The notes under the pieces: generated by a model
What the model saw: the letters and a program-made list of their open reading frames with translations, nothing else
Database searches by the model: none
What the model was told of the DNA's origin: nothing
NCBI RefSeq assembly: GCF_001672295.1
Contig: NZ_JXMS01000032.1
Span: forward strand, 1-44,208
Reading direction: 5' to 3'
DNA length: 44,208 nt
Source: Halodesulfovibrio spirochaetisodalis
GTDB taxonomy: Bacteria > Desulfobacterota > Desulfovibrionia > Desulfovibrionales > Desulfovibrionaceae
Position numbers and translations under genes: made by a program
Part shown: positions 1 to 44,208 of the stretch, one piece after another
How positions within the stretch are numbered: position 1 is the first letter of the stretch
Layout of the letters: every line of letters starts with the position of its first letter

Positions 1-37
1 AAAAAAAGCCGCCGGAAATTCCGGCGGCTTTTTTTAT
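1..37. terminator. Bidirectional intrinsic terminator
   Basis: A 9-bp GC-rich perfect stem (8-16 with 20-28, loop AAT) is flanked by seven A on the left and seven T on the right, so it can terminate either strand. It lies downstream of the minus-strand cytochrome operon that ends at 118. Confidence 0.9.
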
Positions 38-117
38 ACCTTTTGCCTAATTTGCATCAAACGGCTAGCTCTAGCTAAAGTGTGTTCCCGCCCTATGCAA
101 GCCATTCAAAAAAGTCC

Positions 118-723
118 TTACTTTTCTGGTTCCAATTCTTCATACCCAGTAAACATTGCCTTGATATGAGAAAAAGGATGGTGCCCTGTTGTTGTCATAT
201 AAATATGCACAATAGAAAACACCAGCATGGCAAACGCTCCAATAGTATGAAGGATGGCAATTGTTGACAGGGTAAATGCCCAGCCAAACGCCGCCCAATC
301 ATTATACAGGTAGTACATAAAACCTGTCACAATCTGAAACGGAACCAGCACCGATACAATCCCCAGATAAGTAATGCGCTGAAGAGGGTTATGCTTAATT
401 CGCTCTGACTTTGGCACCGGATGTGGTTCACCCTTAAAGATGCCTGACGCATAGTACTGCATCACTTCGAACATTTTCACAAAAGTCGGCACATAGTGTC
501 GCCATTCACCCGTTGTGAGTATCCAAAACACAATAAATGCATAGAGAACAAGCCATGTCCACGCGCAAAAATTGTGTACCGTGACTGCTGAACCAAATCC
601 AAGCAACACAAAACTGCCGTGTATTTCAAAGCCGGTCACAAGCAGTGCGATAATTAAAGCAGCCTGCGCCCAGTGCCAAAAACGCTCAAACCGAGTATAT
701 AAATATAACTTTGTTGATGACAT
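118..723 (-). CDS. Membrane cytochrome b (b561 / thiosulfate-reductase cytochrome b type)
   Basis: A 201-residue integral membrane protein with four clear hydrophobic segments (about residues 16-38, 46-70, 98-124 and 148-175). Histidines sit at helix ends, for example in the first-helix HWAQ segment and in the last helix HI..TTGHH. This is the layout of a di-haem cytochrome b that links the quinone pool to a periplasmic cytochrome. Its ATG lies 9 bp after the stop of the octaheme cytochrome gene, behind an AGGGGT ribosome site, so the two form an operon. Role by inference: it exchanges electrons between menaquinol and the octaheme protein. The family is clear but the substrate of the complex is not known from sequence. 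Confidence 0.82.
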   Translation of the reverse strand: MSSTKLYLYTRFERFWHWAQAALIIALLVTGFEIHGSFVLLGFGSAVTVHNFCAWTWLVLYAFIVFWILTTGEWRHYVPTFVKMFEVMQYYASGIFKGEPHPVPKSERIKHNPLQRITYLGIVSVLVPFQIVTGFMYYLYNDWAAFGWAFTLSTIAILHTIGAFAMLVFSIVHIYMTTTGHHPFSHIKAMFTGYEELEPEK

Positions 724-732
724 ACAGTACCC

Positions 733-2382
733 CTATTGCTCTTTCCGCTTACTGAGTATTCGCATAACACCATGTATAAACACGCCAATAATTGCCGCCA
801 GCACTGCAAACCATCCGATCATATCCACCGTATTGTTATGATCGCGCCCTGGCATGTAGAATCCAGACAGCTTCGCCAATCTTCCGTTTCTTGCATGGCA
901 TGAATCACATGCAAGTGTTTTCTCCTTCGGAGCTACCATATGTGTAATCGGATAGTGATACTCAGTTTCTACAAAGTCATAGGTACCACTATATGGTACG
1001 CCTGCGGCTGCCATACCGGCTTGAATAGCCGTATTCCAGTCATAGCTCTTCCAGTATGCTGCTTTGTCCTTACCGAACAGGTGTGGAATTGCCATTGTCA
1101 TGTTACCGGCATCGTATGGCTGCTTGCCTCGATGAACTTTAAAAGGAGTAATGCGTGAATCAGAATCATTCATATCCCCTTGCACAGAATTCAATTTCAC
1201 AATCTGATTCGGGTCAATTGTATCTGTGACAAGCAAATAATCCATTTTGCCATTGTACCAGAAGTATTCAGGTTCAACATTTTTCTCCCAGATAAAGTTG
1301 CCTTTCTTTGTCATGTACGATGCTTTTCCATGCGCACCTGGAATTTTATACGGCTTTCCATTTTTCTTTTTACCAGCCGTTGACCAGTCCCAATACATCT
1401 TGGTCGGCTTAACGCGAGCGTACGCAGGTATGTGACATGTCTGACAAGCAACCTTGTCCGTATGATCATTTGCTTTATGCCCCTGTGCATGCGGTGTTGC
1501 AGTATGACACGACTCACATGAGATACGCTTTACAAGATCATCTTCAATGAGGCTTCTGCGATCCGTAAAAGCAGGCTGCTTATACGTACGCCCTGCTATA
1601 AAATGTGCATCCGTTGAATGACAGCGCTGGCATGTAAAATTCGCCCCTTCTGCATTCATATGAACATCAAGTTCACGGCTTGGGGTAAACAGTGAGGAGT
1701 CCAAGTCACCATGCTTAACACCATCGCCTCCACCACCAAAGAAATGGCACACACCACAGTTTGCACGCGTAGGTCGCCCCACTGATGTAGCAATGACATT
1801 ATAGTCAGGCGGCTGAAATGTTTTCTTGCCGAACTTTGTCGGCTCACTTGCCGGATATCCTGCTTTTGTCGGGAACTTTTTATATGTTCCGGTAGTATCA
1901 TGACAGACAAGACAGTCAACGGACTCTTCTTTACTCAAATCAAAGTTTTTGTTCTTCCAACCATATCCGGCATGACATGACGTACATCGAGGCTCATTTG
2001 AATGAATTGAAATACAAAAGTTATTGAGAGTAAGGCCATTTTTACCCATTTGTTTTTCACTGTCCGCAGGGTCTATCCAACTCCAGTGAATTGTTTTATG
2101 GATTTGACGAGACGCTTCGTTGTGACAGGACAAGCATGCCTTGGTTACATCTTCAGGAGTAGCAAACTCCTGTTGCAAAACCTCATGCCGGCTGTGATCA
2201 GCAGTCACCCAGCGCTTAGCAGGAGCTGACACTTTGCGTGCCTGCTCTGCTCCATATGTTTTTTCCGGTTGCTTTGTCAGTTGGTTGGCAGTTGAGACAT
2301 CGTAAAAAATTAGACAGACACCAAGCGCAGTTGTCAGCACCACAAAAAAGCGTGACAACACCAAGGCACACGTAGCAAGCAT
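733..2382 (-). CDS. Octaheme c-type cytochrome, tetrathionate reductase (Otr) family, membrane anchored
   Basis: A 549-residue protein with eight CXXCH haem-attachment motifs: CLSCH near residue 83, then CTSCH, CLVCH, CGVCH, CQRCH, CESCH, CQTCH and CDSCH. An N-terminal hydrophobic segment (about 8-27) serves as signal or anchor. A C-terminal transmembrane helix (about 520-540) ends in a basic tail, so the haem domain should face the periplasm. The Otr family reduces tetrathionate and also nitrite or hydroxylamine in vitro; the physiological substrate here is unknown. The ATG follows GGAGGTCGG. It is the first gene of an operon with the cytochrome b and is divergent from a Crp/Fnr regulator. 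One extra C-I-S-I-H sequence lacks the second Cys and is not a haem site. Confidence 0.83.
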   Translation of the reverse strand: MLATCALVLSRFFVVLTTALGVCLIFYDVSTANQLTKQPEKTYGAEQARKVSAPAKRWVTADHSRHEVLQQEFATPEDVTKACLSCHNEASRQIHKTIHWSWIDPADSEKQMGKNGLTLNNFCISIHSNEPRCTSCHAGYGWKNKNFDLSKEESVDCLVCHDTTGTYKKFPTKAGYPASEPTKFGKKTFQPPDYNVIATSVGRPTRANCGVCHFFGGGGDGVKHGDLDSSLFTPSRELDVHMNAEGANFTCQRCHSTDAHFIAGRTYKQPAFTDRRSLIEDDLVKRISCESCHTATPHAQGHKANDHTDKVACQTCHIPAYARVKPTKMYWDWSTAGKKKNGKPYKIPGAHGKASYMTKKGNFIWEKNVEPEYFWYNGKMDYLLVTDTIDPNQIVKLNSVQGDMNDSDSRITPFKVHRGKQPYDAGNMTMAIPHLFGKDKAAYWKSYDWNTAIQAGMAAAGVPYSGTYDFVETEYHYPITHMVAPKEKTLACDSCHARNGRLAKLSGFYMPGRDHNNTVDMIGWFAVLAAIIGVFIHGVMRILSKRKEQ

Positions 2383-2405
2383 ACACCGACCTCCATTAAC
2401 GTTAC

Positions 2406-2434
2406 TGCCGTGTCTGTACAGCGCTTACACGGCA
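2406..2434 (-). promoter_or_regulatory. Hairpin in the leader of the octaheme cytochrome gene
   Basis: An 8-bp inverted repeat (tgccgtgt at 2406-2413, acacggca at 2427-2434) lies just upstream of the cytochrome ATG. It has no U-tract, so it may be an mRNA-stability element or a protein site. No function is assigned. Confidence 0.35.
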
Positions 2435-2557
2435 ATCAGGTTCAGCTTCCTGTAATCTTCCTTGAATCATGAGGGTTTGTTCCCTAAAACAAGACATACC
2501 CACATAAAAACTTTTGAACTCCAAACTAATATATGAATACATTGCGCTTATTGCGCA

Positions 2558-2571
2558 TTGACATACATCAA
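2558..2571. promoter_or_regulatory. FNR/Crp-type palindrome upstream of the regulator gene
   Basis: TTGAC-ATAC-ATCAA is close to the FNR consensus TTGAT-N4-ATCAA. It lies in the divergent region between the octaheme cytochrome operon and the Crp/Fnr gene, 13 bp before the regulator's likely ATG at 2585. That placement would suit autorepression or shared control of both units. The site is seen in sequence; its use is inferred. Confidence 0.5.
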
Positions 2572-2584
2572 CAGGTCAAAAGAA

Positions 2585-3268
2585 ATGAACACGTTAGAAA
2601 AGGCATTTCAAAAACTGCCACTTTTTGAAGGGATTCCGGAAGAAATTTTTCCAGTGTTACTGAGTGATGCTGTTGAAATGACATTCAAAGCAAAAGACAT
2701 CATCATAGGAGAAGGAGAATATCCCTCCGGATTATATATTTTGCTCAGCGGAACAGCCAAGCTGTATAAAAGTTCACCCGAAGGGAAGGAGCAGACTCTC
2801 TTTGTTCTGGGGGATGGGGAGCCTTTTTGCCTCTGTTCGACGTTCAGGAAAAAGCCATTTCCTGTCACAGCTGCAGCACTAACTCCGTGCAGAGTTATTT
2901 CTATTTCAAAGCAAAACTTTTTTGCTGCTGCAGAAAAAGATACTGCTTTTCTTTTTTCCATGCTTCAAAAAGTATCTGAACGGCTGCGTGACGCAATGGA
3001 ACTTGCCGGAACTCTCTCACTACAGGAAGTACCGCAGCGCATCGCTACATTTATTGCCAAGCTGGAGCCTACCGAAGGCAAAAAACACCAAAAAGTATAC
3101 TTACCAATGTCTCATAAAGAATTGGCAAAAGTTATCGGATCAACCCCTGAAGCTCTCTCAAGAACATTAAAAAAGATGAGTGAAAAAGGAATGATTTCCA
3201 TTGAGGGGCGTAGCGTTCACATCGTTAATAGAGAATTGCTTGAGCAGTGCGCTGAAACCGGTCTTTAA
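2585..3268 (+). CDS. Crp/Fnr family transcriptional regulator
   Basis: A 227-residue protein with an N-terminal cyclic-nucleotide-binding-type beta-roll (about 5-120), a long dimerisation helix (about 125-150) and a C-terminal Crp-type winged helix-turn-helix. The recognition segment is around HKELAKVIGSTPEALSRTLKKM. The E-x4-R pattern typical of FNR-family recognition helices is visible in this segment (EALSR). There is no FNR-type N-terminal Cys cluster, so it probably does not sense oxygen with a 4Fe-4S centre. An in-frame TTG at 2558 would add nine residues but overlaps the palindrome, so ATG 2585 is preferred. It is divergent from the octaheme cytochrome operon, which it probably controls. 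HcpR-like proteins of sulfate reducers are one possibility. Confidence 0.85.
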   Translation: MNTLEKAFQKLPLFEGIPEEIFPVLLSDAVEMTFKAKDIIIGEGEYPSGLYILLSGTAKLYKSSPEGKEQTLFVLGDGEPFCLCSTFRKKPFPVTAAALTPCRVISISKQNFFAAAEKDTAFLFSMLQKVSERLRDAMELAGTLSLQEVPQRIATFIAKLEPTEGKKHQKVYLPMSHKELAKVIGSTPEALSRTLKKMSEKGMISIEGRSVHIVNRELLEQCAETGL

Positions 3269-3281
3269 ACAGGAAACAAAA

Positions 3282-3316
3282 AACTCCCGCATAGCAATCT
3301 ATGCGGGAGTTTTTTA
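3282..3316. terminator. Intrinsic terminator between the Crp gene and bamD-like gene
   Basis: A 13-bp perfect stem (3282-3294 with 3299-3311) is followed by T-rich sequence. It also has A-rich sequence on the left, so it can serve both convergent genes. Confidence 0.9.
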
Positions 3317-3334
3317 TTTTCTTTCGAAGCGAGG

Positions 3335-4066
3335 CTAGAGCCAGTCAAAGTAATCTCTCCAAGAACCTTCGCGGTCTATACGAAGCTTTTCCGCTTCCTG
3401 TTCCGCTTTTTTCAAATAGGAAAGTCGAGCTCGCTCTTTCACATATTCCTGATAATCAGGAACATCTTTAAAGTTCTCCATCACAAACTTATACCGCTCG
3501 TACGCAGAACCATAATGTTCACGTCTCCAGTAAAAATCTGCAACGTAAACTTCGTGTGCAGCCATCAGCTTACGAGCACGTTGCATTAACGCGGTAGCTT
3601 TCTCCGCATACTCTGTCCCTGGGTATGACTCTTTCAGTCGTGTCAGAAACTCATATGCTTCTACAATATTATCCTGAGGGCGATCGATAGAAACAAAGCT
3701 CTTCATATTTGCGTTACCAATCTGGAACAGCACATATGGAATTGCTTTATGCCGAGGATGCAAGGATTCAAATTCCTTATATGCATCAACTGCTAACAGA
3801 TAGTCACCATCAAGAAAATACGCGTCTGCCAAAGAAAGTTCGGACTCCACAGCGTAAGGACTGAACGGATATTTATCTTTAAGAGTGGTAAAATACTCTT
3901 TCGCCTGTGCGAAGTTTTTCTCACGCATGGCGTCATTACCAGCCTCAAAAATTTCCTGAGCAGTATCCTCAGGCGGAGGAAGGTAAAAGTAATCAATAAT
4001 TCCGCAACCAGACAGCACACTTAACAGTGGAAGAATAGCTAAAAAACGAAGGAGCGTTCTACGCAT
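3335..4066 (-). CDS. bamD: Outer-membrane assembly lipoprotein BamD-like
   Basis: A 243-residue lipoprotein. The signal peptide [15 protein letters not shown] ends in lipobox LSGC (Cys about 21). It is followed by tetratricopeptide-like helical pairs of the BamD/YfiO type, with conserved segments such as [18 protein letters not shown] and [18 protein letters not shown]. BamD is an essential partner of BamA in outer-membrane beta-barrel insertion. The ATG at 4066 was chosen because it gives a clean signal peptide and overlaps the trxB stop by 8 nt; a longer reading to 4120 would run far into trxB. It is the third gene of trxA-trxB-bamD. The link to thioredoxin genes is probably only transcriptional. 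Confidence 0.85.
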
Positions 4067-4982
4067 TGAGTTGTTCCAAATAAAGGAAAGCAGAGTTCGC
4101 CGCAGTAGCACCGTCGCCAACTGCAGTTGTCACCTGACGGCATTGCTTTGCTCTACAATCACCAGCAGCGAAAATACCCGGTAAGTTTGTACGCATCTCA
4201 ATATCTGTCAGAATAAAACCAGTCTCGTCTGTCTGCAAACCTTCAGGCAGCAATTCTTTGTTAGGCTCATAGCCAACAAAAACAAACAAACCAGTTACAG
4301 GCAGCACTTCCTTTTTTTCTGTTTTCAAGTTTTTAACAAGTACCCCGGTCAAGCCGTTTTCACCATGCAGCTCTTTAACAATGGTATTCTTAACAACTTC
4401 GATAACAGGAGAGGCGAGAATTTTATCCTGATAGTGTTTAGCAGCGCGAAAGCCTTCTCTTCTGTGAATGAGATACAGTTTTTTAACCAGTTTTGCCAAG
4501 TACAGGGACTCTTCCAAAGCAGAGTTCCCCCCACCGACAACAGCGACAGTCTGGTCTCTAAAAAAGTTACCGTCACACAAAGCGCAATAAGATACGCCTT
4601 TGCCTGTCAAAAATTCTTCGTTAGGTAGACCAAGTTTTTTGTAACGGGCGCCGGTACAAATGATTATGGAACGAGCAATAATCTCCTGATCGCCCACTTT
4701 CAGCTTATTAGCACCATGCACATGTTGAAGAGAAGTTACCGGTTCTGAGTAGCGATCAAGCTCGTATCCCTCAAGATGTTCTGCAAATACATCTGCAAGT
4801 TCGTATCCTTTGATGCCTTTTGGAAAACCCGGATAGTTCTCAACTTCCTCGGTCTGCAGAACTTGTCCGCCCGGCGTCAGCTTTTCAGCCATCGCCACTG
4901 TCACCCCCGACCTAAGAAGATAAAGGGCGGCCGTCATTCCAGCCGGACCGCCCCCGATTACAAAGCAATCGTACTTTTTCAT
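4059..4982 (-). CDS. trxB: Thioredoxin reductase
   Basis: A 307-residue flavoprotein with an N-terminal FAD dinucleotide fold ([13 protein letters not shown], residues 10-22), the redox-active CALC motif (CALCDGNFF, mid-protein) and a second NAD(P)H Rossmann motif ([11 protein letters not shown]). The C-terminal FAD-binding segment is GIFAAGDCR. The length is normal for the family. It reduces TrxA with NADPH or, in some anaerobes, NADH. Its ATG overlaps the last base of the trxA stop (TAATG), indicating translational coupling with its own substrate. Confidence 0.95.
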
Positions 4983-5305
4983 TAGCCAAGAGCCTTCTTG
5001 GTAATCATATCCTGAATGCTGCTCTTAGAAACTGCACCGGTAACCTGCTCGACTACTTCGCCATCCTTAAAGAGGATAATGGTAGGAATAGCACGGATTC
5101 CGTACTTGCTAGGTGTACCCGGGTTTTCATCAACATTCATTTTTACGATACGAACCTGGCCATCATACTCAGCAGCAAGCTCGTCGATTACTGGTCCCAT
5201 AGCACGGCAAGGGCCACACCATGGAGCCCAAAAATCAACCAGTGCAGGAATCTTGGATTCGATAATTTCAGCTTCAAAATTGCTATCTGTTACTTGAGCA
5301 GCCAT
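4982..5305 (-). CDS. trxA: Thioredoxin
   Basis: A 107-residue canonical thioredoxin with active site WCGPC (in FWAPWCGPCRAMGP), the cis-Pro segment AIPTIILF and the usual length. The ATG follows AAAGGAGCG. It is the first gene of trxA-trxB-bamD-like. In this window it is a plausible reductant for the selenocysteine peroxiredoxin at 17105, though that is inference. Confidence 0.95.
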   Translation of the reverse strand: MAAQVTDSNFEAEIIESKIPALVDFWAPWCGPCRAMGPVIDELAAEYDGQVRIVKMNVDENPGTPSKYGIRAIPTIILFKDGEVVEQVTGAVSKSSIQDMITKKALG

Positions 5306-5468
5306 TGTTCGCTCCTTTTTTACTAAACATTAAAAACTTGGCCTTCCGGCCATTACGTTCAGAACTCAGCAAATATCTGTAGGAGGTTATATTTACTGAA
5401 AACTACAAATAGTAAGCCTATAAGACAGTGTCAAGCGTGAGGCAGGGTTTCTCCCTCACACTCAATTT

Positions 5469-6554
5469 CTAACACAAACTATTCAGATAGTCCTGCGGAA
5501 TCTTTCTACCACGCGGAATGGCATCCAAGTCCAATCCATGTGAATAGCCTTTGAGAATAAGCTGTTCACCCATGTACGCGACCATCGACGCATTATCAGT
5601 ACATAAGCTGAACGACGGCAATACAAGCGAGAGCTTATTCTTTGATGCAAGCTCAGTCATTGTCTCGCGAATTACGCTGTTTGCAGCAACACCGCCGGCG
5701 ACAATAATACTTTTTACAAACTCGCCCTCTTCTTTGCGTTGGTCAACTGCACGCTGCATTTTTACCCGCAAGGTATCTGCAACAGTAAAGTTAAAAGACG
5801 CACACAGCTCTGCAAGCTCAGTCACATCTCTAGAGCCATTAAAAAGCTCGTCAACATCGTTGAGGCTCGGAAGCTTTAAGTGTGCATGGGCATCAATATA
5901 TAAACTCAATGCCGTCTTTAACCCACTGAAACTAAAGTTCAGATTCGTATTGTCAAGGTACGGGCGTGTAAATCGTTTCTTATCCGGAGTCGCAAGCCTG
6001 CCTAACTGGTCAATATACTTACCACCAGGATACGGCATATTTAACATTTTAGCGACCTTATCAAACGCTTCACCGGCAGCATCATCCAGAGTTTTTCCAA
6101 GCTCTGTGAAGTCATCTGCCCCACGAACAAGAAAAATCTGTGTATGCCCACCCGAGACAAGCAACCCTAGAGCTGGAAGTTCAATATCCTGCTCAAGCCC
6201 CGCAGCCATCAAATGAGCATGCAGGTGGTTGACACCTATCAATTTTTTACGAGTGCCAGCGACAAGGCCTTTCGCGAACCCCACGCCCACCAGCAGACTA
6301 CCCAACAAGCCAGGGCCCCTAGATACCGCTACGTTATCTATTTGTTCTGCATCAATGCCTGCTTTGGCAAGTAAAGAATCGTATAAATGCCCTATCAATC
6401 GGTAATGCTCGCGCGAGGCAATCTCAGGCACAACGCCACCGAACAGTGCGTGGATATCAATCTGTGTTGAAATAACACTATGTAACAGCTTTCCATCCTC
6501 AACAAGTGCTAGCGCTGTTTCGTCACACGAGGATTCAATACCTAAAGTGAGCAT
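5469..6554 (-). CDS. tsaD: tRNA N6-threonylcarbamoyladenosine synthase subunit TsaD
   Basis: A 361-residue Kae1/TsaD ASKHA-fold protein that transfers threonylcarbamoyl to A37 of ANN-decoding tRNAs. Visible hallmarks are an N-terminal GIESSCDETA, the metal-binding HLHAH motif (in GVNHLHAHLMAA), LLVSGGHTQ, and the C-terminal VVPSFSLCTDNA-like segment. The ATG at 6554 starts right before the conserved core. A TTG at 6581 would add nine residues without a visible ribosome site and is not preferred. It lies 33 bp downstream of fbp and is probably co-transcribed. Only a weak hairpin (5437-5459) follows it. Confidence 0.95.
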   Translation of the reverse strand: MLTLGIESSCDETALALVEDGKLLHSVISTQIDIHALFGGVVPEIASREHYRLIGHLYDSLLAKAGIDAEQIDNVAVSRGPGLLGSLLVGVGFAKGLVAGTRKKLIGVNHLHAHLMAAGLEQDIELPALGLLVSGGHTQIFLVRGADDFTELGKTLDDAAGEAFDKVAKMLNMPYPGGKYIDQLGRLATPDKKRFTRPYLDNTNLNFSFSGLKTALSLYIDAHAHLKLPSLNDVDELFNGSRDVTELAELCASFNFTVADTLRVKMQRAVDQRKEEGEFVKSIIVAGGVAANSVIRETMTELASKNKLSLVLPSFSLCTDNASMVAYMGEQLILKGYSHGLDLDAIPRGRKIPQDYLNSLC

Positions 6555-6587
6555 ACCTGTATTCCGCAGTCTCAATTTCAACTGCAG

Positions 6588-7610
6588 CTATTGCGCTGCG
6601 TTATGATTCTTTTTGTAAATTTCAGTTACCGCTTCGACATCGTTTTTGGAACCAATGAAGAGCGGAACACGCTCATGCAGTTCTTCAGGCTGCAATTCAA
6701 GGATACGTGTCATACCATCAGTAGCCGCACCGCCAGCCTGCTCTGCAAGATATGCAAGCGGAGAGGCCTCACACAGGTAACGAAGTTTACCCTTAGGCTT
6801 TCCAGGATTGCGGCAGTCCGCCGGATACATGTAGATTCCACCATTCAAAAGCCCTCTGTGGAAGTCTGCCACAAGTGAGCCAATGTACCGTGCTGAATAC
6901 GGTTTACCCAATGGATTTTGTTCGCCTTTGAAGTACTCTATTGCTTCACGGGTCGCAGCATCCCAGTAAGAATAGTACCCTTCATTTACAGAGTACACTT
7001 TGCCCTGCTCAGGAATACGAAGATCCGGATGTGACAACAAAAATTCTCCAACGCTAGGGTCAAGAGTAAAGCCGTGCACACCATCACCGGTAGAATACAC
7101 AAGCATAGTTGACGGGCCATAAAGGAAATAGCCTGCTGCAACCTGTTCAACTCCACTCTGCAAAATATCCTGCAGGGTCACATCATTGCTTTTTGGTGAC
7201 TTGCGACGAAGAATTGAGAAGATAGTACCCACGTTGACATTCACATCCACATTGGATGAACCATCAAGAGGGTCAAAAATTAAAATATATTCACCATGAT
7301 TGTATTGTTCTGGAATACGGATAAAATCCGCATTTTCTTCAGATGCAATAGCACAGAGTACACCTGTACGTTCCATACGGTGAATCAGTACACGGTTAGC
7401 ATAGGCATCCAGTTTTTGTACCTGCTCGCCCTGAACATTAATTTCACCGGTTGCTCCCAAGATATCGAGCAAGCCTGCTTTGTTCATTGTTTTCGAGATG
7501 GTTTTTGCAGCCAAAATGAGATCATAAAATAATGCTGTAAATTTACCGGATGCATCAGGAGTCTTTGTTTGATGCAATAAAAGGTGCTCAGTAACGGTTA
7601 CTTGGCGCAT
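6588..7610 (-). CDS. fbp: Fructose-1,6-bisphosphatase, class I
   Basis: A 340-residue protein with the class I metal-binding core [11 protein letters not shown]. The substrate-binding segments follow, including [23 protein letters not shown] and [22 protein letters not shown]. It hydrolyses fructose 1,6-bisphosphate to fructose 6-phosphate in gluconeogenesis. The ATG follows AGGAG with good spacing. It is the promoter-proximal gene of fbp-tsaD. Confidence 0.95.
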
Positions 7611-7753
7611 GGATTACTCCTAACTATCTATGAATAAAATCAATTTATCCATACTACAATGGAACCGGGTTTTGTCAATTACCCGAAAAATATAATACAG
7701 CCCGACCCTGTACAGTGTCGGGCATTAAGACAATTATGCTCCTGACATAAAAC

Positions 7754-7790
7754 GGGTACCTGCATTGAAGGAACAATGCAGGTACCCTTT
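7754..7790. terminator. Strong 14-bp hairpin downstream of the lipoprotein gene
   Basis: A perfect 14-bp stem (7754-7767 with 7774-7787, 6-nt loop) has only a short T-run on either side. A second hairpin (GCCCGAC/GTCGGGC, about 7701-7724) follows on the minus strand with a T-rich tail. Together they probably terminate the minus-strand pgsA-to-lipoprotein cluster before fbp. Confidence 0.6.
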
Positions 7791-7884
7791 CATAATATCA
7801 TTCAGGAATGAATGTCTGCTCTATGCACAATACCTCATAGAGTCAAACAGTTTATTATATGCAATACAACAATGCACAGACAGT

Positions 7885-8661
7885 CTATCCGGCAGATGCC
7901 TGAGTTGAAGCTGTACCGAAGACAAGTGGTATATTGCCGATGTACTGAACAAGCCATGTATAGGAAGTACCGCTTTCTTCAAAAACACCATAACTTTCAT
8001 CACCAAGCATTTCCTGCCAGTTAATTTCAGCAAATGGTGTACTTTCAAACTGGTATTTGCCACTCCAAAGAACTTTAGTGTCTGCAATAACAACAAGATC
8101 ATCTGGAGCAGGAGAAAGTTCCACAAGGTTTCGGGCATCAAAGTGCGCAACAACAAGTCCACGCATTTCATTATCAACAAAAAACGGCATTGCAACGTAT
8201 GCCTCATTACCAAGTGGAGTCTCATCCACATAGCCACGCAATTTACGGAACCCGAACTTGGCATCTTCTTTAAGAAGCGGAGCAACATTCAAAGGCTTCA
8301 TACTTACCTCTGGACGCTGCATTAAAACTTTACCTTCAATGTTTACAACCGCTATGCCGGAAAGCCATGGAAAACGTTTTCTTGTTGCCTCAATCCACGC
8401 AAGATCAGGAAAAACATCTTTGGCATCCATTGTGCGTGCAAATTGTTCCAGTTCCTCACCGATAGGGGTGTACATGACAGCAAGCTTCTCTTCTACTGTC
8501 ATCAAATCAACGTCATCAAAGGCAAGTTCAGCAGGGGTGTTTACGTAGGTATGGTAATAGCCTTTAGTTTCGCGCCAAGTGTTTTTTACACTTTGTTTGC
8601 AGCCGACAACCAACGTCAGCAGTACACACAGCGCGACACTACATCTCAATGAATAGTGCAA
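7885..8661 (-). CDS. Lipoprotein with PDC/Cache-like sensor-type domain, function unknown
   Basis: A 258-residue lipoprotein with a signal peptide ending in lipobox LVVGC (Cys about 21). The remainder suggests a single PDC/Cache-like alpha/beta sensor fold: a helix rich in charged residues (about 55-90), then a strand series including IAVVNIEGKVLM and a second half with GLVVAHFDARNLV. There is no membrane helix or signalling domain after it, so it is a stand-alone periplasmic binder. The start is TTG, supported by GGGAG 8 nt upstream and by the absence of any other in-frame start before the signal peptide. It is last in the pgsA-ftsB-like cluster. The domain call is tentative. Confidence 0.6.
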   Translation of the reverse strand: MHYSLRCSVALCVLLTLVVGCKQSVKNTWRETKGYYHTYVNTPAELAFDDVDLMTVEEKLAVMYTPIGEELEQFARTMDAKDVFPDLAWIEATRKRFPWLSGIAVVNIEGKVLMQRPEVSMKPLNVAPLLKEDAKFGFRKLRGYVDETPLGNEAYVAMPFFVDNEMRGLVVAHFDARNLVELSPAPDDLVVIADTKVLWSGKYQFESTPFAEINWQEMLGDESYGVFEESGTSYTWLVQYIGNIPLVFGTASTQASAG

Positions 8662-8692
8662 TGCAATCTCCCGAAACTATATAAAAGAAAAA

Positions 8693-9601
8693 CTAAGAAG
8701 CACGAGCTTCCAGACGTACAGCAAGCGCTTCAAGCGTTTGAACAATTCTGTCCTTGCTTGTAACAGTTCCTGTACGTTCCGGCATAGAATTATTTTTTTC
8801 TGCCAGAAGGTCTGAACGAAGCTCAGTTATGGTCTCAAGTTCTTCCCTGCTTGTTACGTGCTCTGTGAGTTCATCACAGATTTCAAGAGCGCCTTTCAGA
8901 TCACCTTGGTCCGCGAGAATGCGTGCCATAGATAAGGTGCGTTCTGAAATGGTCTCCCCCCCTTCCACGGTGCCGCTATAAACAGGATCCTGTTTACGTA
9001 TTAACGGAATTTCACCTTCAAGTTCTGCTAAACTTTTTAACTGGGAAATATCTTGGAGCGAAGTGACCGGCACAACATTTTCCTCAGCATCGTCAGTCAA
9101 AGAAGATTCTTCAACAACTGAAGGCTCTGCAACTGGTGTCGGTTGTTGGTCAGAAACGGGACGCGCTATAAGAAATTGTTCAGCATTTTCTTCAAGACAT
9201 GTCTGAAGACCACGGTCAATCACCTCTCGCCAGGTAATTGGAGTTTCTTCAAACGTTGCGGCAAGAAACGTCATTGCCAGAGCAGCATCTTGTGATCCCG
9301 GCTCAGCAGCAAGTAATCCTGCCCATATTTTCCAGAATTTCGGGTAACGCTTAAGTATCTCCCCAAGTGCCCCCAGTTCTGAGTCAATCTGATCAAAGTC
9401 CTCAATACGTTCAAGGCAATTCAGCAACAGCAGCCGAGCTTCAAAATGCTCAGGATGACGCTCCAGCCCTGCTTTGAGAACAGAAACAGCTTCAATAATA
9501 TCTTTTTCTTTAACAAGGAGTCGCGCAAGCGGAAAGAACACCTTAGAACCAGGATCGAGTTCCAGAACTTCCTTATACCACTTGATCTTTGCCTGAATCA
9601 T
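8693..9601 (-). CDS. Tetratricopeptide-repeat protein
   Basis: A 302-residue soluble protein without a signal peptide. Residues about 5-110 contain helical pairs of TPR type (KWYKEVLELDPGSKVFFPLARL and later SVLKAGLERHPEHFEARLLLL). An acidic, Ser/Glu-rich linker follows (about 150-200), then a last TPR-like pair (ARILADQGDLKGALEICDEL). It overlaps the upstream ftsB-like gene by 4 nt (ATGA), showing translational coupling. A scaffold role in envelope biogenesis is plausible from context only. Confidence 0.7.
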   Translation of the reverse strand: MIQAKIKWYKEVLELDPGSKVFFPLARLLVKEKDIIEAVSVLKAGLERHPEHFEARLLLLNCLERIEDFDQIDSELGALGEILKRYPKFWKIWAGLLAAEPGSQDAALAMTFLAATFEETPITWREVIDRGLQTCLEENAEQFLIARPVSDQQPTPVAEPSVVEESSLTDDAEENVVPVTSLQDISQLKSLAELEGEIPLIRKQDPVYSGTVEGGETISERTLSMARILADQGDLKGALEICDELTEHVTSREELETITELRSDLLAEKNNSMPERTGTVTSKDRIVQTLEALAVRLEARAS

Positions 9602-9909
9602 TCACGCACTCCAACTGGAATCTTTTTTTTACCATCGGAAAAAATATACAAGATCTCGTTATGTTTAACAAACCCGAGACGTGCTCTGATTATCTTCTCT
9701 ACATAATCAGAATCACTTTGCAACAGCCGTATTTCGTGACTAAGTAAATACGCCTTTTCGTCAAGTCTGTTTTGTTCTTGAGTGAAAGCATACGTATCTG
9801 CTTTCAGTGCCCTGTAGTTCCCCACCCCGTTATCGCTCACCAGTAAATACACTATGAGCGAAACGTTCAGCAGCACTGACAACGCCAACAAAATTCGCTT
9901 TGTTACCAT
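9598..9909 (-). CDS. FtsB/DivIC-like septum formation initiator protein
   Basis: A 103-residue bitopic membrane protein: a short cytoplasmic N-terminus, one transmembrane helix (about 6-25), then a periplasmic coiled coil (about 38-68). The closing segment resembles the FtsB/DivIC C-terminus (ARLGFVKHNEILYIF, compared with the usual AR..LgmvkpgE..y). FtsB bridges FtsL and FtsQ in the divisome. It sits between a coiled-coil gene (2-bp gap) and the TPR gene (4-nt overlap). The ribosome site is weak. The family is recognised from the pattern; the cell-division role follows from the family. Confidence 0.78.
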   Translation of the reverse strand: MVTKRILLALSVLLNVSLIVYLLVSDNGVGNYRALKADTYAFTQEQNRLDEKAYLLSHEIRLLQSDSDYVEKIIRARLGFVKHNEILYIFSDGKKKIPVGVRE

Positions 9910-9911
9910 AG

Positions 9912-10184
9912 TTACTGTAAAAAACGCCGTCTTTCAGCAGCAACTTTTACATGTGACATCGGAAGCTGCAATTCTTCCAGAAAGCTCACTGTTGCTGATT
10001 CAATCCGAGCAACATCATCTTCAACCAGTTCCATCTCGTTAATTCGTTCGATGAGCATCTTAAGCATACCAAACTCATCACGCAGATCGTGGCTTAGCTC
10101 AATGTCATCAAGATCAGGTTCCAGCTCAAGAATTGTATGCAGGCAGTTGCGCAACCTGCTTTTCAATTCTTCAAGTTCTTTCAT
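9912..10184 (-). CDS. Small conserved coiled-coil protein, function unknown
   Basis: A 90-residue acidic, mainly helical protein beginning MKELEELKSRL, with heptad-like spacing of Leu/Ile through most of its length. There is no signal peptide or Cys motif. ATG 10184 is preferred over a TTG at 10208 because AAGGAAG sits 5 nt upstream. It lies between pgsA (66-bp gap) and the ftsB-like gene (2-bp gap), so it is co-transcribed with envelope and division genes. I do not recognise a named family. Confidence 0.6.
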   Translation of the reverse strand: MKELEELKSRLRNCLHTILELEPDLDDIELSHDLRDEFGMLKMLIERINEMELVEDDVARIESATVSFLEELQLPMSHVKVAAERRRFLQ

Positions 10185-10250
10185 GTATCTTCCTTGCGAG
10201 TTAGACAAAAGAGGTGGTGCCTTTTGCCATTGTCTCTCAGCAGAAACGCT

Positions 10251-10799
10251 CTATCCGTCCTGCTGCAACCAGTTTTTGTAAAACCCGAAAAGATAATTTC
10301 CGCCCGAAAATACAGTCAGGATCAATGCAATGTAAAGAAGTATTTCGCCAATAACTGCCACATCATAGCCGAACAACGGGTAGTGGATAATCATAGGCGA
10401 AAGCGCGAGCATTTGCATGACTGTTTTCATTTTTCCGTATTTATCAGCTGCGATAACAATACCTTCGTCAGAAGCCATTGCTCGTAACCCAGTTACAATA
10501 AGCTCGCGGCAGATAATGGTGATAACAACCCATGCAGGCGCCCAACCAAGCTCTACAAGCATGATCAGCACTGATGAGATCAGCAGTTTGTCCGCAAGCG
10601 GATCTAAAAATTTGCCAAAACTTGTCACCATGCCTTCACGACGTGCAATGAATCCGTCCACAAGATCAGAAAAAGATGCAAGTGAAAAAAGGAAAAACGC
10701 AATTAAACAAGTGGCTTTGCTTGGAAAGTACAAAAGTACTACGACAAAAGGAACTAACAAAACCCGAAACATGGTAATCTTGTTTGCCAAATTAAACAT
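10251..10799 (-). CDS. pgsA: CDP-diacylglycerol-glycerol-3-phosphate 3-phosphatidyltransferase
   Basis: A 182-residue multi-pass membrane enzyme of the CDP-alcohol phosphatidyltransferase family. The signature DG-x2-AR-x8-G-x3-D-x3-D is complete (from SDLVDGFIARREG to FGKFLDPLADK). About five hydrophobic helices are visible. It makes phosphatidylglycerophosphate, the first committed step to phosphatidylglycerol. ATG 10799 is chosen because GGGGTAG precedes it and the N-terminus MFNLANKITMFRVLLVP matches the family; the longer reading to 10847 has no support. It is the first gene of the cluster running down to 7885. Confidence 0.93.
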   Translation of the reverse strand: MFNLANKITMFRVLLVPFVVVLLYFPSKATCLIAFFLFSLASFSDLVDGFIARREGMVTSFGKFLDPLADKLLISSVLIMLVELGWAPAWVVITIICRELIVTGLRAMASDEGIVIAADKYGKMKTVMQMLALSPMIIHYPLFGYDVAVIGEILLYIALILTVFSGGNYLFGFYKNWLQQDG

Positions 10800-10940
10800 G
10801 TGTGCTCTACCCCTAGCTGGTTTATTCAAGATAACGCTGTGTATCACAGTTCATACAAGGTGCAAAGGCTGCGGGAACACCAAATTATAATATATTGATA
10901 GTATACAGAGTTATTTAAAGTATTTTTTACTTTTTTCACA

Positions 10941-10972
10941 AAAAAACCATGACGAACCCGTCATGGTTTTTT
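10941..10972. terminator. Bidirectional intrinsic terminator after mrp
   Basis: A perfect stem (AAACCATGACG paired with CGTCATGGTTT, loop about AACC) is flanked by A- and T-runs. It lies downstream of minus-strand mrp and upstream of pgsA. Confidence 0.88.
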
Positions 10973-11029
10973 GTATTGGTATGCAATTCAGGATGTCGCC
11001 TGATACTTTTTATAACACCTGTCGCAGCG

Positions 11030-11932
11030 TTAGGAATGAGTCGATGACACAGATTCAAGGCTACAGTTAAGTGCTTTCACGATATTATCAGCAAGATTCA
11101 AAAATCCTCGTTTTGCTGCAGTATCTTCTTCAAGCATCACAACTGGAACCCCCCTGTCAGCAGCCACTACGGTTGCAGGATCGAGCGGAATGCCGCCTAA
11201 AAACTCAAGGCCGTATTTTTCAGCAAGCTCTTTACCGCCGCCTTTTTTGAACAGCTCGATCTCCTCACCACAGTGCGGACAGGCCAGACCACTCATATTT
11301 TCCACAACACCAAGCACGTTAGCTTTTGCATACTGCAAGAAGTTAACGGCCTTACGTACGTCTGCAAGAGATACTTCCTGCGGAGTTGTAATCACGACAG
11401 ATGTTGCATCCGGAATGGTTTTGAGAACAGTCATGTGTTCATCACCAGTACCCGGAGGGGAATCAATAAGTAAAAAGTCTAATTCGCCCCAGTTAACATC
11501 TGAAACAAACTGGCGGATTGCCGCAGTCTTTTTAGGACCACGCCAAAGCACTGCTGTATCCTTATCTTTAAGTAAGGAATCCATAGAAACAACGTACAGG
11601 TTGTCGTTCACTTTAGCAGGATTCAACAAACCACCGCGATCAGATTCCAGACCGGAATCTTTCACGCCAAGAAGTCCCGGGATACTCGGACCATGTATAT
11701 CCACATCCAGAATCCCGACCTTGTAACCCTTGGCAGCAAGCGCTGCAGCAGTGTTAACGGTGACAGAGCTTTTACCTACTCCGCCTTTACCGCTCATGAT
11801 GAATAACTTGTGGCGGATTTTATCCAGCGTACAGTTAATCATCTCGTCCTGAATATTCTTTTTTGGGCTCGCTTTAATCTCTTTCCCCGGAGTAAATTCC
11901 TTGGAAGAGGAGCACCCGCTGCAAGAAGACAT
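11030..11932 (-). CDS. Mrp/NBP35-type iron-sulfur carrier ATPase
   Basis: A 300-residue P-loop ATPase. A Cys-rich N-terminus (CSGCSSSKE) is followed by the deviant Walker A SGKGGVGKSSV (about 47-57). Further motifs are DVDIHGPSIPGLL, DSPPGTGDEH and the CXXC (CPHCGEE) that binds the bridging Fe-S cluster in the dimer. Mrp/ApbC proteins assemble or deliver 4Fe-4S clusters, a heavy demand in this cytochrome- and ferredoxin-rich organism. The ATG follows AAGGAG at 9-nt spacing. It is monocistronic, with a hairpin on either side. Confidence 0.9.
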   Translation of the reverse strand: MSSCSGCSSSKEFTPGKEIKASPKKNIQDEMINCTLDKIRHKLFIMSGKGGVGKSSVTVNTAAALAAKGYKVGILDVDIHGPSIPGLLGVKDSGLESDRGGLLNPAKVNDNLYVVSMDSLLKDKDTAVLWRGPKKTAAIRQFVSDVNWGELDFLLIDSPPGTGDEHMTVLKTIPDATSVVITTPQEVSLADVRKAVNFLQYAKANVLGVVENMSGLACPHCGEEIELFKKGGGKELAEKYGLEFLGGIPLDPATVVAADRGVPVVMLEEDTAAKRGFLNLADNIVKALNCSLESVSSTHS

Positions 11933-11969
11933 GTTTGCAACTCCTTATATTTAATGGCTAGATAAGCAG

Positions 11970-11999
11970 TCTGCCCGATCAGTCAAGTGATCGGGCAGA
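11970..11999. terminator. 12-bp hairpin between dedA-like gene and mrp
   Basis: A perfect inverted repeat, 11970-11981 with 11988-11999, lies after the DedA-like stop. It lacks a proper T-tract on the minus strand, so termination is plausible but not certain. Confidence 0.5.
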
Positions 12000-12009
12000 A
12001 AAACAGCCA

Positions 12010-12594
12010 TTAGAGAAATTTTAATACTATAAATCCGGCAATCGCCAGAATGAGCGTTACGACTAGTACCAGATCAAATCGCTTTTCCAAAAAGTAGCGT
12101 GCCCGCTCACCAAACACATAGATAAGAGCGGCAATAGCAAAGAATCGCAAACTCCGGCTTGCAATGGAAGCGATAATAAAAATGCCAAAATTTACTTTGA
12201 AGGCTCCTGCCGACAACGTGCACAGCTTATACGGAATCGGTGTTAACCCGGCAGCTGCGACTGCCCATGCGTTATACGCATCGTACCACTCTTTGATCCG
12301 AAGATATTCAGCCGAAAGGTTGTAAAACCGGACAATCGGCATTCCGATAAAGTCCATAAAGTGGTAGCCGAGATAATAACCAACCGCACCACCCAACACA
12401 GAAAAAACCGTGCAGATTGTTGCGAAGTAAAATGCCTTTTTGCGCTGAGTCAGCGCCATTGGAATCAAAAGAAGATCCGGTGGAAGAGGAACGATTATGG
12501 ATTCTGTGAAAGCAACGAACGCCAGAACCCACTTTGCTTTAGGAGAGACAGCTGTTTTAGACACCCAGTCCATCAGCGTAGACATCAATTTCAT
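12010..12594 (-). CDS. DedA/VTT-domain membrane protein (YqaA-like)
   Basis: A 194-residue membrane protein with about five hydrophobic segments and the VTT (SNARE-associated) core: an N-terminal amphipathic helix, FTESIIVPLPPDLLLIPMAL, and the conserved G-x-x-PIPYKLCTLSAGAF segment. YqaA-like DedA proteins are thought to act as lipid scramblases or transporters; the substrate is not known here. The ATG lies 3 bp after the pcm stop, so the two genes form an operon. Confidence 0.82.
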   Translation of the reverse strand: MKLMSTLMDWVSKTAVSPKAKWVLAFVAFTESIIVPLPPDLLLIPMALTQRKKAFYFATICTVFSVLGGAVGYYLGYHFMDFIGMPIVRFYNLSAEYLRIKEWYDAYNAWAVAAAGLTPIPYKLCTLSAGAFKVNFGIFIIASIASRSLRFFAIAALIYVFGERARYFLEKRFDLVLVVTLILAIAGFIVLKFL

Positions 12595-12597
12595 TAG

Positions 12598-13242
12598 TTA
12601 CCATCCGTGTTCACCAACAAGGTCAACAAAGGCAACACTGCCCAGTTTCTCCAATGTGATGTCACCGTTATTTTTTCGTATTCGAACTAGCTGCTGTGTT
12701 CTTTTAGCACGACCAACTGGCAGCACAAGAATTCCGGGGTCAGCTAACTGGTCAACAAGAGGTTTAGGAATCTCCGGCCCGCCTGCCGTAACGACTATAC
12801 GATCAAATGGAGCTTTTTCAGGCCACCCGAGCGTACCGTCATCTAATTTAAATTGTGCAGAAGTGTATCCGAGCTCTGCAAAAAGTTTCCTTGCTGCAGC
12901 GTGCAGCTCTTCAATGCGCTCCACGGAATACACCTGAAGCCCCATTGCATGGAGCACAGCCGCTTGATAGCCGGAACCCGTACCAATTTCAAGCACACTC
13001 ATTCCCTGCGTTGCTTCAAGCGCTTGTGACATGAGCCCTACAATATAAGGTTGAGAAATTGTCTGGCCGTATCCAATCGGCAGCGCATTATCATCATAGG
13101 CATTCAACCTCATGGCATCCTGTACAAACTTATGACGCGGCACAGTCCGCATTGCCTGTAGCACATTCGGATCAGAGATATTTCGTGACTCTAACTGTTC
13201 GCGAACCATTCTCTCTCTGTTACGCTTCAAATCGTGCGGCAA
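12598..13242 (-). CDS. pcm: Protein-L-isoaspartate O-methyltransferase
   Basis: A 214-residue SAM-dependent methyltransferase that repairs isoaspartyl residues. It has the PCMT opening ([25 protein letters not shown]), a substrate loop ([20 protein letters not shown]) and SAM motif [17 protein letters not shown]. The TTG at 13242 is taken as the start because AAAGGA lies upstream and the family needs the preceding basic residues. ATG 13209 is the alternative. It is followed at once by the DedA-like gene. Confidence 0.92.
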
Positions 13243-13430
13243 AATAAGATTCCTTTAACGTGAAATAGTATAGTCAGAAAAACAACCAAGCGTTACACTT
13301 GTAAACAAGATACCAAATCTGTCCGGCTTGAGAAGCAGATTTTTTCGTACAAGTCAACTGCTTACGCAGTCTGACACCTTGCAACCTAATATGAACATTG
13401 TCAATTTTATCAAAACAATGGAGAGAAAAC

Positions 13431-13856
13431 ATGCTGCATGTACAAGACCTGATGGCCACCAATCTCTTTACTCTTAAGAAATCTGATTCATTAATGGCTG
13501 CCAAATCACTGATGGAACTGGCTCGCATTCGTCATATTCCAGTTGTAGAAAATGGTAATATTTTTGTAGGACTTATAACACACAGAGACATCCTTTCCTC
13601 CACACTTTCAAAACTTGCTGACATAGATGAAGACGTGCAGGATGAAATAGAAGCAGGAATCCCTGTTTCAGAAATTATGCGAAGTGATATCTATACAGTA
13701 GCTCCCCACGCTAGTTTACGGGATGCTGCAGAGCTGCTCCTGAACCATAAATATGGCTGCCTTCCTGTAGTCGAAAAAGACAGACTGGTTGGAATAATTA
13801 CAGAAGCAGATTTTTTACGGCTCACTATCGATCTGATGGACGCGCTGGACACCTAG
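13431..13856 (+). CDS. Tandem CBS-domain protein
   Basis: A 141-residue protein made of two CBS motifs (about 1-60 and 78-138), with typical segments such as RIRHIPVVENGNIFVGLITHRDIL and YGCLPVVEKDRLVGIITEADFL. Such free-standing pairs bind adenosyl nucleotides and act as energy or redox sensors. The ATG follows GGAGAG by 5 nt; a TTG at 13398 is not preferred. It is transcribed alone, divergent from pcm. Confidence 0.88.
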   Translation: MLHVQDLMATNLFTLKKSDSLMAAKSLMELARIRHIPVVENGNIFVGLITHRDILSSTLSKLADIDEDVQDEIEAGIPVSEIMRSDIYTVAPHASLRDAAELLLNHKYGCLPVVEKDRLVGIITEADFLRLTIDLMDALDT

Positions 13857-14167
13857 CGTTGCTAGACAAAATCTGGGGAGAAAGTGCCTGTTTGCCTTGT
13901 TAGATTTACTGTAACTGGGTAATGTCTCGTCGGTTGCTGCGCTTCTGGAATGATGTAACCTACTAATATTTTCTATTCATCAAACACCGAATTGCTCACA
14001 AATATCATGAAATAATCGATTTTTTGAGTTATAGTTACCTATAACTATATAGTCGGTGCATGATTTCATTCCATTATTGTCGCGCAGACACCATTTATAA
14101 CCACTTGTCTCAGGTAATATTACTATTACTCTATTCCACTAAATTAACGTTGTACAAGGGACTGTTC
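13857..14167. other. Intergenic region, no gene seen; contains an operator-like palindrome
   Basis: No convincing open reading frame or terminator-like hairpin was found. The right part is AT-rich and holds the palindrome at 14028-14045, and it probably contains the promoter of the M23 peptidase gene. Confidence 0.5.
14028..14045. promoter_or_regulatory. Operator-like palindrome upstream of M23 peptidase
   Basis: GTTATAG-TTAC-CTATAAC is a perfect 7-bp inverted repeat in AT-rich sequence about 120 bp before the peptidase ATG. It overlaps TATA-like boxes (CTATAACTATATAG), so it could be an operator at the promoter. No regulator is identified. Confidence 0.35.
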
Positions 14168-15484
14168 ATGGCGAGCCTTAAAAAAACCTTCTTCTTCATT
14201 ATATTCCTTTCACTCATCTGCGGTGGTGCTATTGCCGGCTGGCTTTTATTTAAAGATCAGCAAGGGCCGATAGTTGCAGTTGACAAAGAGGATGCTCGAG
14301 TCAACAAAAAAAGCACAGTTACACTGTCGCTGCATGACGTCACCTCTGAACTGAAAAACCTCTCCATCGCGGTTCGCAAAAATTCTAAAACCATCCCGCT
14401 TTATTCTACAACATTTGAGCCGGGCACCCAGTCCGTAACTCTCGAAGTCCCACTTGCCAATGCCGACGTTTCTGATGGTGCTTTTGAAATGCTTATTACT
14501 GCAACAGACACCTCGTTAGCAGCATTTGGCAAAGGAAACACCACCCGCAAAGTTATTACCATGCGAATGGATAATACGCCGCCAAGCATTACTGTAAAAT
14601 CTCTTCCGCCAAACATCTGGCAAGGTGGTGCAGGCGTAATTGCGTACACAATATCAGAACCTGTAGAAGCTTCCGGTGTAATGGTAGATGATGTCTTTTT
14701 CCCGGGCTACAAGCAGTCCGACGGAACATATTTCTGTTTTTTTGCATTCCCGCACTATATCGACAGAAAGGACTACACACCTAGAGCATTCGCTGAAGAC
14801 GTAGCTGGAAACGTGTATGACCAGCCTTTTTCCATCAACCCGCTCCCGCGTAAATTCCGTAACGACAAAATCCGGTTGAGTGACAGATTCCTGAACAGTC
14901 AGATGCCGGCATTCTCCAAGGACACCCCTGAAGCAACCAGCAATCTGGAACGTTTCCTCATAGTGAACCGTAAAATTAGAAAAGAAAACCGCGATGCGCT
15001 CGTCAACATCGGACGCCAAACCTCTTCTTCTATTTTATGGCAGGACAAATTTATCCGCTTCCCTAATTCCGCAACTAGAGCTGGCTTTGGTGACCGCAGA
15101 AGTTACATGTATGATGGCAAAGTCATTGACCAGCAGACTCATCTCGGTCTTGACCTTGCTTCACGCAAACAATCCCCTATTCCTGCGGCAAACAAAGGAA
15201 CTGTTGTGTACGCAGGGAACCTTGGAATTTATGGTAATGTTGTCATCATCGATCATGGCCTTGGACTGCAAACACTCTACGCACATATGACAGAAATCAA
15301 GACAACTGTCGGTTCCGTTATTAACACAGGTGACATCATCGGCATCTCCGGTTCAACCGGCATGTCGGGTGGCGACCACCTCCATTTCGGCGTTATCATT
15401 TCAGGCATTCCTGTAACACCGATTGAATGGTTCGATCATCGCTGGATTCAATATAACGTTACAGACAAACTAAACTTTAAGTAA
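14168..15484 (+). CDS. M23 family metallopeptidase (murein endopeptidase-like), membrane anchored
   Basis: A 438-residue protein. An N-terminal membrane anchor or uncleaved signal (about residues 6-30) is followed by a beta-rich, Ig-like region (about 40-230) and a C-terminal LytM/M23 domain (about 320-430). The zinc-binding motifs are HLGLD and HLHFG (H-x3-D and HxH), with the glycine-rich ALVYAGNLGIYGN-type core between them. M23 proteins cleave peptidoglycan cross-bridges or activate amidases. ATG 14168 follows AAGGGA. The upstream in-frame extension to 14060 would put a non-signal segment first, so it is rejected. A clear terminator follows. Confidence 0.88.
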   Translation: MASLKKTFFFIIFLSLICGGAIAGWLLFKDQQGPIVAVDKEDARVNKKSTVTLSLHDVTSELKNLSIAVRKNSKTIPLYSTTFEPGTQSVTLEVPLANADVSDGAFEMLITATDTSLAAFGKGNTTRKVITMRMDNTPPSITVKSLPPNIWQGGAGVIAYTISEPVEASGVMVDDVFFPGYKQSDGTYFCFFAFPHYIDRKDYTPRAFAEDVAGNVYDQPFSINPLPRKFRNDKIRLSDRFLNSQMPAFSKDTPEATSNLERFLIVNRKIRKENRDALVNIGRQTSSSILWQDKFIRFPNSATRAGFGDRRSYMYDGKVIDQQTHLGLDLASRKQSPIPAANKGTVVYAGNLGIYGNVVIIDHGLGLQTLYAHMTEIKTTVGSVINTGDIIGISGSTGMSGGDHLHFGVIISGIPVTPIEWFDHRWIQYNVTDKLNFK

Positions 15485-15497
15485 TCCATCTCATAAA

Positions 15498-15533
15498 AAA
15501 AGCCCGCATCTTATTATGATGCGGGCTTTTTTT
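15498..15533. terminator. Intrinsic terminator after M23 peptidase
   Basis: A 13-bp stem (15498-15510 with 15518-15530) has a 7-nt loop and a seven-T tail. Confidence 0.92.
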
Positions 15534-15633
15534 GTTCTGACCTCTCATTGTGGAAATAACGGAGTGCCAATTTATTAACTATCTTTCATCACAGGTGCTC
15601 ACTCGCCCTTTAGGATTATGTTAACTTGTAAAA

Positions 15634-16902
15634 TCATCTCATAAGCCCCTGCTTCAATCCTAATCGAGGAGGGAGGCAGTCCAAATTAATTACATTTGAG
15701 ACTACTGAGCAAAATTTTTCTTTAGGGTAAAAAGAGGCAGGTACATCGTGAGGACTATGCTTTACGGGATTAAATCTCAGGTTGTTAATCAGCACAGCCG
15801 GAAGAACATTCTCAGGACAGGAGCTTCTCATCACATCCAGTGGTTGGGCTACAAACTCTGCAGTTACAACTTCTTCACCAGTATCTTTCTCCCACAAAAT
15901 AAATTGCAGGAAACTTGCGGGCGGAATATCATTAACGGCAAACCCGTCCAAATCCCACTCCAGTCCTAACAAGTCACTTATATGTGCAATGTTAGTATCA
16001 TGCCCCATATAGACAATTAACCGTGCATCATTGACTCGGCTGTCTGCATGCCTGCCAACAAGTGAATCAGTCATTGAATTAAGAATGGCACTGCCGCGGT
16101 CTCGAGCATATCCGTCCGCCCTGTTAAAACTATTAAAAATAGCTGCACGGGCAACAAGAAGCTTTGAAAATATCTCCGGTGTAATTTCGCCCCACCCTGG
16201 ATTCCTCTCCGGCCATTGTGCACTTTCCATCAGCCAGTTTTGAATCAGGGTTGCTTTTATACCCAATGCACCCCGCAGATTAACTGTCCGTCCACTGTTG
16301 GAAAAATTAACACGCGGGGGGAGATCTTTCAGTTCGCAGGCCTGTTCTACACCATATTCTTTGCATGTTTCATCCGGCATTTCGCCAAGCAAATTATTCA
16401 CAAACTCAAGTTGCTCTGCGTACTTTTCTGCCAGCTGAGAAAATGAATGTTCGACAATCTCGTGAATATCCCCTTCTACTTCTCCCTCAGTAGACTGACA
16501 GACAGTTCCCCGAACCGGATGGAAAACAGGGTCAATTTTGACATCTGTTGTAATATAATATGGCAGTGTTCCTTCCGGAGCTAACGCCAAGGCAAACGCA
16601 GCCGCACTTGTCTGGGTACGCTCATCAATATCCGCATGGATAAAAACATCCTCAGGAGTGATGCAGTGTCCGCCTGCATACAAAAGAGACTTATATGGCT
16701 CCTGCAGCCTGTACTGACGCCAGAACACAGTCATGAGCTCTCGCCCTCTTCCAGTCAAAAAGCCAGGAGCCACAGGCCAGACAGGCCACTCTTTATGTGA
16801 CCATTCCGCTAATTTTTCCATAGACTGGTTAGGGGCACGGATACCATGACGCATCAACACGACTATTTTTTTTACTTTTTGTTCACTCATAGATTGCACC
16901 AT
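15634..16902 (-). CDS. Histidine acid phosphatase superfamily protein without signal peptide
   Basis: A 422-residue protein with the branch-2 histidine phosphatase signatures. These are the N-terminal catalytic RHG-x-R-x-P (MRHGIRAPN, about residues 18-26) and the C-terminal HD proton donor (YMGHDTNIAHI). Known relatives (AppA, Agp, phytases) are periplasmic, but here the catalytic motif starts within 20 residues of the start with no hydrophobic leader, so a cytoplasmic location is implied. The substrate (phytate, sugar phosphate or other) cannot be told. The start is uncertain between ATG 16902 and ATG 16890; neither has a clear ribosome site. It is monocistronic. Confidence 0.8.
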   Translation of the reverse strand: MVQSMSEQKVKKIVVLMRHGIRAPNQSMEKLAEWSHKEWPVWPVAPGFLTGRGRELMTVFWRQYRLQEPYKSLLYAGGHCITPEDVFIHADIDERTQTSAAAFALALAPEGTLPYYITTDVKIDPVFHPVRGTVCQSTEGEVEGDIHEIVEHSFSQLAEKYAEQLEFVNNLLGEMPDETCKEYGVEQACELKDLPPRVNFSNSGRTVNLRGALGIKATLIQNWLMESAQWPERNPGWGEITPEIFSKLLVARAAIFNSFNRADGYARDRGSAILNSMTDSLVGRHADSRVNDARLIVYMGHDTNIAHISDLLGLEWDLDGFAVNDIPPASFLQFILWEKDTGEEVVTAEFVAQPLDVMRSSCPENVLPAVLINNLRFNPVKHSPHDVPASFYPKEKFCSVVSNVINLDCLPPRLGLKQGLMR

Positions 16903-17104
16903 CTATTTTGTTATTGGTACCATAGAGACAGTAGGCTTTTTCAAATAAGCGCCACAGAGCCGTTACAGATTTACTCGCGGATTCATGATACCATAGCCTG
17001 AAGCGTTCTAGAGCTATAGAAATAGAGGTGAGGTACGTTTTTTTAAGCTAGCCAGAATTAACTACCACAGCAAAGTACCACTTTTGAGATAGTAAGGAGT
17101 GAAT

Positions 17105-17584
17105 ATGAAAACACTAAAACCGGGCGATCAAGCGCCAGACTTTTGTCTGACAAACCAATCCGGAGAAGAAATTTGCCTTTCTGACTTCATAGGAAAAGAG
17201 CGGGTGCTGGTGTATTTTTACCCCAAAGCATCTACTCCGGGGTGAATCAAACAAGCACAGGGGTTGCGTGACAACCTGGATGCCTTTGACTCTATGGGGA
17301 TAGCTATTCTCGGAATCAGCCCTGACCCAGTGAAACGTCTGGAAAAATTCTCTCAAAAACAGCTGCTCGCCTTTTCACTACTTTCAGATGAAAATCATGA
17401 AATTGCAGAAGGTTTCGGAGTATGGGGAGAAAAGAAATTTATGGGAAAAATTTATGACGGCATTCACCGCATAAGTTTTTTGGTAGGCAAAGATGGAAAG
17501 ATAGAAGAGGTGTTCAATAAATTTAAAACAACCGATCATGCTCATACTGTGCTGGAATATTTGAAAGCACATCCTGAGCAGTAG
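17105..17584 (+). CDS. Selenocysteine-containing peroxiredoxin (BCP/AhpC-TSA family), in-frame UGA at codon 47
   Basis: A 159-residue thioredoxin-fold peroxidase. The N-terminus MKTLKPGDQAPDFCL and the segment VLVYFYPKASTPG are typical of BCP-type peroxiredoxins. At exactly the peroxidatic Cys position (family pattern YPK...TPGC) the codon is TGA (17243-17245). The same frame continues for 112 more codons with family-like sequence (ILGISPDPVKRLEKF, FSLLSDENHEIAEGFGVWGEK, RISFLVGKDGKI) to TAG. A hairpin of SECIS geometry follows the UGA. No resolving Cys is seen after position 47, so it looks 1-Cys-like and would depend on thioredoxin or another reductant. The ATG follows AAGGAG. Automatic gene calling would truncate it to 17264-17584. 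The alternative is a nonsense-mutated pseudogene, which is less likely given the exact position. Confidence 0.88.
17246..17278 (+). promoter_or_regulatory. Candidate bacterial SECIS element
   Basis: Directly after the UGA, GGTTG (17262-17266) pairs with CAACC (17272-17276) around a 5-nt loop CGTGA. An outer CA/TG pair lies across a GG bulge. The loop G is about 22 nt from the UGA, within the spacing known for bacterial SelB-dependent SECIS hairpins. The pairing is seen in sequence; the function is inferred. Confidence 0.6.
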
Positions 17585-17635
17585 AACACCGTAAAGCACA
17601 CTACTTGAAACAGTGCTTAGATGTCATAACATAAC

Positions 17636-17661
17636 GAGGGGGTGAATCCCTCTCTCCGCCA
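17636..17661 (+). repeat. tRNA 3'-end fragment (tRNA-Ser-like), probable attachment-site remnant
   Basis: This stretch reads as a T-arm (GAGGG, 7-nt loop, CCCTC) followed by an acceptor 3' strand ending TCTCCGCCA, as in serine tRNAs. The loop is not the canonical TTCGAAT and the acceptor is about 2 nt short. No other tRNA arms lie upstream, so it is not a gene. A phage-type ogr gene follows within 210 bp, which fits an att duplication left by integration at a tRNA 3' end. Confidence 0.45.
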
Positions 17662-17670
17662 GATCACTAC

Positions 17671-17715
17671 AAGGGTTTCTGAAGAGTACCAACTCTTTGG
17701 GAACCCTTTTGTTTT
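17671..17715 (+). terminator. Intrinsic terminator after the tRNA fragment
   Basis: Nested stems (AAGGGTT with AACCCTT, inner AAGAGT with ACTCTT) are followed by TTGTTTT. It probably accompanied the parent tRNA gene or now terminates the peroxiredoxin transcript. Confidence 0.75.
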
Positions 17716-17870
17716 GAGGAACAATGATGACAACATTTCTGCTTTCAAATGAAATCCTTGCCTGATGTTGCCTACAAAAATGTCTCATAATAAAAGATTC
17801 TCGATACTTATTTTGACATACGGAGATATTCGATTTTATAATAATGATAATTCAATAAGGAAAACACATT

Positions 17871-18125
17871 ATGAGTAGATCTGTTGTTCAGCGCTGCTGC
17901 GTATGCGGGCATGAATCGCGCATAGAATCCAGCAAAATTATTTCCGACAAGCTCAAACTGCTCTACTGCGGCTGCAAAGACCCAACCTGCGGTCACACAT
18001 GGGTTACGAACTTGGAATTCTCCCACACTTTGAGTCCGTCAGCATTAAAACTGCCGGAAGAATTACGGGAGAAAGTGAAAACTGTGCCGCCAGCGCAGCA
18101 ACAGAATCTCTTTGTATCTCAATAG
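17871..18125 (+). CDS. Ogr/Delta-type zinc-finger late transcription activator
   Basis: An 84-residue protein with the P2 Ogr / P4 Delta signature. Its Cys array is CCVCGHESR, then LLYCGCKDPTCGHTWV about 25 residues later, giving C-x2-C and C-x4-C for one zinc, with the conserved aromatic W after GHT. A variable tail follows. In P2-like phages and P4-like satellites this family activates late promoters. The TAAGGA upstream of the ATG supports the start. With the tRNA fragment and the C4/CI-like RNAs nearby it marks a degraded phage or satellite end. No structural phage genes are present in the window. Confidence 0.85.
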   Translation: MSRSVVQRCCVCGHESRIESSKIISDKLKLLYCGCKDPTCGHTWVTNLEFSHTLSPSALKLPEELREKVKTVPPAQQQNLFVSQ

Positions 18126-18137
18126 GATAATCTGTGA

Positions 18138-18686
18138 ATGACTAAAAAAACACCATCAATCCCATTCCATTCTTTCTCTGACCAAGTTTATCGGCATCGG
18201 AGAAATCTTATTTGCCTATCTTCAGCAATCCTTTTCATGTTGTCTTATAACGTACAACTTAAAGATGTTCCATATTTTGTTCTTAAGAACAACCCAGAGG
18301 CTCTAAAACACGGTATCTTGGCGCTGTTAATTTATTTTGAATTAATGTTTTTAACAAGCTCGCTTTCAGAACTTACACACTACTGGTGCGAACTAATAAA
18401 AGACCCAATTAGCACTCCAACAAAAGAAAAAGCCGCAGAGCGTGCAAAAACGTACGCCAAGCCACTTTACTTTCTATTATCCAAACAATTCGGAAAAAAT
18501 TTCGCAAAATCTATTAGTGAAACATTAACGCTAGAGACGGTTTTTACAAAATTAATTTTGGAGGCTAAAGATACTATCGCGGTTTCAAAGTTACGCCTAC
18601 TTTTTGACCTAGCTCTCCCCTTGCTCCTTGGACTTGTAGCTATCATCGAACTATTTTCTCACGAAACCCCTCTTTTTTTAAAATAG
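18138..18686 (+). CDS. Unrecognised membrane protein A of the mobile remnant
   Basis: A 182-residue protein with about three hydrophobic segments (near 23-40, 63-82 and 155-178). A basic cytoplasmic-type N-terminus precedes them and a Lys-rich helical stretch lies between the second and third. It starts 12 bp after the ogr stop and is AT-richer than the chromosomal genes around it, suggesting acquired DNA. It is followed by a second membrane-protein gene in the same direction, so the pair may form a module. I do not recognise a family. Anti-phage or superinfection-exclusion functions are common for such cargo, but nothing in the sequence shows it. Confidence 0.6.
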   Translation: MTKKTPSIPFHSFSDQVYRHRRNLICLSSAILFMLSYNVQLKDVPYFVLKNNPEALKHGILALLIYFELMFLTSSLSELTHYWCELIKDPISTPTKEKAAERAKTYAKPLYFLLSKQFGKNFAKSISETLTLETVFTKLILEAKDTIAVSKLRLLFDLALPLLLGLVAIIELFSHETPLFLK

Positions 18687-18752
18687 CATTTAGCACCCTA
18701 AATAACGTCTGAAGTCCCCATTCACTTTATTTTATTCTAACAGAGTCAACTT

Positions 18753-19424
18753 ATGTTTAACAATCTCATATTCGATTTCAAGCACGACAATACGTTTAAA
18801 GGAGCCACAATAGGCTTCATATTCTTCTTATTTTTCCCGATATTATATTGGCTTACACGAAACGAACCTCCTGAATTCCCAGATGCAGATTTACTCTTCA
18901 ACATGTGGAATAATGTTGCCTATGGCTACATCGCATCATTTTTTTTCTATATGATGAACATCTATTTTCCCAACACAGATCGAACGAAATCTTATGCAAC
19001 AAATGCTACATACCGCATCTCTGTTTTAAGCAGGAAAGCTGCAGATCTCACTAACTATACAGAAACTCTTTTAAAAGCATACCCAACAGACCTCATAACA
19101 GTCGTTGAACCTGATGGTAAAAAGAGAACTATCAGCAAAGAAAATTGGTTTGAAGGAAATAGAAAAATACTCATAAAAGATGTCGAACGTATTAAAGTTT
19201 TTCTCAAAGAGGACGAGCTCAGAGGAGAACTAGTTCAACACATTGAAAACACGGTAAAAAACTTTACTTTCCATGAATTTACTTTCTCAAATTGGGTAAC
19301 ATTTTATAAACTCACCGAAAAGAGCATTAACTCTTTTTACGCTGCTGTCTCAACAATTGACTCACCACAAGCTCGCGAAATTACAAAATTAAAACACATT
19401 CAAGACACGCCATCCCCTCTATAA
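18753..19424 (+). CDS. Unrecognised membrane protein B of the mobile remnant
   Basis: A 223-residue protein with two N-terminal hydrophobic segments (about 20-38 and 52-72) and a long soluble, charged helical C-terminal part (about 80-223). It has a conspicuous basic YRISVLSRKAADLTNYTETLL helix. It is strongly AT-rich like its neighbour and 66 bp downstream of it, and it ends in a clear terminator. No known domain was recognised. The layout (short membrane hairpin plus cytosolic helical domain) is common among membrane-acting defence effectors, but this is only an analogy. The ribosome site is weak, so the start is not certain. Confidence 0.58.
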   Translation: MFNNLIFDFKHDNTFKGATIGFIFFLFFPILYWLTRNEPPEFPDADLLFNMWNNVAYGYIASFFFYMMNIYFPNTDRTKSYATNATYRISVLSRKAADLTNYTETLLKAYPTDLITVVEPDGKKRTISKENWFEGNRKILIKDVERIKVFLKEDELRGELVQHIENTVKNFTFHEFTFSNWVTFYKLTEKSINSFYAAVSTIDSPQAREITKLKHIQDTPSPL

Positions 19425-19425
19425 G

Positions 19426-19456
19426 AAAAAGCCCCGCTGCATAAGCGGGGTTTTTT
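19426..19456. terminator. Bidirectional intrinsic terminator
   Basis: The stem AGCCCCGCT / AGCGGGGTT has a 5-nt loop and flanking A- and T-runs. It separates the plus-strand membrane genes from the minus-strand small gene. Confidence 0.92.
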
Positions 19457-19475
19457 CTTTCTCTTCAATATCTTC

Positions 19476-19685
19476 CTATTCACTTTTCTTCAACGCTTCA
19501 TCTACGGCGTCTGCATCCAGAACTTCTAGGCAGTCGTTAAGGGAACGCTCCAAGCAGCTCCATGTGTGCTTCAGTTCTGGGTACTCGTCTCCGAGCTTTT
19601 CGTGCAGCATTCGCAAGGTGCTTGCTACATCGTACAATTGAGTAATGGGATCGAAAGAATGGGGAATGGTAATTGATTGTGCCAT
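19476..19685 (-). CDS. Small acidic protein of the mobile remnant, function unknown
   Basis: A 69-residue protein beginning MAQSITIPHSFD. It is predicted mostly helical and is acidic at the C-terminus. ATG 19685 is chosen because AGGAGGT sits 6 nt upstream; the longer reading to 19733 lacks one. It lies between the membrane genes and the two structured RNA copies and points away from them. The strong ribosome site argues that it is a real gene, probably phage-derived. No family was recognised. Confidence 0.55.
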   Translation of the reverse strand: MAQSITIPHSFDPITQLYDVASTLRMLHEKLGDEYPELKHTWSCLERSLNDCLEVLDADAVDEALKKSE

Positions 19686-19742
19686 ATGGCACCTCCTATG
19701 GTTATTGAGATTTTGAGAAGTTGCCCTCTTCACAAGAAAGAA

Positions 19743-19821
19743 GGTCGGGAGCTCTCAACCGTCCATAGTCGGTAGAAGGCTTTTCCCGTTAGGGTATTGT
19801 ATGACCTTCGTACTCCCGACC
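19743..19821 (+). ncRNA. Structured RNA copy 1, C4/P4-CI-like antisense RNA candidate
   Basis: This 79-nt element is closed by a perfect 9-bp stem GGTCGGGAG / CTCCCGACC. Inside are ACCG/CGGT (19758-19761 with 19770-19773, loop TCCATAGT), GAAGG/CCTTC (19775-19779 with 19805-19809) and a small CCC/GGG hairpin. A second copy with the same stems lies 228 bp further on. The exposed loop is complementary to the start of a micro-ORF at 19941-19948. This resembles phage C4 and P4 CI immunity RNAs, which are small, structured and act by antisense pairing. The family assignment is from memory of architecture, not a covariance search. Confidence 0.6.
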
Positions 19822-19936
19822 AAAATATTTGGCGTAGATAAGTAATGATGCTTCCAATCACTAGATGCACTTATCCTAGGGACTGTGCATTTTGGTCATT
19901 AGACGCAAAAAAACCACTTCTTACGGGAGCGGAATA

Positions 19937-19948
19937 ACCGCTATGGAC
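19937..19948 (+). promoter_or_regulatory. Candidate antisense target of RNA copy 1
   Basis: ACCG-CTATGGAC is complementary to GTCCATAG-t-CGGT in the first copy (19761-19773), 12 pairs with one bulge. It covers an ATG GAC TAA micro-ORF preceded by GGGAG (19925-19929). Pairing would mask this start, as in the P4 CI and P1 C4 systems. Confidence 0.45.
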
Positions 19949-20048
19949 TAAAGGCGCTGAGAACACCTATGGGAAAATTAGTCTTTTTCAGGTATTAGTG
20001 TCAAGGTTCAGCTTGTTTCAAGACATGATTCAGGCGGTAGGCAAAAAA

Positions 20049-20130
20049 GGTCGGGAGCTTCAACACCGCCTAGTAGAACGGCAGAAGGCTTTCCCCTTAC
20101 GGGTGTTGCATAACCTTCGTACTCCCGACC
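20049..20130 (+). ncRNA. Structured RNA copy 2, C4/P4-CI-like antisense RNA candidate
   Basis: This 82-nt element has the same 9-bp closing stem and the same GAAGG/CCTTC (20084-20088 with 20114-20118) and CCC/GGG hairpins as copy 1. Its specificity loop has changed (CCTAGTAGAA instead of TCCATAG). Stems are conserved while the loop varies, as expected for paralogous antisense RNAs with different targets. No matching target for this loop was found within the window. Confidence 0.58.
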
Positions 20131-20196
20131 AAATATGGCTTAGTGAAATGTAAATTTGATGCACCATCCCCTCAGATGCAACAGAGAAAACTGACG

Positions 20197-20700
20197 TTAA
20201 TCAACAAACTTTTTAGGGCGGATATGTGCCATCACGCGTTTAAATGCCTCTTCTGATGCCTCAGTTTTCAAAGAAGCAATCGCAGTGCGATCAATAAACT
20301 TAATCGCATCACATGGACACATTTCCACGCAAGCCGGATGCAACCCCTCTGCCCTGCGCTTTTTACACAAATCACATTTTGCAACGGCAACACCTTTACA
20401 GGTTGCAAAAAACGCTGCGTATGGACAGGCAATCAAACAATCCTTTGTCTCGCACCCACGGCATTTCATAGGATCATGCAGGACTGCTCCCTGCGCATCA
20501 CGATGGATTGCCCCCCGCTTACAGACACGCTGGCAAGCGGCTTTCTCACAGTGCTGACAGTATAATGGTACTATTTCTCCATCAATGGTGCGCGACATGG
20601 CAATACGTGGGGTATCATAAAGGAACCTGCACACAGCCTCACACGTTTCGCAGCCGATGCACTTGGAGTAATCGATAAATAATGTTTTTTGTTCTTCCAT
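20197..20700 (-). CDS. HydN-like ferredoxin subunit with four 4Fe-4S sites
   Basis: A 167-residue soluble polyferredoxin with sixteen Cys in four groups: CIGCETCEAVC, CQHCEKAACQRVC, CRGCETKDCLIAC and CDLCKKRRAEGLHPACVEMC. This is the DmsB/HydN-type arrangement. It starts at ATG 20700 with AAAGGTG upstream; GTG 20709 is an alternative. It lies 24 bp downstream of a GltD-like flavoprotein. In E. coli AegA a HydN-like domain and a GltD-like domain are fused, so these two genes look like the split version. Probable role: electron transfer between NAD(P)H via the flavoprotein and an acceptor such as the nearby molybdopterin enzyme. Confidence 0.87.
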   Translation of the reverse strand: MEEQKTLFIDYSKCIGCETCEAVCRFLYDTPRIAMSRTIDGEIVPLYCQHCEKAACQRVCKRGAIHRDAQGAVLHDPMKCRGCETKDCLIACPYAAFFATCKGVAVAKCDLCKKRRAEGLHPACVEMCPCDAIKFIDRTAIASLKTEASEEAFKRVMAHIRPKKFVD

Positions 20701-20724
20701 GCTTGTCACCTTTACTTCTGCCGC

Positions 20725-21816
20725 TTACCGCGAAATCTTGTCCGCATCAAAGTTGTATTCCGCTTCTCGAGACTGCGCTTTAAGATCAAGCCAGTTTGCA
20801 AGTGAACGGGCAGCACGCAAGCCGCTGTATACAGCCTTGCCAATTTTACTTGGGCCGGAAAGTACATCCCCCGCTACAAATACGTTATCCATAGCTGTCA
20901 TATTCAGCCAACGGACATCGCCCTTGCGCACGTTTTCGAGACCAAGTTCTTTCTGGAACGGCGGAGTCGGAATTTCACCGATTGCACTAACGATTATGTC
21001 CGCATCCAATTCTTCACGCTCACCGGTCACTCCGTTATGAACAACCAGTTTTTCAGCATGATCAGACCCGAGAATTGCCTCCGGTGTTCGCTTTTCAAGC
21101 CAGGAAACACCCATCTCTTGAATACGGTCAATTTCAAATTTGCCACACGGAGCTTCCGCGACCGTACGTCGATATACAAGCGAAATATCTTCTGCACCTA
21201 ACGTTCTTGCAGAATCGACCACATCAACAGCAGAGTGTCCTGCACCGATAACAATGACTTTTTTCCCCTTTACGTCCGGCATAGACACATTGCTGTGAGC
21301 ATACTTAATTGCGCGAATCGGAAAAAGAAATTGCAGACTGGAGTAAACACCCGCAAGATCGCTGCCTTCAATGGTCAGCTTGCGAGACTTCCATGAACCG
21401 GAGCATATTACCACTGCATCATGGTTATCTGTCAGGTCTGAAAGACCTAAAATATCAGCCGCAAAATGATCGCCCTCTTCTTCGTGCATAGGCGCACTGC
21501 AGCATATTTTTGTATTGGTTCTAAAAGTGACGCCAAGCCTGCGCTCGAGATCGCGTACCCCTCGACTGATGCGATCAGCAGGAATTCTATGGCTTGGAAT
21601 ACCAAAAACCATCAACCCGCCAGGCTTAGGAAGCTTGTCATACACATGGACCTCATATCCCTGACTGGCCAGCAAGCCTGCTGCGGCAAGTCCGGATGGT
21701 CCTGCGCCGATAATACCGACGCTTCGATTAATTGCAGGTGCATTCTTGGTTTGCAGGAAACCAAAGTTCATTACACCAGTGTGTGATGATAAAGACACTA
21801 ACACACCCCTATTCAT
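20725..21816 (-). CDS. GltD-like FAD/NAD(P)-dependent oxidoreductase
   Basis: A 363-residue flavoprotein of the glutamate synthase small-subunit type, lacking the usual N-terminal Fe-S domain. FAD motif GIIGAGPSGLAAAGLL starts near residue 34, the NAD(P)H motif VIVIGAGHSAVDVVDSA lies mid-protein, and the C-terminal FAD contact is NVFVAGDV. The segment SHRIPADRISRGV matches GltD/NfnB relatives. The start may be ATG 21816 or ATG 21771; neither has a good ribosome site. It is the first gene of a two-gene unit with the ferredoxin and most likely moves electrons from NAD(P)H to the ferredoxin's clusters or the reverse. Confidence 0.86.
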   Translation of the reverse strand: MNRGVLVSLSSHTGVMNFGFLQTKNAPAINRSVGIIGAGPSGLAAAGLLASQGYEVHVYDKLPKPGGLMVFGIPSHRIPADRISRGVRDLERRLGVTFRTNTKICCSAPMHEEEGDHFAADILGLSDLTDNHDAVVICSGSWKSRKLTIEGSDLAGVYSSLQFLFPIRAIKYAHSNVSMPDVKGKKVIVIGAGHSAVDVVDSARTLGAEDISLVYRRTVAEAPCGKFEIDRIQEMGVSWLEKRTPEAILGSDHAEKLVVHNGVTGEREELDADIIVSAIGEIPTPPFQKELGLENVRKGDVRWLNMTAMDNVFVAGDVLSGPSKIGKAVYSGLRAARSLANWLDLKAQSREAEYNFDADKISR

Positions 21817-21890
21817 AATTAGTTAAATGAGTAACTGCCATAAGAACTCATTGAATACTCAATCCGCCTTATGAATTCTGTAATATACAT

Positions 21891-21900
21891 CACAATTGTG
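21891..21900. promoter_or_regulatory. CACAATTGTG palindrome in the divergent promoter region
   Basis: A perfect 10-bp palindrome, preceded by TACAT, lies between the GltD-like gene and the ACT gene. A further inverted repeat (CGCATAT ... ATATGCG, about 21957-21986) lies nearer the ACT gene. It is a candidate operator; the regulator is unknown. Confidence 0.3.
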
Positions 21901-22086
21901 TGGAAGCAAGCAAGAAACTGTGTGAAAAACGGCACAACCCGTAGATTCCAGCCATGCGCATATCTACTGTTATTTTTGCATATGCGAATTTTTTACAAAG
22001 TTGTATTAAATATTGCCCACCAGTGCTTCAGATGCTAGAAATAAGGCATATTTCTATGTATCTGAATACACTAAGGGGCAATCCTC

Positions 22087-22518
22087 ATGAAAGTAGAACA
22101 AATATCCGTTTTTCTGGAAAACAAGGCTGGTCGTCTTGCAGAAGTAACTAACACTCTGGCAACGAATGATATCAACATCCGTGCGCTTTCTCTCGCTGAC
22201 ACAACGGACTTTGGAATTTTGCGCCTTATTGTGGATAACAGTGAAAAAGCTAAATCTGTGCTCAAAGATAAAGGTTTTACTGTTGGCAAAACCAATGTTG
22301 TTGCTGTTGAAGTGGAAGATAAGCCGGGCGGCTTGAACCACATTCTCGACACCCTTGGAAACAACGGAATTAACGTTGAATACATGTACGCCTTTGTTAT
22401 GCCGGGCAGTACAAATGCAACCCTGATTTTCCGTTTCGATAAAACTGATCAGGCTGTTGAAATTTTAACGATCAATAATATTCCTATTATTCCAGGCACC
22501 AGACTACACGCTCAATAG
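22087..22518 (+). CDS. Tandem ACT-domain amino-acid-binding protein
   Basis: A 143-residue protein composed of two ACT domains: residues about 1-65, opening with [23 protein letters not shown], and about 70-140, with [21 protein letters not shown]. The motifs K-x-G-R-L and K-P-G-G-L are the ligand-binding turns. No catalytic domain is attached, so it is a regulatory binder, probably of an amino acid. Similar proteins often accompany aryl-CoA ligase genes; none is here. The ATG follows AGGGGC, and a terminator follows the gene. Confidence 0.87.
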
Positions 22519-22539
22519 CCTACTGTTATTAAGCATGAA

Positions 22540-22566
22540 AAAAAGCCGGAGTAATCCGGCTTTTTT
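22540..22566. terminator. Intrinsic terminator after the ACT gene
   Basis: The stem AAGCCGGA / TCCGGCTT with loop GTAA is followed by a T-run. Confidence 0.92.
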
Positions 22567-22722
22567 CGTATCTGCTCTCTGCGATGATACGTTGGAACCT
22601 AAGAAAAAATGGCATTCCAAATCAATACTGACGTAACACAACGCCTGTAGCATGCCCCCTTCCTCTAGCCGCTATGCCCCTCCATATGCTATGTATTGAA
22701 AACTAACCAAGGACAGATAGTT

Positions 22723-24639
22723 ATGGAATATATATCCGCATGCACATTGGACTGCCCAGATTGCTGTTCAGTAATCATCACAACTGATGAAACGAGCCCC
22801 CCTACCATTAAAGGCAACCCTGCGCACCCTGTTACCAAAGGCTTCACTTGCCAGAAAGCGAAGCATGCGCTTTCGCGTATAGCTGCACCCGACCGCATTA
22901 CTACACCGTTGCTGCGTGAAGGATCATCCTTTATCGAAGTATCATGGGAAACAGCGCTTACTACAATCGCCCGCAAAATTGCTTCTCTTCAAGAATCTCC
23001 TGAGCGTATGCTGCATATTCGCGGCTACGGGTTCCGTGGAGTACTTGCCGACACGAGCCGCTACCTTTTCAGGCAGCTTGGTGCTTCCGCAACTCGCGGT
23101 GCGCTATGTGATAATGCAATTATGGAAGCAGCTGAACAGGACTTCGGTACTATTGACCAGAACAATTACACTGAACTCCTGAATGCAGACTGTATTGTAA
23201 ACTGGGGACGTGATGTTCTGCGCTCTTCTATTCACACAGCTGCACTGCTCAAAGAAGCCCGTGCAAACGGATGTAAAATGCTCAGCATTTCTCCTGTCTC
23301 TTCGGAAGAAGGAATGCGCATTCATGTAAGCGATACACATATCCAGATTCGTCCGGGCACAGATCGCTTTTTTGCAGCAGCAATCATAAAGCGCCTCGTT
23401 GAAGGCGGAATTTCAGATTCCATTATTGACCGGATATCAAACGGGTCTGAATTTATAGATTACATCAACACGTTGAATGAAACCCACCTGCTGCAAGCAT
23501 GTGGTGCAAGCAAGCAACAGCTTGATCTGGCAACGGAAATTTTTGAAAATGAAAACATGGCGGTTTCCAGCATTGTTGGCTGGGGACTGCAACGCTATAC
23601 CTATGGCGGAGAGAATGTCAGGTATATTAACGCACTGTGCATGCTTTCCGGAAACGTGGGGAAAAAAGGAGCTGGCAGCTACTGCGGATTCTGTTCCAAC
23701 AGAAACTTCAACACTGCATGGCGTTCCGGAGGACGTAATGCGAGAAAGTTGTTACTCCCACGGCTGGCAGACGAAATTTTTGAAGCAGGCGACATAGATT
23801 TTCTTTGGTGTGAGGGAACCAACATAGTCAACCAAGCTCCTGATGCCGCAAACATCGCAAAAGCATTCCGCACTGTTGGCATGGTTGTCGTTGTTGACGC
23901 ATTTATGACCGATACTGCAAAGCGTGCGGATATTATCCTACCCTGCGCACTGATGCATGAACGCGAAGAGGTTCTGGCGTCATACTATCACTCCTATGTC
24001 CAATACAGTGCAAAAGTGTTCGATCCCGCAGGAGAAGCACGGTCTACCTACGATATTGCAAACGACCTTGCTCAACGACTGGGTATAACACTCCCTGACA
24101 AAGAAGATATTCTTACACAAGCGCTTTCTACAAAGGTTATTACCAACCTGACGCCGAATCCATTACAAGCAATCCGCTCACAAGGCTACCTTTCTACAGA
24201 CCGCAAAGATATCGCATTTGAGAATATGAAATTTGGACACTTCGATGGCAAGTACTGCTGTCCCGAAGCACTGCATGACGAGCCGGAGACGAATCCCAAC
24301 TATCCTCTGTCCCTTCAATCTCTAATCAACAAAGAGTATGAGCATTCACAAATACCTGAAGAGGCGCAGCAGGAAGTATTGTCAGCCTATGTACACCCTG
24401 AGACATTAGCACGGTTTAACATTGCTGGAGAAAGACAGGCATACATAGTCTCTCCTGTCGGGAAATTGCCTGTTAAGACAGTACATGATTCATCAGTACA
24501 CCCTGAGTCTGTTGTTGTCCGCCGAGGAGGTTGGATGATGTTTAACCGCTGTGCCAACGCCATTATTGAAGCCCATATTACTGATCTTGGAGAAAACGCA
24601 GCCTTCTATAGCCAAAAAGTTCGACTGGAACCAATGTAA
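22723..24639 (+). CDS. Molybdopterin-dependent oxidoreductase, substrate unknown
   Basis: A 638-residue COG0243-type Mo/W-bis-MGD enzyme. It has an N-terminal 4Fe-4S site (C7-x3-C11-x3-C15-x27-C43), MGD-binding segments (NADCIVNWGRDVLRSS, ISPVSSEEG, HIQIRPGTDRFFAAA) and a C-terminal molydopterin-dinucleotide-binding domain ending near RRGGWM.FNRCANAI. A Cys in RGALCDNAIM sits in the region that can ligand the metal. There is no Tat signal, so the enzyme is cytoplasmic. The ATG at 22723 has AAGGA upstream; a TTG at 22696 is not preferred. The nearby ferredoxin and flavoprotein genes are likely redox partners. The substrate cannot be assigned. Confidence 0.85.
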   Translation: MEYISACTLDCPDCCSVIITTDETSPPTIKGNPAHPVTKGFTCQKAKHALSRIAAPDRITTPLLREGSSFIEVSWETALTTIARKIASLQESPERMLHIRGYGFRGVLADTSRYLFRQLGASATRGALCDNAIMEAAEQDFGTIDQNNYTELLNADCIVNWGRDVLRSSIHTAALLKEARANGCKMLSISPVSSEEGMRIHVSDTHIQIRPGTDRFFAAAIIKRLVEGGISDSIIDRISNGSEFIDYINTLNETHLLQACGASKQQLDLATEIFENENMAVSSIVGWGLQRYTYGGENVRYINALCMLSGNVGKKGAGSYCGFCSNRNFNTAWRSGGRNARKLLLPRLADEIFEAGDIDFLWCEGTNIVNQAPDAANIAKAFRTVGMVVVVDAFMTDTAKRADIILPCALMHEREEVLASYYHSYVQYSAKVFDPAGEARSTYDIANDLAQRLGITLPDKEDILTQALSTKVITNLTPNPLQAIRSQGYLSTDRKDIAFENMKFGHFDGKYCCPEALHDEPETNPNYPLSLQSLINKEYEHSQIPEEAQQEVLSAYVHPETLARFNIAGERQAYIVSPVGKLPVKTVHDSSVHPESVVVRRGGWMMFNRCANAIIEAHITDLGENAAFYSQKVRLEPM

Positions 24640-24640
24640 T

Positions 24641-24675
24641 AAAAAAACGTGAGTCAAACTGACTCACGTTTTTTT
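24641..24675. terminator. Bidirectional terminator between Mo enzyme and nadE
   Basis: The stem AAACGTGAGTC / GACTCACGTTT with loop AAACT is flanked by A7 and T7. It serves both convergent genes. Confidence 0.95.
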
Positions 24676-24698
24676 ATGCTCAAGATCACCTGTCAGCA

Positions 24699-26348
24699 CT
24701 ATACATAGCTGACACGGCTTGCAACAGGCATTCGCCAACCGGTACCAAAAGCACGGTCTGTAATCCGCAACCCGGGAGCTGCCTGTCTGCGTTTGAACTC
24801 AGAAATCTTTACAAGCCACAAAACACGTTCTACGTCTTCACGGGCATGTCCCTGAGAGATGATAGCTTCTTTACTCAAACGTTCATCAATATATTTATGA
24901 AGAATTGCATCCAGCTCTTCATACTCCGGCAGGGAGTCAGAATCCTTCTGGTCAGGACGTAGCTCTGCAGATGGAGCTTTCTCAATAATCTCTACCGGAA
25001 TCTTTTCACCGCAGTTTGTATTTACCCATCGGCAAACATTCCAGACCAGCGTTTTCGGTACATCTGCAATAACAGCCAGACCACCTGCCATGTCACCATA
25101 AATGGTGCAGTAGCCAACAGCCAGCTCGGACTTGTTGCCTGTAGTCAACAATAGTGCACCAAACTTATTGGATATTGCCATAAGCAGATTGCCTCGAATA
25201 CGTGCCTGAAGATTTTCCTCAGTCACATCTGTATTGGCACCTTCAAACACAGGCTCAAGAGAACCAAGAAATGCAGAAAGCATTGGCTCAATTTCAATCG
25301 TCTCAGTACAAATGCCAAGGCGTTTAGCAAGGTCAAGTGAATCATCAATGCTGCCCTGACTGGAATATGGTGAAGGCATGAGCACCCCGATCACATTGTC
25401 TGCACCGAGAGCTTCCGCCGCAACTGCTGCTGTAAGGGCTGAATCTACGCCACCTGACAGGCCAAGTACGACCTTGGAAAAGCCACATTTGCGGACGTAA
25501 TCACGAGTACCAAGAACTAAAGCATTCCATGTCTGTGCTTCATCACAGAGATTTTCCTGCTCTATCCGGCCAGAGTTGCCAGCAACATCTACAATCAGGA
25601 CATCTTCATCAAAGGCCTTTGCTTTGCCGATAAGAGTCCCGTCTGCAGCATAGGCAAGACTTTTCCCGCCGAAAATCAGGTCATCATTCCCGCCGATCTG
25701 GTTTACATACAGAAACGGCAAGTCGTAATGGCGCGCCATAGAGGAAAGCATTTCTTCACGAACAAACTGCTTACCCAAAGTAAACGGCGAAGCAGAAAGA
25801 TTTATGATAAGTTCTGCATCCTCTTCAACCAACGCCCCGAGGGGGTCTTGCGTATACCTTCTGTGTTCTTTCCAGTACGACTTGTCATTCCAGATATCTT
25901 CACAGATAGTTACGCCGATCTTGCGTCCGTTGATGGTCACAAGACCAAGCATTTTTCCCTGTTCAAAATATCTGTTCTCATCAAAGACATCATATGTCGG
26001 AAGCAACGTTTTATGTGCAACGATCGAGTAATTTCCATTCTCGATTAACGCAGCGGCATTAAAAACCGGCTTACCAATGCTGTCAGGGTTGTGGATAGGT
26101 ACACCGACCAGTGTCGGTGGCATATCTTTTAACTCAACAGCCAGTGCTTTCAGAGAATTCTGACAACCGTTAATAAAATCCTCACGCAATAATAAATCGC
26201 GTGGAGGATACCCGCACACAGAGAGTTCTGGAGTCACACAAAGCTGTGCTCCATCTTTGGCAGCTTGTTTTACTGCTTCAGCAATTTTAGTAATATTGCC
26301 AGAAACATCACCCACAACAGGGTTAAGCTGAAGAAGCGCTACTTTCAT
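24699..26348 (-). CDS. nadE: Glutamine-dependent NAD+ synthetase
   Basis: A 549-residue two-domain enzyme. The N-terminal nitrilase-type glutaminase (about 1-255) shows the Glu-Lys-Cys triad in TPELSVCGYP, HKTLLPTYDVFDE and VTICEDIWND. The C-terminal synthetase (about 270-549) has the PP-loop LSGGVDSALTAAVA and later GDMAGGLAVIADVPKT. It converts deamido-NAD to NAD using glutamine. The ATG overlaps the last base of the dapB stop (TAATG), so the two are translationally coupled. Confidence 0.95.
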   Translation of the reverse strand: MKVALLQLNPVVGDVSGNITKIAEAVKQAAKDGAQLCVTPELSVCGYPPRDLLLREDFINGCQNSLKALAVELKDMPPTLVGVPIHNPDSIGKPVFNAAALIENGNYSIVAHKTLLPTYDVFDENRYFEQGKMLGLVTINGRKIGVTICEDIWNDKSYWKEHRRYTQDPLGALVEEDAELIINLSASPFTLGKQFVREEMLSSMARHYDLPFLYVNQIGGNDDLIFGGKSLAYAADGTLIGKAKAFDEDVLIVDVAGNSGRIEQENLCDEAQTWNALVLGTRDYVRKCGFSKVVLGLSGGVDSALTAAVAAEALGADNVIGVLMPSPYSSQGSIDDSLDLAKRLGICTETIEIEPMLSAFLGSLEPVFEGANTDVTEENLQARIRGNLLMAISNKFGALLLTTGNKSELAVGYCTIYGDMAGGLAVIADVPKTLVWNVCRWVNTNCGEKIPVEIIEKAPSAELRPDQKDSDSLPEYEELDAILHKYIDERLSKEAIISQGHAREDVERVLWLVKISEFKRRQAAPGLRITDRAFGTGWRMPVASRVSYV

Positions 26349-27127
26349 TAGATCATATCCGACATAGAATAAAGTTTTCCTGCCTCACGTCCGGCAAGCC
26401 AGTATGCTGCTCGTAGAGCACCTGCTGCAAAGGTTTCACGGGAGTGAGCGTGATGTGTGATTTCGATACGTTCTCCCGGCCCCATTGCATATACAGTATG
26501 CACACCCACAACATCACCGCCACGGATAGTCTGAATTCCAATTTCTTCTTTAGGACGTTCGCCGATCATTCCTTCACGGTGGTAGTTGGCTACCGTATCA
26601 AGATCCCAGTTCTTTGCTTTTGCAAGGCATTCAGCAAGGCGCATTGCCGTGCCGCTCGGTGAGTCTTTTTTCTTATTATGGTGCAATTCAACCATTTCAA
26701 GATCGTACTCTTCACCAAGAATCTTGACTAATTCAGGCAGGATACAAGTAAGAGCATGCACGCCTACACTTGTGTTAGGTGCCCAAAACATAGGAGATGT
26801 TTTAGCCAGCCCTTCAAGTTCAGCCCGCTCTTCATTTGTTAAACCAGTAGTCCCCATCACAATCGGAGTCTTATGTTTTGCTGCAACCTTTGCATGTTCC
26901 AAACTTGCAGCCGGAGAAGTAAAGTCGATAATAACAGCCTGATCTAGTTTACCAAGCAAGGAATCCAAATCTGTCGCAACTTCACAGCCATACTGTTTCA
27001 GGCTTGCTTCGTGTCCCTTACGCGCTACAACGGCAGCAAGCTCGTACTTTTCACCTTCTTGCGCCAGACGCGCAATAGTTGCACCCATACGACCATTAGC
27101 ACCCATTACGACAATAGAAACACTCAT
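26348..27127 (-). CDS. dapB: 4-hydroxy-tetrahydrodipicolinate reductase
   Basis: A 259-residue enzyme of lysine and diaminopimelate synthesis. It has the NAD(P)-binding GANGRMG near the N-terminus and the family signature ELHHNKKKDSPSGTA with the catalytic His/Lys, then the C-terminal tetramerisation domain. ATG 27127 is preceded by GGAGGAAG, a near-perfect ribosome site; the longer reading to 27157 is rejected. It is the first gene of dapB-nadE. Confidence 0.95.
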   Translation of the reverse strand: MSVSIVVMGANGRMGATIARLAQEGEKYELAAVVARKGHEASLKQYGCEVATDLDSLLGKLDQAVIIDFTSPAASLEHAKVAAKHKTPIVMGTTGLTNEERAELEGLAKTSPMFWAPNTSVGVHALTCILPELVKILGEEYDLEMVELHHNKKKDSPSGTAMRLAECLAKAKNWDLDTVANYHREGMIGERPKEEIGIQTIRGGDVVGVHTVYAMGPGERIEITHHAHSRETFAAGALRAAYWLAGREAGKLYSMSDMI

Positions 27128-27235
27128 GTTCTTCCTCCGGTTTTTCTTAAGTCTCAAGCGGTACGATATCTATACAAAGTTCTTTGCACAGCTCCGCAAA
27201 AAGACGTAACTCCCTGACCCCGAAAAAAGGAGTTT

Positions 27236-30426
<3,191 letters not shown>

Positions 30427-31485
30427 ATGACGAATGTATCACGACGAGGCTTCCTAAAAATGTGTGGCGCTGTTGCCGCTACTCTCGGCCTTGAGGCAAG
30501 CATGGTTCCACAAATTGCCAAGGCTCTTACCAGTGACACCCGCCCGCCAGTTGTCTGGTTACATTTTGCCGAATGCACCGGCTGCAGCGAAGCTTTCCTC
30601 CGTGCTGAAAATCCGGGTGTTGAAGACATATTATTTGATGTTCTCAATGTTACGTATCACGAAACCCTTCAAGTTGCGTGCGGAGAAAAAGCAGAACACA
30701 ACCTGAACGAGACAATCGCCAATCATGAGGGCGAATTTATCTGCATTGTTGAAGGTGCCATTCCTACTGCAGATAATGGTGTATACGGCACCGTAGGCGG
30801 CCGCACCATGCTTGAGATTGCACAGGCAGTCATCCCTAAGGCAAAACACACTATTTGCTTTGGCACCTGCTCTGCCTTTGGCGGACTCCCTGCAGCAGCA
30901 CCAAACCCCACTGGAGCAAAGGGTGTAAAAGATGCCATCGGTGTGGATACCATCAACATCACAGGCTGCCCACCAAGTCCACTAAACCTTGTTGCTTGTA
31001 TAACTAACTATCTTTTGTACAACCAGATGCCTGCACGCCGTCTGGATGGACGCCCTACATTCTGCCACGGAGAGACAATTCACTCCACATGTACAGTTCC
31101 TCACGGCTGTCTGGAAGGCTATAACTGCAAGGGACCGACAACATATAACAACTGCCACACGCAACTGTATAATGGCGAATCGTGGTGCGTACAGGCAGAA
31201 CACCAGTGCATCGGATGTTCAGAAGCTAACTTCTGGGACAACAATGCTCCATTCTACAACCCAATGTGGGATTCCATGTTCCATACCTTCCGCCGGTATG
31301 CCGAGCCGCACGCCGACATGACTACCGCCCAGTGCGCGCCTTGTCATAAAGCAAACAACATGTTTGAAGTAGAAGAATCTCAAGTAGAAAACCCACGAAA
31401 ATTCCAACAGCAAATCCACCTGATCCATAAAATTGAACTGGACAGTACTAAAAAGTGTGCAAAATGCCACACTGACCTTCCATAA
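30427..31485 (+). CDS. [NiFe] hydrogenase small subunit with C-terminal di-haem c-type extension
   Basis: A 352-residue precursor. A Tat signal with SRRGFLK (residues 5-11) and a hydrophobic core is followed by the proximal-cluster site ECTGCSEA (C50, C53), GTCSAFGGLPAA and TGCPPSP. The distal-cluster His/Cys follow in IHSTC and CLEGYNC, and the medial or distal CIGCSEANFWD after them. The stretch between IHSTC and GYNCKGP is about 20 residues shorter than in Desulfovibrio standards. The protein does not end after the cluster domain: about 50 extra residues carry CAPCH (303-307) and CAKCH (344-348) with an HLIH between, so two c-type haems can be attached. These haems would give an electron exit inside the subunit. 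The large-subunit gene follows 55 bp downstream. Confidence 0.92.
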   Translation: MTNVSRRGFLKMCGAVAATLGLEASMVPQIAKALTSDTRPPVVWLHFAECTGCSEAFLRAENPGVEDILFDVLNVTYHETLQVACGEKAEHNLNETIANHEGEFICIVEGAIPTADNGVYGTVGGRTMLEIAQAVIPKAKHTICFGTCSAFGGLPAAAPNPTGAKGVKDAIGVDTINITGCPPSPLNLVACITNYLLYNQMPARRLDGRPTFCHGETIHSTCTVPHGCLEGYNCKGPTTYNNCHTQLYNGESWCVQAEHQCIGCSEANFWDNNAPFYNPMWDSMFHTFRRYAEPHADMTTAQCAPCHKANNMFEVEESQVENPRKFQQQIHLIHKIELDSTKKCAKCHTDLP

Positions 31486-31540
31486 CATTTGTACATATTA
31501 GATATTTTATAGATAACAAAAGATATTTTAAGGATATACA

Positions 31541-33838
31541 ATGCCTAAAGGCTCTTCATCTCCAATCGCTATTGTCACAAGTGTCTCTAATCTAGACATT
31601 AACGAAGGCCAACAAGCCAGCTTTCAAGTCAAACTGGCAGAGCGACCGGCAAGCGATGTTTCAATAAGCGTAAATAGAACAAGCGGAGACGCTGACCTCT
31701 CAGTGGTTTCCGGTGCAACCTTTACAATCAGCCGCCGCAACTACAATACATGGCACACAGTCACTATAGCTGCAGCTGAAGACTCTGATACTGAAAGCAA
31801 TAGCGCTACATTCACCTGTTCCGGTTCAGGACTGACTGCTGCACAAGTCACCGCCACAGAAGTTGATAATGATTCTGCTTCACCTACGTTCAGTATTGTA
31901 GCAGACACCACCGCGGTATCCGTACCAGAGGGCGGTAATGCCACACTGCAGGTAAAACTTTCTGCAGACCCAATGAAAACGACTCTCGTTACCACAGGAT
32001 ACAGCAGTGGCGATGCCGATATCAGCGTTACGGGGGGATCAACATATTACTTTGACTCATCTAACTGGGATCAATATATGCCGATCACTCTTTCGGCAGC
32101 AGCTGATTCCGACGCTGAAAACGGACAAGCTATTTTTGCTATTACTGCTGAAGGGGCACCTTCTGTAAATATTACTGCTACAGAAGCAGACAGCAGCACC
32201 GGAACCACACAGCGCATTGTCATTGATCCTGTTAGCCGTATTGAAGGACATTTGCGAATTGAAGTTGAAACTTCTGGCGGCAAAGTTACCAAAGCATGGT
32301 CTTCTGCAACCATGTTCCGTGGTGTTGAGCCTATCCTTCAAGGACGTGCTCCTCTTGATGCACCACATATTACGCAGCGCCTATGCGGGGTCTGCACATA
32401 CATCCACGGCCTCTGCTCTACTCGTGCCATTGAGGACACTATCAACGTAACCATTACAGACAACGCCCGTATTGTCCGTAACCTTCTGCTCGGTGCCCAG
32501 TTTATGCATGACCATATTGTGCACTTCTATCACCTGAACGGGCTGGACTGGGCAGACATTGTCAGTGCCCTGTCTGCTGATCCTGCTGTTACGCAGTCTC
32601 TTGCATTTAGCACTTCTCCGAATGCTGACCCGATTGATTTTGCAGCGGTTAAAGCTCGCCTTCAGGGTCTCGTTGATACAGGCAACCTTGGACCATTTGC
32701 GAATGCATATTGGGGACACACTGACTACAAACTCAGTCCTGAAGAGAACCTCCTCATCGTTGCTCATTACCTTGAAGCACTCAAAAAGCAATTGGCTGCA
32801 GCACGCATGATGGCAATCCTCGGGGGTAAAAACCCGCATCCACAGTCTGTTGTTGTTGGCGGCGTTACATGCGGTAGTGAACTTTCTGCAGAACGCCTGA
32901 CGCAATTCCGCGCTTACATGGATGAAGTTCGAAAGTTCGTTGAAACAGTATATCTGCCTGATCTTAAGCTGGTTGCTTCCCGCTATCCTGAATGGACTAA
33001 GGTAGGTGGGTTCAGCAACTTTATGTCGTATGGGGAATTCCCTCAGGGAGCTAATGAACCAGCAGATTTTCTGATGCCTCGCGGAGCTATTTTCAATGGT
33101 GACTTCCTTAATGTTCAACCTGTAAATCAGACAGCAATCACTGAGCATGTTGCCCGCTCATGGTACAGCGGAAGCACAGACCGCCATCCTGCCTCCGGTG
33201 AAACAGTGCCTGACTTTACCGGACTGGACACAGAAGACAGATACACTTGGTCAAAAGCTCCTCGCTACAGCGGCGATGCAATGGAGGTAGGCCCTCTTGC
33301 TCGTGTTCTAGTGGGCTATGGACAAGGGAAACCTGAGTTTGTTTCTGCAGTGCAAAGCTTCCTGACCGACACTGGCCTGCAAGAAACTGATCTGCTCTCC
33401 ACACTTGGACGTACTGCAGCACGAGCCATTGAGACCAGAATCATCAGTAACGCTATGCAGAACTGGTTAACAGAACTGGAAACAAACCTTTCTACAGGCA
33501 ACCTCCAGATCTACGAAAATCACACCATGACCTCTGGTAACGGTTTCGCGCTGAACGAAGCTCCACGAGGAGCCTTAGGACACTGGATGACCATTCAGGA
33601 CAATACCATCAATGGGTACCAGATGGTTGTACCTTCTACATGGAACTTCAGCCCCCGCTGCGCTGACAACATTCCGGGCCCGCTGGAAAAATCCCTTGTC
33701 GGTGTACCGATTGCCGATCCTGAAAATCCGGTTGAACTGTTACGTGTGATTCACTCCTTCGACCCTTGCATTGCATGTGGCGTTCATGTCATCGACAAAG
33801 ACAATGGCAAAACTCACAAAGTAGACTTAATGCGATAA
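31541..33838 (+). CDS. [NiFe] hydrogenase large subunit with two N-terminal Calx-beta-like domains
   Basis: A 765-residue protein. Residues about 9-112 and 114-218 are two related beta-sandwich repeats, each with I/VPEGG-type start, SGDADxSV, an NWxx...VTxxAAxDSDxxN and a closing TATExD, the pattern of Calx-beta-like repeats. From residue 224 (QRIVIDPVSRIEGH) a complete hydrogenase catalytic chain follows, with RLCGVCTYIH and C-terminal DPCIACGVH supplying the four Ni-Fe Cys. Sixteen residues follow the His, the usual peptide removed by a maturation protease. Both Ni-site codons are TGC/TGT, so it is not [NiFeSe]. It has no own signal and should be exported with the Tat small subunit. AAGGATATAC precedes the ATG. 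I know of no described hydrogenase with this N-terminal fusion. Confidence 0.93.
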   Translation: MPKGSSSPIAIVTSVSNLDINEGQQASFQVKLAERPASDVSISVNRTSGDADLSVVSGATFTISRRNYNTWHTVTIAAAEDSDTESNSATFTCSGSGLTAAQVTATEVDNDSASPTFSIVADTTAVSVPEGGNATLQVKLSADPMKTTLVTTGYSSGDADISVTGGSTYYFDSSNWDQYMPITLSAAADSDAENGQAIFAITAEGAPSVNITATEADSSTGTTQRIVIDPVSRIEGHLRIEVETSGGKVTKAWSSATMFRGVEPILQGRAPLDAPHITQRLCGVCTYIHGLCSTRAIEDTINVTITDNARIVRNLLLGAQFMHDHIVHFYHLNGLDWADIVSALSADPAVTQSLAFSTSPNADPIDFAAVKARLQGLVDTGNLGPFANAYWGHTDYKLSPEENLLIVAHYLEALKKQLAAARMMAILGGKNPHPQSVVVGGVTCGSELSAERLTQFRAYMDEVRKFVETVYLPDLKLVASRYPEWTKVGGFSNFMSYGEFPQGANEPADFLMPRGAIFNGDFLNVQPVNQTAITEHVARSWYSGSTDRHPASGETVPDFTGLDTEDRYTWSKAPRYSGDAMEVGPLARVLVGYGQGKPEFVSAVQSFLTDTGLQETDLLSTLGRTAARAIETRIISNAMQNWLTELETNLSTGNLQIYENHTMTSGNGFALNEAPRGALGHWMTIQDNTINGYQMVVPSTWNFSPRCADNIPGPLEKSLVGVPIADPENPVELLRVIHSFDPCIACGVHVIDKDNGKTHKVDLMR

Positions 33839-33842
33839 TAAT

Positions 33843-33883
33843 AAAAAAGTCCGTGCTGATTATAACCAGCACGGACTTTTTTT
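33843..33883. terminator. Bidirectional terminator between hydrogenase genes and maturation protease
   Basis: The stem AAAAAAGTCCGTGCTG / CAGCACGGACTTTTTT has an 8-nt loop. It serves the convergent hydrogenase and protease transcripts. Confidence 0.95.
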
Positions 33884-33900
33884 ATACTACAATAACTAAC

Positions 33901-34392
33901 TTATACTTTTTCTGAAAAAGTTCCCCCGAACCCAGCAATCTCCTGAAGAGCTGCTTCACACATGTCACCTAATCGACCAGCAGCCACAGAAGATATTTCA
34001 GTATTCATAGTTTGGTAATCCTCAGGCTCCATTCCGATTACAACAGTATCAGGACGAGTTCCGATCAATTCACAAAAAATCAGTGTATCAACTAAATCTG
34101 TTTGATGCATAGAATTGTTAAAGCCCAGACTCTTACGTAAATCCTCACCCACTAAACGATAGATTGAACCTGCGGATTCATCACCTAATACAGCATCAAG
34201 TACAATAAGCTTGTCGTATTGAATAATATGGTCAATGAGCTTCAGCCCCAACGTACCACCATCCAGTACTGTCACATTCTCTGAAAATTCATATGATGCC
34301 AACAAGTGCTCTGCTGCGCGAACTCCCAGACCCTCGTCTGTATATAGTGTGTTCCCGACCCCGAGAACAAGAATCTTTGCCGGATTCGTCAT
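33901..34392 (-). CDS. Hydrogenase maturation endopeptidase (HyaD/HybD type)
   Basis: A 163-residue M52-family protease: ILVLGVGNTLYTDEGLGVRA at the N-terminus holds the nickel-binding Asp/Glu (DEG), with VLDGGTLGLKLI and LDAVLGDESAG following. It removes the C-terminal peptide after DPCxxCxxH in the large subunit once nickel is inserted. It lies convergent to and just beyond the hydrogenase genes, so it is probably dedicated to this enzyme. ATG 34392 is chosen since GGGGAAGG precedes it; ATG 34404 and TTG 34419 are alternatives. Other hyp genes are absent from the window. Confidence 0.9.
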   Translation of the reverse strand: MTNPAKILVLGVGNTLYTDEGLGVRAAEHLLASYEFSENVTVLDGGTLGLKLIDHIIQYDKLIVLDAVLGDESAGSIYRLVGEDLRKSLGFNNSMHQTDLVDTLIFCELIGTRPDTVVIGMEPEDYQTMNTEISSVAAGRLGDMCEAALQEIAGFGGTFSEKV

Positions 34393-34617
34393 AACCTTCC
34401 CCATCGTTATCTCTAGCAATAAGATATTTATTCGTTACCATACGTACTGTGTGACATAGCATTTAGAAAAAAAGGATGAAATAAATAGCGCTGCGTAATC
34501 TCAATTCTCACAAGATCATATTGAAATCGACTGTCAAAATCAACGCAAAGCTATGTAAAACGACTATCGTTAAAGGTTAGCACACTGCCTCTACTGCAAT
34601 AGATACCAATAAAAAAA

Positions 34618-34665
34618 GCCGCTATGAACACTTGTTTATAAATATAAACAAGTGTTCATAGCGGC
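34618..34665 (-). terminator. Terminator with a perfect 21-bp stem
   Basis: 34618-34638 pairs without mismatch to 34645-34665 (6-nt loop), with seven T next on the minus strand. It terminates the uvrB-channel unit. The length is unusual for an intrinsic terminator. Confidence 0.9.
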
Positions 34666-34685
34666 TTGCAATCCGTATCACCAAT

Positions 34686-35732
34686 CTATAGGAGTCGTGC
34701 AAATTCCTTAAGTTTTTCGTTTGCACCAACAGCAATGATCGTATTGCCGGCTTCAAGAACAGTACGTCCTTCAGGGTTAAAGATCATATCCTTTCCGTTC
34801 TTCTTAATGGCGATAACAATCAAATTAAATTTTGGCCGAAGCTCTGACTCGATAAGGTCTTTCCCGACTAATTGTGAATCCGGCCCTATTGTCAGCTCTT
34901 CCATTTGAATGTCCATTGTGCTTCTTCCGTAGGCAAGCTCCATAAAACTTGTCACGGTCGGACGCAGCACGGACTGAGCTAAACGTAATCCACCAATATG
35001 GTTTGGTAAAATAACAGAATCTGCACCAGCCTGTTTGATTTTACTCACCCGCTGGTGTGTACTTGCACGTGAAACAATGTATATATCTTTATTCATCTCA
35101 CGGGCACTTAGCACAACATACACATTGGCTGCATCCTCTGAGAGAGCAGTAATCAAATTTTTAGCGTTAGCCACACCGGCCTGCGCAAGAACTTCATCTG
35201 AAGTTGCATCCCCATCAACATACAAGATGCCTTCTTCCTGAAGGGCCTTAACGGCTTCAGGGTCATTCTCGATAACAACAACATCCTGCGCTTCTGCTAT
35301 TATCTCATTAACAACGACGGAACCAATGCGGCCATAGCCACAAACCACACAATGATCTTTGAGCTTGCCGATTGTTTTAAGCACTCTACGGCTCCCGATA
35401 AAATGAAAAAACCTACCTTCTACCAACAATTGCGAAAACGCACCCAATATAAACGCAAAGTTACCCACGCCTGCAAGGATTAAAAAGGTTGTCAGCATTC
35501 TTCCTTCAGAAGATAATGGCTGAACCTCACCAAACCCCACGGTCGAGAGCGTAATAACGACCATATACAGAGCATCTGACATTGACCATCCTTCAAGCTC
35601 CATATAGCCGTAAACAGCTAATGCTACGACTCCCAGAAGGGTTGCCTGACTGATAATAAGCGGCCAGAACACACCCAGCTGATTTCGAAGCCGTATAAGA
35701 CGGACAATGAAAGATTTGGAAAACAACCTCAT
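34686..35732 (-). CDS. Potassium channel protein with TrkA-N (RCK) domain
   Basis: A 348-residue membrane protein: a short N-terminus, TM1 (about 22-44), the pore loop with selectivity filter TVGFGE (variant of TVGYGD), TM2 (about 80-105) and a cytosolic RCK domain. The latter has the Rossmann motif VVCGYGRIGSVV and a TrkA-C-like C-terminus (about 255-348). It matches two-TM MthK-type channels. The ATG follows GGGGAAA and lies 14 bp after the uvrB stop, so it is in that operon. The ligand (Ca2+, NAD or c-di-AMP) cannot be told. Confidence 0.9.
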   Translation of the reverse strand: MRLFSKSFIVRLIRLRNQLGVFWPLIISQATLLGVVALAVYGYMELEGWSMSDALYMVVITLSTVGFGEVQPLSSEGRMLTTFLILAGVGNFAFILGAFSQLLVEGRFFHFIGSRRVLKTIGKLKDHCVVCGYGRIGSVVVNEIIAEAQDVVVIENDPEAVKALQEEGILYVDGDATSDEVLAQAGVANAKNLITALSEDAANVYVVLSAREMNKDIYIVSRASTHQRVSKIKQAGADSVILPNHIGGLRLAQSVLRPTVTSFMELAYGRSTMDIQMEELTIGPDSQLVGKDLIESELRPKFNLIVIAIKKNGKDMIFNPEGRTVLEAGNTIIAVGANEKLKEFARLL

Positions 35733-35746
35733 GTATTTCCCCAGTG

Positions 35747-37762
35747 TTAACCAGTTTCGAGCAGACGTTCTCTCAGAACGTGAATCTGATCCCTCAACTC
35801 CGCAGCTTTTTCAAACTCCAGTTCTTTAGCGGCTTCGCGCATTTCACGTTCCAGCTTTGCTATCATTTTCGCCAGCTTTTTCGGATCGTGCTCAACTTCA
35901 GGCGCAATTGCTATGCCTTTCTTACCCTTCTTACCTTTTTCCGCATCAGGAGCAGAAGCGATTGAATCAAATGGAGTATCAATACGCTTTATGATGGTTT
36001 GAGGAACAATGCCATGCTCTTCATTGAAGGCAATCTGCTTTTCACGTCTGCGCTCAGTTTCACCCATAGCCGCTTTCATGCTTCTGGTAATTGTATCAGC
36101 ATACATGATAACCCTACCGCCTGCATTTCGGGCTGCACGGCCGAATGTCTGAATCAATGAACCAACAGAACGCAAGAAGCCCTCTTTATCTGCATCCAGA
36201 ATTGCCACCAGAGAAACTTCCGGTATATCAAGACCTTCACGCAGCAAGTTAATTCCAACCAACACATCACACTCTTTCTTCCGCAATGCCTGAATAATTG
36301 CCATACGTTCAAGAGCATCAATGTCAGAATGCAGATAGCGGGTAGTAACTCCCATACTCTTAAAGTATTCCGTTAAGTCTTCCGCCATACGTTTCGTAAG
36401 CGTCGTCACGAGCACTCGTTCATTCTTAGCTATACGCGCCTTACATTCTCCGAGCAGGTCATCCATCTGCCCTTTTGTAGGACGGACTTCCAATTGCGGA
36501 TCAACAAGCCCTGTAGGACGAATAATCTGTTCTACGACAAGTCCCTGAGTACGTTCCAACTCCCATTTGCCCGGTGTAGCAGATACATATACGGTCTGCC
36601 CGATTCGTTCCAAAAACTCGCTAAACTCAAGCGGGCGGTTATCCAAAGCAGAAGGCAGGCGGAAACCAAAATCAACAAGAGTGCTTTTACGGGAACGGTC
36701 TCCCTTATACATAGCACCAACCTGCGACACAGTTATATGGCTCTCATCTATGAACAACAGAAAATCGTCGGGAAAGTAATCAAGCAAACATGCTGGAGGG
36801 TCGCCCTCTTTACGGCAATCAAGGTGGCGCGAGTAGTTTTCAATCCCTGTACAGTACCCCATCTCTTCTATCATTTCGAGATCAAGCATAGTCCGTTGTT
36901 CAAGGCGCTGCGCTTCCACCAGCTTATTACCTGCATTAAACTCTGCAAGGCGCACTTGCAGTTCATCTCGAATATCTGAAACCGCACGTTTCAAGTTGTC
37001 TTTATCAGATACGTAGTGACTGGCAGGGTAAATGACGGTTTTACCCACACTTCCGAGAATATTCCCCGTAATAGGGTCAATCTCATGCATGGCGTCAATA
37101 TCGTCACCAAAAAATTCTATACGTAGCGCTTTTTCATGATGATATGCAGGAATAATTTCCAGCACATCACCACGCACTCTAAATGTTCCACGGTGAAAGT
37201 CGTAGTCGTTACGTTCGTACTGTACTTCCACGAGTCTGGAAATAATCTCGTCCATAGACAATGCCTGCCCGACCTCTACAGGGATGACAAGCTTTGCATA
37301 GTACTCTGGAGAACCAAGACCGTAGATACAGGAAACAGAGGCAATAATGATAACATCACGGCGTGTCAGCAGCGCATGTGTCGCTGCGTGCCGCAGTTTA
37401 TCAATGTTATCGTTAATGGATGAGTCTTTTTCTATGTAAGTATCGGATGAAGGCACATAGGCTTCCGGCTGATAGTAGTCATAGTAGCTGACAAAATATT
37501 CAACCGCATTGTGGGGAAACAGTTCTTTAAACTCATTGTAGAGCTGTGCAGCAAGTGTCTTGTTCGGCGCAAGAATAAGAGCAGGACGCTGCGCACGGGC
37601 AATAGTATGGGCAACAGAAAAGGTTTTACCGGAGCCTGTAACCCCCAGCAGAATCTGATCCTGCACTCCCTGCTCCAAATTTGTTACCAGCTCTTCAATG
37701 GCCTGCGGCTGATCCCCTTGTGGAGTAAACGATGTCTCCAACTTAAACAGTGTATCCTGCAT
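35747..37762 (-). CDS. uvrB: UvrABC system protein B
   Basis: A 671-residue nucleotide-excision-repair helicase. Walker [10 protein letters not shown] is near the N-terminus, followed by the beta-hairpin region ([21 protein letters not shown]), DESH box (FIDESHITV) and motifs V/VI ([23 protein letters not shown]). A C-terminal UVR motif (about 630-665) contacts UvrC. ATG 37762 is taken because GAGGAC precedes it and [12 protein letters not shown] is the family N-terminus. The reading to 37843 is not supported. Confidence 0.95.
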
Positions 37763-37942
37763 TACGTCCTCGTAGGCTTCCTTCAACTTCAACGTTACAA
37801 TGTTACCCTTCTCAGTCCGGCAATTTCCAACCATCAAGAACAAAAGAAGTTGTGCAAAAATTAATCACTCTGTTGCGACACCGTCAACAATCAAATACCA
37901 TACAACTACATAAAGAAACACACTTTTCGTGGAGGGAGCCAT

Positions 37943-38434
37943 ATGCTAAAAAAAATTCTGCCTGCTCTCGGTACCGAACCTATCGACCGTATTCATACAA
38001 TTTCCATCATCATACGTAGCTTTAAAGGACGCAAAAACGTTGAGGCGCACCTTTTCCGCTCAGATGTTCCTGAAAGCGAATTGCCAAGCACAATCCTTCA
38101 CCAGCGCATTGATACTGACACAGAAAAATATGCACTTGAGCCTCATCTGACAGGCACTCTTGAGGACACACAGCGCATGGTTCTAGAGAGCTTTACGGAA
38201 AAAGAAAGAGACACTATTCTCCGCTACCTTGAGCAGCGATACCACACGAGGCTAAAATCAGTTTCTACTGCGCCGCTAACCTTCCCCGTTCCACAAGGAA
38301 CCATTCCCCTTGCATCCATACCGGAGGGTAAAAGCATTGGATTCATCAGGTTCCATGCAGTACCGAACTATCCTCTCGATTTTAATTTTTCCGGCTTCTA
38401 TGACCTCGAACTACACGAACCGAACATGATCTAA
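37943..38434 (+). CDS. Conserved hypothetical protein
   Basis: A 163-residue soluble protein, MLKKILPALGTEPIDRIHTI at the start. It is mixed alpha/beta with no signal peptide, membrane segment or Cys motif. The strong ribosome site GGAGGGAG before the ATG and normal codon use support a real gene. It lies alone on the plus strand between uvrB and aat, and its stop is 8 bp from the aat stop with no clear terminator between. I do not recognise a family. Confidence 0.65.
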   Translation: MLKKILPALGTEPIDRIHTISIIIRSFKGRKNVEAHLFRSDVPESELPSTILHQRIDTDTEKYALEPHLTGTLEDTQRMVLESFTEKERDTILRYLEQRYHTRLKSVSTAPLTFPVPQGTIPLASIPEGKSIGFIRFHAVPNYPLDFNFSGFYDLELHEPNMI

Positions 38435-38444
38435 CGTGACGAAC

Positions 38445-39149
38445 CTACAGCGGAAAGAACTCGTCAGGAAACGTCCATTGCCCTTGAATAGTCGGGGCGT
38501 CCAATGCTCCATGCAAGCGTGTCAAAAATTCATCGCGGGAAATTGCAACAGCACCGAAACGCTCAAGGTTATCTGTCACCTGCTGGCAATCTATCATCTC
38601 AAACCCCGCCGCAACCAGTAGTCTGGCAAGCCATACAAGAGCCACTTTGGATGCGTCTGATTCTTTGAAAAACATAGATTCACCATAAAAAACCTTACCT
38701 AAAGAAACACCATATAGACCACCGACCAACTCATCGTCCCGCCATGTTTCAATAGAATGCGCCAGTCCTGCTTCATTCAATGCACAGTAGGCTTCAATCA
38801 TTTCTTCCACAATCCATGTCCCCTCTTCATCGGGACGTTGCGATGTGGCGCAGTTACGCATGACCTGTTCAAAAGCGGTATCGATCTTAATAGTGAACTT
38901 TCGGGAGTTAATCACACGTCGCAAGCTACGTGGGATGTGCAGGTTTTTCGGAAAGAGAACAAAACGAGGATCCGGTGACCACCAGAGAATAGGAGAATCG
39001 TCATCGTACCACGGAAAAATACCATTGGCATATCCATTAACAAGACGCTCCATGCTCAAATCGCCACCCACAGCAAGAAGGCCTTCCGCATCTGCCAGAG
39101 CAGGGTTTGGGAAGGCTACATCATCATCGGAAAGTAAATACACTGTCAT
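38445..39149 (-). CDS. aat: Leucyl/phenylalanyl-tRNA-protein transferase
   Basis: A 234-residue aminoacyl-transferase with the family segments GLLAVGGDLSMERLVNGYANGIFPWYDDDSPILWWSPDPR (conserved G-x-FPW and WWSP), then EGTWIVEEM and GGLYGVSLGKVFYGESMF. It adds Leu/Phe to N-terminal Arg/Lys, creating N-degrons recognised by ClpS. It is the last gene of clpS-clpA-aat; a 157-bp gap separates it from clpA. Confidence 0.95.
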   Translation of the reverse strand: MTVYLLSDDDVAFPNPALADAEGLLAVGGDLSMERLVNGYANGIFPWYDDDSPILWWSPDPRFVLFPKNLHIPRSLRRVINSRKFTIKIDTAFEQVMRNCATSQRPDEEGTWIVEEMIEAYCALNEAGLAHSIETWRDDELVGGLYGVSLGKVFYGESMFFKESDASKVALVWLARLLVAAGFEMIDCQQVTDNLERFGAVAISRDEFLTRLHGALDAPTIQGQWTFPDEFFPL

Positions 39150-39306
39150 AATTTTATATAGGGAGTGTGCAGTCCAGCATCTGTTATAATATTGCAGCTA
39201 GGTTATACCGTCATCCGGCACAGCTATACTAAAAAATTACAACGCATACTTCGCTGGCAAAGAAACGTCAGTGAGGGAGCACACAATGTACTCCCTCACG
39301 TAACGA

Positions 39307-41586
39307 CTAAGATTTTTTCTTTTTTGTACTCAATGGTAAGAATGTCATGGCCAGACCAAGATCATCTGCATCCTGAGGTGCTTTTGCTTCTTTTACGTCA
39401 ACTGTGGCAATGCCACCCTTCTGTAATTCGCCAAATAGCACTTCATGCGCGATAGCATCTTCAAGTCCTGACCTGATAACCCTGCGCATAGGGCGGGCAC
39501 CAAAGGCATCATCATATCCTTTAGCGGCAAGACGCTTACGAGCAGCTTCTGTCAATTCAATCTGCACCCGTTTAGCCTTCAACATGCCCTCAAGTTCCAA
39601 CACGAACTTATCAACGATGCGTTCCATTATTTCCTCAGGGAGTCCGTGGAACGGCACCATAGCATCCAGACGGTTTCTGAATTCAGGGCTGAATGTACGT
39701 TCTACAGCTTTTAAACCACGCTGTGCTACATCAACCTTGCCCTGTGTTCCAAAGCCGATTGACTTAACAGCCATCTCCCGAGCACCGGCGTTGGATGTCA
39801 TAATGAGGATAATGTTCCGGAAATCTGCTTTACGACCGGAGTTATCCGTCAACGTCGCATAGTCCATCACCTGCAGAAGAATATTGAAGATATCAGGATG
39901 CGCTTTTTCAATCTCATCAAGCAGCACAACCGCATGCGGATGTTTACGAACAGCATCAGTCAACTGTCCACCCTGATCAAAGCCCACGTAGCCCGGAGGC
40001 GCTCCGATCAAGCGTGAAACTGCATGCTTTTCCATATACTCACTCATGTCGTATCTAAGGAACTGCACACCGAGTTGGCTTGCGAGCTGACGGGCAAGTT
40101 CTGTTTTGCCGACGCCGGTAGGCCCATAGAAAAGGAAAGAACCAGTTGGGCGATCATCTCTGCCAAGACCGGCACGGCTACGGAGAATAGCCTTACCGAC
40201 AATCTCAACAGCTTTATCCTGCCCGAACACTTGCGCTTTCAGATCATCGACAAGACCGGACAATTTTTGCTTGTCACCAGTGGATACACGCTGTTCTGGA
40301 ATACGAGCCATTTTTGCCACAACCCGTTCGATGTCGTTGGCTGTAATCGTATTACTCTTACGATGTGTTCCATGCAGACGATATGCAGCCCCAGCCTCAT
40401 CAATCACATCAATGGCTTTGTCTGGAAGAAAACGCTCCGTAATATAGCGCGCAGAAAGTTCAACCGCTGCTTTAATTGCAGGCTGACTATAACGTACACC
40501 ATGGTGCTCTTCATAGTATGGCTTCAACCCTTTCAGGATATCCATACACTCCTGATTGGTAGGTTCCGGCACATCAATTTTCTGGAATCTACGTGAAAGA
40601 GCACGGTCTTTTTCAAAATGGTTCTTGTACTCTTCATACGTTGTGGAACCAATACACTTAATTCCACCACTAGCAAGAACAGGTTTTAAAATATTTGAGG
40701 CATCCATAGAGCCGCCTGTGGTTGCTCCAGCCCCGACGATGGTGTGAATTTCATCAATAAAGAGAATTCCACCTTCAACTTTTTTAAGATCTTGAATGAC
40801 ACCTTTAAGACGGGATTCAAAATCACCGCGGTATTTGGTGCCAGCAAGAAGAGAGCCCATATCAAGCGCATAAATATGTGCGTCATGGAAGCTTTCAGGA
40901 ACATTACCGTCCACAATGCGCACAGCAAGCCCTTCAGCCAGTGCAGTCTTACCTACACCAGGCTCACCCACAAATAACGGGTTATTTTTACGACGGCGTG
41001 CGAGCACCTGAATAGTTCGTTCAAGCTCCGCCTTTCTGCCGATAAGCGGATCAATTTCACCTTGCTTTGCCTTTTCTGTGAGGTTTACACAAAATTCTTT
41101 AAGCGAATCTGTACGGGATTCATTTGCGCTTTCATCCCCCATTGCTGCCCATTCGTTTCCGTCCATCTCATGTGAGACAACTTCCAGAATATCCAGTCTG
41201 GTAACTTCCATATGGCGCAGGAAGTAGAGAGCGTATGAATCTTCCTCTTCAAAAATTGCGGCAAGCACATCACCGATTTCAACAACCTCACGCCCCGAAG
41301 ACTGCATCTGCATAGCAGCACGCTGCAATACTCGCTGCACACTTATGGTACGGATAATCTCCGTAGGCACATCTTCCGGCAACGGCTCAAGGTGTGATGA
41401 AAAAAACACTTCCACACGGTTAAGCAATGCCTGCACATCTGCACCGGCCTGCTCCAATATAAAGTACCCCTGATCTTCCTGTGCTATTCCATAGAGAAGG
41501 TGCTCAAGGGTTAAAAATTCGTGATTGCGCTCCTGTACTTCATGAACCGCATTGGCAATAGCCTGTTCTAAATGCATACTCAGCAT
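39307..41586 (-). CDS. clpA: ATP-dependent Clp protease ATP-binding subunit ClpA
   Basis: A 759-residue AAA+ unfoldase with an N-domain (about 1-145) and two ATPase modules with Walker [14 protein letters not shown] and [13 protein letters not shown], Walker B LFIDEIHT and LLDEIEKAH. The C-terminal D2 small domain ends in a Lys-rich tail. There is no ClpB-type middle coiled coil, and it follows clpS, so it is ClpA rather than ClpB/C. It delivers substrates to ClpP, which is not encoded here. The ATG is 1 bp after the clpS stop with GGAGGAGG overlapping the end of clpS. Confidence 0.95.
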
Positions 41587-41587
41587 A

Positions 41588-41899
41588 TTATACCTCCTCC
41601 ATTGTACATTTTAGAGGATATCCGGCTTCTTTGGCCCGTGCCCGGACTACTGCAATCTTAGTCTCTGCAACTTCCGCGGTATACACACCGCATTCTCCGG
41701 TTCCTTTTTCATGGATACTCAGCATAATCTGTGTAGCCTGCTGTGTTGTTTTCCGGAAAACTTCAACAAGAATCAAAATGACAAAATCCATTGTGGTATA
41801 GTCATCATTATGCATAAGCACTCGAAATTTGCGAGGCTCTTTCAACTCATCTTCAAGCAGAATATCAGAATCAAAATCAGGTCTGTGGTGTTCAGCCAT
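41588..41899 (-). CDS. clpS: ATP-dependent Clp protease adaptor ClpS
   Basis: A 103-residue adaptor. It has a flexible acidic N-terminal tail, then the folded core with VLMHNDDYTTMDFVI (the NDD hinge and N-degron pocket) and HEKGTGECGVYTAEVAETK. It binds N-terminal Leu, Phe, Tyr and Trp and hands substrates to ClpA. It is the first gene of clpS-clpA-aat. The promoter must lie in the 85 bp after the CYTH gene. Confidence 0.95.
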   Translation of the reverse strand: MAEHHRPDFDSDILLEDELKEPRKFRVLMHNDDYTTMDFVILILVEVFRKTTQQATQIMLSIHEKGTGECGVYTAEVAETKIAVVRARAKEAGYPLKCTMEEV

Positions 41900-41984
41900 A
41901 ATGAATCCATTACATGTAATAGTATTGTTAATGCCGGTTTAGAATAATGGCAATATGCGTTCAAAACCATTATCCCCTGCTAAA

Positions 41985-42584
41985 CTAAAGTGAGTTCAAC
42001 AGTCTTTGACATTCTTCTTCAGTAAAATAAAAACTATCCTGAGGGGCAAGGTTGTTTTGATCACGATATGCCCTGTGTAACTCGTGATAGGTTGCAGTAG
42101 AAGAGTTTTCCATAGGCAAAGCAAGCTTCTGCGCAACCGAAAAAATAGCGTCCCGCGCTCCCTCCAGCTCCACAACTGTGTCGAATGAAAGTTCATCAAG
42201 GCAAATTTCTACGCCATCAAGCACCCACTCTTCACGCATCTTATCATACCGGAAAGCACCGTCGTAACCAAGCCCTTCGAGAATACCACAGGTTCCTTCA
42301 AAGCTCTCAACTTTTGTTTCGCGTTCGTCGTATATTTTTACATCCTCAGGAATGTCACCTTTTGGCGGAAGTTTCAATGTAAGAACAGTCTCATTTCTAT
42401 CTTTCCATTGTTTCGTCCGCAAACGCAGTAACTCTCCTGCTGCTTTCATTTCCCGATCAGGAGAATCAAAAACGATATTACGTTCAAGATGTCTTCCTTT
42501 ACATACGCCACCGAGAACTGATAGTTTCTCGCGCAGCAATGCATGATTTACTTGTATAAATTTCAGTTCAATTTCGAACGCCAT
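41985..42584 (-). CDS. CYTH-domain protein (class IV adenylate cyclase CyaB-like)
   Basis: A 199-residue CYTH triphosphate-tunnel protein: the N-terminal EIELK signature (E-x-E-x-K, residues 4-8) and later acidic and basic strands (ELLRLRTKQW, ETVLTLKLPPK, VEICLDELSFDTVVELEG). The family includes CyaB adenylate cyclases, thiamine triphosphatases and inorganic triphosphatases; the activity here is not decided by sequence. It is transcribed alone, 85 bp upstream of clpS. Confidence 0.85.
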   Translation of the reverse strand: MAFEIELKFIQVNHALLREKLSVLGGVCKGRHLERNIVFDSPDREMKAAGELLRLRTKQWKDRNETVLTLKLPPKGDIPEDVKIYDERETKVESFEGTCGILEGLGYDGAFRYDKMREEWVLDGVEICLDELSFDTVVELEGARDAIFSVAQKLALPMENSSTATYHELHRAYRDQNNLAPQDSFYFTEEECQRLLNSL

Positions 42585-42628
42585 GTAATACTTCCGGTTT
42601 TTTTGTTATCATAACCTAAGGAAACTGT

Positions 42629-43003
42629 ATGACAAAAATCATTCTGCTATTTTGCGCCGGAGGACTGGGCAGTTTAAGCCGCTATCTCCTTGCTGGAATA
42701 TTTCAGCGTGCCATAAACGTAACTTTTCCTATCGGTACCTATCTTGTAAATATAATCGGTTGTTTTCTGTTCGGGTTAATCTGGGCCTACGCTGAAGACA
42801 GGCTTTTTTTTACAGCCGAAGCCCGTACCATTATCCTGACAGGATTTATGGGGGCTTTTACCACGTTCTCTACCTTCATATTTGAATCCTCAGCATTACT
42901 TGATTCCGCACAATGGCCGTACTTCATCATGAATGTCGTAGGTCAGATTATCACCGGAGTTATTTTGCTCAAACTCGGCCTTACCCTTGGCAGAATTCTC
43001 TAG
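42629..43003 (+). CDS. crcB: Fluoride channel CrcB/Fluc
   Basis: A 124-residue protein with four transmembrane helices and family motifs: [13 protein letters not shown] near the N-terminus, [16 protein letters not shown], and the [16 protein letters not shown] segment that lines the fluoride pore and Na+ site. It exports F- as an antiparallel dimer. No crcB-type fluoride riboswitch is seen in the 44-bp upstream gap. The next gene, a DUF190 protein, is 8 bp away. Confidence 0.93.
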
Positions 43004-43011
43004 GAGAAACT

Positions 43012-43341
43012 ATGCATCACTTGCAAGGCACAGTACTACGCCTCAGTATTTACATCAGTGAAAAAGATCGGTTTGAAGGGCAAAGCCTGTACGAAGTTAT
43101 TATGGAACAGGCAAAAAGCGAAGACTTGGCTGGCGTCTCTGTATTCCGTGGATTATATAGCTACGGGCGTGACAAAAAAATACACTCTGCCGGTATACTA
43201 CGTATCTCCGAAGACCTCCCCCTCCTTATACAAATTATCGACACAAAAGAGAACATTCAAAGGTTTATTCCGAAATTAGAGCAATTCGCTAAAGAGGCGC
43301 TCATCCTGCAAGAAGAGGTCACGGTCGTTTCCCCTTCATAA
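43012..43341 (+). CDS. DUF190-family protein, PII-like
   Basis: A 109-residue protein of the DUF190 family: LRLSIYISEKDRFEGQSLYEVI, SVFRGLYSYGRDKKIHSAGIL and LPLLIQIIDTKENI match its ferredoxin-like PII-related fold. It often accompanies crcB and may regulate fluoride export or bind nucleotides. ATG 43012 has TAGGAG 6 nt upstream; a longer reading from 42913 would overlap crcB and is rejected. It is the last gene of the operon, followed by a terminator. Confidence 0.85.
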   Translation: MHHLQGTVLRLSIYISEKDRFEGQSLYEVIMEQAKSEDLAGVSVFRGLYSYGRDKKIHSAGILRISEDLPLLIQIIDTKENIQRFIPKLEQFAKEALILQEEVTVVSPS

Positions 43342-43350
43342 TTATGCATA

Positions 43351-43396
43351 AAAAAAGCTCAAAGACAGCATGACAGCATGTCTTTGAGCTTTTTTA
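43351..43396. terminator. Bidirectional terminator between DUF190 and sulfite reductase genes
   Basis: The stem AAAAAAGCTCAAAGACA / TGTCTTTGAGCTTTTTT has an 11-nt loop region. It serves both convergent genes. Confidence 0.93.
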
Positions 43397-43416
43397 ATTT
43401 AAATAGCTACTGGAAA

Positions 43417-44067
43417 CTACAAGATAGCTTCTTTAATTGCTTCGATGCCTGTTTTCTCAACAAACTTAGAAATACGTACACGTTTCGCTGAATTTTCGCG
43501 GTAGTAATCAAGGAACTTTTCAACAAGAGCCATTGCTTCTTCTTGAGTAAGGTCTTTTGCAATAGTATCACCGATACGTGGACGAGGACCGGAGTTACCA
43601 CCTACAATAACTTCCCACCCTTTTTTGGTGCCGATAAGACCAATATCGCGCACACGGCTTTCGCCACAGCACATTGGACAACCGGAGACACCGAACTTAA
43701 CTTTTGCAGGGAACGGCTTGCCGTACATGGCTTCTTCGATTTCGAGACCGAAACCAAGAGAGTCCTGTACGCCGAGCTTACAGACTGCGGTACCCGGGCA
43801 TGCCTGAACGTAGTGTACACAAAGTTCTGTAGCACGGCCGACTTTCCACTTAAGCTCTTCCCAAATAGGTTCAACCTGCTCTTCTTTCATGCCTACGAGA
43901 GCCATGCGCTGACCTGAAGTAATTTTGATAATAGGTACTTCATACTTACGACAGACGTATGCGATAGTTTCCAGAACATCTGGAGTCAGCATACCTGCCG
44001 GAGTACGAGGAACGATTGCGTAGGTCTGTTTGTCGCGCTGTAAAATTGCACCATCTGGAGTAGTCAT
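43417..44067 (-). CDS. Small assimilatory-type siroheme sulfite reductase
   Basis: A 216-residue monomeric siroheme-4Fe-4S protein, about one third of CysI in size, as known for the low-spin assimilatory-type sulfite reductase of Desulfovibrio vulgaris. The cluster Cys are CPGTAVC (C-x5-C) and CPMCC (C-x3-C, in GCPMCCGES). Basic residues near KITSGQRMALVGM probably bind sulfite. It reduces sulfite to sulfide by six electrons; its physiological donor is unknown. The ATG follows AAGGGTG. The remaining 140 bp to the window end are AT-rich and likely hold its promoter. Confidence 0.93.
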   Translation of the reverse strand: MTTPDGAILQRDKQTYAIVPRTPAGMLTPDVLETIAYVCRKYEVPIIKITSGQRMALVGMKEEQVEPIWEELKWKVGRATELCVHYVQACPGTAVCKLGVQDSLGFGLEIEEAMYGKPFPAKVKFGVSGCPMCCGESRVRDIGLIGTKKGWEVIVGGNSGPRPRIGDTIAKDLTQEEAMALVEKFLDYYRENSAKRVRISKFVEKTGIEAIKEAIL

Positions 44068-44208
44068 ATTACACCCTTCTTAATAGTTATTTTTATTATA
44101 ATATGATTATAAGCGTGCTTTTAAAGAACTTTTTAGTTCTTTTTGCTGTGATGCGGTCTTTTACACTACACAGCTTCAGCTGTCTACGCTTAATAGGAAT
44201 TACACTTG

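Follow-up and report, generated by a model that had tools for sequence, protein, structure and literature searches.

The window, the 44,208-nucleotide stretch of Halodesulfovibrio spirochaetisodalis DNA that was analysed (contig NZ_JXMS01000032.1), contains the genes for the small and large subunits of a [NiFe] hydrogenase and, convergent with them, a gene for a maturation protease, hupD. The three genes lie between two others that we take from their sequences to be ligA and trkA (Table 1). The large-subunit gene is an uninterrupted frame with an AAGGA-type site immediately 5' of its ATG. Residues 260 to 749 of the protein match Pfam NiFeSe_Hases (E 8e-201), residues 216 to 762 align with D. 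vulgaris 1h2a (phmmer, E 1.6e-184), and in the phmmer alignment several PDB chains of processed enzymes stop at the residue matching position 749. With RLCGVC, DPCIAC and a cleavage site at H749 the protein has the marks of a group 1 [NiFe] large subunit, and the catalytic subunit is intact, as a preliminary description of this DNA had stated.

Table 1. Features of the hydrogenase locus, in window positions.
Feature	Position	Strand	Basis or remark
Approximate insert between ligA and trkA (small subunit, large subunit, hupD)	29757..34630		Congener alignment
Small subunit, 352 aa (Tat signal, ligands of three Fe-S clusters, two-haem tail)	30427..31485	+	Profiles
Shortened distal-cluster loop, C222 to C228, 5 residues between	31090..31110	+	Alignment
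Cys254 at the medial-cluster position (Pro in ordinary enzymes)	31186..31188	+	Alignment
C-terminal tail with two CxxCH (C303-H307, C344-H348), H331, H334	31276..31482	+	Alignment
Large subunit	31541..33838	+	Single uninterrupted ATG frame, 765 aa
Beta-sandwich repeat 1, residues ~6-113	31556..31879	+	Repeat alignment, AlphaFold2
Beta-sandwich repeat 2, residues ~114-218	31880..32194	+	Repeat alignment, AlphaFold2
Catalytic domain, residues 222-749	32204..33787	+	Carries RLCGVC and DPCIAC
Predicted C-terminal cleavage peptide, 16 residues after H749	33788..33835	+	Alignment with PDB chains of processed enzymes
Strong terminator-like inverted repeat between the convergent large-subunit and hupD genes	33843..33882		18-pair stem
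Hydrogenase maturation protease, HupD/HyaD family	33901..34419	-	TIGR00140, E 8e-51

The repeats ahead of the catalytic domain

The two repeats of about 108 residues align with each other without gaps, with a score of 187 compared with 35 ± 6 for shuffled sequences, and none of 500 shuffles reaches 187. AlphaFold2, given a 7-row alignment, models the region as two beta-sandwiches with a mean pLDDT of 91.9. When this model is compared with the PDB by Foldseek, 470 matches reach E ≤ 0.001; the 50 that are listed include ciliary proteins, complement C3, antibodies, titin and RbmA. A tandem Ig-like sandwich fold is, on this modelling, a confident prediction. The full-length model of the large subunit is poor in its catalytic half (mean pLDDT 68.7), too poor for the putative arm formed by the repeats to be placed relative to the enzyme.

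The preliminary description had recognized two related beta-sandwich repeats and called them Calx-beta-like. The relationship between the repeats and their predicted fold both stand, but the family name does not: the Pfam family (PF03160) has no match in any of the nine fused members at values up to E = 1, no Calx-beta chain is named among the 50 Foldseek matches listed, and the best Pfam matches on the window repeats are I-set and Ig_3, both below threshold. We reject membership of the family on these profile grounds and retain Calx-beta as a resemblance. We likewise reject the idea that the repeat was taken from one of the strain's own surface proteins, for a search of the strain's genome up to E 10 found no second copy, and in the 30 genomes of the G687 family (E ≤ 1e-6) the repeat occurs in four fusion genomes and, as one weak match, in a repeat-rich G716 protein that by eye resembles a surface protein.

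Repeat 1 has acidic residues at E22, D50, D52, D81, D83, E107 and D109, and these seven positions are acidic in 13 to 16 of the 16 repeats from the seven members with a haem tail (see below). From the strand order in the AlphaFold2 model they lie in loops expected to share an end of the sandwich. Both one-repeat forms have lost D50 and E107, and one of them has lost D52 as well. The conserved acidic loop positions suggest that the repeats may bind Ca2+; in tandem sandwich repeats of adhesins, according to PMC7493085, Ca2+ in the linkers makes the array stiffer.

A small subunit with a predicted haem tail

The small subunit is recognized by TIGR00391 hydA (E 3.5e-84), by Oxidored_q6 and by a Tat-signal profile above its cut-off. 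Its twin-arginine motif is RRGFLK, and a twin-arginine motif is present in all nine small subunits of the fused members; on the large subunit no signal peptide is apparent by eye, the best hydropathy of the first 60 residues being 0.44. The protein has the Tat signal and the ligands of three Fe-S clusters that characterize a group 1 small subunit, the roles of the individual ligands being presumed from known enzymes.

The surroundings of two of these clusters are altered. Among 61 small subunits, the distal-cluster loop has 5 residues in all 10 clade members scored (the nine fused members and the unfused L051) and 24 residues in each of the 51 others. Three further relatives outside these 61, L146, L147 and L149, have intermediate loops of 8 to 10 residues together with the medial Pro. 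L045, L082, L144, L148 and L153 yielded no small subunit. At the medial position the same 61 sequences have Cys in 7/7 members with two or more repeats, Asp in L104, L105 and L051, and Pro in 51/51 others. Because of the extra Cys ligand, the medial cluster of the window small subunit is probably [4Fe-4S]; at the medial site of E. coli Hyd-1 a Pro-to-Cys change gave a 4Fe4S cluster (PMC4747160, excerpted text).

The C-terminal tail is the second unusual part of the protein. Its two CxxCH motifs, H331 and H334 are conserved in the four small subunits aligned, and it weakly resembles MtrC/MtrF and cytochrome c7 domains, with profile matches (E 4e-4 and 9e-4) that do not reach the cut-offs. A hydrophobic C-terminal helix is absent: the best 19-residue hydropathy after residue 240 is -0.1, compared with 2.0 in E. 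coli HyaA. By its sequence the tail is a predicted two-haem c domain that replaces the membrane helix, and it is present in all seven members with at least two repeats and in neither of the two one-repeat members. At the level of sequence the catalytic motifs of the locus are intact, and its small subunit, which alone carries a Tat signal, has haem motifs and changed cluster surroundings. The tail, the missing helix and the altered cluster ligands had been overlooked in the preliminary description.

Possible electron partners

With the two E. coli proteins as tblastn queries, no relative of HyaC or HybB was found at E ≤ 1e-3 in the fetched DNA of the nine fusion loci, that of the window among them, or of L134, a search that would miss distant membrane partners. 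The combination of a C-terminal membrane helix with a membrane cytochrome partner, which is common to many group 1 enzymes and not to all, was accordingly not seen here. The sole HybA match in the window is short (20278-20559) and lies 10 kb from the operon. At the G277 locus, however, the operon strand encodes a 4Fe-4S protein resembling HybA and a second protein, small and hydrophobic, downstream of the fusion genes (L103:5679-7254, minus strand) and beyond an opposing regulator-like gene. This pair is a possible membrane electron module; it counts against a purely soluble route and slightly lowers our confidence in the explanation favoured below.

Several other genes and elements were noted in passing. 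In G811 a di-haem cytochrome c peroxidase gene (L107:12571-13626, minus strand; CCP_MauG, E 6e-35) adjoins the fusion operon and its protease. The genome of the window strain encodes two more hydrogenases (C34:47422-54811), one of them ordinary (52% identity) and the other a match with an in-frame TGA, as in selenocysteine enzymes. The window also has two Rfam sRNA-Xcc1 matches above the gathering score, at 19735-19821 and 20041-20130 on the minus strand.

Distribution of the fusion

The first description holds in that beta-sandwich repeats are truly fused to a [NiFe] large subunit: both lie in one open frame, and the search across genomes that had been proposed found the same type of repeat ahead of the same catalytic part in eight other genomes, making nine distinct genomes in all. 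Two of the eight have one repeat (G554, G672), four have two, as the window does (G687, G688, G707, G811), and two have three (G689, G277). A pattern scan of genome contigs, built on six short peptides and so not exhaustive, gave 10 loci. Three carry the fusion, those of Desulfosarcina alkanivorans PL12, a Desulfatitalea MAG and a Desulfosarcinaceae MAG, and their identity over the protein is 62-64%.

Within sets of genomes that overlap, and with fusion called by reading where the matches begin, the architecture was counted in 1/10 genomes of the genus, in at least 2 of 288 of the family (from the best 150 or so matches), in 2/395 of a sample of the phylum and in 2/26 of family f91; the corresponding counts around G687 are 4/30 for its family, 5/389 for its order and 5/389 for its class. 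The cut-offs were strict, and some matches starting somewhat before residue 222, several of them in the window's own genus, were left out, so weaker fusions may be missed. Beyond the contig scan and a plasmid search, these figures cover samples of one phylum. Carriage on plasmids was rejected, as 144 plasmid records matched and none covered 80% of the query; among the 15 listed, all matches start at residue 199 or later.

In our searches of the PMC literature, a body that does not extend to subscription journals or preprints, we found no description of a hydrogenase large subunit fused to a Calx-beta or Ig-like domain, which agrees with what had been supposed at the outset, and none of a diheme small subunit in Desulfosarcina or of a small subunit fused to a c-type cytochrome domain. 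The fusion is a genuine, conserved and rare variant of a known enzyme class, present in sulfate reducers and related bacteria, and the combination of arm and haem tail is more remarkable than the repeats by themselves.

Phylogeny of the two subunits

Phylogeny of the catalytic part, another of the checks proposed, places the fused members in a distinct clade. In the large-subunit tree they group with L045 and L051 at 97.7/100 (supports are SH-aLRT/UFBoot), and in the small-subunit tree with L051 at 98.5/100, the small subunit of L045 being absent from the fetched DNA. Enlarged by L144, L146, L147 and L149 the clade becomes a 15-member split in the large-subunit tree (99.9/100), and enlarged by L146, L147 and L149 it has 96.8/98 in the small-subunit tree. 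The final trees were made after removing 12 near-duplicate sequences from each subunit set; strict motif filters had dropped 13/53 loci from the large-subunit set and 27/53 from the small-subunit set of the first trees. The fused set is monophyletic in the small-subunit tree (63.2/95) but not in the large-subunit tree, where L045 and L051, which lack the repeats and have intact catalytic motifs, fall inside it (71.8/89). Its monophyly in the first large-subunit tree was lost once these two were added.

Because L146, L147 and L149 have loops of 8 to 10 residues together with the medial Pro, the shortening of the distal loop and the medial change look stepwise in the clade. In a tree of the repeats, the last repeats of six of the seven haem-tail members cluster, as a fixed architecture would predict, and the last repeat of L103 stays apart. 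Among six members the repeats are 47-59% identical and the catalytic parts 67-81%; the repeats diverge faster, and this is as compatible with a passive arm as with a docking site.

One relative, L147 (G1014), has a different N-terminal extension of about 100 residues ahead of its catalytic part. Pfam names no family for it, and by eye we take it to resemble a bacterial Ig-like module, perhaps an independent Ig-like fusion. Extension of the large subunit at its N-terminus may thus have more than one origin.

Probable acquisition of the gene pair, and the maturation protease

The three genes occupy an insert of about 4.9 kb. In alignments with five congeners, homology in the ligA-trkA spacer ends at about 29749-29756 and returns between 34628 and 34701; the spacer measures 381-397 bases in these five and about 890 bases in G002 and G009. 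Neither subunit gene nor hupD has a match in any of the seven congener regions fetched, in all of which ligA and trkA adjoin. At the right edge of the insert, a 20-pair inverted repeat (34618-34665) that is partly common to some congeners is probably a terminator.

In both trees the window sequence groups with L032, L033, L034, L106 and L107 (99.9/100 for both subunits), and not with G277 of its own family. Because the gene pair groups in this way with distant members, it was probably acquired horizontally. The GC content is 43-50% in the insert genes and 44-47% in the two flanking genes, and with ranges so similar the base composition says little about the gain.

The protease may have a different history. 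The window hupD is 61-75% identical to the proteases beside the ordinary hydrogenases of the genus (71% to the other copy in its own genome) and 40% identical to the protease that lies convergent with the fusion operon in G811; since it is closer to the ordinary proteases of the genus than to that of G811, it is perhaps a local recruit. That the protease is specific to the fusion operon is not supported by these values. The preliminary description had argued from the neighbouring protease gene that the enzyme is probably functional. The gene does adjoin, in convergent orientation and with a terminator-like repeat in between, but the argument is weakened by the identity values and by the detection of a protease at only one of the eight other fusion loci (tblastn, fetched DNA).

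Proposed function

The explanation we favour, with somewhat better than even confidence, is a soluble, Tat-exported group-1-type [NiFe] hydrogenase that is wired to c-type cytochromes and uses its repeats as a rigid arm for docking or spacing. Within this explanation we hold the electron route more firmly than the role of the arm; export, haem attachment, the cluster type and Ca2+ binding all enter it as predictions. Specifically, the two subunits would fold together in the cytoplasm, with the repeats already folded before export, and would then be exported as a pair on the Tat signal of the small subunit. Export of an untagged hydrogenase subunit by hitchhiking on its partner is described in the excerpted text of PMC10924467. 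Electrons from H2 would pass through the proximal, medial and distal clusters to the two tail haems, and from there to the pool of c-type cytochromes rather than to a membrane quinone partner. The repeats would form a rigid arm, possibly stiffened by Ca2+, whose task would be to orient the enzyme or to keep it attached to a partner.

Alternatively, the repeats could serve the enzyme internally, stabilising the heterodimer or an oligomer and offsetting the shortened loop of the small subunit without binding any partner. In the clade a shorter loop does go together with an N-terminally extended large subunit: L146, L147 and L149 have loops of 8 to 10 residues and extensions of varied length, and the nine fused members and L051 have loops of 5 residues. 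However, L051 manages its 5-residue loop with no repeat and an extension of only about 40 residues, and the number of repeats ranges from one to three; we regard such compensation as rather unlikely.

A third explanation, to which we give a little less weight again, places the enzyme outside the cell, where adhesin-type repeats would hold it at the outer membrane, a biofilm matrix, a mineral or a partner cell and the haems would exchange electrons there. In a Gram-negative cell, Tat export by itself takes a protein no further than the periplasm, and beyond the Tat signal of the small subunit no further signal is apparent by eye, which speaks against this location. What speaks for it is the one weak match of the repeat outside the fusions, in the 30 genomes searched, to the surface-like, repeat-rich protein of G716 (judged by eye), along with the stiffening of adhesin repeats by Ca2+ in their linkers (PMC7493085) and the description, in the excerpted text of PMC6181927, of a Tat-exported [NiFe] hydrogenase that works outside the cell in M. 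maripaludis. Tethering to the outer membrane or to a partner cell by the repeats is conceivable. The most elaborate version, a surface hydrogenase wired by its own parts, with the repeats anchored to matrix, mineral or partner cell and the haem tail trading electrons with extracellular cytochromes, is more doubtful than a surface location as such; if true, it would put tether and plug for direct electron exchange into one enzyme. Finally, an assembly or frame artefact in the window strain, which the preliminary description had named as a way in which it could be wrong, has practically no probability, as the same fusion is present in eight other assemblies, 55-65% identical over the protein, one of which is a record titled as a complete genome (NZ_AP021874.1).

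Returning to the soluble, cytochrome-wired enzyme, the locus offers a natural [NiFe] hydrogenase in which both subunits are extended, with an arm on the catalytic side and two predicted haem sites where the electrons leave. Should the predicted wiring prove right, nature would here supply a plan for a hydrogenase that can be both mounted and wired up, which would be useful in bioelectrochemistry. Within the small clade, loop shortening, the medial-position change and the added domains can be followed one step at a time. The locus is also a further example of a hydrogenase pair that was probably gained horizontally, here between distant members of a single phylum.

Comparison with known systems

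The window pair is most readily compared with the periplasmic hydrogenases of Desulfovibrio (1h2a, 1frv), which we take to be the enzymes named HynAB and labelled group 1b in HydDB. It shares with them the catalytic sequence, the active-site motifs, the Tat-signalled small subunit and the three clusters, and HynAB enzymes are expected to reduce c-type cytochromes. Unlike them, it has repeats on the large subunit, a haem tail, a distal loop of 5 rather than 24 residues and Cys in place of Pro. In our trees it falls in a clade separate from HynAB-type enzymes. The repeats themselves resemble Calx-beta domains in their length of about 100 residues, their predicted Ig-like beta-sandwich fold, an EG motif, acidic loops and an E-x-D end.

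Hyd-1 and Hyd-2 of E. coli (HyaAB, HybOC) are likewise group-1-type heterodimers exported by Tat. They have a C-terminal membrane helix (PMC10924467, excerpted text), whereas none was found in the window small subunit, and they have membrane partner genes, whereas none was found beside the window pair. The MIC hydrogenase of Methanococcus maripaludis is also a Tat-exported [NiFe] enzyme encoded with a protease on an island, according to the excerpted text of PMC6181927. It is archaeal and falls outside the known groups in its authors' trees, whereas the window pair is group-1-type; the same excerpts mention neither repeats nor a haem tail, and the window pair has both. Lastly, the window repeats resemble the Ca2+-stiffened tandem sandwiches of PMC7493085 in the predicted position of their acidic loops at one end of the sandwich.
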